The translations under genes and the position numbers were made by a program. Positions 1-64,000 of a stretch of 64,000 nt of DNA are shown in pieces. The stretch is from Clostridiaceae bacterium (GTDB taxonomy: Bacteria > Bacillota > Clostridia > Saccharofermentanales > Saccharofermentanaceae). Below the pieces are notes generated by a model that was not told the DNA's origin, ran no database searches, and worked only from the letters and a program-made list of their open reading frames with translations. The stretch covers positions 62,001 through 126,000 of the forward strand of contig JAAYCT010000024.1 in assembly GCA_012729635.1 (NCBI GenBank), read 5' to 3'. Positions within the stretch are counted from its first letter, which is position 1, and every line of letters begins with the position of its first letter.

Positions 1-634
1 CTGCTCGGACCGGCACAACATACCGATCATTTCTTAAGGTAACGAGTTGCTCCTGTAAAGAAGACGAGTGATTTCGGATCAGTTTGTCCAGCGTTTCACG
101 AATTCCGGATTGCGCGTCCCTGATTTTTCTGCGGATTGAATAGAGCTCGTCGCTCGCCCGATCATTCATCTCCTCCTCGGAAAGGATGCAAAACGATATT
201 TCTGTTTCCAATTCGTTATCGGGAACGAGCATGCGGATTCGCTCGCAAAATGCATTATTGTCGATATCCGCTTTTTGGAGCGCTTTTGATATTCGAAAAA
301 CCGACCGGAGAAAAGCGGCCGTATCAAGTAGGTCCTTCATCGACAGAGTACCGCCGGAGCAAGCATAATCCAAAGCATCGCGGATATCGTTGATCCCGGA
401 TACCGTAACCTGACCCTCCCGATCGAAATATTCGACGGTATCCCTCGTTTCCTTTAAAAACTCCGAAACCGAATCGAAGTCACTGCTCGGAAATAACTTT
501 TCACAGACCGTTCTCCCGAAAGGGCTTCCGGCCATCGATGTTAAGCGGGACTTGATTTTATTGAACTCAAGCGTTTCCAGGACCTTTCCCGTAATTCGGG
601 CATCCTGTGCCGCCTTTTCAAAGCTTGTATACAT
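1..634 (-). CDS. mutS2: Endonuclease MutS2, N-terminal part (cut by window edge)
   Basis: The minus strand is open from an ATG at 634 to the first base of the window, giving 211 codons. The protein starts MYTSFEKAAQ and contains LEFNKIKSRL, AGSPFGR, a run reading SEEEMNDRASDELYSIRR, and then LRNDRYVVPVRA. These are characteristic of the N-terminal core of MutS2, which in Gram-positive bacteria acts on recombination intermediates and on collided ribosomes. The ATPase and Smr nuclease domains lie outside the window. The pgsA stop codon TAA (637-635) is followed directly by this ATG, so the two genes abut with no spacer and are probably translationally coupled. Confidence 0.93.
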   Translation of the reverse strand, partial: MYTSFEKAAQDARITGKVLETLEFNKIKSRLTSMAGSPFGRTVCEKLFPSSDFDSVSEFLKETRDTVEYFDREGQVTVSGINDIRDALDYACSGGTLSMKDLLDTAAFLRSVFRISKALQKADIDNNAFCERIRMLVPDNELETEISFCILSEEEMNDRASDELYSIRRKIRDAQSGIRETLDKLIRNHSSSLQEQLVTLRNDRYVVPVRA

Positions 635-1282
635 TTATGCTTCCTTTTTATCGTCCGATTTCGTTTCTGTGCTATTCGGGGAATCCTCCTTGATATCAGA
701 CGGGTCATTCCCTAATTCTTCAAAATTACGAACTGCGGTGACCGCATAACAAACGGTCGAGAATGTTGCCATCAATACGGGTGCGATGAAAATATAATTC
801 GCCAGGTATTTTGTATCCTCCCGCAAAAAGAAAAGTACCGCCAAAGCAATGACAAATAATACCGTGGACACCTTCCCATACCACTTTGAGTGAACGACAA
901 GCATCCTTTGCTGTAGGAAATACGCTCCCCCCAGGATCATGATAATTTCTTTAACCAGAATATAAATAACGACCCAAAGCGGCATTTTGCCGATTAAAAG
1001 CATGATGAACGCGGTTGTAAACTGAAAAAGCTTATCCACGAACGGATCGTAGATTTTGCCGAAGTCCGAAATCATGTCATACTTTCGGGCGATATATCCG
1101 TCCGCCGCGTCCGTCAACCAAATACCGACGAAAAATGCCAAGGCAAGGATATTGTAGAACTCACCCTTTTCGCCCTCCGCTTGCCCCGCAAAAATAAAGA
1201 ACCCCATAAAAGGAATGGCAATCAGCCGAACCGTCGTAAGAATATTCGGTAACGTCCATTCCATTCGAAGCTTGCTCAGCAT
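635..1282 (-). CDS. pgsA: CDP-diacylglycerol--glycerol-3-phosphate 3-phosphatidyltransferase
   Basis: This is a 215-residue, multi-pass membrane protein that makes phosphatidylglycerol phosphate from CDP-diacylglycerol and glycerol-3-phosphate. The CDP-alcohol phosphotransferase signature is complete: the stretch from TDAADGYIARK to GKIYDPFVDK gives the DG-x2-AR-x8-G-x3-D-x3-D pattern. The N-terminal LPNILTTVRL is also typical. The C-terminus is short, charged and Ser/Asp/Lys-rich. The start has AGGGGA about eight bases upstream. The gene follows pfkA by 11 bases and abuts mutS2, so the three probably form one transcript. Family members with other alcohol acceptors exist, but the N-terminus favours PgsA. 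Confidence 0.93.
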   Translation of the reverse strand: MLSKLRMEWTLPNILTTVRLIAIPFMGFFIFAGQAEGEKGEFYNILALAFFVGIWLTDAADGYIARKYDMISDFGKIYDPFVDKLFQFTTAFIMLLIGKMPLWVVIYILVKEIIMILGGAYFLQQRMLVVHSKWYGKVSTVLFVIALAVLFFLREDTKYLANYIFIAPVLMATFSTVCYAVTAVRNFEELGNDPSDIKEDSPNSTETKSDDKKEA

Positions 1283-1293
1283 ACCGTTTTCCC

Positions 1294-2346
1294 CTATGCC
1301 AAATATTTGGACCGATTCAATTCCTCGAGTGAGATCGTTTTTTTCATTCGCAAACCCTTTTCAATATCCACATCGGAAATCGAACCTTTATGGTAGACAA
1401 CCAATCGGTTTAGCATTCCCTTCTGAATACACTCGATCGCATGGATTCCCATCAGGCTTGCCATCAAACGATCACGAAGCGTGGGGCGCCCTCCGCGCTG
1501 AAGATGTCCGAGGATTGTAGGTCTGGATTCGATTCCCGTAGACTCCTCAATCTTTGCGGCGATTTCGGTTGCGTCTCCGGCACCCTCCGCGACGATTACA
1601 ATATAGTGCCGCTTCCCCATGTTTCTGCAGTCCAGGATCGTTCGAACGACATCGCGCTCAATATTAAACGGCTGCTCGGGTATCAAGACGACCTCCGCCC
1701 CGTTGGCGATGCCGACGTTAAGAGCAATGTACCCGGCCCTTCTGCCCATCACTTCAATCACACTGCATCGCTCATGTGAGGAGGCCGTGTCCCGGAGCTT
1801 GTCAATTGCCTCCATTGCAGTATTCATGGCGGTGTCATATCCGATTGTATATTCGGTGCAGGCGATATCGTTATCGATGGTTCCCGGAAGCCCGATGACC
1901 GGAACTCCGATACGTGCCAAGTCGCGCGCGCCCTTATAGGATCCGTCCCCTCCGATAACCACCAAAGCTTCCACCCCGAAAACCTTGCACATTTGAGCTC
2001 CCTTCAGGACTCCTTCGGGGGTCTCAAATGTTTTGGAACGAGCGGTCATCAAAAAAGTACCGCCTCTTTGAAGCGTCTCGGAAACCTGACGTGTTCCGAT
2101 TTCATCAAATTCGCCCTTCCAGAGCCCGTGGAAACCCCGGGTGATTCCGAAAACCTTAATTCCGAAATGACTGGCCGCACGAACGACGGCACGGATACTG
2201 GCGTTCATTCCCGGGGCATCTCCGCCGCTGGTTAAAACACCGATGGTCGAGATCTTGGGGCGGTCCTTCTCCGGTACGGAGTCATAATTAATAGCCGTCA
2301 GCGACTTCAGGTCCGGCAAGTTACTCAGAGAATATTCTTCGGTCAT
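1294..2346 (-). CDS. pfkA: ATP-dependent 6-phosphofructokinase
   Basis: This 350-residue enzyme phosphorylates fructose 6-phosphate in glycolysis. The core starts with GVLTSGGDAPGMNA near residue 35. The motif GGDGSYKGA, with Gly rather than Asp after GGD, together with PGTIDND, with Gly rather than Lys, indicates the ATP-using rather than the PPi-using type. Compared with the usual ~320-residue PfkA there are about 30 extra N-terminal residues before the core. The ATG is preceded by GAAAGGATGAACC, so this start is well placed. Transcription probably begins at the TATAAT at 2424-2429. It is the first gene of a pfkA-pgsA-mutS2 group. Confidence 0.95.
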   Translation of the reverse strand: MTEEYSLSNLPDLKSLTAINYDSVPEKDRPKISTIGVLTSGGDAPGMNASIRAVVRAASHFGIKVFGITRGFHGLWKGEFDEIGTRQVSETLQRGGTFLMTARSKTFETPEGVLKGAQMCKVFGVEALVVIGGDGSYKGARDLARIGVPVIGLPGTIDNDIACTEYTIGYDTAMNTAMEAIDKLRDTASSHERCSVIEVMGRRAGYIALNVGIANGAEVVLIPEQPFNIERDVVRTILDCRNMGKRHYIVIVAEGAGDATEIAAKIEESTGIESRPTILGHLQRGGRPTLRDRLMASLMGIHAIECIQKGMLNRLVVYHKGSISDVDIEKGLRMKKTISLEELNRSKYLA

Positions 2347-2423
2347 GGTTCATCCTTTCGGCGCAACACGAATATCACGCAACGTATTTCGTTCCGACAA
2401 CGGGAACAAAAAGTTTCCCAATT

Positions 2424-2429
2424 ATTATA
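2424..2429 (-). promoter_or_regulatory. Candidate -10 element of the pfkA promoter
   Basis: A perfect TATAAT lies on the minus strand about 78 bases before the pfkA start, downstream of the dnaE terminator hairpin. The matching -35 region is poor (TTTTCC at 17 bases), so only the -10 is called. Confidence 0.5.
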
Positions 2430-2445
2430 CATTCTTACGACTGAA

Positions 2446-2481
2446 AGGAAAACACAAGAACACGTACTTTGGGTCGTGTCC
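2446..2481 (-). terminator. Terminator of the uvrB-dnaE transcript
   Basis: Directly after the dnaE stop codon, GGACACG pairs with CGTGTTC (one G-U pair) across a ten-base loop. This is followed by the T-rich TTGTGTTTTCC. It separates dnaE from pfkA. Confidence 0.6.
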
Positions 2482-5400
2482 TTATATGATGACAATGTTA
2501 TCCTTCCCGCATATACGTGAAAGCTCGAAAAGAATATCATCATTGAGCTCCACAGCGCAGTAATCCGGAAGTTCGACTGTTCTTTTCTCGCCGGACAGAT
2601 AAATCAGGACCGGAATCGGACCGCGGAAATATCCCAACGCTGCCAGAATTCGCTCATAACCGTTATCCTTGAACGCTCCGTGATAACAAATCGCCAGTTT
2701 CCTTCCGTCCGGTGATCCGCTCCTTTCCGTCGGCGGATCCGGCGCTTCGAAAAAACGCGCATCGACAATCGCCTGTTCCTCGGGCTCGAAGAGCGCGGAT
2801 GCCTTCCTCTTCTCGGAAAGAGGATCGTAATCCTCGTTTTTTTTGAGCTCCTCGATGTACTCAGCAATCAGCTTGGGCTCCTCGTCTTCACGAACACTGA
2901 TTCTGCCCGAAACCAGAAGCGGCCGGTTCTCCTTGAGTATCGGAGCATAGTCCCGATATGTTCCGGGAAAAGCAATCACCTCGAATATCCCGGTAATATC
3001 TTCCATTTGAATGAATGCCATCAGCTCCTGCTTTTTTGTGGTCTTTGTTCGACATGAAACCAGAAGACCGGCCATGACTGCCTTTTCCTGATCCTTCGGT
3101 TTATGCTCGGCGATCGCGCTGTCTTCGTCGGATTCCGTTCGGAACAACGAGCTGTCTGCGTTTGTTCGGTCCGATATCATTCGTGTATATTCTTCAAGCG
3201 GATGCCCCGATACATAAATTCCGAGAACCTCTTTTTCGCGAGCGAGCATTTCCGATGTCGGATACTCTTCGATCTCCGGGTATAACGGCTCGCTCTCGGT
3301 CACATCCGCATCTGATTCATTCATTGAAAACAGAGATAACTGTCCTTCCATCAAATGCTTTCGCGCATTTTGAAGCTGTGTGACAAACGGATCGGCGGCC
3401 GCGACCATTCTTGATCGAAAAATACCGAAACAGTCGAGTGCCGAAGCATAGATCAAACTTTCCACCATCTTTTTATTGATTTCCAGGCGATCCATCCGAC
3501 GCAGAAAATCTCCGAGCGAAGCAAACTTCCCTTTCTCGTCTCTTTCCTCAATCAGTCGGTTGATGGCCGCCTCCCCGACATTCTTAACGACGGATAATCC
3601 GATACGGATCCTTCCTTCTCCCTCCGTCGTAAATCGGGCCTGACTCAGGTTCACATCCGGCGGCAGAACCCGAATTCCCATTCTTTTACAGCAACCGATA
3701 TACCATGCCGCCTGGGAAAGATTACCGCGGTAACTGTTGAGCATTGCGGCCATGAATTCGGTGGGGTAATAGTATTTGAGGTATGCGGTAAAATATCCTA
3801 CCACCGCATATGCCGCGGCATGCGACTTGTTGAACGCGTATCCCGCAAAATGGGAAACATCATCGAAAATTTTCTCCGCAACTTTCTCCGGAACGCCGCG
3901 CTTAATCGCTCCGTCAACCTTTCTTTGCAGTTCGTCGAAGCCCCCGTAAATAAATGTCTTTCGGTACTTTTCCATAATCGACGCTTTTTTCTTGGACATC
4001 GCACGTCGAATATTGTCCGACTGCCCCATGGAAAAACCGGCCAAATCGCGGACGATTTGCATGACCTGCTCCTGATAGACCATGCACCCGTAAGTTACGT
4101 TCAAAATCGGTTCGAGCAGAGGATGCACATAGCGAATCCGGGAAGAATCGTGTCGGGCCTTCACATACTGCGGAATCTGGTCCATCGGCCCCGGACGATA
4201 AAGAGATATTCCAGCAATTATATCTTCCAGAGAAGCCGGTGCCAATTCCTTCATGAAGGACGTCATTCCCGCGCTCTCAAGCTGAAAAACACCCTCCGTT
4301 TCACCGCGCCCGATCATTTCAAAAACATTCGGATCGTCCATCGGAATCCGATCAAAGTCAATATGAATCTCTCGGTTCGTGAAAACCATTTCCGCCGTGT
4401 CGCGCATCACGGTCAGTGTCCGAAGACCGAGAAAATCGAATTTCAGGAGCCCGATTGCTTCGACGTTGTTTTTGTCAAACTGTACGACGACCGCGTCTTC
4501 GTTTTTGGCAAGAGGAGCCAGATCCGTCAGCGGGACGCTGGAAATTACGACTCCCGCCGCATGTGTCGAGGCATGCCGCGGCATTCCCTCAAACTTCATC
4601 GCCGTATCCAGCACGTTTTTTGCGACCGGGTCCTCACGGTACTCTTTCTTTAGCTCCGCCGATATACTCAGCGCTTTACTGATGGTCATTCCGATTTCCG
4701 AAGGAATCATCTTTGCCATCTTATCCGACTGGGCATATGGGACATCCAACGCCCTCGCAACGTCCCGGACACAAGCTCTTGCCGCGAGTGTTCCGAAGGT
4801 GATTACCTGCGCAACCCGGTCGGCTCCGTATTTCTGTGTAACATAATCAATGACTTCTTGTCTTCGCTCATAGCAGAAATCAATATCGAAATCCGGCATG
4901 CTTACGCGTTCGCTGTTCAGGAATCGCTCGAAAATCAACCCGTATCGAATCGGATCGATATTCGTTATCCCCAGAGAATATGCCACCAGTGAACCGGCTC
5001 CCGAGCCTCGGCCCGGTCCGACAATAATACCGTGATCCCGGGCATATTTGATAAAATCCCAAACGATCAGATAGTAATCGGTGTACCCCATTTCGTTGAT
5101 GACACCGAGTTCATATTCGAGTCTTTCCCTGTATTCGTTGTTCTTTTCCGGGCTAATCTCGTCCGAAATCCTCGTGAAAAGACCTTTCTCGGAAATGTCT
5201 TGGAGAAATAGCTCATTGCTTTGATATGTATCGGGAATCTCAAAACTGGGAAGATGGATCCGGCCGAAGGTATAGCCGGCGCGGCACATGTTCGCGATTT
5301 TGGATGTGTTTGCGATTGCGGAGGGTACGCCTGAAAAGTACTCCATCATCTCCGCTTCGGATTTTACGTAAAAATCATCGGTTGGCATGCGCATACGATC

Positions 5401-6120
5401 CGTGTCCGATACATGTTTTCCGGTCTGCATGCAAAGAAGCACATCGTGTGCGGAGGCATCGGTACGCCTAAGGTAGTGACAGTCGTTGGTCGCGACCAAA
5501 GGAATCCCGGTCTCATTGGATATCTTGATCAATTGCTGGTTGACCCTCGACTGAGCGGGGATCTGATTGCTCTGTATCTCCAGATAGTAGCCGTCTTCTC
5601 CAAAAATTTCGGCGTATGTAAGCGCGATCTTCTTCGCTTCATCGAAACGATCCCTCAATATCGCACGGGAGACTTCTCCGGCCAGGCATGCGGACAGTCC
5701 GATTAATCCGCGGGAATGCTCGCGAAGCAGTTCAAGGTCGATTCGCGGTTTGTAATAGAATCCCTCGGTGAACCCCTTGGATATCAACCGGTTCAAATGA
5801 ATAAGACCTTCCTGGTCGCGCGCGAGAAGGACGAGATGGTACGGCTCGCGATCCTCGCTGCCTTCCTTGAGAAAACGGCTTCTCGGAGCAACATAGCACT
5901 CACAACCGAGAATCGGATGGATCCCCTCTTCCTGCATAATCCGATAAAAATCAACCGTTCCGTACATGACTCCGTGGTCCGTAACGGCACATGAACTCAT
6001 GCCGAGTTCCTTCAGCCGCTTCGCCAGGTCCCGAATTCGGATGGCTCCGTCCAAAAGACTGTATTCGGTATGCAGATGCAAATGGGTGAATCCCATCGGC
6101 GTTGTGAGCGAAGGAACCAT
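2482..6120 (-). CDS. dnaE: DNA polymerase III subunit alpha (DnaE)
   Basis: This is a 1212-residue C-family DNA polymerase. The N-terminal PHP domain starts HLHLHTEYSLLDGA, with histidines at 13, 15 and 17. The palm has GPGRGSGAGS near residue 370 and the catalytic PDFDIDF with Asp412 and Asp414. A C-terminal OB-fold (MAGLLVSCRTKTTKKQ) and tail follow. The length and the PHP domain fit the DnaE1 type rather than the PolC type, which carries an internal exonuclease. The start has AAAGGAG six bases upstream. The gene begins only 10 bases after uvrB ends, so it should be transcribed from the uvrB promoter, which carries an SOS box. A separate PolC is expected elsewhere in the genome but is not seen here. 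Confidence 0.96.
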   Translation of the reverse strand: MVPSLTTPMGFTHLHLHTEYSLLDGAIRIRDLAKRLKELGMSSCAVTDHGVMYGTVDFYRIMQEEGIHPILGCECYVAPRSRFLKEGSEDREPYHLVLLARDQEGLIHLNRLISKGFTEGFYYKPRIDLELLREHSRGLIGLSACLAGEVSRAILRDRFDEAKKIALTYAEIFGEDGYYLEIQSNQIPAQSRVNQQLIKISNETGIPLVATNDCHYLRRTDASAHDVLLCMQTGKHVSDTDRMRMPTDDFYVKSEAEMMEYFSGVPSAIANTSKIANMCRAGYTFGRIHLPSFEIPDTYQSNELFLQDISEKGLFTRISDEISPEKNNEYRERLEYELGVINEMGYTDYYLIVWDFIKYARDHGIIVGPGRGSGAGSLVAYSLGITNIDPIRYGLIFERFLNSERVSMPDFDIDFCYERRQEVIDYVTQKYGADRVAQVITFGTLAARACVRDVARALDVPYAQSDKMAKMIPSEIGMTISKALSISAELKKEYREDPVAKNVLDTAMKFEGMPRHASTHAAGVVISSVPLTDLAPLAKNEDAVVVQFDKNNVEAIGLLKFDFLGLRTLTVMRDTAEMVFTNREIHIDFDRIPMDDPNVFEMIGRGETEGVFQLESAGMTSFMKELAPASLEDIIAGISLYRPGPMDQIPQYVKARHDSSRIRYVHPLLEPILNVTYGCMVYQEQVMQIVRDLAGFSMGQSDNIRRAMSKKKASIMEKYRKTFIYGGFDELQRKVDGAIKRGVPEKVAEKIFDDVSHFAGYAFNKSHAAAYAVVGYFTAYLKYYYPTEFMAAMLNSYRGNLSQAAWYIGCCKRMGIRVLPPDVNLSQARFTTEGEGRIRIGLSVVKNVGEAAINRLIEERDEKGKFASLGDFLRRMDRLEINKKMVESLIYASALDCFGIFRSRMVAAADPFVTQLQNARKHLMEGQLSLFSMNESDADVTESEPLYPEIEEYPTSEMLAREKEVLGIYVSGHPLEEYTRMISDRTNADSSLFRTESDEDSAIAEHKPKDQEKAVMAGLLVSCRTKTTKKQELMAFIQMEDITGIFEVIAFPGTYRDYAPILKENRPLLVSGRISVREDEEPKLIAEYIEELKKNEDYDPLSEKRKASALFEPEEQAIVDARFFEAPDPPTERSGSPDGRKLAICYHGAFKDNGYERILAALGYFRGPIPVLIYLSGEKRTVELPDYCAVELNDDILFELSRICGKDNIVII

Positions 6121-6130
6121 GAATTCTCCT

Positions 6131-8188
6131 TTATTTTCTTCTTTCGCCCCGGATTACAATTATCAGATCCCGTAAGCGAGCCGCTTCTTCAAAATCCAGC
6201 TGTTTGGCCGCCTCTTTCATTTCTTTTTCGAGACGGATCGACAATTTGTCAAGCTCGGGACGTGTCATCGGAGGTTTTTTACCCTCCGCCAGCATGTTGA
6301 CGGAGGCTTCATCGATTGTTTGTTCCCCTCCGATCGCCTCGATCGTATCCAACACGTTCCGAACTTCCTTCACGATACTGCGCGGCGTGATTCCGTTCTT
6401 TTTATTATAAGCGATTTGGATCTCCCGGCGACGGTTTGTTTCGGAAATCGCGGAGAACATCGAATCGGTTATATTATCCGCATATAAAACGACTCGTCCG
6501 TGAATATTTCTCGCGGCGCGGCCGATAATCTGAATCAAAGAGCGTGCGGACCGAAGGAAGCCCTCCTTGTCCGCATCAAGGATCATCAGCAGAGACACTT
6601 CCGGCAAATCTAGACCCTCGCGAAGCAGGTTAATACCGACCAACACATCAAATTTTCCCTGTCGAAGATCCCGAAGTATTTTCATCCTTTCGACGGTCTC
6701 CACGTCCGAATGAAGGTATCGGACCCGAATTTTTTCTTCCTCAAGAAAATCCGTAAGATCCTCCGCCATTTTTTTCGTCAACGTTAATACCAGGGTCCGC
6801 TCACCTCTTTTGGTGTTCTCGTGAATTTCCCCGATAATATCATCGATTTGCCCTTCGACCGGACGAACGTATATCTCGGGATCAACCAGTCCGGTCGGAC
6901 GAATAATCTGCTCCGCGGTGTTCTTACTGTGCTCCGCCTCGTACACGGATGGGGTCGCGGATACAAAGATGGTCTGCCCCATTCTCTCCTCAAATTCACG
7001 GAAGGTCAGCGGGCGATTGTCAAACGCCGACGGAAGGCGAAATCCATAGGAGACAAGACTCTCTTTTCTGGATCGATCCCCATTGTACATCGCTCCGATT
7101 TGAGGGATCGTCACGTGCGACTCATCAATCATCAGCAAATAATCCTTCGGGAAAAAATCCATCAGCGTATAGGGAGGTGATCCGGGTTCGCGCTGAGAAA
7201 TATGACGGGAATAATTTTCAATGCCCTTACAAAAACCCGTTTCCCGGAGCATTTCCATATCATATCGAGTCCTTTGTTCCAACCGGTACGCCTCAATCAC
7301 TTTTCCGGCTTGGTTGAGCTCCCGAACCCGCGCATTGAGTTCTTGATCAATCGTTTCCGTCGCGCGAATCAGCTTCTCGTCGCCCGTTGCGTAATGAGAC
7401 GCCGGAAAAATCGATGTGTAATTTCTGGTGAACTGAACTTTACCGGACACATGATGCACTTCCGAAATTTTTTCGATCTCGTCACCGAAAAAGCTGACTC
7501 GTGTTAAGAGATCTTCCGACCACGGAGGAAAGATATCAAGCGTGTCTCCTCGGACCCGGAACGTTCCGCGCGTCAATTCGAAATCATTGCGCACATAACG
7601 AATGGATATCAACTCCCGAATCACCTTTTCCCGTGATTTCTTCATTCCCGGCCGGAGACTGACCATCAAGTCCCTGTAATCCTGAGGATCCCCCAATCCG
7701 TATATGCATGAAACGGAAGCGACCACGATCACGTCTCGTCTTTCAAGCAAAGACGAGGTCGCGCTGTGACGCATCCGATCAATCTCATCGTTAATGGAGG
7801 AGTCCTTTTCGATATAGGTATCCGATGCGGCGATATACGCTTCGGGCTGGTAGTAATCGTAATAAGAAACAAAAAACTCAACGGCATTGTCCGGGAAAAG
7901 AGCCTTGAATTCTGCGCAAAGCTGAGCCGCCAGTGTCTTATTGTGCGCGATAATCAGTGCCGGGCGCTGAGTCTGTTCAATGATTTTTGCCATGGTGAAT
8001 GTCTTCCCGGATCCGGTTACACCCAGAAGCGTTTGAGCGGGAAGCCCTTCGTTTAATCCGTCGACCAGACTTTGGATTGCCGCCGGCTGGTCTCCCATCG
8101 GTTTCATTTCCGAAGCAATCCGAAAGGGCTTCGACGACAACTTTATTTCTTGAATGTCCGCACGAGAATCTTTTCGGGTCAACATCAT
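6131..8188 (-). CDS. uvrB: UvrABC system protein B
   Basis: UvrB is the DNA-damage verifying helicase of nucleotide excision repair. The protein of about 685 residues has Walker A GVTGSGKT, the YDYYQPEAY region before the beta-hairpin, the DEAx-box relative LLMIDESH, the helicase motif QIIGRAARN, and a C-terminal UVR domain ([18 protein letters not shown]) that contacts UvrC. An upstream ATG at 8212 is in frame but lies upstream of the predicted transcription start (about 8196). The GAGGGGGTG ribosome site points to the ATG pair at 8188/8185 or the TTG just after. It heads a uvrB-dnaE operon. Confidence 0.96.
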
Positions 8189-8202
8189 CACCCCCTCGAA
8201 AA

Positions 8203-8231
8203 AGAATATCATTAACAGAACAATTGTTCAA
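8203..8231 (-). promoter_or_regulatory. uvrB-dnaE promoter with LexA/DinR (SOS) box
   Basis: On the minus strand, TTGAAC (8231-8226) is followed after 17 bases by TATTCT (8208-8203). Overlapping the -35 and spacer is the perfect palindrome GAACAATTGTTC (8218-8229), which fits the Gram-positive LexA/DinR operator GAAC-N4-GTTC. Bound repressor would cover the -35 element. uvrB is a classical SOS gene in Bacillota, so context and motif agree. Confidence 0.85.
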
Positions 8232-8379
8232 TTCTTCCGCCGACCCGTTTTTGGATGATTCCCTTGCGAAACGAAATAACCCCTTCTTTTTCGCATCAAA
8301 AAAAACACATGAAATCGGAAAAATGAAGGTGAAAAGTAAAAAAATGCAAAATGAAACATACAAGTCGGGGAAACCGTAC

Positions 8380-8412
8380 TATAATACTATGTAAATGACA
8401 AACAAAAGGAGG
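8380..8412 (+). promoter_or_regulatory. ilvE promoter -10 and ribosome site
   Basis: A TATAAT at 8380-8385 and an AAAGGAGG at 8406-8412 precede the ilvE ATG. No convincing -35 was found. Confidence 0.5.
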
Positions 8413-8420
8413 CTTCTTTC

Positions 8421-9491
8421 ATGTTTCCGACAATACAAGTAACGAAGACCACCCAACCGCGCAAACGTCCGGTTCCCGGAGAAACCCTTCCGTTCGGTGT
8501 CTTCTTTTCCGATCATATGTTCTCCATGGACTATGTGGAGGGACAGGGCTGGATGAACCCGCGAATCGAGCCTTTCGGGCCGATTCAACTGGAACCGACC
8601 GCAATGGTCTTCCATTACGGTCAAGCGGTTTTCGAAGGTCTGAAGGCATATCGATGCCCGGACGGAAGCATCAACCTTTTTCGCCCTCTTCTCAATTTTA
8701 AGCGTCTGAATCGCTCCGACGAGCGCTTGGTTATTCCCGCTCTCGACCCTGAATTTTGCGTGCAGGCCACCATTGAGTTGGTCCGTATGGATAAGGATTG
8801 GATCCCAACCGGCGAAGGAGAATCCCTATATATCCGGCCGTTCGTTTTCGCGACGGACCAATTTCTCGGTGTCCGCCCCTCTAAGACCTATCGCTTCATG
8901 ATTCTGCTTTCCCCTTCCGGGGCTTACTATCCGCAGGGAATCGATCCGGTAAAGATTTATGTCGAGGATCGCTATGTTCGTGCCGTTCGCGGCGGAACCG
9001 GCTATACCAAATGCGCCGGCAATTACGCGGCAAGTCTGATCGCTCAGGATATAGCCCATAAGAAGGGTTACGTTCAGGTACTCTGGCTGGACGGAGTCGA
9101 ACAGAAATATATTGAAGAGGTCGGGTCCATGAATATCCTGTTTGTTATCGACGGGAAACTGGTCACGCCCGAGTTGAACGGAAGCATTCTTCCCGGCATT
9201 ACACGACAGTCCTGTATTGAACTGGCCGAGTCGCTGGGTATTCGGGTGGAGGAACGAAAAGTCTCAATCGATGAAATTATTGATGCGGGTAAAAGCGGTC
9301 GTCTTACCGAGGCGTTCGGATCCGGAACCGCCGCCGTTATTTCTCCCGTGGGTCAGCTGAAGTACGGAGATACCGAGATTATTATCAATAACAACCAAAT
9401 CGGTCCGGTTTCCCGTCTGTTTTACGATACGATTACCGGTGTTCAAAGCGGAAAACTCGAGGATAAACTCGGGTGGATCGTTAAAGTTTAG
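8421..9491 (+). CDS. ilvE: Branched-chain amino acid aminotransferase
   Basis: This PLP enzyme transfers an amino group between glutamate and the keto acids of leucine, isoleucine and valine. At 356 residues it has the length of the BCAT group with GQAVFEGLKAYR near residue 75. The PLP lysine lies in the stretch GGTGYTKCAGNYAAS. Further matches are GSGTAAVISPVG and the C-terminal phosphate-binding region. It has a strong AAAGGAGG ribosome site. It is about 14 kb from the leu/ilv cluster on the other strand, so it is regulated separately. Confidence 0.95.
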   Translation: MFPTIQVTKTTQPRKRPVPGETLPFGVFFSDHMFSMDYVEGQGWMNPRIEPFGPIQLEPTAMVFHYGQAVFEGLKAYRCPDGSINLFRPLLNFKRLNRSDERLVIPALDPEFCVQATIELVRMDKDWIPTGEGESLYIRPFVFATDQFLGVRPSKTYRFMILLSPSGAYYPQGIDPVKIYVEDRYVRAVRGGTGYTKCAGNYAASLIAQDIAHKKGYVQVLWLDGVEQKYIEEVGSMNILFVIDGKLVTPELNGSILPGITRQSCIELAESLGIRVEERKVSIDEIIDAGKSGRLTEAFGSGTAAVISPVGQLKYGDTEIIINNNQIGPVSRLFYDTITGVQSGKLEDKLGWIVKV

Positions 9492-9505
9492 TTTTTGCCA
9501 AAGGG

Positions 9506-9537
9506 CGAGATCGCACCGTACGGTGCGATCTCGTTAC
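9506..9537 (+). terminator. Hairpin after ilvE
   Basis: A perfect inverted repeat of about 14 bases per arm (CGAGATCGCACCG and its complement) starts 15 bases after the ilvE stop. The tail TTACTG is not T-rich, so efficient termination is uncertain. Confidence 0.5.
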
Positions 9538-9640
9538 TGTGTCTGGTATGATATTATTTCATATATTCTGAATATATTTACCATTTTTGATATACTGATC
9601 CCGAGTAACATGAATCTAATTCATTTATTGAGGTAATCGA

Positions 9641-9844
9641 TTGAATTCGTTCGAATATTTTCGTAGAAAAGCCAACCTTACACAAAAAGAGGTCGCGGAA
9701 GCACTCGGCCTGGATCAAACGACGGTTTCCCGCTGGGAGCGCGGACGCAAGCTTCCGCGAGCCGAGCGCTTGCCGGCGATTGCAATCCTGTACCGTTGCT
9801 CGGTTGACGACTTGCTCCGTCCGAACCGACCGGTATCCGGTTAG
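9641..9844 (+). CDS. Small XRE-family DNA-binding protein
   Basis: This is a 67-residue protein that is almost only a helix-turn-helix domain: FRRKANLTQKEVAEALGLDQTTVSRWERG is the typical Cro/C1 HTH. It starts with TTG (AATCGA-TTG), with GAGGT about eight bases upstream. A TATACT lies about 50 bases upstream. No partner enzyme, toxin or phage gene lies next to it. It may regulate itself or the RDD protein that follows, but nothing in the sequence proves the target. Confidence 0.8.
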   Translation: MNSFEYFRRKANLTQKEVAEALGLDQTTVSRWERGRKLPRAERLPAIAILYRCSVDDLLRPNRPVSG

Positions 9845-9850
9845 TTTTTA

Positions 9851-9879
9851 TTGACTTGTTTGATAACCGGTGATACATT
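9851..9879 (+). promoter_or_regulatory. Promoter of the RDD protein gene
   Basis: TTGACT (9851-9856), a 17-base spacer, and TACATT (9874-9879) lie just after the stop of the XRE gene and 38 bases before the next start. Confidence 0.6.
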
Positions 9880-9917
9880 TCAATCAACGACTATCGAATC
9901 AATCCAGGAGGCAGTAC

Positions 9918-10478
9918 ATGATTGACGCACCCTATATCCGACGGTTTTTTGCTCTACTGTTTGACGTGATTATCTCTGTTTCTCTTTTCATGGGAATCGC
10001 AATGTTTATCCGTAGAATGCTGTTGCCGTTTCCCATCGAGGAATTTTTCGCTTTCAACGATGAGGCTCTGCTTCGGGTTTATCTCTATTTTGCGGCATTC
10101 TATTTCGTATACGTGTTCCTTTTCTCGGCGCTGTTATCCTCGTCCCCCGGCAAAATTTTAGTCAATATCGACGAGGAGTATTATCGCGGACATTCGTTCC
10201 TTAATCTTTTTCTGCGATCGCTCATCAAAACAATCACCGTCCTTCTCGGACCGGTGATGATGATGGTTTCATTGGTCGTTGCGCTTATGGGGAAATCCCA
10301 CCATACTCTTCATGATTTGGCGGCTCGGACTCGTGTGACCGAGGAAACACGCTCCGCGAGACTGATCGGGCTGTTTTTTATTGCGGCGGCCGTCGCACTG
10401 ATATTCATTTTTTACGATCATTATATGCGTAACCTGGTGTTTGATTTTTCAAGCATTCCTTTGCCCTCGCTGTATTAG
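9918..10478 (+). CDS. RDD family membrane protein
   Basis: This 186-residue protein has four predicted membrane segments (about residues 8-32, 45-70, 95-118 and 145-166). The family signature is visible: Arg and Asp in YIRRFFALLFD, then SPGKILVNI and LHDLAARTRV. RDD proteins are small membrane proteins; some have been linked to Na+/H+ exchange or used as partner domains, but most have no defined role. The ATG at 9918 follows CAGGAGG at the right distance. A start 48 bases earlier is possible but lacks a ribosome site and lies within the -10 region of the predicted promoter. Confidence 0.85.
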   Translation: MIDAPYIRRFFALLFDVIISVSLFMGIAMFIRRMLLPFPIEEFFAFNDEALLRVYLYFAAFYFVYVFLFSALLSSSPGKILVNIDEEYYRGHSFLNLFLRSLIKTITVLLGPVMMMVSLVVALMGKSHHTLHDLAARTRVTEETRSARLIGLFFIAAAVALIFIFYDHYMRNLVFDFSSIPLPSLY

Positions 10479-10511
10479 CGATCACACCTTTAGGTTTCTG
10501 AGAAATGATCA

Positions 10512-10536
10512 AGCCCGGTAAATGCCGGGCTTTGTC
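10512..10536 (+). terminator. Terminator after the RDD gene
   Basis: AGCCCGG and CCGGGCT pair across a six-base loop, followed by TTTGTCC. It lies between convergent transcription units. Confidence 0.7.
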
Positions 10537-10574
10537 CTGCGGTTTATTCCGTGCCGAAAGAAAATATTACCCGC

Positions 10575-11612
10575 TTATTCCCCCGGGAAGACAATTCCCC
10601 ATTGCGCCCGCAGACGATCCGCCAGAGCCATAATATGAAGCGTTTCCGACAGCGGCATGACGTCACTTTCTTTCTTCCCGGAACGGACGCACTGAACCAC
10701 CTCTGCCGCTTCGTACTGATATCCGGTCGATCGATACTCCGGGCAAAAAATCTCGGAGGGCTCGCTTTTGAAAAATCCGTCGTCTCCCCTCTCGGTCCAA
10801 GCTGCACTCCTGCCCATCCAGAAATCCTGAATGTTGATATATCCCTTGGTTCCGATAATTTTCATCTGATTGGATAGAAGCGTATCAATCGATACCGAAG
10901 CGGCCGCGGTAAAATAATCATTTCCAAAGAGACGGTTCCTCTGCCCGTATCGAAAAACCGCCTCGAAAGAAGAATCGACACCCGTTACGGCCTTGCTGAC
11001 CGTCGATACGATTTCCGTCGGGCGATTTTTGAAAAGCATCCCGAAAAATGAAAGCGGGTAAACACCCAAATCGAGAAGTGCCCCGCCGCCTTTTTCAATT
11101 GCGACCGTCCGACGATCTTCTTCCGTCATCAGCTCCATGCCGAAATCACAATAGGCGCGAAGGACGGTACCGATCCGCCCGTCGCGAATCCATTCCCTAA
11201 CTTTTACGGTAACCGGCAAAAACCGGGTCCACATCGCCTCCATTAAAAAAGCGTTATGATCCCGAGCACAAGCGATCATCCGTTCGGATTGAGCGGCGTT
11301 CAAGGCGAAGGGCTTTTCGCACAGCACCGGTATACCGCGTGACAGAAAAAGCTCCGCTGTTTTCTGATGCTGTGTGTTCAGATTGGAAATATAAACCGCG
11401 TCGACCAGCGATGCATCCGCCATTTTTTCGTAAGAATCATACGCAATCAACTTCGGAAAAAGCGATTGATGCTCCCGAACAAATTCCTCTGCCCGCGTTT
11501 TCGAGTGCGACGCAACCGCGGCGAGTGTCACATCCGCAAGTTCACCGAGCCCTGCGGCAAAACGACGCGCAATCGCTCCGGGACCCGCGATACCAAATCG
11601 AAACATACTCAT
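10575..11612 (-). CDS. Gfo/Idh/MocA family oxidoreductase
   Basis: This 345-residue NAD(P)-dependent dehydrogenase has the Rossmann motif GPGAIA (residues 10-15), the CEKPFALN motif with the catalytic Lys100, and the substrate-side GGGALLDLGVYPL. These residues are intact. Family members oxidise sugars, inositols or trans-dihydrodiols; the substrate here cannot be told from sequence. The start has GGGAGA nine bases upstream. It is the last gene of a three-gene minus-strand run after an AroB-like gene and an M28-like lipoprotein gene, with a 58-base gap, and is the only member of the three with a normal active site. Confidence 0.88.
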   Translation of the reverse strand: MSMFRFGIAGPGAIARRFAAGLGELADVTLAAVASHSKTRAEEFVREHQSLFPKLIAYDSYEKMADASLVDAVYISNLNTQHQKTAELFLSRGIPVLCEKPFALNAAQSERMIACARDHNAFLMEAMWTRFLPVTVKVREWIRDGRIGTVLRAYCDFGMELMTEEDRRTVAIEKGGGALLDLGVYPLSFFGMLFKNRPTEIVSTVSKAVTGVDSSFEAVFRYGQRNRLFGNDYFTAAASVSIDTLLSNQMKIIGTKGYINIQDFWMGRSAAWTERGDDGFFKSEPSEIFCPEYRSTGYQYEAAEVVQCVRSGKKESDVMPLSETLHIMALADRLRAQWGIVFPGE

Positions 11613-11670
11613 ACTTCAATCTCCCTTCCGGCATTTCTTCGGGATTATTACGGATGAAAGTATCGGTTCC

Positions 11671-12957
11671 TCAGGGTCTCATGGATTGGTAAGGAACCGT
11701 TTCCGTGACGCGAATGATCGGGTCCAGGCGGACCCCCGCCTGATACTCGGATGTCGACAAAGCATTATGGGCACCGCGCTTGATCGACTCAATAATAATA
11801 TAAGCCGTATTATTGATTCGAAGCTCGAGCCGCTCCGGTTCGATTTGATTGGAAAGCAACTCCGTCGAATCCAGAGCAGTCCCCCGGATCATGCCGCCCG
11901 CTTCCTGAAGATTCAGGTTTTTTGTCTCCTTCATCTCGGAAATCTCCGTCGCGTTGTAATCATATGACTCAAAGAATACGATCGGAATCCCGATTTCGTC
12001 AAAAGGAACATAATCCGAACGATTTAAAGTGACTTCCCGATAAATATCCGGAATATCATCTCCGTTCAGATCCGTTTGTATCGTAGACATATTGTAGTAC
12101 AAATCCACCCCGTTTTTTGATCGAAGCATGTGGTTATATACCACGTCATAGGCTTCATACAGCTTGCGTCGGAACTCATATTTCCGGCCCGGAATAAGCG
12201 AACTCATGCCGGAGCTTGCGTACAGTTTATCCCCGGCATAAATGCTTTCGATGCAATACATGACGTCTATTTGCTCTTTTTCGTCCGTGTTCATCATACG
12301 GAGAAACTCCCGCGCTCCTCGAAAATTCGATGTCCCCGCTCCGAATGCAACGAGAATGATATCGTAAGCCGGCTTTTCGACACGAATCCGATCCGCGATC
12401 GTCAAAAGGCACGCCACACCCGAAGCGTTGGATTGAATTCCGTCACGAACCCAATGGATCTCTGTCTCTTCCGTTTCCTCCGGCGGTTGTGTTTCGTTCC
12501 CGTCGTCCTTGGGAATATTCATAGAAGAAATATCGTAATGTGCGCCGACGACCACCGTTTTTTGAAGGGGAGAATAGATTTCTCCTTCCTCCCGATGCAT
12601 AAATCCCTCACCGGGAATTCTAACGATATAATTGGCCGACTTTTTGGTACGGTAATCATCGTAAAACTCCTGAACCTCAACCGTGTATCCCATTTTTTCA
12701 AATTCCTCGCGAATAAACTGCCCCGCTTCTCTTTCCTCCTCGGAATACGCATATCGCTCCGGAAAGCTCGTCGCAAAAGCAACCGCGGTATTGGCGCCGA
12801 AAAAACCGAAATCGGCAGGTTTAACTTCCTCTTCGCTTTTTTCGCCGAGGCAGCCGGAGAAAAGGATCTGAGAAAGGATAATCAGAAAAGTCAGCCATGA
12901 AACGAAGAACCGTGCACCCGTTTCCGACCCGCATTTTTTCTTTGGAGAATCCATCAT
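11671..12957 (-). CDS. M28-peptidase-like lipoprotein, metal site degenerate
   Basis: This 428-residue protein begins with a lipoprotein signal peptide: a hydrophobic run WLTFLIILSQILFSGC, with the lipobox Cys at residue 36. The body aligns by eye with the M28 zinc aminopeptidases. The VVVGAHYD motif keeps His140 and Asp142. However, the bridging-metal Asp of DNASG is Ser176 (QSNASG), and the catalytic Glu pair after FGA is Gly-Thr (208-209). The later Asp is Glu and the distal His is not evident. It is therefore probably not an aminopeptidase and may bind ligand at the cell surface. It starts 13 bases after the AroB-like gene. Confidence 0.8.
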   Translation of the reverse strand: MMDSPKKKCGSETGARFFVSWLTFLIILSQILFSGCLGEKSEEEVKPADFGFFGANTAVAFATSFPERYAYSEEEREAGQFIREEFEKMGYTVEVQEFYDDYRTKKSANYIVRIPGEGFMHREEGEIYSPLQKTVVVGAHYDISSMNIPKDDGNETQPPEETEETEIHWVRDGIQSNASGVACLLTIADRIRVEKPAYDIILVAFGAGTSNFRGAREFLRMMNTDEKEQIDVMYCIESIYAGDKLYASSGMSSLIPGRKYEFRRKLYEAYDVVYNHMLRSKNGVDLYYNMSTIQTDLNGDDIPDIYREVTLNRSDYVPFDEIGIPIVFFESYDYNATEISEMKETKNLNLQEAGGMIRGTALDSTELLSNQIEPERLELRINNTAYIIIESIKRGAHNALSTSEYQAGVRLDPIIRVTETVPYQSMRP

Positions 12958-12970
12958 AAAAACGCCCGCC

Positions 12971-13975
12971 TTAATGACATATTTCGGCTAAAGCCGTCTC
13001 ATAAAACTTCAGCGCCGTATCGAAGGGAACCCGATCAATAACCGGTTTTTTCAACGGTCCGATCCGAATCAGTTCGACGGTCTTTCCCGGCTTTCCGATC
13101 GAATGAGCAATCCGTTTCATCAGCGCATCTTTGGTTACCTCGGTCAATATCTGCGGTAGGCCCAGCCTATCATACAGTCTGTGCATTGCGACAGAAGGAC
13201 AATGAGCCAGTAAAGATAATGCCATCGCCTCTCCGGGGGTGTATTTAAGAAAGCGAAAATAGCATTCAATCCCATCCGCAAGATCTTTTCCGAACGCCAA
13301 GAGTTCGGGCTGTGATTTGTGAATATTCCCGCCGATACGAAGAGCATCTTCGATAAGAGCATCCAAATCCTTCGATGAAGCGAGCGCATGCAGCAAAGAA
13401 GGATCGTCAATCAGCCCGTACTGAATAATCTGAGCAATGCCGTTCGCAAGGTATCGTGCGGGAAGAGTTTTAAGAAATGTAATGTCAACAACCGCGTATG
13501 CCGGACTCATCGGTACACGAATCATGTCCTTCCGGCTTTGAAAATGAAGTGTCGAATGGGTGGCCATAACGGATTCCAGCATAGAAAGCATTGTGGTCGG
13601 GACCAGTATACTCTTGATCCCCTTCCCGAAGGTGGAAGCCGCAAAAGTCGCAACATCGATTACTCCTCCGCCTCCGAGCGCAATCACATAATCATAGTCC
13701 AGATCGGAAAGGCGCTCATATATAGCCGAAAGCATCTCCGTATTTTTAGACGAGGGATTGCCGTCGATAATGACGTGCGCCGGAACTCCTCCCGTGCCGG
13801 AAAAAGCCTCCGAAAACTTCTTCATGTAATAACCGGAAACCTCACGGTCCGTCACAATCAGAGCTCGACCCGAGCCGTGTGCCCCCGATAGATATTCTGC
13901 CGTGCATTTACCGGCAATCATCTGCCCGATATCGATCGGACATTGGTTTTCGATTACGAGTCTTTTCGCTTGCAT
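12971..13975 (-). CDS. 3-dehydroquinate synthase-like protein without zinc ligands
   Basis: This 334-residue protein has the fold landmarks of AroB and related sugar-phosphate cyclases: ALGGGGVIDVATFAA near residue 100, ILVPTTMLS, LKTLPARYLANGIAQIIQYGLI, then FGKDLADGIE and TPGEAMA. The three zinc ligands of AroB, namely Glu in MAEVIKYG, His in GHTFGHAIE and His in HGEA, correspond to Gln182, Lys230 and Pro247. The GGK loop is also lost (ATHST). It should therefore not be called AroB; it is either a non-catalytic relative or an enzyme with different chemistry. It is followed closely by the M28-like lipoprotein gene. Confidence 0.82.
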   Translation of the reverse strand: MQAKRLVIENQCPIDIGQMIAGKCTAEYLSGAHGSGRALIVTDREVSGYYMKKFSEAFSGTGGVPAHVIIDGNPSSKNTEMLSAIYERLSDLDYDYVIALGGGGVIDVATFAASTFGKGIKSILVPTTMLSMLESVMATHSTLHFQSRKDMIRVPMSPAYAVVDITFLKTLPARYLANGIAQIIQYGLIDDPSLLHALASSKDLDALIEDALRIGGNIHKSQPELLAFGKDLADGIECYFRFLKYTPGEAMALSLLAHCPSVAMHRLYDRLGLPQILTEVTKDALMKRIAHSIGKPGKTVELIRIGPLKKPVIDRVPFDTALKFYETALAEICH

Positions 13976-14081
13976 ATAACCTCCGTAAAAGTCACTCTCA
14001 ATATCATATCATTTTTCCGCTTCATGTGTGAATGTGGTAATATTAGTACTTGGAATTTTACTTTAATCGGGGAGCCATATC

Positions 14082-15569
14082 ATGACCATCAATGAATCAT
14101 TTTTCGATCAAGTCGTCCGGACCCGGTTTGCACCCAGTCCCACAGGGATGATGCACATCGGAAATCTTCGGACAGCGCTCTATGAATACCTGATTGCCAA
14201 ATCCGCGGGCGGGAAGTTTATTTTGCGAATTGAGGACACCGATCGCGGGCGATTGGTCGAGGGGGCGGTGGACGTGATTTACCGGACACTTCGTACCGCC
14301 GGGCTGACTCATGATGAAGGTCCCGATATCGGCGGTCCTTCCGGCCCGTATGTTCAGAGTCAGCGAATGAGTCTTTACCTTCCTTATGCGCAGCAATTGG
14401 TGCGTGAAGGTCACGCTTATTATTGCTTTTGTTCCAAGGAGAGGCTTGAGTCTCTTCGCTCCGATTCCGATGCTTCCGACGTAATCGGATATGACCGAAA
14501 ATGTCGGACGCTTTCCGATAAAACCGTTTCCGAAAATCTTCATGCCGGGGTCCCGTTCGTTATCCGTCAAAAGATGCCGCTTTCGGGATTTACTGTTTTC
14601 GAGGATCGGGTGTTCGGGAAAATCACCGTTCCCAACAAGGAGCTGGAGGACCAGGTTCTAATCAAAGCGGACGGATTCCCTACGTATAATTTTGCCAATA
14701 TCGTCGATGATCATCTGATGGGAATCACACACGTGGTCCGGGGAAGCGAATACCTTTCATCGACACCGAAATATAATCTTTTATACGAGGCCTTCGGATG
14801 GGACATCCCTTGCTATGTTCACCTCCCGTTGATCCAGGGCAGAAATCCGGACGGTACCGTCGGAAAGCTCTCCAAGCGCCACGGGGCGACCGGTTTCGAC
14901 GATTTGATTGCCGAGGGGTATCTTCCGGAAGCAATCATCAATTACATCGCGCTTTTGGGGTGGTGTCCGAAGGACGATACCCGGGAGCTTTTCACCCTCA
15001 ACGAGCTCATCGATACGTTTTCTATCGACGGGATCAGCAAGTCTCCGGCAACGTTCGATTATGATAAGCTGGAATGGTTCAACGCGGAATATATTCGAAA
15101 AATGAGCGATGAGGACTTTATCGTACATGCGAAGCCCTATTTCGAAGAACTTCAAGATATCGGACCGGAATCGTACCCGCTGATGATCGAGATGCTCAAG
15201 CCTCGAATCACAAAATTCGGACAGATTCCGGAAAAACTCTCTTACGTAAATGATCTTCCCGATTATGATCCGGAGCTCTTCGATCATAAGAAGAGTAAAT
15301 CCTCCGCTGAATCCGCAAAAACGGTACTTGATCATTCAGTGCCTATTTTACAAAATCTTTCGCAATGGACCGCTGAGGCTATCTTGACGGCTTTAACCGA
15401 TTTAGCCGAAGGGCTTGACGTAAAAAAATCCGCCGTCATGTGGCCCGTCCGGATTGCCGTAACCGGAATGCCGGTAACTCCGGGAGGCGCCGTAGAAGCG
15501 TTGCTTTTACTCGGTCGCGACCGCTCCCTTTATCGGATCACAAAATCCCTGCAACGTTTGAATTCTTGA
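14082..15569 (+). CDS. gltX: Glutamate--tRNA ligase
   Basis: This 495-residue class I aminoacyl-tRNA synthetase has RTRFAPSPTGMMHIGNLRTAL (HIGH motif as HIGN) near the N-terminus, RIEDTDRGR, and the KMSKS-equivalent KLSKRHGA. The C-terminal helical anticodon-binding part is present. Because a GlnRS gene follows 46 bases later on the same strand, this enzyme is likely to be the discriminating kind that charges only tRNA-Glu. The start has GGGGAG upstream. The two genes probably share a transcript. Confidence 0.96.
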   Translation: MTINESFFDQVVRTRFAPSPTGMMHIGNLRTALYEYLIAKSAGGKFILRIEDTDRGRLVEGAVDVIYRTLRTAGLTHDEGPDIGGPSGPYVQSQRMSLYLPYAQQLVREGHAYYCFCSKERLESLRSDSDASDVIGYDRKCRTLSDKTVSENLHAGVPFVIRQKMPLSGFTVFEDRVFGKITVPNKELEDQVLIKADGFPTYNFANIVDDHLMGITHVVRGSEYLSSTPKYNLLYEAFGWDIPCYVHLPLIQGRNPDGTVGKLSKRHGATGFDDLIAEGYLPEAIINYIALLGWCPKDDTRELFTLNELIDTFSIDGISKSPATFDYDKLEWFNAEYIRKMSDEDFIVHAKPYFEELQDIGPESYPLMIEMLKPRITKFGQIPEKLSYVNDLPDYDPELFDHKKSKSSAESAKTVLDHSVPILQNLSQWTAEAILTALTDLAEGLDVKKSAVMWPVRIAVTGMPVTPGGAVEALLLLGRDRSLYRITKSLQRLNS

Positions 15570-15615
15570 TAAGCATTTCATATCGCCCGTCGGGCGATCG
15601 GTTCGGAGGTAAAAC

Positions 15616-17283
15616 ATGAACGAAGCCGGCAATTTTATTTTCGATATGATCAAGGAAGACATCGGACCGGGAGGACGATTCGAAGGAATGCGTGTTCACA
15701 CTCGATTTCCTCCGGAACCGAACGGATATTTACATATCGGTCACGCCAAGGCTTTGGAAATCAATTTCGTTGCCGCCGAGCGATTCGGCGGATTATGTAA
15801 TCTTCGAATGGATGACACCAATCCGACCCGTGAGGAGGAAGAATTCGTTGAAGCAATCAAAGAAGATATCCGATGGCTCGGCCACGATTGGGAAGATCGG
15901 TTTTTTTATGCGTCGAATTATTTTGAGCAGATGTATAATTACGCGGTCGAATTGATTCAAAAAGGTCTCGCCTACGTCTGCGAATTAACGCCGGAAGAAG
16001 TGCGCAAGTATCGGGGCGATTTAACGACCCCGGCACAAAGCCCGTACCGGGATCGTCCGATCGAGGAAAGCTTACAGCTGTTCCGTATGATGCGTGAAGG
16101 AAAATTCGAGGACGGAAAAATGACTTTGCGCGCAAAAATCGACCTGACCTCCGGAAATTTCAATATGCGTGATCCGGTAATCTACCGCATCAATCGCATT
16201 CCCCACCACAACACAAAGGATCGTTGGTGCGTATATCCGATGTATGATTTCGCACATCCGCTCGAAGACGCGATTGAAAAAATCACCCACTCCCTTTGCT
16301 CACTGGAGTTTGAGGCGCATCGGCCGCTTTATGACTGGGTCATTATGAATTGCTCCGTCCCCGCAAAGCCGAGACAAATCGAATTCGCGCGTCTGGGAAT
16401 CACCCATACGGTCTTATCAAAAAGAAAGCTTCGCACTCTGATTGAAAGCGGCATCGTCGACGGATGGGATGACCCCAGAATGCCCACCCTTTGCGGCTTG
16501 AGACGCAGAGGGTACACCCCGGGTTCCATCCGGATCTTTCACGAGAGAAACGGAGTATCAAAAGTCAACAGCGTTGTCGATTATGCGTTCCTCGAGCATT
16601 GTCTCCGTGAGGACCTGAATCAAAACGCAAAGCGGGTCATGGCGGTCCTTCGCCCGATTCAATTGGAGATCACAAATTACCCCGCGGGGAAATCGGAGCT
16701 TTTCGAGGTGGAAAACAATCCGGAAAAACCCGAGGACGGAACACGAGAGGTGTGCTTTTCACGCGAACTCTTCATTGAGAGCGAAGACTTCGCTGAAAAC
16801 CCCGAAAAAAAGTTCTACCGTCTTTTCCCCGGGAATGAAGTACGGCTTAAATCCGCTTACGTGATCCGTTGTACCGGCTTTGAAAAAGATGAGTTCGGTA
16901 ATGTATGTAGAGTTTTCGCCGAATACGATCCCGAGAGTCGTGGCGGAAACACGTCGGACGGAAGAAAAATTAAATCAACCATCCACTGGGTTGACGCCAA
17001 TGCATCGATCAGGGCAACCATCCGCTTATACGATCGTTTGTTTGACGTTGAGGAACCGGATCTTTCCGACTGCAATTATTTGGAGCATATCCGTCCCGAT
17101 TCGCTGGTTGTCGTACAAGGCGCGCGGGTCGAAAAATCGCTTGAGAACGCAACCGCCGGAGAGCGATTCCAGTTTTTAAGGCAGGGATATTTTTGCTTGG
17201 ATAAAAAAGATTCCACCGGCGATCAGCCCGTTTTTAACCGGGCGGTCTCTCTCCGCGACAGCTATCGTCCGAACAAAACGTAG
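15616..17283 (+). CDS. glnS: Glutamine--tRNA ligase
   Basis: This 555-residue enzyme charges tRNA-Gln directly. It has TRFPPEPNGYLHIGHAKALEIN (HIGH motif), RMDDTNPTREEEEF, and the KMSKS-equivalent VLSKRKL, followed by the two beta-barrel anticodon-binding domains. GlnRS entered bacteria by transfer from eukaryotes and is found in only some Bacillota; others use the GatCAB amidation route. The gene has GGAGGT before its ATG, and a short hairpin (ATCGCCCG/CGGGCGAT) lies in the 46-base gap after gltX. Confidence 0.96.
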   Translation: MNEAGNFIFDMIKEDIGPGGRFEGMRVHTRFPPEPNGYLHIGHAKALEINFVAAERFGGLCNLRMDDTNPTREEEEFVEAIKEDIRWLGHDWEDRFFYASNYFEQMYNYAVELIQKGLAYVCELTPEEVRKYRGDLTTPAQSPYRDRPIEESLQLFRMMREGKFEDGKMTLRAKIDLTSGNFNMRDPVIYRINRIPHHNTKDRWCVYPMYDFAHPLEDAIEKITHSLCSLEFEAHRPLYDWVIMNCSVPAKPRQIEFARLGITHTVLSKRKLRTLIESGIVDGWDDPRMPTLCGLRRRGYTPGSIRIFHERNGVSKVNSVVDYAFLEHCLREDLNQNAKRVMAVLRPIQLEITNYPAGKSELFEVENNPEKPEDGTREVCFSRELFIESEDFAENPEKKFYRLFPGNEVRLKSAYVIRCTGFEKDEFGNVCRVFAEYDPESRGGNTSDGRKIKSTIHWVDANASIRATIRLYDRLFDVEEPDLSDCNYLEHIRPDSLVVVQGARVEKSLENATAGERFQFLRQGYFCLDKKDSTGDQPVFNRAVSLRDSYRPNKT

Positions 17284-17306
17284 CGTAAAAACCGTTACCG
17301 AATCGA

Positions 17307-18425
17307 CTATTCAACCGTGCAGAAACGATATCCCGTCAGGTAATCCGTTTTCCGATCGGCGGGAATGATTGCGGCGGGAAAGTTTTTATGATGAACCGCA
17401 TCCGGATAAAGCTGTGTTTCCAGACATATCCCGCCGTATTTCCCGTAAGGTTGATCCCCCTTGGACTCACCGGTCAGATGATTGCCGGTATACACCTGAA
17501 GACCCGGAAAATTCGTGAACACCTCCATCTTGCGTCCGCTTTTCGGATCCGTAAGGTATGCGGCCATCCGCGTGGCGTCGCCGTCGGTATTCAGACAGAA
17601 ATTCTGATCCAGGCCTTGAGAGCAAATAATCTGCGGATCCTGACTGCCGATAAATTTACCGACCGGAGACGGAACCGTGAAGTCAAAGACAGTCCCCCGT
17701 ACGGCGGAGATTTCTCCGTTTGGAACATTATCAACCGCCTTGTCGGTCATTGTGTCCGCATCAATAAACAGAACGTGGTCGGAAACCGAACCGGAATCTT
17801 CTCCGGCCAAATTGAAATAGGCGTGATTCGTCGGTGAGAAAACAGTCGGTGCGTCGGAAATTCCCGAAAATACAATAAGCAGCGTCATGTCACGGGTAAA
17901 CGCGAATAAAACCTGTGCGCTCAGATTCCCGGGAAAGCCGCAGGCGCCGTCCGGCGAAAGGTAGTCCATCCGAACCGCTTCCCCTTCGATATGAAAAGAG
18001 TTCCGAATTCCGGTTTTTTCCAAATAAATACGCGCATCCTCTTCGCGGAGCACGGTTGCGTTCCAAAAAACGTTTTGAAAACACGGTGTTCCCCCGTGTA
18101 AATTGTTGTCACCGTCGTTTTTCGGAATTCTATATGTAACCCCGTCAATCGTAAATTCCGCTCCCTTGATTCGATTCGCGCTTCTTCCGACGGTCGCTCC
18201 GTGCCAGGCACGATTATCCAGATATCCGTCCAGGTTTTTGTACCCGAGCAATATGTCGGAAAATGCACCGCTGCGATCCGGCACCTGAATTCGTGTAATG
18301 GTCGCTCCGAAATTAATCACCGAAAAGGATGCGCCCGTTTTGTGTCGCAAAGTATATTCAAACGAAGAATCGTCATATTTTCCCGGAAACTCTCGGGACG
18401 GATACGGCATGATTGTGACCGACAT
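17307..18425 (-). CDS. galM: Aldose 1-epimerase (galactose mutarotase)
   Basis: This protein of about 372 residues interconverts the alpha and beta anomers of hexoses. Matching landmarks are INFGATITRIQVPDR, GATVGRSANRIKGAEF, NDGDNNLHGG, FSPTNHAYFNLAGE with the catalytic His, and the C-terminal GICLETQ with the catalytic Glu. The ATG at 18425 has GGGGGAACAGAATC before it; an in-frame ATG 39 bases earlier has no ribosome site. It lies 66 bases after the end of ppk1 and could be read from the ppx-ppk1 transcript. Confidence 0.93.
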   Translation of the reverse strand: MSVTIMPYPSREFPGKYDDSSFEYTLRHKTGASFSVINFGATITRIQVPDRSGAFSDILLGYKNLDGYLDNRAWHGATVGRSANRIKGAEFTIDGVTYRIPKNDGDNNLHGGTPCFQNVFWNATVLREEDARIYLEKTGIRNSFHIEGEAVRMDYLSPDGACGFPGNLSAQVLFAFTRDMTLLIVFSGISDAPTVFSPTNHAYFNLAGEDSGSVSDHVLFIDADTMTDKAVDNVPNGEISAVRGTVFDFTVPSPVGKFIGSQDPQIICSQGLDQNFCLNTDGDATRMAAYLTDPKSGRKMEVFTNFPGLQVYTGNHLTGESKGDQPYGKYGGICLETQLYPDAVHHKNFPAAIIPADRKTDYLTGYRFCTVE

Positions 18426-18491
18426 GATTCTGTTCCCCCAATCGATTGGATTTTCATAAGACATAGTACCACGAAGCAGAACGAATCACAT

Positions 18492-20717
18492 CTACTGCTT
18501 TGATTTCTCATACCGCTCCGGAGCTTTTGCCGGCTCAAACGGTTTCGGTACATCGATCCTCGTCTCCTCGGCGGCCGCCTCCGCGAGTCGGATCAGTTCC
18601 TTTTGACTATCCAGTTTTCTTTTTCCGCGCAAATCAAGCTTGTGATAGGATCCGTCCGGCTGAAGAAAATGGCTCCGGATCGTATCGTCGAGCCCGACCT
18701 TAAGAACCTCGAAGACCCGTGCCCTGCATTCCGCGTCTTCCACGGGAAACAGAAGCTCGATTCTCCGATCCAGATTTCTCGGCATCCAGTCTGCCGACGA
18801 AAGATAGATATCCTCTTTCCCGTCGTTGAAAAAATAGAAAATCCGTGAATGCTCCAGAAAACGGCCGGTAATCGAGCGAACCGTAATATTTTCCGATAAC
18901 CCCTTCGCTCCCGGAATCAGACAACAAATCCCTCGCACAATCAAATCAATTTTTACGCCGGACAAGGAAGCCTCATACAGTTTATCAATAACCGTCGCGT
19001 CAACAAGAGAATTAATTTTTGCGATGATTATCGCTTTTTTACCGGACTGAGCATTTTGAATCTCACGGTCGATTTTTCGGACAATAAAGTTTTTCAGCAA
19101 AAGCGGCGCAGGCACAAAACGTCTCCACTCCGGCGGCTCCGAAAACCCGGAAAGCATGTTGAAAAACTCGGAGGCATCAATTCCGAAGGGCTCGGATGCG
19201 GTAAACAATCCGATGTCTGTGTAAACACGTGCGGTGATATTGTTGTAGTTTCCTGTTCCCAAATGCAGATATCTTCGAATACCCGTTTCTTCCGAGCGAA
19301 CGACCAGGGTAATCTTGCTGTGCGTTTTCAGACCGACCATTCCATAAATGACATGACAACCGGCGTTTTCGAGTTTTTTCGCCCAGTTGATGTTGTTCTC
19401 TTCGTCAAAGCGGGCTTTCAGTTCCACCAAGACCATGACCTGTTTGCCGTTTTCCGCCGCTAACGCCAGGGCATCGATAACCGGTGAATGATTACTTACC
19501 CGATAAAGCGTTTGCTTGATCGCCAGGACGTTCGGATCCTCGGCGGCCTCTCGAAGAAAACGGACAACCGGATCAAATGTTTCATACGGATGATGAACGA
19601 GGCGATCCTTTTTCGCAATTTGATCAAATATATTCTCCTCCCCCTCGAACATCGCCGCCTGAGCCGGTCGGTGCGACGGGTCACAAAGCGAAGGATAATC
19701 GGTCGAGAGCCTCGAATACAATTTCATCAGGAATGTTAGATCGATCGGTCCGCTTAAGGAGAAAATGTCCTTTTTTTCAATGGAGAGTGATTCGGTAATA
19801 AATTTCAGCAGACGGCCGTCGATTCCTTCATTTACCTCAAGACGGATGATTTCTCCCCAACGTCTCAGACGAACCTGCTCCTCGATCTCCTTCAAAAGAT
19901 CCTCAGCCTCATCCTCGTCAATGTCCAGGTCGGCATTTCGCATCACACGATAAAGACCCGTGGAAACCACCCTGGCTCCGGAAAACAAGGCGGGCACATG
20001 AGCACGAATAATTTGCTCGATCGGCACAAATCCGATTCCGTTCGATAGCCGCACCTCAAACAATCTCGGAACAACGGTCGGAATCTGCAAAGTAGCGAAC
20101 CGGAGCTCCTCGTCATCCATCGACGAATCCTGCTTCCGGTCGAGTGCACCCTCAATCAGGATTGCCAGGTTCAACTGCCGGCTGTAGATCAGAGGAAACG
20201 GACGAGCCGCATCGACGGCCATCGGTGTCAGAATCGGATATAAAGTGGTGTGAAAATATTGATCCGCCGTTGCCTTCCCCTTCTTGTCGAGCTCATCGTA
20301 ATCAAGAAGGAAAATGCCGTGCGCCCTTAAACTCGGAAGAAGCGAACGGGAATACGTCGAGTACATCAGTGCCATGCTGCGGCGGGTCTTTACATCTATG
20401 CGCGAAAGCTGCTCTCCGACCGTCAGCCCGGAGATTTCCCTTTCGTTATAGTTCACGCTGAGCATATCGCGCAAAGACGCGACACGGACGATATAAAACT
20501 CGTCCAGATTCGATGCCGTTATCGAAAGAAACTTCAGTCTTTCCAATAACGGGTTTTTCGTGTCCCGAGATTCAAAAAGAATCCGGTCGTTAAATTCGAG
20601 CCAACTGAGCTCGCGGTTGAAATAACGTTCCGAATCGGATTCGATTCCGGCGTTGTCACGCATTTTTACCGTTTCCGATCTGCTCTCTTTCCTGTCCTTC
20701 GATTTTCCGCTTGTCAT
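18492..20717 (-). CDS. ppk1: Polyphosphate kinase 1
   Basis: This 741-residue enzyme makes polyphosphate from ATP, reversibly. The N-terminal YFNRELSWLEFNDRIL and the C-terminal phospholipase D-like domains are typical, including VELKARFDEENNINWA and HLGTGNYN, which holds the His that is phosphorylated. The first ~30 residues are charged and probably disordered. Its ATG overlaps the ppx stop by four bases (ATGA), so synthesis and breakdown of polyphosphate are coupled in one operon. Confidence 0.95.
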   Translation of the reverse strand: MTSGKSKDRKESRSETVKMRDNAGIESDSERYFNRELSWLEFNDRILFESRDTKNPLLERLKFLSITASNLDEFYIVRVASLRDMLSVNYNEREISGLTVGEQLSRIDVKTRRSMALMYSTYSRSLLPSLRAHGIFLLDYDELDKKGKATADQYFHTTLYPILTPMAVDAARPFPLIYSRQLNLAILIEGALDRKQDSSMDDEELRFATLQIPTVVPRLFEVRLSNGIGFVPIEQIIRAHVPALFSGARVVSTGLYRVMRNADLDIDEDEAEDLLKEIEEQVRLRRWGEIIRLEVNEGIDGRLLKFITESLSIEKKDIFSLSGPIDLTFLMKLYSRLSTDYPSLCDPSHRPAQAAMFEGEENIFDQIAKKDRLVHHPYETFDPVVRFLREAAEDPNVLAIKQTLYRVSNHSPVIDALALAAENGKQVMVLVELKARFDEENNINWAKKLENAGCHVIYGMVGLKTHSKITLVVRSEETGIRRYLHLGTGNYNNITARVYTDIGLFTASEPFGIDASEFFNMLSGFSEPPEWRRFVPAPLLLKNFIVRKIDREIQNAQSGKKAIIIAKINSLVDATVIDKLYEASLSGVKIDLIVRGICCLIPGAKGLSENITVRSITGRFLEHSRIFYFFNDGKEDIYLSSADWMPRNLDRRIELLFPVEDAECRARVFEVLKVGLDDTIRSHFLQPDGSYHKLDLRGKRKLDSQKELIRLAEAAAEETRIDVPKPFEPAKAPERYEKSKQ

Positions 20718-22258
20718 CTCGGTTGCCTCCGAAGTTTTAGGGTCGGATTAATTCCGAAAACCTGGCGGAACAGATCGGCGTTGTGGTTGAACGCCCACTG
20801 TTCGAACGTCAGGTCAAAGGCACTGTCACAAGTAATATCCAACGAATCGGTGCCGACCGTAATGGCAACGTTTCGAAGCTTCTGACGATGGGAAGCATCC
20901 ATCGCGTCCGCTAAACGCATCATCGCCGTTAACTTCGAGACAACCGTTCTTCGCTCGGTGGAAAGATATTGATAATAGCGGTCCGTAAATAAATCGGACT
21001 GCGTATAAAAACGGGCAATGCAGGCCACGCTTTCCCGTTCAAGCTCACTCAAGCCGATCAACTCGGTCGTGTTAATGATATGGTAGGAGCGCGAGCTGTG
21101 ATTGCTGACATGGATATATTTCCCCACCTCATGCAAAATAGCGCATACCCGAAGCAGGAGTCTTTCTCTGTCGGACATGCCGTGAAACCGTCTTCCCGAA
21201 TCGAAAATCATCAATACGTTGCTCTCAACGTGCTCGATGTGCTTTTTGTCACAACGGTAACGCTTTGCGATGTGTCTTGCGGCGGAAATCAAATCGAGCT
21301 CCGGATCGATAATCAGATCGTACGCACCTCTTTCGAACTCGTGGTAATACATCACTCCGTCCGTAAGAGATGCGGCAGGCAGATGAACACCGTCCAACCC
21401 GGTAAAATCCAGCATTTTTTTGATCAGGATTGCAGTCGGTAAAAGAAGCGAAGCATTCGCGGCAGGAATGTTTGCAGTCAGTATCAAATCGGAGGTTTTC
21501 GTTTTAAGCAGCATCTCATAGACATCCGTGAATTTCTTTCGTGTCAAAAAACAATATTCGCGTGTCGAGTGTCCCGCCATTTTTTTGATCAGACCGATGT
21601 CTCCGCCGAAAGCAATATAATTTTTATATGTGATTCCTTTGGGTTCTACCGCATGATAATCGTCCAGATCCTGCGAGATAAATTCCTCCAGGACATCTGC
21701 GTAATGGGAAGTCTGACGTTCCAGATCCGAGAGCATCTCACTGACGCGCAAAGATCCGAGGAGCATATTCTGACTGAAGATAAAATTCGACTTATCGTAT
21801 ACGGTCGCCTGAATACTGCCGGAACCGATATCCAGCATCATCGTACCGGTTTGAATGATTTCCGAAAAATCCGGCTGACTCTCCTTCACGGCGAGATTAT
21901 GAAAAAAGCGCTCCTCCGCGTTGTCGAGTACCCGGACAACCAGACCGGTCCTCAGTCGCACCTGTTCAACGATAAAATCCCGGTTTCCCGCTTCCCGAAA
22001 AGCACTGGTCGCAACACAGATCACGTCACTTATTTTGTATTCTTTCAGTTTTGTCTGAAATGCATTCAGAATTTCACATATCTCGGTTACCTGCTCCGAT
22101 GAAACATTACCCATCCGGTAGATTTGTGCACCAAAAGAAAGAAAAGAACGTGCGGACTCGACCTCACGCGGCGACTTATCCTCCGAGTTCTGATAGATCT
22201 TCAAGCGCAAGGCCAATGACCCCAGGTCGATGACCGCGGAATATTTGTTTTTGGCCAT
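20714..22258 (-). CDS. ppx: Exopolyphosphatase / guanosine pentaphosphatase (Ppx/GppA) family
   Basis: This 514-residue protein has the ASKHA-fold ATPase-like core, with VIDLGSLALRL at the N-terminus and MLDIGSGSIQATVYD near residue 140. A C-terminal HD-type domain follows, with LHEVGKYIHVSNHS near residue 390. It hydrolyses polyphosphate ends, and some relatives also use pppGpp. The partner ppk1 overlaps its stop codon. The 5' end shows two near-identical ribosome sites in tandem (both TCAAGGAGGAT). A PerR-like box overlaps its -10. Confidence 0.92.
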   Translation of the reverse strand: MAKNKYSAVIDLGSLALRLKIYQNSEDKSPREVESARSFLSFGAQIYRMGNVSSEQVTEICEILNAFQTKLKEYKISDVICVATSAFREAGNRDFIVEQVRLRTGLVVRVLDNAEERFFHNLAVKESQPDFSEIIQTGTMMLDIGSGSIQATVYDKSNFIFSQNMLLGSLRVSEMLSDLERQTSHYADVLEEFISQDLDDYHAVEPKGITYKNYIAFGGDIGLIKKMAGHSTREYCFLTRKKFTDVYEMLLKTKTSDLILTANIPAANASLLLPTAILIKKMLDFTGLDGVHLPAASLTDGVMYYHEFERGAYDLIIDPELDLISAARHIAKRYRCDKKHIEHVESNVLMIFDSGRRFHGMSDRERLLLRVCAILHEVGKYIHVSNHSSRSYHIINTTELIGLSELERESVACIARFYTQSDLFTDRYYQYLSTERRTVVSKLTAMMRLADAMDASHRQKLRNVAITVGTDSLDITCDSAFDLTFEQWAFNHNADLFRQVFGINPTLKLRRQPR

Positions 22259-22300
22259 TTCCGATCCTCCTTGACGTCATATCCTCCTTGATGAATCAAA

Positions 22301-22315
22301 GTATGATTATTATAC
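22301..22315. promoter_or_regulatory. PerR/Fur-like box between ppx and the ferritin gene
   Basis: GTATGATTATTATAC is a 7-1-7 inverted repeat that differs from the PerR consensus (TTATAAT-N-ATTATAA) at three positions. It overlaps the TATAAT (22309-22314, minus strand) that probably serves ppx-ppk1, and is 49 bases upstream of the ferritin -35. The A/T-rich composition makes chance matches possible. Confidence 0.4.
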
Positions 22316-22363
22316 ATCGTCAAGATGCTTTGAAACAATCTTTTGATGTTCACACTCTGTTGA

Positions 22364-22392
22364 TTGCATCATGAACATCCCGCGAATATAAT
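22364..22392 (+). promoter_or_regulatory. Promoter of the ferritin-like gene
   Basis: TTGCAT (22364-22369), a spacer of 17 bases, and TATAAT (22387-22392) precede the GAGGAGG ribosome site at 22418-22424. Confidence 0.7.
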
Positions 22393-22430
22393 AAAAAATA
22401 TCAGAGCATTGATAAATGAGGAGGTTCTTT

Positions 22431-22943
22431 ATGGGTACCAAAGCAATTGATATTGCCAATCTTGACGTTTCCAAACTGATTCAGATGCTCAATGAGGCGC
22501 TCGCGGAAGAATGGCTGGCCTATTATCAGTATTGGGTCGGAGCCCGAGTGATGGAGGGCCCGATGAGAAGCGAGGTGGAGCCCGAGCTCCTGCTTCATGC
22601 AACCGAAGAACTCGGACACGCGGAGTTGGTTGCAGACAGAATCCTTCAGTTGGGCGGGACTCCGCTTCTTAATCCGAGTCAATGGGCTTCCTATTCCAAA
22701 TGCCCTTACGAGGAGCCGACCGATCCCTACATCGAAGAGATCCTGAAACAAAATCTCGACGGAGAGCGTTGCGCCATTCAGCGTTATCAGGATATCGCGG
22801 AGTTTACCCACGGAAAAGATATGTCCACGCATCAGATGGCAATTACCATTCTGAACGACGAACTCGAGCATGAGCACGATATTCAGGATTTCCTGGCGGA
22901 CCTGGAGCGCCTGAAGGAAGATATTCGCAAACTACGTCTTTGA
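22431..22943 (+). CDS. Ferritin-like diiron protein
   Basis: This 170-residue four-helix protein has the spaced carboxylates and histidines of a ferritin or bacterioferritin: EEWLAYYQY in helix one, EELGHAE in helix two, GERCAIQRYQ in helix three and DELEHEHD in helix four. These are the E and ExxH ligands of a diiron site. Likely roles are iron storage or protection from peroxide. An ATG five codons upstream lies inside the GAGGAGG ribosome site, so the start at 22431 is chosen. Its position opposite ppx-ppk1, with a PerR-like box between them, suggests a shared stress response. Confidence 0.88.
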   Translation: MGTKAIDIANLDVSKLIQMLNEALAEEWLAYYQYWVGARVMEGPMRSEVEPELLLHATEELGHAELVADRILQLGGTPLLNPSQWASYSKCPYEEPTDPYIEEILKQNLDGERCAIQRYQDIAEFTHGKDMSTHQMAITILNDELEHEHDIQDFLADLERLKEDIRKLRL

Positions 22944-22962
22944 TCTTGTGAACGGTCACGAT

Positions 22963-23005
22963 AAAGGGCCGTACCCGGAACCTTTCCGGTACGGCCCTTT
23001 TCTTC
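22963..23005 (+). terminator. Terminator after the ferritin-like gene
   Basis: AAAGGGCCGTACC pairs with GGTACGGCCCTTT across a 12-base loop, followed by TCTTC. Confidence 0.8.
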
Positions 23006-23023
23006 TCAGAGGGAGGTAGACAT

Positions 23024-23515
23024 ATGAAGCAAAGCGATTTTTCTTCCGATCGACCCGGATCCGTTCCGGAATCGGAAGCCGGAACGATCCGCGCTTCCGG
23101 AAGTAACGCTTCACCCGGGGAACAGATGAAGCGATGCTCCGATTCGCATACCGAGCATGTTCAGATTGTCATGTATCGTCATACAAACGGCTCGGGCAGA
23201 CTTTTCGGCGGAGCACTTCTTCAGATGATTGATGTGGTCGGAGCAATATGTGCCCGACGCCACTCCGGAACGGAGGTGACTACGGTCGCTATCGATCATC
23301 TGTCTTTTCGGGCTCCGGCGCAGATTAATTCGACTCTTTTGTTGGTTGCCGAGATTGAATCGGTCGGAAATACGTCCATGCGCGTCAAGGTTTGCACTTA
23401 CGTCGAAAGGCTCAACGGTGAAAAGGAAGAGATCAATACCGCCTATGTGACCTATGTTTCTCTTGACGAGAATAATCTTCCGAGAACGGTTCCGCGATTG
23501 TGTACCGATTCCTAA
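23024..23515 (+). CDS. Acyl-CoA thioesterase, hotdog fold
   Basis: This 163-residue protein has the hotdog thioesterase pattern HTNGSGRLFGGALLQMIDVVGAI, followed by VAIDHLSFRAP and a C-terminal AYVTYVSLDE. It matches the YciA/acyl-CoA hydrolase group, with Asn-Gly in the helix N-terminal motif. The first ~40 residues are Ser/Glu-rich and outside the fold. The start has GGGAGG upstream. Its neighbours do not suggest a pathway, so the acyl chain length remains unknown. Confidence 0.87.
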   Translation: MKQSDFSSDRPGSVPESEAGTIRASGSNASPGEQMKRCSDSHTEHVQIVMYRHTNGSGRLFGGALLQMIDVVGAICARRHSGTEVTTVAIDHLSFRAPAQINSTLLLVAEIESVGNTSMRVKVCTYVERLNGEKEEINTAYVTYVSLDENNLPRTVPRLCTDS

Positions 23516-23551
23516 GATATTCCTTTTTCCCGAGTTCTCCCCTCCGAAAAT

Positions 23552-23592
23552 CGCCTGCGAGTCCGTAAAGAATCGCAGGCGGTCTTTTTTGT
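23552..23592 (+). terminator. Terminator after the thioesterase gene
   Basis: CGCCTGCGA and TCGCAGGCG pair, followed by GTCTTTTTTG. The genes on both sides converge here. Confidence 0.85.
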
Positions 23593-23624
23593 TTTCGGTT
23601 GCTTTTTTCTCGTTCGGAAACGAA

Positions 23625-25325
23625 TTACATGCCCGGCATCATCATATCCTCCGGGTTTTTCCCTGCGGGAATCATCGGATACACCAGTTCCTTTACGTCC
23701 AGCATCGTATGAAGGATGTACGGATTATTATTTTCCTTCATTTTTTCGATTTGCTCCGTAAATTCGGTCGCGTTCGTGGCCCGTCCTCCCTTGATTCCGT
23801 AGGCATCGGCAATCTGAATAAAGTTCGGATTGTTGTCCAGGATCGTCTGGCTGTATCTTTTGCCGTAAAAAAGCTCCTGCCACTGTCGAACCATTCCGAG
23901 CTGTTGGTTGTCCATGATAATGACCTTAACGTTCAGGCCCAAAGACTGGAGCGGACCGAACTCCTGAATCGTCATCTGGAGACCGCCGTCACCCACGAAA
24001 AGGATAACCGGACGATCCGGCGCCGCAATCGCCGCTCCGATCGCGTAAGGCAATCCGGTTCCCATCGTTCCGAGCCCGCCCGAGGTCAAAAAGGATCGGT
24101 TCGATTCCACGATAAAATGCTGGGCTGCAAAAATTTGTTGCTGGCCGACATCGGTCACAAGGATCGGATTCGTTCCTTCATAGGCCTTGGATACCGCGCT
24201 GACGACGGCTTCCGGCAAAAGACGGTCATCCAGTTGATGAAGCTTTTCTCGGATCTTTGCATATCTTTCGGCCTTTTCTGAAAGCTCCTCCCTCCACTCT
24301 GTCCATTGAGATGCAAAGTCGTCTCCGGGCAGGGCTTCGGTCATGCAGCGGAAGAAATTACTCGCGTCGTCCTCGATTTCGATGTCCGGACGAATGTTTT
24401 TTCCGATTTCCGCGGGATCAATATCCACATGAATAACCGTTCTACTTGCTCCCGTATTAAATTTTTCGGGGTTTCCGATAATTCGGTCCGAAAAGCGGCA
24501 TCCGACCGACAGAAGAAGATCGCATTTACCGATTGCCGTGTTGGCCTGAGGAATTCCGTGCATCCCGACCATCCCCAAATAATTGGGATTTCTTTCGTCA
24601 AAGACACCTTTCGCCATCATCGTTCCCGCGACCGGAATCCCGACCTTTTCGGAAAATTGCTTGAGTGCATCGGATCCGCCCTCGGAGATTACTACGCCTC
24701 CACCGACGAGCAAGAGCGGTTTTTTTGATTTGCGCAACGCTTCGTAAACGCGAGGCACACGGTTCGCCGCTGCCTTTCGCGGAGGACGGTGCAAAATCAC
24801 GCCCTCTCCTTTTCCGTTGCATTCGGGAATCTCGGCTAAAAACAAATCCTTCGGAATATTGACCAAAACCGGTCCCGGTCGTCCTTCGGTTGTTAAATTC
24901 CACGCTTCTTCAAGCGTCGGAAGCAGGTCCTCCGGGCTCATAACCAGATAATTGTATTTTGTAATCGGTTGTGTAATTCCCGTGATGTCCGCCTCCTGAA
25001 ACGCATCCTTTCCGATTGAGCTGCGCGCGACCGCGCCCGTAATCGCCAGGATCGGAACGGAATCGAGGTATGCGTCCGCGATACCGGTCACCAGATTGGT
25101 CGCACCGGGGCCCGAGGTTGCAAAAACAACGCCCGGTCGCCCCGTAACCTTGGCGTACCCTTCCGCAGCATGAACAGCCCCCTGCTCATGACGAGTCAGG
25201 ATATGAGGAAAATTCATCTGAAAAATAGCATCATACAGAACAATAACCGAACCACCGGGATATCCGAAAGCCGGATTCACGCCCTTATCTTTTAAAAACT
25301 GTATAACCGTCGCTGCTCCGTTCAT
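23625..25325 (-). CDS. ilvB: Acetolactate synthase, large (catalytic) subunit
   Basis: This 566-residue thiamine diphosphate enzyme joins two pyruvates, or pyruvate and 2-oxobutyrate, at the start of valine, leucine and isoleucine synthesis. It has [27 protein letters not shown] with the catalytic Glu, [14 protein letters not shown], and the ThDP motif from VGDGGLQMT to [10 protein letters not shown]. Its ATG overlaps the ilvD stop by four bases. The regulatory subunit gene ilvN, which usually follows ilvB, is absent from the downstream side here. Confidence 0.95.
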
Positions 25326-27043
25326 CCTTCATCCCCCTTATTATTCGTTGATTCATCGTATCCTGAGAAATCGCAGAGCGGTATATGATTCATACTCGCT
25401 CCGTGCGCGGCCGAATCCGTCAATTTCTCATATCGGGCAATAATTCCCCGCAATCTACGTTCCGGGACCTGTGCGGCCTTTCGTTCCGAAAGAATCGACG
25501 GATCGACATTAAGCGACAATTTTCGGCCCGGAATATCGACGGTAATGATGTCGTTTTCTTCGACAAACGCAAGGAGACCGCCAACCGCCGCCTCCGGACA
25601 TACATGTCCGATACTCGCACCGCGAGTCGCTCCCGAAAAGCGCCCGTCCGTGATCAGAGCGACACTGTTATCCAGCCCCATTCCGGCGACCGCGGATGTC
25701 GGCGTCAGCATTTCCCTCATTCCGGGACCGCCCTTCGGTCCTTCAAAACGAATCACGATCACATCACCCGGATTGATCTCTCCGTTAAAAATCGCTTCGG
25801 TCGCCTCTTCCTCCGAATTATAAACACGAGCCGGTCCCGTATGAGTCATCATCTCGGGAAGCACCGCACCCTTTTTAACGACGGCTCCCTCCGAAGCAAG
25901 ATTTCCCTTTAAAATGGCCAATCCGCCATCTCTGGCATACGGATCCGATATCGGTCGGATAACGATCCCGTCCGCCCCGGGATTTCCCGTGATCCGCCCG
26001 CAAATCGATCCGTCAACGGAAGGATTGTCCACACAAACCTTCCCACCTTTGGATAACTCCGCCATCACCGCGGTGATTCCGCCCACCTCGTTAAGATCCG
26101 TGATAAAAATGGAACTGGCGGGATTGAGCTTGCAAAGCTGCGGGGTTTGATCCGAGATATCGGATATCTCATCGACGGTAAGCGGATACCCGCATTCTCT
26201 GGCGATGGCAAGCATATGCAGTACACTGTTGGTCGATCCGCCCAAGGCCATATCCACACGCATCGCGTTACGGATGGCATCCTCGGTCATGATCATCCGC
26301 GCGGTCAAACCGCTCTCCAGAAGCTTCATTATTTGAATGCCCGCTTGTTTCGCCAGTCTTCTTCTTTCGGAAAAGACGGCCGGAATCGTACCGTTTCCGG
26401 GCAAAGCCATGCCCATCGCTTCCGTCAGACAGCACATCGTGTTGGCCGTATACATCCCCGAGCAGCTTCCGCACGTCGGACAACAGGCTTTTTCCCATTC
26501 GGACAGTTCGCATTCGGTAATTTTCCCGGATGCGCAGGCGCCGGATGCTTCAAAAAGATTGGATAATCCGACCCGCTCCGTACCATATTTCCCGGGAAGC
26601 ATCGGTCCGCCGGTTACAAAGATGGCCGGAATATCAAGTCGCGCTGCCGCCATCAGCATTCCGGGAACAATTTTGTCACAGCTCGGCAAAAAGACGACGG
26701 CGTCAAGCGGTTGAGCCGTCAGGACCAGCTCACAGGAATCAGCGATTACGTCCCGGCTCACCAGAGAGTATTTCATACCGCCGTGATTCATCGCGGTACC
26801 GTCGCAAACACCGATCGCAGGGAATTCCATCGGAACCCCTCCGGCTGTCCGGATGCCGTCCTTGACACATTGAGTCAGCTCGTTTAAGTGTATATGTCCG
26901 GGAATCAGCTCATTATAGGAATTGACCACTCCGATTAACGGACGCTTCATCTCGTCCTCGGTCATGCCCAGAGCATATAACAAAGAACGGTGCGGGGCAC
27001 GACTTGTGCCCCGGGTCATCTGTGCGCTTCGTTCGTTTTTCAT
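25322..27043 (-). CDS. ilvD: Dihydroxy-acid dehydratase
   Basis: This 573-residue iron-sulfur enzyme converts dihydroxyacids to keto acids in valine and isoleucine synthesis. The cluster cysteines are in [12 protein letters not shown] and [16 protein letters not shown]. The C-terminal swivel domain shows [19 protein letters not shown]. It starts after a hairpin with a T-rich tail and has AGGAGGAT upstream. It is coupled to ilvB by a four-base overlap. Confidence 0.96.
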
Positions 27044-27061
27044 TTGATTATCCTCCTTTTC

Positions 27062-27117
27062 GGATCAAAAAGCGTAAAAACACGAAAGAAGAGTAAGGTA
27101 TTCGCCCACTCTTCTTT
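27062..27117 (-). terminator. Terminator or attenuator between leuB and ilvD
   Basis: On the minus strand AAAGAAGAGT pairs with ACTCTTCTTT across 13 bases, followed by CGTGTTTTTACGCTTTTT. It lies in the 102 bases between the leuB stop and the ilvD start. A smaller GC hairpin (GCCCCGTTGAACGGGGC) precedes it. It would limit read-through from leuCDB into ilvDB. Confidence 0.65.
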
Positions 27118-27145
27118 ACTGAGGTCAGCCCCGTTCAACGGGGCG

Positions 27146-28249
27146 TCAGACAATAGACTCCATCACCCGTGTTGTCATCTCTTTCGTACCCACGCGGATG
27201 CAATTTTGCGTATATGCGATGTCCGGTGTTCGATATCCCCGATCGAGCGCAGCGCAAATCGCTTGCTCGATAAGATCCGCCTCTTCGCCGAGCCCGAAGG
27301 ACCAACGGAGCATCATCGCCGCAGAAAGAATCGCCGCACAAGGATTTGCTTTGTCCTGTCCGGCAATATCCGGTGCGGATCCGTGAACGGGCTCATACAT
27401 TCCGGGCATGCCCGGCTTGCCCAGCGACGCGGAGGGAAGCATACCGATCGATCCGGTAATCATCCCGGCCTCATCGGAGATAATGTCCCCGAACATGTTT
27501 GTCGTCACAATCACGTCAAAATCACCGGGCCGACGGACGAGTTGCATTGCTGCATTATCCACGTAGTAGTATTCATACTCCACCTCGGGATATTCTTTAG
27601 CAACACGCTCGTTCACTTCTCTCCAGAGTCGGCTGCTCTCCAAAATATTTGCCTTATCGACACTTGTCAGCTTCTTCTTACGGGCTTTCGCGAGCTCAAA
27701 TCCGACGCGGACGATTCGCTCGATTTCCGCCTCGCTGTAAGCTTCGGTATCAAACGCCTCCATCCCCTTCGGCGATCCGTCCGGCATTACTCCGCCCGGT
27801 CGTCTTCCGCGATCACCGAAATACAGTCCGCCGGTCAACTCGCGAACAATCATGATATCAATCCCGTTCTTCAGATTTTCATCCTTTAGCGGGCTTGCGG
27901 ATGACAGTTGAGGATAAAGAATCGCCGGGCGCAAATTCGCGAAAAGTTCCAGTCCGCCGCGAAGATCAAGCAGTGCACGCTCCGGACGCTCCGCTCCCGG
28001 AAGATTGTCCCATTTCGGTCCGCCGACCGCACCGAGCAAAACGGAATCACTTTTTTTGCATTCATTCAAAGTCTCGGGTGTCAGCGCAACGCCGTGTGCG
28101 TCAATCGCGCACCCGCCGGCCAACAAGGTCTTGTACACGAATTGATGGCCGAATTTTCCGGCAACCGCATCCAACACCTTACACGCCGCTTCGGTGACTT
28201 CGGTACCGATTCCGTCACCCGGTATAACCGCGATATTGTAAACTCCCAT
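27146..28249 (-). CDS. leuB: 3-isopropylmalate dehydrogenase
   Basis: This 367-residue NAD-dependent decarboxylating dehydrogenase acts in leucine synthesis. It begins [15 protein letters not shown] and has [30 protein letters not shown], and [16 protein letters not shown]. The ATG at 28249 follows GGGAGGAAAAA. An in-frame ATG at 28297 lies upstream of the predicted transcription start and is rejected. Its own promoter sits in the 95 bases after leuD. The products of leuC and leuD supply its substrate. Confidence 0.96.
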
Positions 28250-28295
28250 TTTTTCCTCCCAATCGATTCCCGTACGGGAAAACGATTTAACTGAC

Positions 28296-28325
28296 ATTAT
28301 ATTCGCATTTTTACCGTGATTGCAA
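28296..28325 (-). promoter_or_regulatory. Internal promoter before leuB
   Basis: TTGCAA (28325-28320), 18 bases, and TATAAT (28301-28296) on the minus strand. A perfect palindrome TTCCCGTACGGGAA (28268-28281) lies just after the likely start site and could be an operator or a 5' hairpin. Confidence 0.65.
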
Positions 28326-28344
28326 CACCTGTAGATTTAATTCC

Positions 28345-28845
28345 TTATTTGCATTCAGGAATCTTACCGGAAATATAACCGACTAATCCGTCGGCCTCGA
28401 TGATTTTCCGGATGAAATCCGGGAACGGCTTGGCGGTAAACTGCTTACCGTTCGTCAGATCATGAATCACCCCGGTCGAAAAATCCACCTCGACCCGATC
28501 TTTGTCTTCAATCCCTTCTGCCGCCTCCGCGCACTCCAGAATCGCAAGTCCCATATTGATCGCATTTCGGTAGAAAATCCGAGCAAAGGAAGGCGCGATT
28601 ACACACGAGATTCCGCTGTGTTTGATCGCTACCGGCGCGTGTTCGCGGGAGGATCCGCATCCGAAATTCGGCCCGCCGACGATGATGTCCCCGACGGAAA
28701 CTCGATCAACAAAGGTTGCGTCGATATCTTCCATGCAGTGTTTGGCCAGTTCTGAAGGATCGGCCGTATTCAGGTATCTTGCCGGAATAATCACATCGGT
28801 ATCCACGTTGGCACCGTATTTAAAAACTTTTCCGCTTGCATTCAT
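28345..28845 (-). CDS. leuD: 3-isopropylmalate dehydratase, small subunit
   Basis: This is the 166-residue swivel subunit of isopropylmalate isomerase. It has [32 protein letters not shown] with the active-site loop, and [14 protein letters not shown]. The short length matches the type 2 (archaeal-like) LeuD that pairs with a ~420-residue LeuC rather than the longer enterobacterial type. It starts 12 bases after leuC. Confidence 0.95.
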
Positions 28846-28857
28846 ATCCTTCTCCTC

Positions 28858-30150
28858 CTATTGCTCTGCCGAAAGCTCACTCGGAGCTCCGATTCTGCCC
28901 AGCACGGCGGATGCCGCCGCAACCGGAACGCCCGAAAGATAAACCTCAGACTTGGGGTGTCCCATCCGCCCGACAAAATTTCGGTTCGTCGTCGACACGC
29001 AACGCTCCCCTTCTGCGAGAATTCCCATATGGCCGCCCAGACAAGGTCCGCATGTCGGTGCGGAAACGATACAGCCCGCATCGGCAAAGATCTCGAGAAG
29101 GCCTTCCCGAAGCGATTCCTTCCAAACTCTCTGCGAACCGGGAAGAATGATACATCGAACACCCTTCCTGACTTTTTGGCCGGAAAGAATTTCGGCCGCC
29201 AAACGCAAGTCTTCCAGCCGTCCGTTTGTGCACGAGCCGATTACGACCTGATCAATCTTCACTTCACCGAATGTACCTACAACACGGGTATTTTCGGGAA
29301 GATGAGGAAAAGAGACCGTCAACGGAACCGTCGCAAGATCGATATCGATTGTTTTTTCATACCCGGCGTCTTCATCCGCCTCGAAAATCCGGTAGTCCCC
29401 CCGGGCATATCGCTCCGGAGCAAATGTCTTAATGTATTCGATCGTTTGCTCATCGACGGGGAAAATACCGTTCTTGCCTCCGGCCTCAATGGCCATATTG
29501 CAGACGGTAAGACGATCCGCCATCGACAGATTCGCAACACCGGGGCCGGAGAATTCCATCGACTGATACAGAGCCCCGTCCACTCCGATCATACCGATGA
29601 TATGAAGAATCAGGTCTTTCCCGGTCACTCCGGGAAGAAACGATCCGGTCAATCGAAAAGAGATGGCCTCCGGTACGCGAAACCAGGTCTGTCCCGTCGC
29701 CATGGCACAGGCCAAATCGGTCGAACCGACCCCGGTCGCAAACGCGCCGAGTGCTCCGTAGGTACAGGTGTGTGAATCCGCGCCGATGATCGCATCACCG
29801 GGAGCGACCAGACCGTTTTCGGGGAGAATAACATGCTCGACACCCATTTTCGGGTCGCCGACCTCAAAATAATTCTCGATTTTCTGATCCCGGGCAAATT
29901 CTCGAATTTTTTTGCAGTGCTCTGCGGACTTGATATCTTTATTGGGCGTAAAATGATCGGGTACAAGAGCAACCTTGCTCCGGTCAAATACACCGCATGC
30001 ACATGTTTTTTGAAAAATATCAATCGCCGGAGGAGTGGTCACATCGTTTCCGAGAATCAGGTCCAACTTCGCTTCAATCAATTGCCCGGGAACCACATGG
30101 TCCAGTCCGGCATGGGAAGCCAGAATTTTCTGTGTCATCGTCATTTTCAT
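28858..30150 (-). CDS. leuC: 3-isopropylmalate dehydratase, large subunit
   Basis: This 430-residue aconitase-family subunit carries the [4Fe-4S] cluster. It has [13 protein letters not shown], the cluster cysteine motifs [11 protein letters not shown] and [13 protein letters not shown], and [20 protein letters not shown]. It is of the shorter type 2 form, matching leuD. The start is set at 30150, eight bases after GAGGAGGT; an ATG two codons earlier is too close to the ribosome site, and the far upstream ATG lies before the predicted transcription start. Confidence 0.95.
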
Positions 30151-30172
30151 AGTCATTACCTCCTCATAAGCG

Positions 30173-30225
30173 GTACCGGGATTACCCGGTACGAAAAGAA
30201 TACCCCGCCCGACACGGGTTTTCAA
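30173..30225 (-). promoter_or_regulatory. leuC promoter with 5' hairpin
   Basis: TTGAAA (30225-30220), 17 bases, and TATTCT (30202-30197) are on the minus strand. At or just past the likely start site is a perfect hairpin, GTACCGGG-TAAT-CCCGGTAC (30192-30173), 12 bases before the GAGGAGG site. No T-box or leader peptide was found. Confidence 0.7.
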
Positions 30226-30403
30226 GGACACGTTCCTGCCCTTTTCTTATTGTTTTCTGCCCTTTTATCGACCGGGAACCGGAATCGTTCGGTTTTCTTT
30301 TCGAAAACCGACACGGCGCTTGTTCAGCATTCTACGGAGCAAGGGAAGAACCGTGTGGGGTCCTCTTCCTTTTCATCCTGTCCCGTTTATTCATCCGCGC
30401 GGA

Positions 30404-30760
30404 TCAAAGCGTATCGAACGGATCTCCGATCATCTCGAATCCGCAGTAAATACACCGGGACACAATCCCCTCCGTTTTTTGTAACGTCTTGTTGCACTGC
30501 GGACATATCGGTTGATCTTTTTCCGCGGACAAGGCTATTTTTTCGGCTTCCGGCCGATCCAGCTCGAGGATTTTCAGCCGCAATTCATCATCCGTATATC
30601 CTTTTTCGCGCATCAAATGCCACATCGCTTCTGTGATCAGCATGAAACGATCCAGCGTTTTACTCATTTTTGTTACGTCCGGCGAAATCTCCTCCATCGG
30701 ATCCGGCATTTTTGAAGATTGAGAAATGAATTCTATCGGGTTGTTTGCATCATATACCAT
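30404..30760 (-). CDS. Zinc-ribbon protein of unknown function
   Basis: This is a 118-residue cytoplasmic protein. The C-terminus carries a CPQC...CIYC zinc ribbon (residues about 84-106). The middle is helical and charged, and no catalytic motif is recognised. The ATG at 30760 follows GGAGAAAACC; an ATG 39 bases upstream sits at the predicted transcription start, next to an extended -10 (TGGTATAAT). It lies between leuC and the divergent rplY gene and does not look like part of either pathway. Confidence 0.7.
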   Translation of the reverse strand: MVYDANNPIEFISQSSKMPDPMEEISPDVTKMSKTLDRFMLITEAMWHLMREKGYTDDELRLKILELDRPEAEKIALSAEKDQPICPQCNKTLQKTEGIVSRCIYCGFEMIGDPFDTL

Positions 30761-30996
30761 GGTTTTCTCCGAAATATTTGGTTTTGCGTTTCGCAACATA
30801 TTATACCATTAATCAATTCGGTGAATAACAGATTTCCATTTGATTAATAAAGATAATTTGACTTTGATGCGACAGGTCCGAGCAGTCATGGTACAATAGG
30901 ATAGATTACGAAGCCGGAATCGGAAACCGGAGGACTCGAAACGGGACTTCTTCAAGCAGACAAACGTTCCCTTCCGGCAAATAAAGGAGAAAAAAC

Positions 30997-31638
30997 ATGA
31001 AACAACCCATACTCAAAACCGAACCTCGCAACGACAGTCCAAAGAAGCTCCGGGCTCAGGGATTGATACCCGGAGTCCTTCACGGACCCGGCACCACTTC
31101 CGTTCCGGTTCAGTTCGAACGCTCCGCTTTTATTCGAATTCTGTCAAAGCACGGAAGTAACGCAAAGATATGGATCGAAAGAGGAAAGGAAAAGAGCTTC
31201 GGATTACTTAAAGAAATTCAGAGAGATCCTTTGGACAAAAGCATCGTACATGTTACCGTTCATCTGGTCGCTTCGGATAAAGAAATGAAGATGCTCGTTC
31301 CGATTATCTTCACGGGACGCGAGGAACTTGAAAACAGAATTCTGATGCTTCAGCCCATAAAGGAGCATGTGGAAATGTCCGGTAAAGCGGCAGCGATCCC
31401 TGAATCGATAGCGATTGATGTTTCCAAAAAGGAATTGGGCGACACAATTACACGCGCCGACATTCAGGTGGAGAAGGATATTCAAATCCTGGACTTAGAT
31501 TCGGAAGTATACGCGCTCATTAAGGATCTCCGCCACGCGGCAATGCCGGAAGAAGAAACGGAAGCCGAGGATAAGGAAGAGACTTCGACCGGATCCGAGA
31601 GTGAAGCTGCGACCGGCGAGCAAGAAACCGAATCCTAA
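30997..31638 (+). CDS. rplY: 50S ribosomal protein L25, general stress protein Ctc type
   Basis: This 213-residue protein has an N-terminal L25 domain that binds 5S rRNA (LKTEPRNDSPKKLRAQGLIPGVLHGP) and a C-terminal TL5/Ctc domain (GDTITRADIQVEKDIQIL). The final ~25 residues are very acidic (Glu-rich), as often seen in Ctc proteins. It stands alone with an AAAGGAG ribosome site and an extended -10 TGG-TACAAT about 110 bases upstream. Ctc is a stress-induced form in bacilli; whether that holds here is unknown. Confidence 0.93.
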   Translation: MKQPILKTEPRNDSPKKLRAQGLIPGVLHGPGTTSVPVQFERSAFIRILSKHGSNAKIWIERGKEKSFGLLKEIQRDPLDKSIVHVTVHLVASDKEMKMLVPIIFTGREELENRILMLQPIKEHVEMSGKAAAIPESIAIDVSKKELGDTITRADIQVEKDIQILDLDSEVYALIKDLRHAAMPEEETEAEDKEETSTGSESEAATGEQETES

Positions 31639-31681
31639 ACGGCAAAACGGTTGTTATGACCGTTTCCATTACCGAAATTGG

Positions 31682-31722
31682 CGCCTCCGGAAGAACCCTT
31701 TCCGGAGGCGTTACTTTTCGTT
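31682..31722 (+). terminator. Terminator after rplY
   Basis: CGCCTCCGGA pairs with TCCGGAGGCG, followed by TTACTTTTCGTTT. A weaker hairpin (AAACGGT/ACCGTTT) precedes it. Confidence 0.8.
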
Positions 31723-31760
31723 TATTACTTCGACCTGACACAAAGCAAAATCCCGGTTGC

Positions 31761-32516
31761 TCAGCCCGCGTTAATCTCGCTCCTTCTCCAAAAGGCATTT
31801 CTTTTCACGCCGTATGTGAAGAATACTTTCCCTTCCTCCATCTGTCTCATCGCTTCCTCCACAATCTCATTCGGATCGGAATGCAAATAGATCCCCCGAC
31901 CCCTTTTCATTCCGGGCTGAAGACCTCCGAGCACCCCGAAAACGGACTCCATCATTCCGGGATATACCGCCTGAACCCGAATATTTGTGTCGGTTAATTG
32001 AGCCTTTAGCCCTTCCGTGAATTGGCGGATAAAAATCCCGGAGGACGAAAACAGGGATGAGCCTCCGTGGTTTCGCCCGAATCCGTCCGGGGAAATGTTG
32101 ATGATTCTCCCCTCATTCTGATTGATCATTCTTCGTAACACCGTCAATGTCAGCGAAACAACCGTATTCATCTGAAAGGATGTCACTCTCTTGGCAAGGG
32201 CGGCATTCATTTTCACGAATCGCTCACTCTCTTCTTCTGCCGCATTATTGATCATCACGTCCGGGCATGATAAATCAATTTGGCCCGAAAGAAGCGCGAG
32301 ACCCCTTCGCTCGGAAAGGTCGGCAGCCAAGCCGATTACGGGAACACCGAACGATTTCTCCATTTCTTCGGAAAACGCTCGAATTCCCCTTTTGTCCTTC
32401 CCGGTCAGAATCAGCGAATAGCCGCGTCGGGCAAAATACTCCGCGTACGCCGGCCCGAGCCCGTACAGCACACCGGTAATCAATACGGTACGATTTTCTC
32501 TCTCATCCATTTCCAT
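31761..32516 (-). CDS. SDR-family protein lacking the catalytic triad
   Basis: This 251-residue Rossmann-fold protein of the short-chain dehydrogenase/reductase family has a cofactor motif ITGVLYGLG (near residue 13) and MINNAAE (near 90). The catalytic Ser-Tyr-Lys are replaced. The second Ser of the usual IINVSS is Pro143. The YxxxK position, located by gap-free alignment to FTEGL, reads F156-SSS-G160. It therefore should bind a nucleotide but not reduce a carbonyl by the usual mechanism. The start at 32516 has GGGAGGGG seven bases upstream and lies within the end of the MarR gene (14-base overlap), so the two are co-translated. Confidence 0.83.
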   Translation of the reverse strand: MEMDERENRTVLITGVLYGLGPAYAEYFARRGYSLILTGKDKRGIRAFSEEMEKSFGVPVIGLAADLSERRGLALLSGQIDLSCPDVMINNAAEEESERFVKMNAALAKRVTSFQMNTVVSLTLTVLRRMINQNEGRIINISPDGFGRNHGGSSLFSSSGIFIRQFTEGLKAQLTDTNIRVQAVYPGMMESVFGVLGGLQPGMKRGRGIYLHSDPNEIVEEAMRQMEEGKVFFTYGVKRNAFWRRSEINAG

Positions 32517-32958
32517 TTTTTTCCCCTCCCTGTGCCGCAATGTTTTTCAACAGCTCAATCAGCGCCCGACTTTCCCTTTCACTGAGCGGCTCAATCAACT
32601 GCGCGAAAAACTCTTCTTCGTTCTTCTCATGGTCACGGACCACTTTTCTCCCCGCAGATGTCAGTTCCAGTACAAAAGTCCGTAAATCATCCGGATGAAT
32701 GCTTCTGCTTATCATTCCCTTTTGTTCCAATCGGGCAATCAATCCGGTGACCGTGCTTTTCGGAAGATTCAAAGCCTTGGAGATATCCCCCACGACCGTA
32801 CGCGGTTTGTTGCCGATGATTCTGGCAATGTCGGTTTCCGTTTCCGACAGAACCTGCTTCCCGCTTGCGAATCCGGGGCCGTAAAGCGCCTTATACCGGC
32901 TGAATACGCCGTACAGAAGCGTCGACAGTTCTCTGATGTTTTCTTTTTTTTCTCTCAT
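32503..32958 (-). CDS. MarR-family transcriptional regulator
   Basis: This 151-residue winged-helix repressor has the recognition segment DISKALNLPKSTVTGLIARLEQKGMISR and the wing SIHPDDLRTFVLELTSAG. It overlaps the SDR gene. Its promoter carries two copies of an inverted repeat (see 33001-33042), so it most likely controls itself and the SDR gene. The inducing ligand is unknown. Confidence 0.9.
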   Translation of the reverse strand: MREKKENIRELSTLLYGVFSRYKALYGPGFASGKQVLSETETDIARIIGNKPRTVVGDISKALNLPKSTVTGLIARLEQKGMISRSIHPDDLRTFVLELTSAGRKVVRDHEKNEEEFFAQLIEPLSERESRALIELLKNIAAQGGEKNGNG

Positions 32959-33000
32959 TCGCTCCGAATCCCTTATAGATAAGGATCGTTTCGATATTTA

Positions 33001-33042
33001 GTACGATACTCGTATTGTACGTTTCTCGTACTATTAAGTCAA
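33001..33042 (-). promoter_or_regulatory. marR-SDR promoter with two operator copies
   Basis: On the minus strand TTGACT (33042-33037), 17 bases, and TACAAT (33019-33014). Two 15-base inverted repeats lie over it: GTACGTTTCTCGTAC (33017-33031) covers the spacer and part of the -10, and GTACGATACTCGTAT (33001-33015) covers the rest of the -10 and the start site. The repeats share GTACG-N3-CTCGTA and are 16 bases apart, about one and a half helical turns. Confidence 0.75.
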
Positions 33043-33063
33043 TGTTTTTTGTACCGATTGCAC

Positions 33064-33103
33064 AAAAAATCGGGAAATAACCGTTTTCAGGTTATTTCCC
33101 GAT
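33064..33103 (-). terminator. Terminator after the antiporter gene
   Basis: On the minus strand ATCGGGAAATAACC pairs perfectly with its complement across seven bases, followed by TTTTTTG. Confidence 0.9.
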
Positions 33104-33127
33104 CGACAAACAACGGGCGTATTCTCG

Positions 33128-34315
33128 TTACTCCTTTGGGGGGGGATCCAACAGGTACTTATATGTCCGGTCAATCAAGATGGCTCCGATGGGGGCTGTA
33201 ATCAAAATCGAGAGAACCGCAACGCTCAACACGATATTTCCGGAAGCGAGCCCCAAGCCGAGCGGAATGGCTCCGACGGCGGCCTGAACGGTCGCCTTCG
33301 GCAGGTATGCAATCACACAAAACAGTTTTTCTTTCGGATTGAGTCCGGATCGGATCAGACTGACCCATGTCCCCACTGTTCGGACGATAAACGCGCCGAT
33401 GATCAGAAGAACAGCGACAAGTCCGGCTTTCAACACGTATCGAATATCTACGGTTGCACCGAGAAGAACAAAGAGAATAAGCTCAGCCGCCACCCAGATT
33501 TTTGAAAATTTGCCCGATATCCTCCGCGAAACCTTCTCTGAGGTTTTAAGAAGCGTTGCTCCGAGAGCCATTGCCGCAAGAAGTCCCGAGAAGGGAACAA
33601 GTTCGACAATCATCGGCTCCAGACCGACCATAAGAATGGCGGCTCCGATAATCAAGAGAACCTTCACGGTATCCCGCATATGGATTGCCTTGAAAACTCC
33701 CGTCAACAAAATTCCGATAAGAATTCCCGCGGCTACGCCCGAGACAATGGATATCGGAACCGAAAGCAGTGTGGACGCCCGAAAATCATTTCCTTTAACA
33801 ACCCCCAAAAATGCCGTAAAAAGCACAATCGCATAGATATCATCCGCTGAAGCGCCGGCCATAATAAGTTGTGGGACACTGTTTTTTCGTCCGTAACCCT
33901 CCTCAGTCAATGAAATCATTTTCGGAACAATAACCGCCGGAGAAACCGCAGCGAGCATCGCTCCGATCACGGCCGCTTCCGCAACCGACACGCCCAGAAG
34001 CGGCGGTCCGAGTAAAACGGCTCCGATAATCTCAAAGGTAGCGGGGATAAAGCACATCAGAATAGCCGGACGACCGACCTTCCTTAAATCCCGGATATCA
34101 AGCGTCAATCCGGCCCGGACCAGAATAACGATCAGCGCAATTTCACGCAGTTCATCCGATATTCCGAGAATCGAATCGGAAATCAGATCGAAAACATGCG
34201 GTCCCAACAAAATCCCGGCCACCAACATCCCCAACAGACTCGGAATATGAAGCTTCTTGAAAATTCCGCCGAGCGAAAAACCGATGATGATAATGAGCGC
34301 GATACTGATAAGCAT
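33128..34315 (-). CDS. Cation/proton antiporter under fluoride riboswitch control
   Basis: This 395-residue membrane protein of the CPA (NhaP/Kef) superfamily has about 11-12 hydrophobic segments, with LHIPSLLGMLVAGILLGP at the N-terminus and GASADDIYAIVLFTAF in the core. No C-terminal nucleotide-binding domain is present. The ATG at 34315 follows GGGGGAGATCAC. A reading frame open 138 bases further upstream is the translated riboswitch and is not coding. The fluoride riboswitch upstream implies a role in tolerance of fluoride or its acid load, as for other antiporters found behind this RNA. The transported ion cannot be told from sequence. Confidence 0.9.
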   Translation of the reverse strand: MLISIALIIIIGFSLGGIFKKLHIPSLLGMLVAGILLGPHVFDLISDSILGISDELREIALIVILVRAGLTLDIRDLRKVGRPAILMCFIPATFEIIGAVLLGPPLLGVSVAEAAVIGAMLAAVSPAVIVPKMISLTEEGYGRKNSVPQLIMAGASADDIYAIVLFTAFLGVVKGNDFRASTLLSVPISIVSGVAAGILIGILLTGVFKAIHMRDTVKVLLIIGAAILMVGLEPMIVELVPFSGLLAAMALGATLLKTSEKVSRRISGKFSKIWVAAELILFVLLGATVDIRYVLKAGLVAVLLIIGAFIVRTVGTWVSLIRSGLNPKEKLFCVIAYLPKATVQAAVGAIPLGLGLASGNIVLSVAVLSILITAPIGAILIDRTYKYLLDPPPKE

Positions 34316-34360
34316 GTGATCTCCCCCATCTCCAGACAATTCGGTTCCTTTTCCCGACAT

Positions 34361-34407
34361 AAAAAAAGCCGACACTCCATGAACAACGTTCACAGAAGTC
34401 ATCAGCT
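34361..34407 (-). terminator. Riboswitch terminator (expression platform)
   Basis: A long hairpin pairs AGCTGA with TCGGCT, ACTTC with GGAGT, and TGAAC with GTTCA, ending in seven T. Its 5' arm reuses aptamer bases 34407-34391, including the pseudoknot strand, so aptamer folding with fluoride should prevent termination. Confidence 0.85.
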
Positions 34408-34451
34408 TAAAAAGCGGTTCGGCGTCTTCGCCGGGGAGAACCTCATCCCCC
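34391..34451 (-). ncRNA. Fluoride riboswitch aptamer (crcB motif)
   Basis: The RNA reads GGGGG-AUGAGGUU-CUCCC for P1, then an extra hairpin GGCG-AAGA-CGCC, then GAACCGCUU-UUU-AAGCUGAUGACUUCUG. These match the consensus GG-AUG-...-CC, AAC-GC, GCUGAUG. The loop GAGGUU can pair fully with GACUUC (with G-U pairs) to form the required pseudoknot. Only the last bases (CUGUG rather than CUAC) deviate. A terminator follows, and the controlled gene is a cation/proton antiporter. Confidence 0.9.
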
Positions 34452-34467
34452 AATATTTCACCGGATC

Positions 34468-34496
34468 ATATTATCGCCTGATTTTAATCTTGTCAA
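34468..34496 (-). promoter_or_regulatory. Promoter of the riboswitch-antiporter transcript
   Basis: TTGACA (34496-34491), 17 bases, and TAATAT (34473-34468) on the minus strand, placing the start about ten bases before the aptamer. The ~260 bases between this promoter and the divergent ABC-F promoter hold nothing I can identify. Confidence 0.75.
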
Positions 34497-34761
34497 TCAA
34501 ATCCGGCCATTTGTCCGGTTTCGAATACGAATCGATCGGAATCCCGGCGCATTCGATTCCCCGATCGATCCGATTACCGGGCCCTTTCGTTGAAAAGCAC
34601 TCGCGCAAAGCATCACTTTCTCAGCGTCTTATTATCTAAAGACCTCCGCGCTCAGCAATGATTAGGAGCAGGCGGTTCTCAACGATTTTCGCACAGATAA
34701 TAAAAAAAGTGAATGTTAATAATGCTAGAGGAATTTGCGGAATTCCACCGCTATCCGCCAT

Positions 34762-34790
34762 TTGATTCACACACCCGCTCATGCTATAGT
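34762..34790 (+). promoter_or_regulatory. Promoter of the ABC-F gene
   Basis: TTGATT (34762-34767), 17 bases, and TATAGT (34785-34790), followed by a 45-base leader. Confidence 0.65.
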
Positions 34791-34835
34791 TGAGGCGTTG
34801 TTTTTGCCCATAAAACAGCGGAAGGACAGACGTTT

Positions 34836-36791
34836 ATGCAGTTTTTTTCCCTTCGGGACATCTCAAAATCCTATCACGGTCATGTGCTGTTGAACGGCAT
34901 CTCTTTTTCGATCCATTCCGGCGATCGGATCGCCTTGATCGGAGATAACGGGACCGGCAAAACAACCCTTCTTAAAATCATAACCGGCCGTGTTCGACCG
35001 GACGGCGGCAGCGTAAATATTTCAAGAAACACGGTAATCGGTTACCTCGCTCAGAATCCGGACGAGTTGATCGCCGGCGAGAACACGCTGAAGAGCCGGG
35101 AGATTATGGAGCTGGAAACCGAAATCGCAGAGACCGAAAAAAAACTGGAAACGGCCTCCGAGTTTGAATCGGCCGAGCTTCTGGATCGATATTCCCGACT
35201 TTTCGCGCGCTTTGAGGCACTGGGCGGGTTTGACTATGAGCATCGCATGAAAGAAGCCCTCGCGGGATTGGGACTCTCGGGAATCGATAATTCCCGAGAG
35301 CTGTCCACATTGTCCGGAGGAGAACGAATGCGCGTCGCTCTCGCACGTATGATTGTTTCCAAACCCGATGTTCTCCTTTTGGATGAGCCGACCAACCATT
35401 TGGACGCGGATGCGACGGAGTGGCTGGCCGGATATATCCGCGGCTATACGGGAGCGGTCCTGCTGATCAGTCACGATCGGTATTTTATCGATCGAACCGC
35501 CTCCGGCGTTTTTGAACTGGAAGCTGCACGAATCCATGTTTACCCCGGAAATTATTCCTCCTATGTTGAGCAAAAACAGCGCATTACCGAGGACCGCCTA
35601 CGCGCTGCGCAATCTTTGGAAAAAGAGCTTGAAAGACAAAAACAAGTCACACAAACGATGCTTTCGCACCGTAAAATGTCCTCCTACCATGCCCGCGAGA
35701 AGGTCGTAAACAAGCTCTCGGATCGTCTTTCGGAGCAAAAACGCCTGCTTTCAAAAGGGGGAAGCTCCATGAGTTTCAAGCTGATCCCCGAAGAACGAAC
35801 GGGGGATCCGAACCGAATCGTTTTGAAAGCCGCCGACATCTCGTTTGCTTACGATGGCGAAGACACCCTTTTTTCAGATATTTCGTTCGAAGTAAAAGCG
35901 CAGGACAAATTATTCCTGGTCGGTCCCAACGGTTGCGGAAAAACGACGCTTCTGAACATTCTTTTAGGCAAGCTTTCCGGTTTTTCGGGAGACATCCTTT
36001 TTTCCGGCTCCGCTCGATTCGGATTCATGAGCCAATTCGTATCCTTCGAAGATGAGGGAATCACCGCGCTCGACGAATTGTGTCAGAGAAGCGAGCTCTC
36101 GCCGGGCGCGGCGAGAAAGCTTCTCGCCCGCTTCGGCTTTCGTGATACGGATGTTTTCAAGAAAATATCCGTTCTTTCCGGAGGAGAGCGGTCCCGCTTG
36201 TTTTTATGCTGTCTTCTTACTGAGAAGCCGGATATTCTTTTTCTGGACGAACCGACCAATCACCTGGATATCGAATCCCGGGAAATTCTCGAAGATGCGC
36301 TTACAGAGTACAACGGGGCTATCATCGCTATAAGCCATGACCGTTATTTCATCGATAAATGTGCGACAAGCATACTGGGATTTTCGGCTTTTTCCGGACG
36401 AATCTATTCAACCTATGCGGAATATAAGCAAACCGCTCCGGTCGTAACGGGCGGGGAGAAGTCTATTCGGCCCGGTATATCCGCGATCGCCGAACCGGAA
36501 ACAAATGCGAACTCGGCGTCTTCGGCCGCCCGACGCCTCAGAGGCAGGGATCGAGTACGCGAGCGACGCGAGGAGGCTCTCCGAAAGGAGCGAATCCGCG
36601 AGCTTGAAGCGCAGATCGAAAAATTGGAATTCGAAATAAAAGAACTGGAGGGATCATTTTCGGCGGACAGCGACCCCGATGACTATTTCCGTTATGCCCG
36701 ACTGTCCGATTCGCTGCACATTCAGGTCGAGGAGTATTTGCGATTGTCGTCGGAATCGGAAGAAAACGACGAAAAAGCGCCGGATGAATAA
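34836..36791 (+). CDS. ABC-F family ATP-binding protein
   Basis: This 651-residue soluble protein has two ABC ATPase domains and no membrane segments. Domain one has GDNGTGKTT, LSGGERMRVALA and LLDEPTNHLD; domain two has GPNGCGKTT, LSGGERSRLFLC and LFLDEPTNHLD. Between them is the ~80-residue basic linker (QSLEKELERQKQ...SSYHAREKV) that reaches into the ribosomal E/P sites in this family. A C-terminal coiled coil (REEALRKERIRELEAQIEK) follows. ABC-F proteins act on stalled ribosomes, and some give antibiotic resistance. The linker length cannot be used by eye to assign YdiF, Uup or resistance type with certainty. Confidence 0.93.
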   Translation: MQFFSLRDISKSYHGHVLLNGISFSIHSGDRIALIGDNGTGKTTLLKIITGRVRPDGGSVNISRNTVIGYLAQNPDELIAGENTLKSREIMELETEIAETEKKLETASEFESAELLDRYSRLFARFEALGGFDYEHRMKEALAGLGLSGIDNSRELSTLSGGERMRVALARMIVSKPDVLLLDEPTNHLDADATEWLAGYIRGYTGAVLLISHDRYFIDRTASGVFELEAARIHVYPGNYSSYVEQKQRITEDRLRAAQSLEKELERQKQVTQTMLSHRKMSSYHAREKVVNKLSDRLSEQKRLLSKGGSSMSFKLIPEERTGDPNRIVLKAADISFAYDGEDTLFSDISFEVKAQDKLFLVGPNGCGKTTLLNILLGKLSGFSGDILFSGSARFGFMSQFVSFEDEGITALDELCQRSELSPGAARKLLARFGFRDTDVFKKISVLSGGERSRLFLCCLLTEKPDILFLDEPTNHLDIESREILEDALTEYNGAIIAISHDRYFIDKCATSILGFSAFSGRIYSTYAEYKQTAPVVTGGEKSIRPGISAIAEPETNANSASSAARRLRGRDRVRERREEALRKERIRELEAQIEKLEFEIKELEGSFSADSDPDDYFRYARLSDSLHIQVEEYLRLSSESEENDEKAPDE

Positions 36792-36806
36792 TCCGACGCT
36801 TTTGTG
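36774..36806 (+). terminator. Terminator overlapping the end of the ABC-F gene
   Basis: AAAAGCGCCGGAT pairs with ATCCGACGCTTTT (one bulge), ending TTTTGTG. The stop codon lies in the loop. Confidence 0.7.
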
Positions 36807-36823
36807 TATTTCCGGGCACGAGT

Positions 36824-37204
36824 CTATCCGATCTGAACCAGAGAAAGTCCGGTCGCATAGGTTGTCTCCGTTGTCGCCTCGGTCGTATCCGACTCTTCGG
36901 TCGCATCGGATTCACCGGAATCCGAATCGTCCGTGACGGACCCGGAGGTCGACGAAGAGGATGTCTCACTTAGCGCTTCTTTTTTCTTGTCTACGGAGAC
37001 CAGAATCGTCGTCGTCAGTAAAATCAGGAATACCAGCGTTAACACAATCGAGATAATCAGAAGCTTTTCAATTTCCTTTTTCCCGGTGGCCCGAATGTTC
37101 CCGCTCCCGCCGATGCGGGGAGCTACCGGGCGCGAACCGCGCTCCGGCGACTGTTTTTCGGAAAGATATCCGAACGGAAATTCATCAGAGTCCCTTCTGG
37201 CCAT
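36824..37204 (-). CDS. Single-pass membrane protein with acidic Ser/Thr-rich tail
   Basis: This 126-residue protein is not recognised. Residues 1-45 are basic and cytoplasmic, 48-70 form one membrane segment (LLIISIVLTLVFLILLTTTI), and 75-120 are almost only Ser, Thr, Asp and Glu, probably outside the cell and disordered. It begins nine bases after fba and is probably co-transcribed. Such small proteins are often low-conservation cell-envelope proteins; no function can be assigned. Confidence 0.65.
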   Translation of the reverse strand: MARRDSDEFPFGYLSEKQSPERGSRPVAPRIGGSGNIRATGKKEIEKLLIISIVLTLVFLILLTTTILVSVDKKKEALSETSSSSTSGSVTDDSDSGESDATEESDTTEATTETTYATGLSLVQIG

Positions 37205-37213
37205 ATTGCTCCG

Positions 37214-38149
37214 TCAAGCCTTACCGTCGCAACCGAGCACTTCGGTGATTTTGTGGGCAACCATTTCCTTAACCGCCTTACGGGCAGGCCCGAGATATTG
37301 ACGAGGGTCAAAATGAGAGGGATTTTCATTGAAATATTTACGGATCACACCGGTCATTGCCAGACGAATATCGGAGTCGATATTAATCTTACATACAGCC
37401 ATCGAGGCCGCCTTACGCAGCATGGTCTCCGGAATTCCGATTGCATCAGGCATTGCACCGCCGTTATTATTGATCATCTGCACATATTCCGGGATGACCG
37501 AAGAGGCTCCGTGAAGAACAATCGGGAACCCGGGAAGTCTTTTTTCGATTTCCTCAAGAATGTCGAATCGAAGCTGAGGATTCTGGCCCGGTTTAAACTT
37601 ATACGCTCCGTGAGACGTCCCGATTGCGATCGCCAGCGAGTCACATCCGGTGCGCTCAACAAAATCCTGAACCTGTGCGGGATCCGTATAAGAGGCATCC
37701 TCGGCCGAAACATTGACCGCGTCCTCAATACCCGCCAGACGTCCGAGCTCCGCCTCGACAACGACACCGTTTGCGTGCGCATATTCCACGACCTGACGAG
37801 TCAGCTTCACGTTGTCGTCATAGGAGTGGTGCGATCCGTCGATCATAACCGACGAAAATCCTCCGTCAATACAGCTCTTGCACAGATCGAACGTGTCCCC
37901 GTGATCCAGGTGCAACGCAATCGGCAAATCCGTTTCCTGAAGTGCCGCCTCGACCAGCTTGATCAAATACGTGTGGTTTGCATACTTACGTGCTCCGGAG
38001 GAAACCTGAAGAATCAGGGGCGCTTTCAACTCTTTCCCCGCCTCGGTGATCCCCTGAATGATCTCCATGTTGTTTACGTTGAACGCTCCGATTGCGTATC
38101 CGCCCCGGTATGCTTTCTCAAACATTTCTTTCGTCGTTACCAATGGCAT
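37214..38149 (-). CDS. fba: Fructose-bisphosphate aldolase, class II
   Basis: This 311-residue zinc-dependent aldolase splits fructose 1,6-bisphosphate in glycolysis. It has YAIGAFNVNNME at the N-terminus, LHLDHGDTFD with the catalytic Asp and zinc His, SVMIDGSHHSYD, EAELGRLAGIED, AIGTSHGAYKF and VLHGASSV. The start follows AAAAGGAGTGAGAGATC. It is separated from the other glycolytic gene here (pfkA). Confidence 0.96.
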   Translation of the reverse strand: MPLVTTKEMFEKAYRGGYAIGAFNVNNMEIIQGITEAGKELKAPLILQVSSGARKYANHTYLIKLVEAALQETDLPIALHLDHGDTFDLCKSCIDGGFSSVMIDGSHHSYDDNVKLTRQVVEYAHANGVVVEAELGRLAGIEDAVNVSAEDASYTDPAQVQDFVERTGCDSLAIAIGTSHGAYKFKPGQNPQLRFDILEEIEKRLPGFPIVLHGASSVIPEYVQMINNNGGAMPDAIGIPETMLRKAASMAVCKINIDSDIRLAMTGVIRKYFNENPSHFDPRQYLGPARKAVKEMVAHKITEVLGCDGKA

Positions 38150-38314
38150 GATCTCTCACTCCTTTTGCCCGATCCAATTTTCGGGCGTAATATATTGATT
38201 TCACATCTAAACCATTTTACGGGCAAGCGTGGTATTCGTCAATCGATATGGTAAAATGTATCGCGAAAGCCATGTGCTCTTTGCATAAATTGACACGCTT
38301 TCGGGAAATGAACG

Positions 38315-38770
38315 GTGAAAGACTTGGAAAACCTGATTCGCAAAGACGATAAGCTCACCGGCCGCCAAATGCTGGGACGCTTTCTCAAATCGATGTTGTT
38401 TATGTCCCCCATTCCGATTTCGGGATTTCTTTACGTGCTCTTCTATCAACACTTTGGTACCGGGTTGCCCTGCGCTCTTTACTCGTTTACCGGTCTTTTT
38501 TGTTCGGGCTGCGGAACGGGCAGAATGTTCCTTTCGATTCTCCGTCTGGATTTTTATCAGGCCTTCCGCTATAACCCTCTGATTTTTTCGATGCTTCCTT
38601 TTATGATTTTGTTTTTTCTTCGGCATGAGATTGCTTATGTAAAAAGAGAGCAACGATCCCTTACCCGCCCGGAAATATTTTTCATGATTTTCTTTTGCAT
38701 CTCCTTGATTCTTTTCGCTATCTTACGAAACATTCCCGCCTTTTCTTTCCTTGCGCCGACGGCGCTTTAA
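38315..38770 (+). CDS. DUF2752 family membrane protein
   Basis: This 151-residue protein has about three membrane segments. The DUF2752 signature is present: LPCALYSFTGLFCSGCGTGR followed by DFYQAFRYNPLIF. The Cys, Gly-Cys-Gly and Arg residues of the family are conserved. The function of the family is unknown. The start is a GTG at 38315 with a weak upstream site (GGGAAATG), so the start is less certain. It diverges from fba. Confidence 0.8.
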   Translation: MKDLENLIRKDDKLTGRQMLGRFLKSMLFMSPIPISGFLYVLFYQHFGTGLPCALYSFTGLFCSGCGTGRMFLSILRLDFYQAFRYNPLIFSMLPFMILFFLRHEIAYVKREQRSLTRPEIFFMIFFCISLILFAILRNIPAFSFLAPTAL

Positions 38771-38797
38771 TCTTCTTTTTTCCGAAGCATCCTTGAT

Positions 38798-38837
38798 ATC
38801 AAAAACGCCCGTGACGAAAGTGCACAGGCGTTTTGAT
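38798..38837. terminator. Terminator between convergent genes
   Basis: ATCAAAAACGCCCGTG and its near complement form a hairpin with A-rich and T-rich flanks on both sides, so it can serve both strands. Confidence 0.75.
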
Positions 38838-38854
38838 CGGCTATGAAATAATCC

Positions 38855-39601
38855 TCATTCTTCTTTCTTCGAAGGCTCCGACGGGTCGGTTCCTTCCGAA
38901 TCGGCTTGAGCGCCCTCTTCGACAATCTTTTGAATATCCACATCGGTTAACGCTTCCTTCGCCAATTCTTCCTCCATGGCTTTCAGCGCCCTTTGTTCCT
39001 CTTCAAAATGCTCTCTGGCCTTATACGCGCGCGCAATCTGCTCCGCTTCTTCCTTCAGCTTCATAAAATCAGCATTCGAAGCCAAGTCGTAGGAAGATGT
39101 TTGATAGCAGGAATCGTCATGAACGTTATCGAGAATTAAATACATCCTCTGCGGACTTCCTGCCCGAATCTTTCGGATGGCCTTTTGTGCCTCATCGGGC
39201 TCACCTTCCCGGCAGTCAAACTCAAGAAACGGAATGCTCAGTTTCCGGAACATGTAGCGCAAGATGACTGCTTTATTATCGTAATCGATCGCGACACGGT
39301 ATCCGGAGATCAAAAAGCTCTGTGCAAATACGAAAACACAAACGAGAAGCGCCGAGATAATCAAAATAAGAAGTGCATAATTGATGCGCTCCTCGCGCAG
39401 AATGAAAACCAGTCCGGTGACACAAGCGGCCGTAACCAGAACCGTAATCACTCTCCTCAATAACACTTGCTTCGGATTCGCCGGGAAATATTGTACCTTC
39501 CCGGTCGGAAGATCTTCGGTTTGGGCGGTCTCTTCCCCGACTCCATTGGGCAGCACCACGTCTTCCCGCTTTCCCGATTCAGGGGATTTTTCTTTTTCCA
39601 T
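38855..39601 (-). CDS. Two-segment membrane protein of unknown function
   Basis: This 248-residue protein has a charged N-terminus of ~45 residues, two membrane segments (about 49-68 and 72-93), a ~100-residue soluble part (SGYRVAIDYDNKAVILRYMFRK...) that resembles a bacterial PH-like domain only loosely, and a C-terminal charged helix with many Glu and Lys. Family is not recognised. It starts two bases after the valS stop, so it is read with valS. Confidence 0.65.
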   Translation of the reverse strand: MEKEKSPESGKREDVVLPNGVGEETAQTEDLPTGKVQYFPANPKQVLLRRVITVLVTAACVTGLVFILREERINYALLILIISALLVCVFVFAQSFLISGYRVAIDYDNKAVILRYMFRKLSIPFLEFDCREGEPDEAQKAIRKIRAGSPQRMYLILDNVHDDSCYQTSSYDLASNADFMKLKEEAEQIARAYKAREHFEEEQRALKAMEEELAKEALTDVDIQKIVEEGAQADSEGTDPSEPSKKEE

Positions 39602-39603
39602 GA

Positions 39604-42282
39604 TTATCCCTCCTTTTTATCCGGTCTTCCTTGAAGCAACCCGATTCGCTCTTGAATGCCCGCATGCATCCGAACAAATTTTTCGTGCTTGTCCCGTTCG
39701 GCGCCTACAATGTGCTCGGGCGCTCTTTCGATGAATTCTTTATTTCCCAATTTTGTTTCGACGCGCTCAATCTCTTGCTTTAGATTATCCTTCTCTTTTT
39801 CCAAACGTTCAAGTTCCTTTTGAATATCGATTAGATCTTCCAACGGCAAGTAGAATTCTCCGGACGAAAATACGGCCGCGACAGCCGATGAAGGAATGCC
39901 TTCTTTATTTCTTCGGACCTCGACGGAATCAATACCGGCCAAACGTTCCAGATACGCCTTTCCGTCGACAAAAACACTCGCGATCGAGTCATCCTGGGTA
40001 ACGAGTATTGAGCTTGCCCGGCGCGATGGCACTACGCCCAAATGGGTACGAACATTTCGGATAGAGCGCACCGCGTCCATGAGTGTCTCCATTTGCTTTT
40101 CTCCTTCAATATCCCGGAACGCATCGGAAAACTCGGGCCAGCGAGCAATCATGATTGACTCCGATTTTTCAAAAAAAACCAAATGGGAATATACTTCTTC
40201 GGAAAGAAACGGCATAAACGGATGAAGGAGCTTCATGGATTCACCGAGGATAAAGTTTAACAGATACAAAGCTTCGGCGGATGACGATTGATTCTTATCG
40301 AAAAGTCGCGCCTTCGCAATTTCGATGTACCAGTCGCAATACTCTTCCCAAATAAAGGAATAAATTTTTGAAAGCGCGACACCGAATTCAAATTTTTCCA
40401 GATTTCCGGTTACCTCGGCAATAATCGTGTTTAATCGTGATAAGATCCACTTATCTTCGAGCGTATAACGAGACGGATCCGGTTTACGCAAAGGCTCATC
40501 CTGCGGGCAGTTCATCAGAACAAATCGCATCGCGTTCCATATCTTATTCGCAAAATTCCGGCCGGCCTCGATTTTTTCCTCCTGAAAGCGCTGATCGTTA
40601 CCCGGCGCATTTCCGGTAACCAAAGCATACCGCAGGGCATCCGCTCCGTATTGGTCGACAATCTCCAACGGGTCAATCCCGTTGTTAAGAGATTTGCTCA
40701 TCTTGCGGCCCTGAGCATCCCGGATCAGCCCATGAATGAGTACATGCTGAAACGGAGACGCTCCCATACACTCTATTCCCGAAAAGATCATTCGGGCGAC
40801 CCAAAAGAAAATGATGTCGTACGACGTGACCAGCACATCGGTCGGATAAAAATATCGCAGGTCCTCCGTATTTTCCGGCCATCCCAGTGTCGAGAAGGGC
40901 CATAAGGCAGAAGAAAACCATGTATCGAGCGTGTCCTCATCCTGGAATATATTTGTCCCGCCGCATTGATTGCATCGCTCGGGCAACGTCCGGGAAACGG
41001 TGATTTCATTGCAATCCGCACAATAATAAGCGGGGATTCGGTGACCCCACCAAAGCTGTCGGGAAATACACCAGTCCCGAATGTTTTCCATCCAGTTGAA
41101 GTATATTTTTTCAAATCGCTCCGGAACAAATGAGGTCTCCTTTTTACGCACCGCCTCAATCGCCGGTTCCGCAAGCGTTTTCATTTTTACGAACCATTGA
41201 AAAGAAACACGCGGCTCGACCACGGTACCGCAACGATAACAGGTTCCCACGTTGTGCTTGTGCGGCTCGATTTTATGAATCAATCCGAGTGTTTCCAGAT
41301 CCTTAACGATCTTTCGCCGTGCCTCATACCGATCCATTCCCTGATACTCGCCCGCGTTTTCGTTCATAATCGCCTGTTCGCTCATGACCGTAACCACCGG
41401 AAGATCATGACGCAATCCGACTTCAAAATCATTCGGATCATGTGCGGGCGTAATTTTGACGACTCCGGTCCCGAAATCCTTTTCGACATACGCATCGGCG
41501 ATGACCGGTATTTTTTTGTTCACAAGCGGCAGGATAACAAACTTGCCGACGAGGTGAGCGTATCTTTCGTCTTCGGGATGCACGGCGACCGCCGTGTCTC
41601 CGAGCATCGTCTCCGGCCGCGTCGTCGCCAAAATCAATTCTCCCGATCCGTCGGCAAGCGGGTACTTCAAATGCCAAAAATGTCCGTCCTGCTCCTCGTA
41701 ATCCACCTCGGCATCCGAAATTGAGGTCAGGCAATGCGGGCACCAGTTGATTATGCGCTCTCCCCGGTAAATCAGGCCTTTTTCATAGTAACGAATAAAG
41801 ACCTCCGTCACCGCTTCGTAAAGACCCGTGTCCATCGTAAAGCGTTCCCGACTCCAGTCACAGGATGATCCGAGGCGCTTGAGTTGTTCGACGATTCTGC
41901 TGCCGAACTTTTCCCGCCACGCCCATGCCCTTTCGAGAAATTTCTCGCGTCCGATATCTTCTTTGGAAATGCCCTCTTCCTTCATCGAAGCGACGATTCT
42001 CGCTTCGGTCGCGATGGCCGCGTGATCGGTTCCGGGAAGCCAAAGCGCCGAGAATCCCTGCATTCTCTTGAATCGCACCAAAATATCCTGCAGTGTATTA
42101 TCCAAAGCATGTCCCAGATGAAGCTGGCCGGTAATGTTCGGAGGGGGCATAACGATGCAATACGGCCTCTTATCGGGGTCCGCATCGGCACCGAAGTAGC
42201 CGTTTTTCATCCATCCGGCGTAAATACGAGGTTCCGCCTCGTGCGGTTCGAATGCCTTACTGATGCTGTCGGTCCTGCTCAT
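39604..42282 (-). CDS. valS: Valine--tRNA ligase
   Basis: This 892-residue class I synthetase has PPPNITGQLHLGHALDNT (HIGH motif), the editing domain with TTRPETMLGDTAVAVHPED, DVLVTSYDIIFFWVARM, and GRKMSKSLNNGIDP (KMSKS). The C-terminal coiled coil (LIDIQKELERLEKEKDNLKQEIERVETKL) that is typical of ValRS is present. It follows the acyl-CoA synthetase gene by 18 bases, so no T-box leader fits in front of it; it must be read from the upstream promoter. Confidence 0.97.
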   Translation of the reverse strand: MSRTDSISKAFEPHEAEPRIYAGWMKNGYFGADADPDKRPYCIVMPPPNITGQLHLGHALDNTLQDILVRFKRMQGFSALWLPGTDHAAIATEARIVASMKEEGISKEDIGREKFLERAWAWREKFGSRIVEQLKRLGSSCDWSRERFTMDTGLYEAVTEVFIRYYEKGLIYRGERIINWCPHCLTSISDAEVDYEEQDGHFWHLKYPLADGSGELILATTRPETMLGDTAVAVHPEDERYAHLVGKFVILPLVNKKIPVIADAYVEKDFGTGVVKITPAHDPNDFEVGLRHDLPVVTVMSEQAIMNENAGEYQGMDRYEARRKIVKDLETLGLIHKIEPHKHNVGTCYRCGTVVEPRVSFQWFVKMKTLAEPAIEAVRKKETSFVPERFEKIYFNWMENIRDWCISRQLWWGHRIPAYYCADCNEITVSRTLPERCNQCGGTNIFQDEDTLDTWFSSALWPFSTLGWPENTEDLRYFYPTDVLVTSYDIIFFWVARMIFSGIECMGASPFQHVLIHGLIRDAQGRKMSKSLNNGIDPLEIVDQYGADALRYALVTGNAPGNDQRFQEEKIEAGRNFANKIWNAMRFVLMNCPQDEPLRKPDPSRYTLEDKWILSRLNTIIAEVTGNLEKFEFGVALSKIYSFIWEEYCDWYIEIAKARLFDKNQSSSAEALYLLNFILGESMKLLHPFMPFLSEEVYSHLVFFEKSESIMIARWPEFSDAFRDIEGEKQMETLMDAVRSIRNVRTHLGVVPSRRASSILVTQDDSIASVFVDGKAYLERLAGIDSVEVRRNKEGIPSSAVAAVFSSGEFYLPLEDLIDIQKELERLEKEKDNLKQEIERVETKLGNKEFIERAPEHIVGAERDKHEKFVRMHAGIQERIGLLQGRPDKKEG

Positions 42283-42300
42283 GGATTGTCCTCCGAAGGT

Positions 42301-43998
42301 TTATTTTGTCGCTTGGTTCTGCCGGTCTTTTTCGCGAATCTCGACCCGCCGGATTTTTCCGCTGATCGTCTTGGGCAACTCGTCTACGTATTCGATAATC
42401 CTGGGATACTTGTACGGAGCAGTCACCTTTTTCACATGATCCTGCAGCTCCCGGGTCAACTCCTTAGACCCGCAGTATCCCTTACACAAAACGACCGTCG
42501 CTTTCACGGCGAATCCGCGATCCGGATCCGGAACCCCCGTAACGGCGCACTCGAGGACCGACGGATGCTCCATCAGAGCACTTTCTACTTCGAACGGTCC
42601 GATTCGATACCCGGAACTTTTGATTACGTCGTCCACGCGCCCGACATACCAAAGAAATCCCATTTCGTCACGGTATGCGGTATCGCCCGTGTGATAGAGC
42701 CCGTCATGCCATGCCCGACTCGTTCCCTCCGGGTCCTTATCGTATCCGCGGAATACTCCGAGCGGCTTTCCGCCGTGCGCTTCGTCGGTTCGAATGCAAA
42801 TTTCCCCGACAATACCGGACGATACCTCATTTCCTTCTTCGTCCGCAATCACGGTATATGTGCCCGGCATCGAAAGACCCATGGATCCGAGGCGCGGTTG
42901 CATCCACGGAAAAAGCGTTCCGCAAAGAAGGGTCGTTTCCGACTGTCCGAACCCCTCGAAGATCTTCAATCCGGTGTTTCTGAGCCATTGACTGTAAACC
43001 TCGGGATTTAATGCTTCCCCGGCCGTCGTGCAATGCTTGAGGCTTGAAAAATCATACGGAGAAAAATCCTCCTTGATCATGAACCGATACATCGTCGGAG
43101 GGGCGCAGAATGTGGTGATTTTGTACTCGGATATTTTCGAAAGAATGTCGGCGGCCGAAAACTTATCAAAATCATACGTGAAAATAGCGGTTTCACCCAA
43201 CCATTGTCCGTACATCTTTCCCCATAGTGATTTCAGCCAACCGGTATCGGATATTGTGAAATGCAATCCCCGATCCTCGACTCGATGCCAGAAAACGCCG
43301 GTAATCAAATGCCCGAGAGGATAGGAATAGTCATGAAGAACCATTTTGGGATAACCGGTTGTACCCGAGGAGAAAGACATCGTCATGATGTCGGTCACTC
43401 TGGTGTCCTCCTCACCCGTCGGACGCGTCCATTTCTCACTCTGTCCGGAAAATTCACTGTCGAAATCAATCCATCCGTCAATTTTCTTCCCGCGGGTGAC
43501 CGCGCGCTTTTCAAGGGTAGTATATTGATCGATCGCTTCGTCGAAATGATCGGTACAGTTTTCGTCGCCGGTCATCAGTACCATTTTGATTCCGCCGGAA
43601 TTCACCCGGTAAATATAATCCTTCGCCGTAAGAAGATGGGTCGCCTGAACCGCAACCGCGCCGATCTTATGGAGCCCCATCATGCAGTACCAAAACTCAT
43701 ATCCCCGTTTAAGAACGAGCATGACATAATCGCCCTTTCGAATGCCATGGGAACGAAAAAAATTCGCGGCCTTATTGGAAAGCCGGGACATATCGCCAAA
43801 CGTAAAATCCTTTCGTTCATTATCCTTAGAGACCCAAACCATTGCCGGTTTATCGGGGGATCTTTGGGCCAGCACATCCAAAACATCATAGGCAAAATTA
43901 AACGTTTCCGGATAGGTGATTTTGTAATTCTTATAAAGATCATCCAGTGTAGCGAAATCGTCGCGATGCCGCCCCGTAAATTCTTCGTATATCGGCAT
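42301..43998 (-). CDS. AMP-forming acyl-CoA synthetase
   Basis: This 565-residue adenylate-forming enzyme has the AMP-binding P-loop MSFSSGTTGYPKMV, then FEGFGQSETT, YHTGDTAYRDEMG, and the C-terminal catalytic lysine region LPKTISGKIRR. The overall layout resembles the medium-chain acyl-CoA synthetase group (ACSM-like) rather than acetyl-CoA synthetase. It is preceded by an XRE-cupin regulator gene two bases away, an arrangement often seen in Clostridia. The acid substrate is unknown. Confidence 0.9.
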   Translation of the reverse strand: MPIYEEFTGRHRDDFATLDDLYKNYKITYPETFNFAYDVLDVLAQRSPDKPAMVWVSKDNERKDFTFGDMSRLSNKAANFFRSHGIRKGDYVMLVLKRGYEFWYCMMGLHKIGAVAVQATHLLTAKDYIYRVNSGGIKMVLMTGDENCTDHFDEAIDQYTTLEKRAVTRGKKIDGWIDFDSEFSGQSEKWTRPTGEEDTRVTDIMTMSFSSGTTGYPKMVLHDYSYPLGHLITGVFWHRVEDRGLHFTISDTGWLKSLWGKMYGQWLGETAIFTYDFDKFSAADILSKISEYKITTFCAPPTMYRFMIKEDFSPYDFSSLKHCTTAGEALNPEVYSQWLRNTGLKIFEGFGQSETTLLCGTLFPWMQPRLGSMGLSMPGTYTVIADEEGNEVSSGIVGEICIRTDEAHGGKPLGVFRGYDKDPEGTSRAWHDGLYHTGDTAYRDEMGFLWYVGRVDDVIKSSGYRIGPFEVESALMEHPSVLECAVTGVPDPDRGFAVKATVVLCKGYCGSKELTRELQDHVKKVTAPYKYPRIIEYVDELPKTISGKIRRVEIREKDRQNQATK

Positions 43999-44000
43999 GT

Positions 44001-44564
44001 TTATTCTCCCTTTTTCATAACGATCGCAAGAAATTGGCAGGCGCGATCATTGTTGGCCTTCATCGCATGCGGAATCCCCGATTCGAAATATATACTGTCT
44101 CCCTCGTCAAGGATATACGTGATTTCTCCGATATAAAAGGTCATTTGCCCCTTGACGACATAGTTGAATTCCTGGCCCTCATGAGCGTGCAAAACCGGCT
44201 TTTTTTCATCATTCGGCTCGACGGTGACCATGAACGGTTCGGCGAGCTTGTTTCGAAAGGTAAACGCCAAGTGCTTATAATCATAGGCGGCACGGCGATT
44301 CACCTGAAAGCCTTCGCCTTTTCGCACCACACATGCGGTCGAAAGCTTCGGCGAGTCGCCGCTCATTATATCGAGAACGTCCACACCGAAGACGCCGGCA
44401 ACATTACTGAGAAAAGAAAAAGAAAAGTCCTTACATCCCTTCTCGTATTCTCCGTATTCTTCCGGCGTCATGTCACATCGCCGGGCCATTTCTTCCGGCT
44501 CGATCTCGAGAATTTCCCGAAGCGCGCGGATACGCTCGCCCATTTCTCTCAGTTGATCCGACAT
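44001..44564 (-). CDS. XRE-cupin transcriptional regulator
   Basis: This 187-residue protein has an N-terminal helix-turn-helix (IRALREILEIEPEEMARRCDMTPEEYGEYEKG, residues 11-43) and a C-terminal cupin barrel (VLHAHEGQEFNYVVKGQMTFYIG, DEGDSIYFESGIPHAM) that would sense a small ligand. It has GGGGAGGTGTGCT before the ATG. It is the first gene before the acyl-CoA synthetase, so the usual model is ligand control of acyl-CoA formation, which would also reach valS if the transcript is continuous. Confidence 0.92.
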   Translation of the reverse strand: MSDQLREMGERIRALREILEIEPEEMARRCDMTPEEYGEYEKGCKDFSFSFLSNVAGVFGVDVLDIMSGDSPKLSTACVVRKGEGFQVNRRAAYDYKHLAFTFRNKLAEPFMVTVEPNDEKKPVLHAHEGQEFNYVVKGQMTFYIGEITYILDEGDSIYFESGIPHAMKANNDRACQFLAIVMKKGE

Positions 44565-44603
44565 AGCACACCTCCCCGTTTATTTTGGCAGTACATGATA
44601 AAT

Positions 44604-44632
44604 ATAATAGGTTTGTCGGCAAGCGCTGTCAA
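44604..44632 (-). promoter_or_regulatory. Promoter of the cupin-synthetase-valS transcript
   Basis: TTGACA (44632-44627), 17 bases, TATTAT (44609-44604) on the minus strand, 40 bases before the ATG. Confidence 0.8.
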
Positions 44633-44711
44633 CCGAAGGGATTCCCCGGTTCGGCCCGGCAAAAAAGTTGTATACTGATAAAAACGGAAAAACTGACTCT
44701 CGGAGGTGGAT

Positions 44712-45722
44712 ATGACCGGAAAAGTATCTTCTGACCCGTCTTGTACCGTATCCCATGTGCATGATATATGCGAAAGAATCACGGCAAATATTTCGAAGGT
44801 GATCGTCGGAAAACGAGACGAGATCCGGCTTTTGCTCTCTGCGATGCTGACCGGAGGACACGTTCTTCTGGATGATGTTCCCGGAACCGGAAAAACGAAG
44901 CTCGCGAAGACACTCGCTCGGTCGATCGACGTTGCGTTCGGAAGGATTCAATTCACGATTGACCTTCTGCCCTCCGATCTTACCGGGATTCACTTTTTCG
45001 ATCGAAAGGCGGATGAATTCGTTTTTCGTCCGGGTCCTCTTTTTACGAATGTTCTTCTCGCGGACGAAATCAACCGTGCAACCGCGAGGACACAGTCCAG
45101 TCTGTTGGAGTGTATGGAGGAGCGTCAAATCACCGTAGACGGAAAGACTTTTTTGTTGTCTGCTCCGTTTCTGGTTATCGCAACACAGAATCCGGTTGAG
45201 ACACAAGGCACGTTCCCTCTTCCGGAGGCACAGCTGGATCGTTTTCTTATCCGTGTTTCCATGGGCTACCCCGCTCGCGAGGACGCGCTTACGATCCTGG
45301 ATCGGTTCCGCGCGGATGACCCTCTTTGCGATTTGCTTCCGGTTGCGTGTGCAGACGATATTCTCCGCGCACAGATGATTTGCACGTCCGTTTTTGTCCA
45401 CTCCGTCGTTCGGAATTATTTACTCGACCTGATTGAAGCGACCCGGAGCCATCGCGATATTTTGCTCGGCGCAAGTCCTCGCGCATCCCTGTCGCTTTTA
45501 AAAACCGCAATGAGTTATGCGGCAATCCAGGGAAGAGATTTCGTTACTCCCGACGATATCAAAACACTTTTCATCCCGGTCATTGCCCATCGCCTGGTTC
45601 TTCGAACAACGGGTGCTTCTCTTTCGGTTGCCGGATATGGTCGCGGAAAGGACAGAAGTTCAGAAATTCTAACGGGTATACTTGATTCGGTTTCTTGTCC
45701 GACCGAAGACTTTAGCCCCTGA
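44712..45722 (+). CDS. MoxR-family AAA+ ATPase
   Basis: This 336-residue ATPase has Walker A DDVPGTGKTKLAKTLA, Walker B VLLADEINRA, and sensor ATQNPVETQGTFPLPEAQLDRF. MoxR proteins act as chaperones for proteins carrying metal-dependent or surface-assembly functions. The ATG at 44712 is five bases after GGAGG; a GTG two codons earlier falls inside the ribosome site. It is followed by DUF58 and DUF4129 genes, the standard MoxR set. Confidence 0.94.
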   Translation: MTGKVSSDPSCTVSHVHDICERITANISKVIVGKRDEIRLLLSAMLTGGHVLLDDVPGTGKTKLAKTLARSIDVAFGRIQFTIDLLPSDLTGIHFFDRKADEFVFRPGPLFTNVLLADEINRATARTQSSLLECMEERQITVDGKTFLLSAPFLVIATQNPVETQGTFPLPEAQLDRFLIRVSMGYPAREDALTILDRFRADDPLCDLLPVACADDILRAQMICTSVFVHSVVRNYLLDLIEATRSHRDILLGASPRASLSLLKTAMSYAAIQGRDFVTPDDIKTLFIPVIAHRLVLRTTGASLSVAGYGRGKDRSSEILTGILDSVSCPTEDFSP

Positions 45723-45749
45723 GGACGGATTTTTTCGGAGGCGTTTTGC

Positions 45750-46883
45750 ATGCAAATATTTATCGTCATCGCACTGGTAATGATGTTAATCGCGATCCAG
45801 TTGATTGTGTATAAACGATTGGCTCTGCACGGAATTTTCGCCGGAATCGAATTTTCGACGCCCATTGCCGAGTGTGGTGAAACCATCACGATTTCCGAAA
45901 AAATCGAGAACAGGAAGCGTCTTCCTCTGGTCCTCCTGATTTTGCGTTTTGAGGCTCCCCGGGAATTGCATTTTCCCGATATGACCAACACGGCACTTTC
46001 CGATCTTTATTACCGGGAAGACCTGATATCTCTGGGGGGATGGAAACGACACTTTCGTCATATACAGGTTCGATGCAGAAAGCGCGGATATTACGAATTC
46101 AAAAGACTGTCGGTCACGACCTGTGATCCCCTGATGCTTGTGAAAATCTACGGTTTCTTTTCAAGCGACTCCACGTTAACCGTTCTGCCCCGTTTCCTTA
46201 ACACCCCGGATATCGAAGCTCTATTTATGTCGTCGATCGGAGAACGAATCAGCCGGAAAAGCTCTGTTTCAAACCCGTTTACCTTCGCCGGAATCCGCGA
46301 ATATCAGCCGTGGGATTCTTTCGGCCGAATCAACTGGAAAGCTTCCGCCCGAAAAGGCGAATGGATGGTCAACACGCCTCATTGCACGATATGTCCGGAG
46401 ATCACGATTGTTTTGAATGTCGCACGATACTCTCCCAACAGAAGTACGGATTTAATCGAGAAAGCAATCAGTCTGGCCTATTCTTTTGTCGCGTTCGCCG
46501 TTCGCGAATCATTGCCGGTTTCAATCATTTCCAACAGTCGGGATATACTCACAGAAGAATCGATCAGCAAGCCTCACGGAAGCGGCCCGGAACACCTGAG
46601 AGATATCGGATTGTCTTTATCCCGAATTGATCTGAATAAGACAGATACGGGCTTTGACGGGCTTTTCGAATCTCTCCCGTTCCGAAGAACCGTAAGCCAA
46701 TGGCTCATCCTTTCTCCGAACACCGACGCTTCGGTTCAGGCAACACTTTTACGGCATGTTAAAGAGGGCACGGGTTTGGTATGGATCGTCCCCCGAAACG
46801 CCGATCAGCCCGCCCCTTCCATATTGCCGGAATTGGTCACTCATACCGTATTGTGGGAGGAACGATATGAAGCGCATTCCTGA
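45750..46883 (+). CDS. DUF58 family protein
   Basis: This 377-residue protein has an N-terminal membrane segment (MQIFIVIALVMMLIAIQLIV) and the DUF58 core motif FAGIREYQPWDSFGRINWKASAR near residue 185, followed by a von Willebrand A-like region. DUF58 proteins occur next to MoxR ATPases, which are thought to act on them. One segment rather than two is seen at the N-terminus. It overlaps the next gene by 17 bases. Confidence 0.88.
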   Translation: MQIFIVIALVMMLIAIQLIVYKRLALHGIFAGIEFSTPIAECGETITISEKIENRKRLPLVLLILRFEAPRELHFPDMTNTALSDLYYREDLISLGGWKRHFRHIQVRCRKRGYYEFKRLSVTTCDPLMLVKIYGFFSSDSTLTVLPRFLNTPDIEALFMSSIGERISRKSSVSNPFTFAGIREYQPWDSFGRINWKASARKGEWMVNTPHCTICPEITIVLNVARYSPNRSTDLIEKAISLAYSFVAFAVRESLPVSIISNSRDILTEESISKPHGSGPEHLRDIGLSLSRIDLNKTDTGFDGLFESLPFRRTVSQWLILSPNTDASVQATLLRHVKEGTGLVWIVPRNADQPAPSILPELVTHTVLWEERYEAHS

Positions 46884-48147
46884 GAAAACGGGGTTAACAC
46901 GTTTTAACCGGGACGAGATCATCCCGGATCTCCTTTTGTACCTGTTATTCTTTTTTACTTATATCTCCATCGTTTCCCTGAGTTTTTCCACGACGTTCCG
47001 AGGCGGAAACCTATCCCTTCCTCCCTACTTCCTTGCAATTCCGGGAGCATCGTTCTTTATTCTTCGAAGAATTTCGATGCGGCAGGAGCTTTTGATTACG
47101 CTTTTTCTCTCTTCCGTCCTGCTTATGCTCTCATCCTTTCTGTTTCTTCCGTTCGAGGAATCCGTATCACTCGTGCTTTGGGCGTTACTTCTTGCCGTCT
47201 TTTCAATCGCTCCGCGATATACGTCCGGTCGTTCCATCAAAGTCAGTTATGATCAACTCGGCTTTTCGATGCTGTTTCACGGATCCGTGCTCGCCCTTTC
47301 GGGCCTTACCCCGGACACTTCGATTTTAAAGCATGCGCTTCTTGCGCACGCCCTGTTGTCGCTGTGTTTGTTTTTTGCCGCCCGGCAACACCACACCTTT
47401 TACTCCGACTACGCACACATCGCAAATTCGCCGACGCAGCCATCCGCTTCGGTTCGAAGAAAACACAACGGGATTATCTTATTTCTGTTCCTCTTTGCCC
47501 TGCTGATCGTCCCGATCGTTGTGATGTTTCCCTATTCCGCGATGACCGATTTTCTTCGCTTCTTGTTACGAAAAGCGTTGGAAGGACTTGTAGCGTTTAG
47601 TGAATGGCTCAAAAAAATGCACCTCCTTCCGGAATTCGAACAGATTGCGGAACCCGAAACCACCGGACTGGCGCCGGTCACGGAAGAAAACCCCTTATTA
47701 AACAAGACGCTTGAAATTCTTCTGGGTGTCCTGTCCGTCGGAATTGTATTGGTTTTCGCTTTTTTTGCGGTTCGCGGTCTGATTCGGTTTCTCCTTTCGA
47801 TGTATCGGAGATACCCTTTGTTTAATAAGGAACCATCGGACTCAAGAATCATCGACGAGGTTTTTTCCATCGAAAAAGGACCGAAACGAAGACGAAAACG
47901 CTTGGATTTCGGTACCGGTCCGGAACGGGATGTGCGAAGAAAATACTATCGGCTTGTTCGAAAAGCGATGCGATCCGGTGCCCGTATCGAATCATCGGAC
48001 TCACCGGCCGAAATCCTCGATGAAGTGTCGGGGTTTACGGATGCGGATTTTGTCCTGCTGACGGTTCATTACGAAAAAATTCGATACGGGAACGGCGTCA
48101 TTCCCGCATCAAAGGATTGCCCCGGACTCGAAAGCATCGAGGATTAA
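46867..48147 (+). CDS. Membrane protein with C-terminal DUF4129-like domain
   Basis: This 426-residue protein has about five to seven membrane segments in its first two thirds and a soluble C-terminus with VRRKYYRLVRKAMRSGARIESSDSPAEILDE. That pattern resembles DUF4129. In many genomes the third gene of this operon carries a transglutaminase-like domain between the membrane part and DUF4129; no such Cys-His-Asp core is visible here. The ATG at 46867 follows GGGAGGAACGAT. Its last 39 bases overlap the convergent ROK gene. Confidence 0.72.
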   Translation: MKRIPEKTGLTRFNRDEIIPDLLLYLLFFFTYISIVSLSFSTTFRGGNLSLPPYFLAIPGASFFILRRISMRQELLITLFLSSVLLMLSSFLFLPFEESVSLVLWALLLAVFSIAPRYTSGRSIKVSYDQLGFSMLFHGSVLALSGLTPDTSILKHALLAHALLSLCLFFAARQHHTFYSDYAHIANSPTQPSASVRRKHNGIILFLFLFALLIVPIVVMFPYSAMTDFLRFLLRKALEGLVAFSEWLKKMHLLPEFEQIAEPETTGLAPVTEENPLLNKTLEILLGVLSVGIVLVFAFFAVRGLIRFLLSMYRRYPLFNKEPSDSRIIDEVFSIEKGPKRRRKRLDFGTGPERDVRRKYYRLVRKAMRSGARIESSDSPAEILDEVSGFTDADFVLLTVHYEKIRYGNGVIPASKDCPGLESIED

Positions 48148-49083
48148 TGCCCTGGCTCCGAATAATATGGAATCATCACCGAGCGAGGCAACCTCAAACC
48201 GAACCGATTCACGAACGGACGGAAGACAATAGGCATTCACCTTTGAGAGTATTTTCTCTAAAAACACGGCGCCGAGAGCTTCCATCACTCCGCCGCCGAA
48301 TATTACCATCTCCGGGCTGAACATGTTTACCAAATTTCCCGTAGCGACGGCCAGATAAAGGCATGCGCGATCGATGGCTTCGATCATAACCTCGTCGTCC
48401 GCCTCGTACGCCGCCTTCATCTCTTTGCTTTTAAATACTCCTTCGCGAATCGAATCCGCCATCATCGTCGAACGACCGTGCAGGATTTGTTGACGAATAT
48501 AATCCGTCATCCCCGTCTTGCTCGAAAACGCCTCCAGACAGCCTCTTTGTCCGCAATTGCATTGCGGTCCGTCAATATTTAAGATCATATGACCGAATTC
48601 CGCACCTTTGTACTGGTGACCGGAATACATCTTGCCGTTGATTATCAGTCCGCCGCCGAGGCCGGTTCCGACGAAAAGCCCGACAACGTGCGATAGACCT
48701 TCGGCGACTCCGAACTTCCATTCGCCCAACACGCCCAGATTCACATCGTTTCCGATAAAAAACGGAATTCCGAACTGCTTTTCCACGGATTTCTTGATGG
48801 CGTAATTGCGCCATGGAAGATTCGGAGAAAACAAAACGACACCCGTATCATTATTGATGATGCCGGGCGCTCCCGCAGAGATTGCCTCCACATCCGTCAA
48901 CGCAATACCGAAGCCTTCAACCAGCTCACGAACCACCGAAAGGATTGTTTCTTCTACATTCGAAACACCTTCATTCGCTCGCGTTCTCTTTTTGATGCGG
49001 TGAACAATCTCCCCCTTGGCATTAAAAATCGCACCGAGCACCTTCGTGCCGCCGATGTCAAGACAAACCGTGTATTTACCCAT
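48109..49083 (-). CDS. ROK-family sugar kinase (glucokinase-like)
   Basis: This 324-residue kinase has the ATP motif CLDIGGTKVLGAIF, SAGAPGIINNDTGVV, the sugar-binding FIGNDVNLGVLGEW, GTGLGGGLIING, and the zinc motif CNCGQRGCLEAF that defines the ROK family. It most likely phosphorylates glucose or a related hexose. The start at 49083 has AAGGAGAATC before it and overlaps the stop of the upstream membrane protein by eight bases. The 3' end overlaps the DUF4129 gene. Confidence 0.9.
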   Translation of the reverse strand: MGKYTVCLDIGGTKVLGAIFNAKGEIVHRIKKRTRANEGVSNVEETILSVVRELVEGFGIALTDVEAISAGAPGIINNDTGVVLFSPNLPWRNYAIKKSVEKQFGIPFFIGNDVNLGVLGEWKFGVAEGLSHVVGLFVGTGLGGGLIINGKMYSGHQYKGAEFGHMILNIDGPQCNCGQRGCLEAFSSKTGMTDYIRQQILHGRSTMMADSIREGVFKSKEMKAAYEADDEVMIEAIDRACLYLAVATGNLVNMFSPEMVIFGGGVMEALGAVFLEKILSKVNAYCLPSVRESVRFEVASLGDDSILFGARALILDAFESGAIL

Positions 49084-49450
49084 GATTCTCCTTGAGAAGT
49101 CCGATGCATTCGTCATATAACGAATAAAGTTTTTGGACTCCGTTTTCCAGATGAAAATAGTGAATGATATACGGAACCAACAGCGAAAGAAATAAAACCG
49201 ACACGATTGCAACCGGCAGATCCGGAGAACTCAACGTAATAATAACGGAACCGAACGTCAGCAACGCGAAAAGCATCGTTACCAGCAGATGAATCAGTCG
49301 CTCGTGCTGATAAAAAGAAATCCGGATCATCAATATTTCGGTATAGGAAGAGAAAGACTTCGACGTAAATGATCCGTCCCTTACGAGTTGCTTATACAGA
49401 TTGATTTGTTTTTGTGCTTCTTCGATTTCTCGTTTGATTCGACCGTACAT
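49076..49450 (-). CDS. Small membrane protein of unknown function
   Basis: This is a 124-residue protein with a helical, charged N-terminus (YGRIKREIEEAQKQINLYKQL), two membrane segments (about 53-75 and 80-103), and a short C-terminal tail. It is not recognised. The ATG at 49450 has GGAGGGG six bases upstream. The four-base frame at its end (ATGGGTAA) contains the ROK start, so the two genes are coupled. It lies 69 bases after clpX. Confidence 0.65.
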   Translation of the reverse strand: MYGRIKREIEEAQKQINLYKQLVRDGSFTSKSFSSYTEILMIRISFYQHERLIHLLVTMLFALLTFGSVIITLSSPDLPVAIVSVLFLSLLVPYIIHYFHLENGVQKLYSLYDECIGLLKENHG

Positions 49451-49519
49451 CGACAGCCCCTCCGGTTGATTCACACGAATCGCTCGTCCGGCTCCGATCG
49501 GATACCGGGACGGTGGTCG

Positions 49520-50848
49520 CTACGCTCCGATTCCGGTTTCCGAAGTTCCACGCGACCGCTTCTTCGGTCGGGACCCCAGAATCAGCTCCGGAGGTTTGCG
49601 TTCCTTAACGGTTTCCCTGCTCACAATGCATTTCACAATATCCTTGCGAGACGGAATCTCGTACATGATATCCAGCATAATATCTTCAAGAATCGCACGA
49701 AGTCCTCTTGCTCCGGTGTTTCGCTCAATGGCGAGAGAAGCGATTTCATCCACAGCATCCTCGGAAAACTCGAGTTCGACTCCGTCCATTCCGAGAATTT
49801 TCCAGTACTGCTTCAGCAAAGCGTTTTTCGGCTCCTTTAGAACACGCACTAAAGCCTCCTGGTCCAATCCCTCCAGCACGACCGTTACCGGAACACGACC
49901 CACAAACTCGGGAATCAGTCCGAATTTGATCAAATCCTGAGGCAGAAGAGATTTCATAAGTTCTCCGGTCTGCATTTCCTTTTTGGATGTCACTTCGGCA
50001 CCGAATCCGAACGCCTTCTTACCGATGCGATTTTCGATGATCTTCTCCAGTCCGTCGAATGCACCGCCGCATATAAACAAAATATTGGTGGTATCGATCT
50101 GAATGAATTCCTGATGCGGATGCTTCCTGCCGCCTTGCGGAGGAACATTCGCCACCGTGCTCTCCAAAATCTTCAGCAGAGCCTGTTGCACGCCTTCTCC
50201 GCTGACATCCCTCGTTATGGACGGATTGTCCGACTTTCTCGTAATTTTATCGATTTCATCGATATAAATAATCCCTTTCTGGGCCTGATCGACATCATAA
50301 TCGGCATTCTGCAGTAGTTTAAGCAAGATGTTTTCGACGTCCTCGCCGACATATCCCGCCTCGGTCAGCGCGGTCGCATCCGCAACCGCGAAAGGCACGT
50401 TCAGAACCCGGGCGAGCGTCTGCGCCAGCAAAGTCTTTCCGCAGCCGGTCGGTCCGACGAGCATAATGTTGCTTTTAGACAATTCAATGTCATCGTCCGC
50501 CGAAGGCTTGGCGTATACCCTCTTATAGTGATTGTACACGGCGACCGAAAGCGCCTTCTTGGCGTGATCCTGTCCGATCACATAAAGATCGAGAGACGCC
50601 TTCAGTTCTTCGGGTGTGGGAACATGGTCCAGCTTGATATGAGCGGTCCCGGAATATAAATATTCGTCGTCATCCGCCAATAAAGACTCGCAAAGAACGA
50701 TACACTCGTCACAAATGTAAACGGAAGGTCCGGCGAAAAGCCGCGAAACCTCATGCTCCGGCTTGCCGCAAAAAGAGCAACGGACAATCGGAGGGTTTTC
50801 GTCCGATCCTCTTAACCGTTTATCCGGATTATTTTTATCATTGGTCAT
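49520..50848 (-). CDS. clpX: ATP-dependent Clp protease ATP-binding subunit ClpX
   Basis: This 442-residue AAA+ unfoldase has the N-terminal zinc finger CSFCGK...ICDECI (about residues 25-50), Walker A GPTGCGKT, Walker [11 protein letters not shown], the pore loop GYVGEDVE, and the ClpP-binding loop region with IGKKAFGFG near residue 280. It delivers substrates to ClpP. The gene follows tig on the same strand, but the usual clpP between them is missing. Confidence 0.97.
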
Positions 50849-50999
50849 ACGTTGCCCTCACTATCGAAGAACGCCACAGAGCGGTTTTCCGCCGCTCATG
50901 CGGTTGGATACATTTATGGTACTCGAAGAGCAAACATCGTTCAATGATTCCAATGCTAACAAATTATTAAGAGTTGGTTGCACTCACATTTTGGTTGGA

Positions 51000-52487
51000 T
51001 TATTCCGCGGAGGGCTTTTTCTTGGGTGCAGCCTTTTTCGAAGCGGTTTTCTTTGCGGCCGGTTTCTCCTGTGCCGCAGTAGTCTTTGCTTCCGCGACCG
51101 GATTTTCCGCCTTTACCGGCTTCTTTTTGGCGGGGGCTTTTTCCGCAGTCTTCTTGGCCGGGGATGCTTTCGCGGTCGCTTTTTTCTTCGGCTCCTTATG
51201 CAGGTCCTCTTTTACCGCCTCTTCCGCGAGCCGGTCAATTGTTTTTCTTGTGACGATGCTCTCGCGAATAAAGCCATCGTTTCCGGATATTCTTTGAGCC
51301 AGCTCATCTTTTTCCATCCCGTATTGTGCCGCAATGCGCTCCAGTTCGGAATCGATATCCTCAGTAGTCACTTCAATGTTTAACTCTTCCGATATTTTGG
51401 CAAGCACCAAATCACTCTTGACCCGTACTTCGGCAATCGGTGCAATGCTCTTGCGGAAGTCTTCCATCGTCTGGTTGCTGAATGACAGATATTGCTCCAG
51501 CTCAATCCCCTGCTGTCTCATCCGCATCGCCTGATCGTTCGACATCTGATCCACTTCGGTTTCGATCATACAGGCGGGAATCTGTATGTCGGCGTTATCA
51601 CAAGCCGCCTGAACTACAGCGTTTTTAAACTCTTCGTCCGCATGCTTGGCTGCTTGTTCCTTCATCTTCTTAAGAATATCCTCACGGTATTCCCGGAGTG
51701 TATCAAATTCACTGACATCCTTGGCGAATTCGTCGTCAAGCGTCGGCAATTCCTTCTCGCGGATTGCGTGAATACGGATTGCAAACGTCGCCTCTTTTCC
51801 CTTCAGCTCTTCACTGTGGTATTCCTCGGGAAAAGTAACGGTAATCGAAAAATTCTCGTTGAGGCTGTGGCCGATCAGTTGCTCCTCGAAGCCCGGGATA
51901 AAGCTATCGGACCCAATCTTCAAATCATATCCTTCGGCTTTTCCGCCTTCAAAAGCGATTCCGTCCACAAAACCCTCATAATCAATCGTTACGGTGTCGC
52001 CTTCGCGGATCGGACGATCCTCCACCGCAATCAGCCTGGCGTTTCTTTCCCGAATCCGCTCAATTTCTTTATCCACTTCATCCGGACCGGGCTCGTGGTG
52101 ATGGTAATGGGCCGAAACACCCAAATATTTACCGAGCACGACTTCCGGCTTAACCGTAACGGTCACGGTATATTTCATTCCCGTTTCGGGACTGATATCC
52201 ACAATATCCATCTCGGGCTTGGAGACGACCTCAAGATTGTGCTCCTCAATCGCCGCACGATATCCTTCATTTACGATGAAATCAACCGCGTCATCATAAA
52301 GAACCCCTTCTCCGTAATACTTTTTTACAAGCTGAAACGGAGCCTTCCCTTTTCTGAATCCCGGGATTTGAAAACGGTTTTTATTCTTAACAAATGATTT
52401 TTGAACCGCCTGTGCAAATTCTTCCTTTGTGGCCTCCATAGTAAGAACAACAACGCTGTTTTCCTTTTTTTCGAGTATTGCGGACAT
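51000..52487 (-). CDS. tig: Trigger factor with long basic C-terminal tail
   Basis: Trigger factor binds nascent chains at the ribosome tunnel exit. The N-terminal ribosome-binding domain includes GFRKGKAPFQLV (the GFRxGxxP signature). A PPIase domain (EGDTVTIDYEGFVDG) and a helical C-terminal domain follow. At 495 residues it is longer than the usual ~430. The extra 62 residues (434-495, 51188-51003) are almost only Lys, Ala, Pro, Glu and Thr, with repeated AKK and APKK units. The tail has few hydrophobic residues and is predicted disordered. Confidence 0.94.
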   Translation of the reverse strand: MSAILEKKENSVVVLTMEATKEEFAQAVQKSFVKNKNRFQIPGFRKGKAPFQLVKKYYGEGVLYDDAVDFIVNEGYRAAIEEHNLEVVSKPEMDIVDISPETGMKYTVTVTVKPEVVLGKYLGVSAHYHHHEPGPDEVDKEIERIRERNARLIAVEDRPIREGDTVTIDYEGFVDGIAFEGGKAEGYDLKIGSDSFIPGFEEQLIGHSLNENFSITVTFPEEYHSEELKGKEATFAIRIHAIREKELPTLDDEFAKDVSEFDTLREYREDILKKMKEQAAKHADEEFKNAVVQAACDNADIQIPACMIETEVDQMSNDQAMRMRQQGIELEQYLSFSNQTMEDFRKSIAPIAEVRVKSDLVLAKISEELNIEVTTEDIDSELERIAAQYGMEKDELAQRISGNDGFIRESIVTRKTIDRLAEEAVKEDLHKEPKKKATAKASPAKKTAEKAPAKKKPVKAENPVAEAKTTAAQEKPAAKKTASKKAAPKKKPSAE

Positions 52488-52672
52488 GTTGAATTCTCCT
52501 TTGATACGAATCGATTTTCACCGAGCAGTTATTCTACCATAATACCTTTCGAGTGTAAACGAATATGCGTACAGCCGGTAAACTTTTCGAACATAAATGA
52601 GTACGATCGCAAGCTTCGCAATGTACCGCGCGGCAAAACCGATTCGTTTCCCGCCCGATCTTAGTCGGTGGA

Positions 52673-53212
52673 TCATGCCCCGGTTTCGTCGGTTCGTATC
52701 ACACGAACCTGAAGGCCTTCCAAAACGTCCAGGGTTTTTGCGTTGAGATCCTTGTCGTAACTGTCCGTGAGCGATGCGTTGACTGTAATCATCGCCTCCG
52801 GAAGCGCCGTTTGAGCGAGAATCGCGTTTGACAGCACACAAATATTGCTCACGAGACCAACCAGTTCAATTTCCGAAAACCCGCTTGATCGTAAATAATC
52901 AAAAAGAATATCCGATCCGAAAGTATACTTTTCAAAAACCATACATCCGCGGGACAACTCCTCCAGTCTTCCGTACAGCTCATGACCCATTGTCCCCCGA
53001 ACACAGTGCACGACCGGAAGATGCCTCCCCTCCCGCGTAGACAAATACTCCGTGTGATGCGTGTCCTTGGTGAAAACGACGACATCCTGATTTCTTTTGT
53101 ATTCTTCGATTTTTGCACAGATTGGTTCGTGAAGCCTCTCTGCTCCGGGAAATCCCAGGGCACCGTCCACAAAATCCTTCTGATAGTCTACCACGATAAG
53201 AAGCTTTGTCAT
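52673..53212 (-). CDS. Isochorismatase-family hydrolase (nicotinamidase-like)
   Basis: This 179-residue cysteine hydrolase has LIVVDYQKDFVDGALGF with the catalytic Asp, FTKDTHHTEYL with metal-site Asp and His, LPVVHCVRGTMGHEL, and VGLVSNICVLSNA with the catalytic Cys. The HCVxGTxGxE pattern is typical of nicotinamidases, which make nicotinate for NAD recycling; other amidases share it. The ATG at 53212 follows AGGAGGTGAGACCG. Confidence 0.88.
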   Translation of the reverse strand: MTKLLIVVDYQKDFVDGALGFPGAERLHEPICAKIEEYKRNQDVVVFTKDTHHTEYLSTREGRHLPVVHCVRGTMGHELYGRLEELSRGCMVFEKYTFGSDILFDYLRSSGFSEIELVGLVSNICVLSNAILAQTALPEAMITVNASLTDSYDKDLNAKTLDVLEGLQVRVIRTDETGA

Positions 53213-53435
53213 CGGTCTCACCTCCTTGTTCTTCCGTTTTCATCATAAAGGACGATCGGGAAAAAAGAAACACCCCGCAATACCCATAACCGACAGATCT
53301 CTGATCATCCCGGAATGATAAGAAACGACGAGAGTAAATTGAAACTAATGATATCTTCCCGTTCTTTCGTTTATAATGGTTTCGTCCGGGTGATACCGAT
53401 ATTTATCGTCGAAATTTGGGAGGGAAGGCAACCCG

Positions 53436-54749
53436 ATGGAAAAACTCGAGCCCTTTTTCTTTGACCGTCCGTTCGGATTGGGAACGGCAACCGCACCGAC
53501 CCAAATCGAGGGTTATGAAACCGATAATTCATGGTACGATTGGGCTGAAATTCCCGGAAAAATTGCCGACGGCAGTTCTCCGCTTCGCGCCAACGAGCAC
53601 TGGGTCCGATGGAAGGCCGATATCGATCTGATGGCGAAAATGGGGATTCGGTATTACCGTCTCGGACTGGAGTGGAGTCGAATTGAACCGGAAGAAGGCA
53701 AATTCGACGAGTCGGCAGTTGCCCGTTATCGCGAAGAACTCTTGTATTTACGCAAAAAAGAAATCCGCCCTCTGATCACATTGCATCATTTTTCAAACCC
53801 AAGCTGGTTTGAGGCCCGGGGCGCGTTTTGCTCTGCGAACGGCTCCGGGGTATTTCTCCGATATGTCCGATACATCGTAACAAAAATCGAAGACCTTTGC
53901 TCTGAATATGTCACCCTCAACGAACCGAATGTTTACGCCGCAAACGGTTATCTTTTCGGCCTGTGGCCGCCCGGAGTCCGATCTTTCATACGTTCGGTCT
54001 CCGTAATGAGTCGATTGGCGGGTTGCCATATTCAAGCGTATCGCATAATCCATGAAATCTATGAAAACAGAGCGGTTCATGTCGGATTCGCCAACCATTA
54101 TCGTATCTTCCGGGCACCCTCTGAGGGCTTTTTGGCGCAAATCGGAATAAAATGGATCGAATATCTCTTTCAGGACGGGATTACCCGTTTTATGATCACC
54201 GGACGCTTTTCGTTCCCCTTCGGTCTGCCCTTTACATTCCGGAAAGGAACCTACTGCGACTTTATCGGAATCAATTACTATACGCGGTGCACGATGAAGG
54301 GTTTGACCGAGCTCCCTGCGCCCCCCCACTCGGACAAAAACGATCTCGGTTGGGAAATCTACCCGGACGGAATCCGAATGACGGTTCAAAAGTATTATAA
54401 TCGATATCCGCTCCCGGTCTTTATCACCGAGAACGGAACCGCCGACGCTTCCGATACCTTCCGTGCCCGATTTTTATACGACCACCTTCGTACGCTTGCG
54501 CTTGATTGTCCGTATGTCTCGCGGTACTACCACTGGACGTTTATCGATAATTTTGAATGGGCGGAAGGAGAAACGGCACGATTCGGGTTGGTGGAAAACG
54601 ACTTTCCGACGCAACGGAGAACCATTCGCCAAAGCGGCAGGTTCTACTCGGAAATCATAAAAAACAACGGCGTCACCGATCCGATGATCCAAGAATACTT
54701 CCCGGTTCGGGATACGTCCGAAACACGAGGTGCGGATGAAAAAGACTGA
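53436..54749 (+). CDS. Glycoside hydrolase family 1 (beta-glycosidase)
   Basis: This 437-residue TIM-barrel enzyme has FGLGTATAPTQIEG at the N-terminus, the acid/base Glu163 in TLNEPN, and the nucleophile Glu332 in ITENGTAD. Ending residues FIDNFEWAEG and FGLVENDF are also typical. There is no signal peptide, so it acts in the cytoplasm on imported beta-glycosides. Whether it prefers phosphorylated substrates cannot be told; no PTS gene is nearby. It is followed with a 14-base overlap by an ATP-grasp fusion gene. Confidence 0.93.
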   Translation: MEKLEPFFFDRPFGLGTATAPTQIEGYETDNSWYDWAEIPGKIADGSSPLRANEHWVRWKADIDLMAKMGIRYYRLGLEWSRIEPEEGKFDESAVARYREELLYLRKKEIRPLITLHHFSNPSWFEARGAFCSANGSGVFLRYVRYIVTKIEDLCSEYVTLNEPNVYAANGYLFGLWPPGVRSFIRSVSVMSRLAGCHIQAYRIIHEIYENRAVHVGFANHYRIFRAPSEGFLAQIGIKWIEYLFQDGITRFMITGRFSFPFGLPFTFRKGTYCDFIGINYYTRCTMKGLTELPAPPHSDKNDLGWEIYPDGIRMTVQKYYNRYPLPVFITENGTADASDTFRARFLYDHLRTLALDCPYVSRYYHWTFIDNFEWAEGETARFGLVENDFPTQRRTIRQSGRFYSEIIKNNGVTDPMIQEYFPVRDTSETRGADEKD

Positions 54750-56325
54750 TTGGATTTTTTCGAATATACGGGAACTAAACGATTGCGCTAAGGAAACCGC
54801 AAGGCTCATGAAAAAAGGTCCGTTGTCCGTTCCGATGGTTTGGCTAAACATCCTATATTTCCGATTGCGTTATCACATACCGCTTATAGACTATGTTCGT
54901 TATCGATTCTGGGAAAACACAAGGATTAAACTGCTCAATCACTATACCCGGGCAGATAATATACGTTTGGTCGAAACCATCAATGACCAAGACAAAATTC
55001 AAGTTCTTAGAGATAAGATGATTCTGCTCAGACGTTTGGGTGACAGGCTGGGAAGAGATTTTACGGACATCCGGGAGTCATCCGAAGAAGCGTTCTTTTC
55101 TTTCCTGAAACAACACAAAAAAGTCATTGTTAAGCCTCGATTCGGTGCATGCGGGATCGGCATCCGTGTTTTAGATCGCCCTTATTCCGAGGAAGAGGCT
55201 ATGGTATTGAGACAGGAACTAATCAAAGGCGACTGCACATTGGCCGAGGAATTTATCCGTCAGCACCCGGATATCAATCGAATCAACAATCAGGCGGTCG
55301 ACGTATTAAAAATTCACACACTGAAAATCGGAACGGATATTCAGATCGTTCTTGTTCCGATGTTTCAGATCGGAAAAAAGAACGCAACGTACAGTCATTC
55401 CGGTTTTATGCTCCCGGTCGATATGCAAACAGGATCTCTGATTTTCCAAGACCCGACTCCCGATGAGCTCAGAGATTTGATCCCGAAGGATTATCGCTCG
55501 GGAAAACCGCTGCCCTTTTTCCGGGAATCTCTTCGGTTGGCCGAGGATCTCGGAAAAATCGTACCGGAACTTTCCTTTATATGTTGGGACATCGCAATCG
55601 GGGAACACGGCCCCGTCCCGGTCGAAGGTAACGGTGCATCCGGTGCGTTCAACGAATATCAGAGCCACATATATGCCACAACGGGCCTCGGAGCCAAGAC
55701 CCGCTATACGAAAATCCTTCAATACAGCCAGGCCCGAAAGTCACTCGGAAATGATGGTCTTCGAGAAATAGAGGATTTCTTGTTTTATGAAACCGAGCCC
55801 AAAAGACCTTTCGATATTCTTTGGGTCTTGGGAAGCTCGCGATGCGGGGATCGAATTCGCTCGGCGGCAATAATTGCCGGAGAAAACCCCGATTTGCAAA
55901 TCGTTCTCAGCGGGGGAAACATTTGTCTGGAGCAATTCGATCCGGATGAAAATGTTCTGCGGACCGAGTCGGAATACATGCGGGAGTTTCTGATTCGCTC
56001 CGGAATCCCGGAAAAACGCATCCGTATCGAGAATCAATCGACCCATACGGCCGAGAACCTCGATTTTTTTCTAAAGCTTCTGGAGCGGGAAAATGTTTGC
56101 CCTCGTCCCGTAGGGAAAATATGCATCGGGGTCGTTACCGCAGGGTTTCATATGCGACGCGTTTTTAACCGGATTCATGCTCATCCGGAACATGAACGCT
56201 ATGATTGGGTTTCGAGTCCGGTATACAGTGAGCGAACAAGCAAGGAGAACTGGTACAAAAACATCGAAGGATTCGAAATTATTCTGGCCGAATACGATCG
56301 ACTCAGGAGCAATCATTATGAATGA
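54736..56325 (+). CDS. Fusion of ATP-grasp (sugar-transfer type) and YdcF/DUF218 domains
   Basis: This is a 529-residue protein of two parts. Residues ~130-330 form an ATP-grasp domain of the type linked to sugar transfer (KVIVKPRFGACGIGI, LAEEFIRQHPDINR, HSGFMLPVD, WDIAIGEHGPVPVEGNG). Residues ~360-520 form a DUF218/YdcF-like domain (DILWVLGSSRCGDRIRSAA, IVLSGG, RIENQSTHTAENL, VVTAGFHMRRV). No membrane segment is seen. The GTG two codons upstream lies in the GAGGTG ribosome site. It overlaps the GH1 gene, and its 3' end overlaps a convergent glycosyltransferase by ten bases. Surface-polymer metabolism is an inference. Confidence 0.85.
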   Translation: MKKTDWIFSNIRELNDCAKETARLMKKGPLSVPMVWLNILYFRLRYHIPLIDYVRYRFWENTRIKLLNHYTRADNIRLVETINDQDKIQVLRDKMILLRRLGDRLGRDFTDIRESSEEAFFSFLKQHKKVIVKPRFGACGIGIRVLDRPYSEEEAMVLRQELIKGDCTLAEEFIRQHPDINRINNQAVDVLKIHTLKIGTDIQIVLVPMFQIGKKNATYSHSGFMLPVDMQTGSLIFQDPTPDELRDLIPKDYRSGKPLPFFRESLRLAEDLGKIVPELSFICWDIAIGEHGPVPVEGNGASGAFNEYQSHIYATTGLGAKTRYTKILQYSQARKSLGNDGLREIEDFLFYETEPKRPFDILWVLGSSRCGDRIRSAAIIAGENPDLQIVLSGGNICLEQFDPDENVLRTESEYMREFLIRSGIPEKRIRIENQSTHTAENLDFFLKLLERENVCPRPVGKICIGVVTAGFHMRRVFNRIHAHPEHERYDWVSSPVYSERTSKENWYKNIEGFEIILAEYDRLRSNHYE

Positions 56326-57389
56326 TCGGAAACCTCATCGTTTGATTTCTTCTCGCGTACTCGATCCGGTTTGGATGTGATTCTGCTTTTCTTTTCGTAA
56401 AGAACGGCGAGCATCGAAAGAAGAAGCGGGCTCTTCAGTCGAATCACCCAGAAATACGCTGTCCAAAAATCCGAACCTCTTCGAAAGGTACGGTCAAAAA
56501 AATACGACGGATACTCGGCATGAATAAAACGCCGAAGACATTCCTTCCATTCCGATGAAATCATTCGGTTTCGGTTTCGTACGGAAGCGATAAGTGCCGT
56601 TATCACCTCGAATTTGAGATCAGAATTCCGAAAATGTTCAAATTCCGACGTGCCGGTTCCGTAAGGCTCGACCATCTCGATTTTTGCCTTGTGTAGCGGC
56701 AATAATATATCGACATAGTTGGCAAGAAATCGCGTTGATAACGAACCGTTCTGCCGAATGTGATACTTATAGAAGCGATCCGGCAAAGTCCGGATTCGCT
56801 CCGACCGGGCCAATACGGCGAAGTTGAACAAACGATCCTCTCCGTATTGTATCCCTTCTTTGAAACGTATTTTGTGATTTTCGATCACGTCACGGCGAAA
56901 AAACTTATTGCATGACGAGTTGATATACATCGAGAAACGGCGAATCAAGGTATTCATGAAATCCGAACGACTCGTGAAGCAAGCATCCTCCAGCGGCATG
57001 CCGTTCGGATGCCCCGGCACCCCGACAGCAATCTTATCAATCGAGAAAAACAGTACGTCACAAGGAAAATCCAGAAGTGCACGCTCAACACAGCCATAGG
57101 TCTTCGGATCAATCGTATCGTCGCTGTCCATGAACGTAACATAGTCGCCGCAAGCCAAGGAAAGACCCGCATTTCGAGCTGCCGATACTCCTTTGTGTGA
57201 AATGGACACGACCTTGATGCGCTCGTCCCTTTCGGCAAACTCACGGAGAATGCAAAGAGACCGATCTTCCGATCCGTCATCGACCAGGATCAGCTCAAAT
57301 CGGTCAAACTGCTGATCCAAAATCGAGGATATGCTTTCCTTAAGATAGGCCTCCGAATTAAATACGGGCATAATAACGGAAAAAAACAT
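56316..57389 (-). CDS. Glycosyltransferase family 2
   Basis: This 357-residue GT-A enzyme has FSVIMPVFNSEAYLKESISS, ILVDDGSEDRS, VSAARNAGLSLACGDYVTFMDSDD with the DxD motif, and the acceptor region CNKFFRRDVIE and EGIQYGEDRLF. It is soluble or peripheral; only weak hydrophobicity is seen near the C-terminus. It likely adds a sugar to a surface polysaccharide or glycolipid. GGAGGTCCCC precedes the ATG. It is convergent with the ATP-grasp fusion gene. Confidence 0.9.
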   Translation of the reverse strand: MFFSVIMPVFNSEAYLKESISSILDQQFDRFELILVDDGSEDRSLCILREFAERDERIKVVSISHKGVSAARNAGLSLACGDYVTFMDSDDTIDPKTYGCVERALLDFPCDVLFFSIDKIAVGVPGHPNGMPLEDACFTSRSDFMNTLIRRFSMYINSSCNKFFRRDVIENHKIRFKEGIQYGEDRLFNFAVLARSERIRTLPDRFYKYHIRQNGSLSTRFLANYVDILLPLHKAKIEMVEPYGTGTSEFEHFRNSDLKFEVITALIASVRNRNRMISSEWKECLRRFIHAEYPSYFFDRTFRRGSDFWTAYFWVIRLKSPLLLSMLAVLYEKKSRITSKPDRVREKKSNDEVSDHS

Positions 57390-57469
57390 GGGGACCTCCG
57401 GGTTAATGACGTTTCGCCGACTTGCTTACTGTTATACCTTTCGTTGAAAGCCTCTCTTGCACCGATAAA

Positions 57470-57510
57470 ATTCCGAAATAATACGGAGCCGCGAATCCAA
57501 TCGCGGCTCC
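57470..57510 (-). terminator. Terminator of tRNA-Arg
   Basis: GGAGCCGCGA pairs with TCGCGGCTCC across six bases, followed by GTATTATTTCGG, a few bases after the tRNA CCA end. Confidence 0.75.
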
Positions 57511-57515
57511 GATGT

Positions 57516-57592
57516 TGGCGCGCCCGGCAGAGATCGAATCCACAACCTTCTGATCCGTAGTCAGACACTCTATCCAGTTGAGCTACGGGCGC
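57516..57592 (-). tRNA. tRNA-Arg (anticodon ACG)
   Basis: A complete cloverleaf of 77 bases: acceptor GCGCCCG/CGGGCGC, D arm with AGCTCAACTGGATAGAGT, anticodon stem TCTGA/TCAGA holding CTACGGA (anticodon ACG, read as ICG after deamination), T loop GATTCGATC, discriminator G, and an encoded CCA at 57518-57516. It has its own promoter and terminator. Confidence 0.97.
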
Positions 57593-57620
57593 ATGCTTCG
57601 AATCAATTTCAGCACGTTGT

Positions 57621-57649
57621 ATTTTATGTCACGCCCTTCATATTGTCAA
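57621..57649 (-). promoter_or_regulatory. tRNA-Arg promoter
   Basis: TTGACA (57649-57644), 17 bases, TAAAAT (57626-57621) on the minus strand. Confidence 0.85.
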
Positions 57650-57667
57650 TGAAAATATCTCACATTG

Positions 57668-57696
57668 TTGTCGATTCCAAGGGCAAATGGTATTGT
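57668..57696 (+). promoter_or_regulatory. Promoter of the phosphatase gene
   Basis: TTGTCG (57668-57673), 17 bases ending TGG, and TATTGT (57691-57696). It is back to back with the tRNA promoter. Confidence 0.5.
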
Positions 57697-57736
57697 TAAT
57701 CTGAAATTATGACGACAAAGGGCGACGTGAACCGAA

Positions 57737-58474
57737 ATGATGATAGAACCCGAATCCAACCGATTGATGATTCCGTCCTTGTATAACGCCCGGGACATGG
57801 GCGGAATGCCGACCGTCTCCGGACGAATGACGGCCTATAAGCGATTTATTCGATCGGATTCACCGTCTTTTCTCGATGAAAAGGGAATGGAAGAGCTGAT
57901 TGCCTACTCCGTCCGAACGGTTATTGATCTTCGCTCCGATCAGGAGATTCGTCGCGAGGGAAACCCTTTTCTAAACAGGTCGGACATCCTTTTTCGAAAC
58001 ATTCCCCTTTTGGCTGCGGACCCCGATGACATGAACGACCCGACGATGAGTTATCTGGTCCGAAACAGCTTGGGACACCTCTACATCATGATGCTCGAAC
58101 ACTCACAAACGGCCATACGCAATGTCTTTCAAACGGTCGTCGTTGCGCCCGAGGGGGCGATTGTCTTTCACTGCATGCACGGGAAAGATCGAACGGGCCT
58201 GATTGCGGCTCTGCTTTACTTGCTTGCCGGAGTTTCACGAGAGAACATCATCCGAAACTACGAAAAATCCTACGATTACATCCGTCCGCTGGTCGACCCG
58301 ATGTTAGAGAACATGCCCCCGAACACACATCATATGTACCGATCGGACGGAAATAACATGCGTCTCCTTCTGGATCACATAGACAAAAAATACGAAGGTC
58401 ATGCGGAAATATACATGGAGGAAATCGGATTGGCGGGCGAAGAAATCGAAAAAATCCGCTTTCGCTTATTCTGA
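57737..58474 (+). CDS. Protein-tyrosine/serine phosphatase family
   Basis: This 245-residue protein has the dual-specificity phosphatase signature HCMHGKDRTG with nucleophile Cys146 and Arg152, and the N-terminal NARDMGGMPT and RTVIDLRSDQE of the tyrosine/serine phosphatase (Y_phosphatase3) group. It likely hydrolyses phosphoproteins or phosphoinositides. The start lacks a clear ribosome site, so it may begin at one of the two adjacent ATGs. It is convergent with a secreted-protein gene, nine bases away, with no terminator in between. Confidence 0.9.
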   Translation: MMIEPESNRLMIPSLYNARDMGGMPTVSGRMTAYKRFIRSDSPSFLDEKGMEELIAYSVRTVIDLRSDQEIRREGNPFLNRSDILFRNIPLLAADPDDMNDPTMSYLVRNSLGHLYIMMLEHSQTAIRNVFQTVVVAPEGAIVFHCMHGKDRTGLIAALLYLLAGVSRENIIRNYEKSYDYIRPLVDPMLENMPPNTHHMYRSDGNNMRLLLDHIDKKYEGHAEIYMEEIGLAGEEIEKIRFRLF

Positions 58475-58483
58475 TTTTCGATT

Positions 58484-59869
58484 TCAGAAATATAGTTTGG
58501 CGTCTTCCGTTTCCAAGATAATTTCGGCAATAAAATCCCCTTTGCCCTGAGATAATTCAATCTTCATTCGGTATGTCAGATCGTCACTTTCTGTTTCCAG
58601 AATAAAATTCGTCTCGTCCGCAAACGGATAGTTTCGCATGTAGTCATCCAGAGTCATTCCGACGATTAGGCTCCTTCCGATTGAAAAATCCTGATCCGCG
58701 GATCGGATACATATTCGGGTAACGACACCCTCCCATGCTCCGTCCGAATCAATGGACCCGATTAAACAAATGCGCGCGGAAGGATAATCCACAATTAATC
58801 GATACTCGGGCTCCGAAAGATTCCCCGTCTTCTCCGAGCGCTCAATTCGACTGATGGTCGTTAGGTCGGGGTTTCCGAAAAGAGCCTCAAAGGTCGCACT
58901 GTTCGAGTAATCTCCGATCCGGACAGTCCGACTGCCCCCGGAGTACAAATACAAATCTCTGTTTTTTAAGGTATTTTTCAGAACATCACTGATTACGATT
59001 CCTCCGCCTTCAATCCTTCCGATTTTGACTTCGCGAGGCACATATCGGAGTAATTCCTCGTCCAATACTCCCTGTTGGTCAAATACAATTTCCGAAATAT
59101 CGATGGATTGAATCGGGTACTCACTGAATTCCGCCTTAACCCGAAGAAGATAAAAGTGACATAATTCCTGTGCTTTTAGGCGAACCGTCGGGTCGGAAAA
59201 CGAATACATTCCCCCCTGATAACTGTTTTTCAACATGGAGTAAACAGCATCTACATTCTGATCCTGAATCGCCGAAAAATACAATTCCGAGAAACGATGC
59301 AGTTCAACGCATAAGCGAACCCAATCGGAAGACAAATAGAGATCACCGTTGGATTTTTCCTGAAAATATATAATCGGTTTTGTTTGGTTTTCAGACAGAG
59401 CATAATTTAACTCGACGGGAACGATGTCCTCAATAAGGTCCGTCTGATCCGGAAGCCGAGCCGAAAGCGCGTCCGCAATCTTTTGTCGCTCATCCTCCTT
59501 AAGTATCCGGAAAGAAAGCAAAGCCCCTTGCCCGTCTCCGAGACCGGATAAAATTCTCATGTATTCGTCAAATTCCGTAAGCGAGATACCGTCCGTCTGG
59601 TGGGAAGGGATTGAATCGTAGACCGTCTTGATTTGCTCCTGATCAACCAGACAGGAAGAGAATAGTCGTATTAAATTTAAGCTCTCGATACTTTCTTCCG
59701 AATCCGCGTGATTTCCGCCGTTCTTCGAAAAGCGGGAAATTATGCCCGAGCATCCGGTTCCGACCGAGGCAAACAGGATCATTCCACCCAAAAGAATGCC
59801 CGCCGAAACGAGCACCGCCGAGATGCGGACGATGATTTTCATTTTTTGTTTTTCGACTCTGAACAACAA
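58484..59869 (-). CDS. Secreted or lipid-anchored protein of unknown function
   Basis: This protein of ~460 residues has an N-terminal hydrophobic segment (IIVRISAVLVSAGILLGGMILFASVGTGC) followed by Ser/Gly-rich residues. The VGTGC could be a lipobox but has Gly at -3, so a plain membrane anchor is also possible. The rest is soluble with no motif I recognise. GGAGGTGCGA precedes TTG codons at 59869 and 59866, which are the likely start; an ATG at 59842 lacks a ribosome site. It follows rlmB by 22 bases. Confidence 0.65.
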   Translation of the reverse strand: MLFRVEKQKMKIIVRISAVLVSAGILLGGMILFASVGTGCSGIISRFSKNGGNHADSEESIESLNLIRLFSSCLVDQEQIKTVYDSIPSHQTDGISLTEFDEYMRILSGLGDGQGALLSFRILKEDERQKIADALSARLPDQTDLIEDIVPVELNYALSENQTKPIIYFQEKSNGDLYLSSDWVRLCVELHRFSELYFSAIQDQNVDAVYSMLKNSYQGGMYSFSDPTVRLKAQELCHFYLLRVKAEFSEYPIQSIDISEIVFDQQGVLDEELLRYVPREVKIGRIEGGGIVISDVLKNTLKNRDLYLYSGGSRTVRIGDYSNSATFEALFGNPDLTTISRIERSEKTGNLSEPEYRLIVDYPSARICLIGSIDSDGAWEGVVTRICIRSADQDFSIGRSLIVGMTLDDYMRNYPFADETNFILETESDDLTYRMKIELSQGKGDFIAEIILETEDAKLYF

Positions 59870-59891
59870 TCGCACCTCCGATATCGTCCGT

Positions 59892-60863
59892 TCATCGCTC
59901 GTTTTTCTGATCTCTTTGGCGCATTGCCTCAAAAACGATAATCCCGGTCGCGACGGCCGCGTTCAGGCTGTTCACCTTCCCCTTCATCGGTACGGAAACA
60001 GTGACGTCGCATTTGTTCAGAAGATGCGGGCTCAGCCCTTCTCCTTCACTGCCGATCAGTAAGACGATCGGCCCTTTATAATCGGCTCGGTCATACGGTG
60101 TTTGCGCTGTAGCATCCGTCCCGAATACCCAGAAACCCTTCTTTTTGAGATCATCGATTGATCGCGACAAATTTGCAACACGCGCCACCGGTACATATTC
60201 TATCGCTCCGGAGGAAGCTTTGGCAACCGTCGCATCCAATCCGATCGACCGGTGTCGGGGAATAATGACCCCGTCGATACCCGCCGCATCAGAAATACGC
60301 AGAACGGACCCCAGATTATACGAATCTTTCAGTGATTCCAAAATCAGTAAAAACGGGGGGCGTTCTTTTCCGGAAAGAGCGTCGATCATGTCATCCAAAT
60401 CCGTATAGTCATGGCTCGCAATCTGAGCGATGACCCCTTGATGGATATTCGTGGCGGACATTTTGTCCAGTGCGTTACGGGGCACCTCGACGATGGGAAT
60501 CCCCTTGGCCCTTGCGGATGCAACAATACGACCGAGTGTCGGGTCAAGCTTTGACCCTTCCGGAGAAGCGATCCATATTTTGTTAATGGTCCTGCCCGCC
60601 CGGATTGCCTCCGCGACGGGGTTTCTCCCCTCCAGTCGATCATCGGGCGCCGCAGGCTCCGAATCGAGCCTCATCTGCTCACCCGTATTCGGAAAGGCTC
60701 TCGCTTCGTCCGGCTTTCCTCTTCGGGGTATCCCCGAAGTCGTCGTTCTTGAACGGAACGGCTTCTTTTCGGCCCCACCGATTGTACGACCCGATTTCAT
60801 GCCGGGGCCCTTGACCGGTCTTTTTGGGCTCTTTCCCGACGGGAGTCTTTTCGGATTCGCCAT
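59892..60863 (-). CDS. rlmB: 23S rRNA (guanosine-2'-O-)-methyltransferase, TrmH family
   Basis: This 323-residue SPOUT methyltransferase has an N-terminal basic and Pro/Gly-rich extension of ~75 residues, then LEGRNPVAEAIRAGR, the SAM-knot motifs NLGSVLRISDAAGIDGVI, LIGSEGEGLSPHLLNKCD and VPMKGKVNSLNAAVATGI. It methylates 23S rRNA at a guanosine in domain V, as YacO/RlmB does. It lies downstream of mrnC and cysS in the order typical of Bacillota. The start has AAGGAG upstream. Confidence 0.94.
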   Translation of the reverse strand: MANPKRLPSGKSPKRPVKGPGMKSGRTIGGAEKKPFRSRTTTSGIPRRGKPDEARAFPNTGEQMRLDSEPAAPDDRLEGRNPVAEAIRAGRTINKIWIASPEGSKLDPTLGRIVASARAKGIPIVEVPRNALDKMSATNIHQGVIAQIASHDYTDLDDMIDALSGKERPPFLLILESLKDSYNLGSVLRISDAAGIDGVIIPRHRSIGLDATVAKASSGAIEYVPVARVANLSRSIDDLKKKGFWVFGTDATAQTPYDRADYKGPIVLLIGSEGEGLSPHLLNKCDVTVSVPMKGKVNSLNAAVATGIIVFEAMRQRDQKNER

Positions 60864-60915
60864 TTCCTTCTCCTTTTTCTTTCGAATGATGTCTTCGCGG
60901 ACGAAATCAATCGCG

Positions 60916-61344
60916 TCAATGTGTACGCTGTCCTTCGTTTCCTTCCTGTTCCTCCGTTATCTCGAAAATCCGTGTGAGTATTTTATCCAGACGCTCATTC
61001 TGATCCGTAAGAAACAGATACCCGATCACAGCTTCCATCCCGGTTGCATATTTGTAATCCGCAGGGCTTGCATTGCGAGATGAGCTCGAGGGATTGCTGT
61101 TTTTTCCGCGTCGGAAAACAGCAAGTTCATCTTCCGAAAGCATGTCTATAATCGCACGCGCAATTTTTGCCTGAGCCTCGGCGCTGACCATCCCGATTGC
61201 AAGACGATGGATTGCTCCCGATTTGGATCGGCTTCGCGCCGCGACATGAAGCCGTACATACAATTCGAAAACAGCGTCCCCGATGTACGCAAGAACGGAG
61301 GCAGGCACCTCGCGAATGTCTTCGTTCAGGATCGGAATAATCAT
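60916..61344 (-). CDS. mrnC: Mini-ribonuclease III
   Basis: This 142-residue RNase III-like protein lacks the dsRNA-binding domain. It has VLAYIGDAVFELYVR with the catalytic acidic residues, RRGKNSNP, and YKYATGMEAVIGYLFL. Mini-III trims 23S rRNA precursor ends in Gram-positive bacteria. It overlaps the cysS stop by four bases (ATGA) and is followed by rlmB, a conserved order. Confidence 0.95.
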   Translation of the reverse strand: MIIPILNEDIREVPASVLAYIGDAVFELYVRLHVAARSRSKSGAIHRLAIGMVSAEAQAKIARAIIDMLSEDELAVFRRGKNSNPSSSSRNASPADYKYATGMEAVIGYLFLTDQNERLDKILTRIFEITEEQEGNEGQRTH

Positions 61345-62765
61345 AGCTTTACCACCTGAGGACCGGCGGACGTGTCCTTGATCTGATAGCCGAGCGCCGA
61401 TATTTGCTCGCGAATTTCATCCGCAAGTTTAAAATTCTTCTCCTGTTTGGCCGCCATCCGTTTTTGCACCAACTGCAGAACTTCTTCGGGGATGCGATTC
61501 TCGTCTTCTCCAAGAATATCAAGCCCCAGAACTTCACCGAGCTCCATGATTTTATCGGCCGCACTTAAAAGCGCGTCAGAGGAAACACTTGGGTCCGTGC
61601 ACGAGGTATTTGCCGCACGAACCAGTCGAAAAATTGCCGTAATCGCGTCAGCTGTATTTAAATCGTCATCCATCGCGTCCAAAAACTCTTTCGATGCGAT
61701 ATCGATTGCTTCCATCAGCTCCCAGGAATTTCGATTGTCGTTTTTCACCGCTTTTCTTTCTTCACCGGCCGCCGTAAATCTTAAGTTCTGGACCGATTCA
61801 CGGATCCGGTTCAGGCCGTTTTCCGCCGCTTCCAATAGAGAGTCCGAAAAGTTAATCGGCATTCTGTAATGCCCGGAAAGAATAAAAAACCGAATGACGC
61901 GGTAATCAAACTTAGCGGCAATGTCACGAACCATGAAAAAATTGCCTGCGGACTTGCTCATTTTCTCGTCATCCACATTTACGAAGGCATTATGGACCCA
62001 GTATTTTGCAAGCGCCGATCCGGTTGCGCACTCGCTTTGAGCAATCTCGTTTTCATGATGGGGGAACACCAAATCCTGTCCGCCGCCGTGAATATCGATC
62101 GACTCCCCCAGATGTTTTCGGATCATTGCGGAACACTCGATGTGCCATCCCGGACGTCCCTCACCCCAAGGCGATGACCATGCGGGTTCTCCTTCTTTTT
62201 TTCGTTTCCAGACGACGAAATCCCCCGGATTTCTTTTCCCGTCAAATTCTTTCTTGTTTTCCCTGTCTCCGGCTCCCTCCACCAGATCCCCCAGGCGAAA
62301 ACGAGAAAGCTTCCCATATTCGGGGTCCTTGGATACATCAAAATATATGCCGTCCGGAAGCTCGTAGGTATAGCCCTTGTCGGAAAGCTCCGAAATAAAA
62401 TCGATAATCTCGGAAATGGTTTCCGTCGCCTTCGGTTCATACGTCGGACGCAGAACATTTAACCGGTCCGCGTCTACATAGTATTCCTTGATATAACGTT
62501 CGGAAATTTCTTGGATAGTCGTTTTTTCTTCCGCGGCCCGAAGAATAATCCGATCGTCGATATCGGTAAAGTTCTGGCAAAATTCGACATTGTATCCGAT
62601 ATATTCAAGATACCGTCTCAGGCTATCAAACGTAACGAGCGGGCGGGCATTCCCCAGGTGAAAATAGTTATACACCGTCGGTCCGCAGACATACATCTTT
62701 ACCTTGCCGGGTTCGCCGGGAACAAATTCCTCTTTGGTTCTGGACATCGTGTTATAAATCTTCAT
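61341..62765 (-). CDS. cysS: Cysteine--tRNA ligase
   Basis: This 474-residue class I synthetase has YVCGPTVYNYFHLGNARPLV (HIGH motif HLGN with the zinc Cys), WHIECSAM, GGGQDLVFPHHENEIAQSE with the zinc His residues, and KMSKSAGN. The C-terminal DALR-like helical part is complete. The start follows TTTGGAGGAAGT. cysE, which makes the cysteine precursor, is upstream with a 93-base gap; no T-box leader is visible before either gene. Confidence 0.97.
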   Translation of the reverse strand: MKIYNTMSRTKEEFVPGEPGKVKMYVCGPTVYNYFHLGNARPLVTFDSLRRYLEYIGYNVEFCQNFTDIDDRIILRAAEEKTTIQEISERYIKEYYVDADRLNVLRPTYEPKATETISEIIDFISELSDKGYTYELPDGIYFDVSKDPEYGKLSRFRLGDLVEGAGDRENKKEFDGKRNPGDFVVWKRKKEGEPAWSSPWGEGRPGWHIECSAMIRKHLGESIDIHGGGQDLVFPHHENEIAQSECATGSALAKYWVHNAFVNVDDEKMSKSAGNFFMVRDIAAKFDYRVIRFFILSGHYRMPINFSDSLLEAAENGLNRIRESVQNLRFTAAGEERKAVKNDNRNSWELMEAIDIASKEFLDAMDDDLNTADAITAIFRLVRAANTSCTDPSVSSDALLSAADKIMELGEVLGLDILGEDENRIPEEVLQLVQKRMAAKQEKNFKLADEIREQISALGYQIKDTSAGPQVVKL

Positions 62766-62858
62766 ACTTCCTCCAAAGAAAGCGATGGATGATTCTTGCC
62801 TTAAAATATATTAGCACCGATACGGGGAAATAAAAACGTGCATTGCCGAAAAATCGCA

Positions 62859-63548
62859 CTATAGGTTTTCTTTCTCGTATTTATCGGGGTCACATACGGT
62901 TGGCATGTGCTGTTTCAATGGTTGGACGCCGGCATTTTTTTCCAGTGCCATGACCCGATGCATTAATTTGCAAAGCTCCTGCTCGAGCGGATCCGCAGTA
63001 ACCGCATGATCCAGCTCCGTTGCGTGCGTAATCGGACGACCGTCGATCCGGACTATTTTTCCGGGAACACCGACAACCGTGGCTTTGGAAGGAATATCCG
63101 TCAGCACGACCGAATTGGCACCGATTAATGCATTGTCTCCGACAACAAAGGACCCGAGAAGCTTGGCACCGGCACCGATCAAAACGTTGTTTCCGATTGT
63201 CGGATGCCTTTTCCCGTGATGATGACCGGTTCCTCCGAGCGTAACGTTGTGATAAATCGTGCAGTTGTCGCCGATTTCCGCCGTTTCGCCGATGACAATG
63301 CCCATCCCGTGGTCAAGAAACAGCCCCTTTCCGATCTTCGCTCCCGGATGAATTTCAATTCCCGTGAAAAAACGACCGGTTTGGGAAATCCACCGGGCGA
63401 TCGGATAAATGCGCAAACGATAAAAAAAATGGCCGATTCGATGATAAACCAGCGCATGAAAACCGGGATATAAAAGGATGACACTCAGAACACCCCGGGC
63501 AGCGGGGTCTCGTTCGGCTATAAGTTTCGCGTCTTTAAATAAGCCCAT
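62859..63548 (-). CDS. cysE: Serine O-acetyltransferase
   Basis: This 229-residue left-handed beta-helix acetyltransferase makes O-acetylserine for cysteine synthesis. It starts MGLFKDAKLIAERDPAARG, has GFHALVYHRIGHFFYRL, GIEIHPGAKIGKGLFLDHGMGIVIGETAEIGDN with catalytic His, and the hexapeptide repeats NVLIGAGAKLLG. The ATG at 63548 follows GGAGACGGCGAGAG. A TTG at 63611 in the same frame lies inside the 6S RNA and is rejected. Confidence 0.94.
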   Translation of the reverse strand: MGLFKDAKLIAERDPAARGVLSVILLYPGFHALVYHRIGHFFYRLRIYPIARWISQTGRFFTGIEIHPGAKIGKGLFLDHGMGIVIGETAEIGDNCTIYHNVTLGGTGHHHGKRHPTIGNNVLIGAGAKLLGSFVVGDNALIGANSVVLTDIPSKATVVGVPGKIVRIDGRPITHATELDHAVTADPLEQELCKLMHRVMALEKNAGVQPLKQHMPTVCDPDKYEKENL

Positions 63549-63574
63549 CTCTCGCCGTCTCCGACAGTTACACA

Positions 63575-63757
63575 CCTGATATGCCGATTCCCACCTTTTG
63601 ACACCCAGCAATTCGCCAGGTGGGTACCCTGCGGCAGTCTAAGATCTTCCTCCCGGGAGCACTATAAATAGTGTCAAGGCCTGATCCGCTCTGCTCCGAC
63701 GCGGGTTCCCGTTTAAGTCATGAAGGTTCAAAAATGTGAGACTCGGTCATCTCAGGC
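63575..63757 (-). ncRNA. ssrS: 6S RNA
   Basis: The transcript, read on the minus strand, forms a closing stem (CCTGA/TCAGG, ATG/CAT, CCGA/TCGG, TCTCAC/GTGGGA), then a large central bubble (ATTTTTGAACC...TTAAAC on one side, ACCTGGCGAATTGC...CAAAA on the other), then a long stem (GGGAACCCGCG/CGCAGGGTACCC) ending in a hairpin CACTA-TTTA-TAGTG. This is the 6S architecture that mimics an open promoter and binds sigma-A RNA polymerase. TTTGAACCTTCA and ACTTAAACGGG resemble Gram-positive 6S RNAs. It ends just before cysE. The exact ends are estimated. Confidence 0.85.
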
Positions 63758-63763
63758 AATTTC

Positions 63764-63791
63764 ATTATACCATAGTAACGGGGTGTCACAA
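63764..63791 (-). promoter_or_regulatory. 6S RNA promoter
   Basis: TTGTGA (63791-63786), 16 bases ending ATGG, and TATAAT (63769-63764) on the minus strand. Start about 63757. Confidence 0.75.
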
Positions 63792-63820
63792 GTTTTCATT
63801 CGGACGGATTGTCATTCGTT

Positions 63821-64000
63821 TCACGGCTGATCTTTTCGCCCCGACGCCGCCGTAATCGCGGTCACCGATGCGGCTCCTGCGGAAAAAAGGGCGAGCGCGG
63901 CTTCATGCAAAGTATTTCCGGTCGTAAAAACATCGTCGACCAGAAGTATCCTCAATCCTTCTATTGAAACATCCTCCGGAACCATAAAGGCGCTGTCGAC
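63821..64000 (-). CDS. comF: ComF family protein, C-terminal end (cut by window edge)
   Basis: The minus strand is open from the window edge to a TGA at 63823-63821, giving 59 codons. The residues LRILLVDDVFTTGNTLHEAA are the PRPP-binding loop of the phosphoribosyltransferase fold, with ALFSAGAASVTAITA after it, as in ComF. ComF takes part in DNA uptake in competent bacteria and in many genomes is kept in strains with no known competence. The N-terminal zinc ribbon is outside the window. Confidence 0.85.
   Translation of the reverse strand, partial: VDSAFMVPEDVSIEGLRILLVDDVFTTGNTLHEAALALFSAGAASVTAITAASGRKDQP

Follow-up and report, generated by a model that had tools for sequence, protein, structure and literature searches.

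On the minus strand of the window, the 64,000-nucleotide stretch of clostridial DNA analyzed here, a promoter-like site, a fluoride riboswitch aptamer with an overlapping intrinsic terminator, and the gene for a cation/proton antiporter follow one another and are succeeded by a terminator-like hairpin (Table 1). A preliminary description had proposed the riboswitch and suggested an Rfam search as a check; cmscan returned a full-length RF01734 match at 34459–34386 (–), with a score of 44.9 bits (E 3.2e-9) against a cut-off of 34. The conserved segments named in that description (GGGGGAUGAGGUUCUCCCC, GAACCGC, and GCUGAUGACUUC) are present where it had placed them, and the full pseudoknot partner that it had claimed is borne out by this aptamer, in which GAGGU and ACUUC can pair with one G-U pair, and by its relatives, in which the pairing is kept. 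Across 34 relatives, the five pseudoknot pairs are 93.5% retained, and three of them have changed on both sides. When P1, P3, and the pseudoknot were taken together in 34 antiporter-leader aptamers, 93.8% of cells were paired compared to 41.8–63.3% in slid controls, and 8 of 13 aptamer pairs had both-side changes in this set. Folding of the aptamer alone is not unusually strong (z −0.9). The RNA at the locus is a typical, well-formed representative of RF01734 and, judged by its sequence, would be expected to bind fluoride.

Table 1. Features of the riboswitch–antiporter locus, in window coordinates.
Feature	Position	Strand	Evidence
Promoter-like site TTGACA-17-TAATAT	34468..34496	(−)	Consensus scan, 10/12 matches
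Fluoride riboswitch aptamer (RF01734)	34386..34459	(−)	44.9 bits, E 3.2e-9; covariation in 34 relatives
Intrinsic terminator hairpin, overlapping aptamer 3′ arm and pseudoknot strand	34366..34408	(−)	−19.2 kcal/mol, z −5.2; conserved in 51/55 leaders vs 19/275 shuffles
Seven-T run closing the terminator	34361..34367	(−)	Sequence
NHA2/SLC9B-type CPA2 cation/proton antiporter, 395 aa	33128..34315	(−)	PF00999 E 2.4e-45; best solved relative NHA2; ion-site residues conserved
Terminator-like hairpin with T-rich tail, 3′ of the antiporter gene	33068..33104	(−)	Scan

A mutually exclusive terminator ending in seven T had also been described, and folding agrees: the segment 34412–34359 has a predicted energy of −19.2 kcal/mol (z −5.2), with a hairpin at 34408–34366 that runs into the T-run at 34367–34361. 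Aptamer and terminator exclude each other because the hairpin takes in GCUGAUGACUUC, which provides the 3′ strands of both P3 and the pseudoknot. Since the 3′ arm of the aptamer is thus reused in a seven-T terminator, the predicted logic of the switch is fluoride-ON. Under a rule that required a terminator of −12 kcal/mol or lower starting within the aptamer 3′ arm, 51 of 55 leaders had such a hairpin, whereas only 19 of 275 dinucleotide shuffles (7%) did. The hairpin at 34408–34366 is absent from the list produced by a consensus terminator scan, probably because its long stem is interrupted.

Approximately 1.6 promoter-like sites of the observed quality are expected by chance in the region, and the position of this one just before the aptamer supports it. 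For the hairpin downstream of the antiporter gene, shuffles likewise give a comparable chance level, and its position after the gene supports it. This hairpin makes the antiporter the only gene of the unit, which looks like a promoter, riboswitch, single gene, and terminator. Beyond it, a MarR-family regulator gene and a short-chain dehydrogenase gene (31761–32958, minus strand) have a promoter-like site of their own.

An NHA2-type antiporter in a genome with neither Fluc nor CLC

The antiporter scores 155.5 bits against PF00999 (cut-off 26.2; E 2.4e-45), in agreement with the CPA-type assignment of the preliminary description, and matches no named NCBIfam equivalog. Among proteins of solved structure, its best match is mammalian NHA2 (SLC9B2; E 1.2e-41), for which Glu214, Arg431, Asp277, Asp278, and Lys459 are functionally important (PMC8850199). 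The corresponding residues of the antiporter are E95, R312, D158, D159, and K340, and these five ion-site positions are 98–100% conserved among 109 relatives; equivalents of the Glu214–Arg431 pair, the DD motif, and Lys459, which constitute the NHA2/SLC9B signature, are therefore all present. The antiporter shares these features and the PF00999 CPA2 fold family with the Na+(Li+)/H+ exchanger SLC9B2/NHA2 but is bacterial, is under fluoride-riboswitch control, and lacks the long N-terminal part that precedes the transport domain (395 compared to 537 residues). From these residues, the group is predicted to carry out electroneutral cation/H+ exchange, because in NHA2 the replacement of lysine by arginine accompanies electroneutral exchange.

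Neither crcB nor a CLC gene lies at the locus, as had been noted, and neither CrcB/Fluc (PF02537) nor CLC (PF00654) was found in the genome to which the window belongs, which is 96.65% complete. This genome has two PF00999 genes and one fluoride riboswitch over the cut-off. The next match, considered as a second riboswitch, reached 16 bits and was rejected as chance.

Association of the riboswitch with antiporter genes in relatives

Of 73 related loci from GTDB genomes, 30 show RF01734 over the cut-off immediately ahead of the antiporter gene. Protein identity at these 30 loci is 44–85%, and the hosts are Clostridia, Erysipelotrichaceae, Acholeplasmatales, and a zetaproteobacterium; the association also occurs in Mycoplasmatota. 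In an order-level sample, 15 of 21 riboswitches over the cut-off directly precede the gene for this antiporter. Approximately 50 of the 62 antiporter genomes in a class-level sample (Clostridia) have a riboswitch just upstream, 27 of them detected by RF01734 and the remainder by a model built from antiporter leaders, which gives rough E-values and whose matches lie on the strand of the gene and just upstream of it. No conserved operon partner was found downstream of the riboswitch-controlled antiporters, and the antiporter is usually the sole gene under the switch.

On a FastTree tree, the riboswitch label changes 19 times compared to 36 times in shuffles (row L132 was counted as riboswitch-bearing despite two intervening genes). 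The simplest reading is an early association with later losses, because riboswitch-bearing rows fill nearly all deep branches. Repeated loss would also suit a riboswitch that has decayed at this locus and left the gene constitutive, a reading that we regard as highly improbable because the core elements, the pseudoknot, and the terminator are all intact here and in a relative with 85% identity.

A tight, mostly rumen group of antiporters (L045–L071 and relatives) has lost its riboswitch, and in most of these loci a lactate racemase-like gene (Lar_N) follows. Lar_N was considered as an operon partner and rejected, as it is a conserved neighbor only behind these riboswitch-less antiporters, which may have been co-opted for a different function.

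Near-exclusion of the antiporter and Fluc/CrcB

The class sample comprises 391 genomes, of which 76 carry CrcB (75 over the cut-off) and 62 the antiporter. CrcB occurs in 1 of 62 antiporter genomes compared to 75 of 329 others (one-sided Fisher p = 8e-6, with kinship between genomes ignored), and the single genome with both, G556, has an antiporter match of 39% identity. At the genus level, both genes occur in 5 genera compared to 11.4 expected (p = 0.009, kinship again ignored); in g115, g165, g36, and g88, different species carry CrcB or the antiporter, and no one genome carries both. Fifty further genomes picked for carrying the antiporter contained no CrcB over the cut-off, and 14 of them contained a CLC. 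In the order sample, CrcB is present in 5 of 148 genomes and never together with the antiporter, a result that is not significant on its own. Antiporter and Fluc/CrcB are almost mutually exclusive in these counts, which include some incomplete genomes.

The possibility that all CLC matches are fluoride exporters was ruled out, as most of those in riboswitch–antiporter genomes have GREGP or a variant without GREGV/T. By this filter motif, 2 of the 30 riboswitch–antiporter genomes among the 50 further genomes have a CLC-F-like gene, and 28 of the 30 have neither that gene nor Fluc. Elsewhere in the same order, two loci from genomes without the antiporter (L023 and L025) show the classical CLC-F arrangement, in which a CLC gene with a GREGV filter comes immediately after a fluoride riboswitch.

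A proposed role in fluoride resistance

We think it probable that the locus combines a transcriptional fluoride-ON switch with an NHA2-type exchanger that provides a pH- and cation-based fluoride defense and stands in for Fluc; fluoride binding at this locus, the transport activity, and the pH-clamp mechanism are all parts that we infer. The preliminary description had put forward a fluoride or acid-stress role, which the NHA2 type of the protein and its near-replacement of Fluc in these bacteria make more specific. Without fluoride, the terminator would form and the antiporter would be off; fluoride with Mg2+ would lock the pseudoknotted aptamer, block the terminator, and allow the one gene to be made. 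Its product, predicted to exchange Na+ (or another cation) for H+ electroneutrally, would be the fluoride defense of cells that lack Fluc and CLC-F, by management of pH and cations. HF enters as a weak acid, and fluoride, once trapped, tracks the pH gradient. In exporter-less cells, the extent of fluoride accumulation depends on this gradient (PMC11077948). A 1:1 cation/H+ exchanger could link the gradients of pH and of the cation and thereby lessen both the acid load and fluoride trapping. In an acidic medium, it would presumably move protons in against cations, which would limit trapping; after an abrupt influx of HF, the exchange could reverse and relieve acidification. Counter to this proposal are genome G556 with both Fluc and the antiporter, the rumen group without a riboswitch, and the two riboswitch–antiporter genomes with a CLC-F-like gene. 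Antiporter and exporter can coexist: in Clostridioides difficile, a single riboswitch operon contains both a CLC and an NhaP-type antiporter (PMC11477304).

The near-exclusion of Fluc would be explained more simply if the antiporter itself exported F−, by exchange or co-transport with another ion, and so replaced Fluc directly. That the antiporter is usually alone under the switch and that 28 of 30 genomes lack both known exporters fit such an activity. Every residue required for cation/H+ exchange by NHA2 is kept, however, and PF00999 proteins are not known to transport anions. Opposed by this conserved site, direct F− export seems quite unlikely to us and less likely than defense through pH and cations. 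Marginally less likely still is its broadest form, in which riboswitch-controlled NHA2-type antiporters would be a third family of fluoride-resistance transporters that export F− and replace Fluc and CLC-F in Clostridia and in other groups as well.

The antiporter could instead be an auxiliary gene for acid or salt stress in cells from which an unrecognized exporter, encoded elsewhere, removes fluoride. Riboswitch-linked antiporters have been published as pH homeostasis genes (PMC11139923), and many genomes of the order have neither known fluoride exporter. This arrangement would leave the avoidance of Fluc by antiporter genomes unexplained, and no other riboswitch over the cut-off exists in the window genome; we consider it unlikely.

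Relation to known systems

The riboswitch shares its aptamer sequence, P1, P3, pseudoknot, and transcriptional ON switching by strand exchange into a terminator with RF01734 (the crcB RNA motif) and differs in nothing essential. The terminator here takes the P3 3′ strand besides the pseudoknot strand, a variant that has already been described (PMC13273304). Among the gene classes linked to these riboswitches, Na+/H+ antiporters rank second in frequency, behind exporters (PMC11139923); they were reported in Baker 2012, as cited in that paper. A cation/proton antiporter behind a fluoride riboswitch is common to the present locus, the Baker 2012 antiporters as presented there, and the C. difficile CLC–NhaP operon (PMC11477304). 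The present locus differs in having only the antiporter behind its switch and in belonging to a genome with neither CLC nor Fluc. The pairing is thus already published and the single locus is ordinary. The family-level pattern of association, terminator, and Fluc exclusion is what we add, and the interest lies there. In the mostly open-access literature, we found no earlier report that assigns the group to the NHA2 type or describes its near-exclusion with Fluc, and a search for fluoride resistance together with cation proton antiporter found no paper. The role of the known pair has been vague. With a defined protein group that usually lies under the riboswitch and hardly ever occurs in a genome with Fluc, "helps with pH" can be sharpened to a claim open to test, namely that the exchanger alone can carry fluoride resistance. 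Culturable species are available in Youngiibacter, Alkalibacter, Proteiniclasticum, Acidaminobacter, and Fusibacter.

Other genes near fluoride riboswitches

At four loci of this order (L019, L021, L089 at 1049–2866, and L132), a fluoride riboswitch precedes a gene pair in which a NifU-like gene comes first and a GGGtGRT gene (PF14057) second. L089 has separate riboswitches for this pair and for the antiporter, and in genome G002 the antiporter lies approximately 0.6 kb behind such a pair. Two genomes of genus g3 (L029 and L030) have matches just over the cut-off with no clear fluoride gene behind them; in L030, an antiporter fragment (residues 302–345) directly follows the aptamer.
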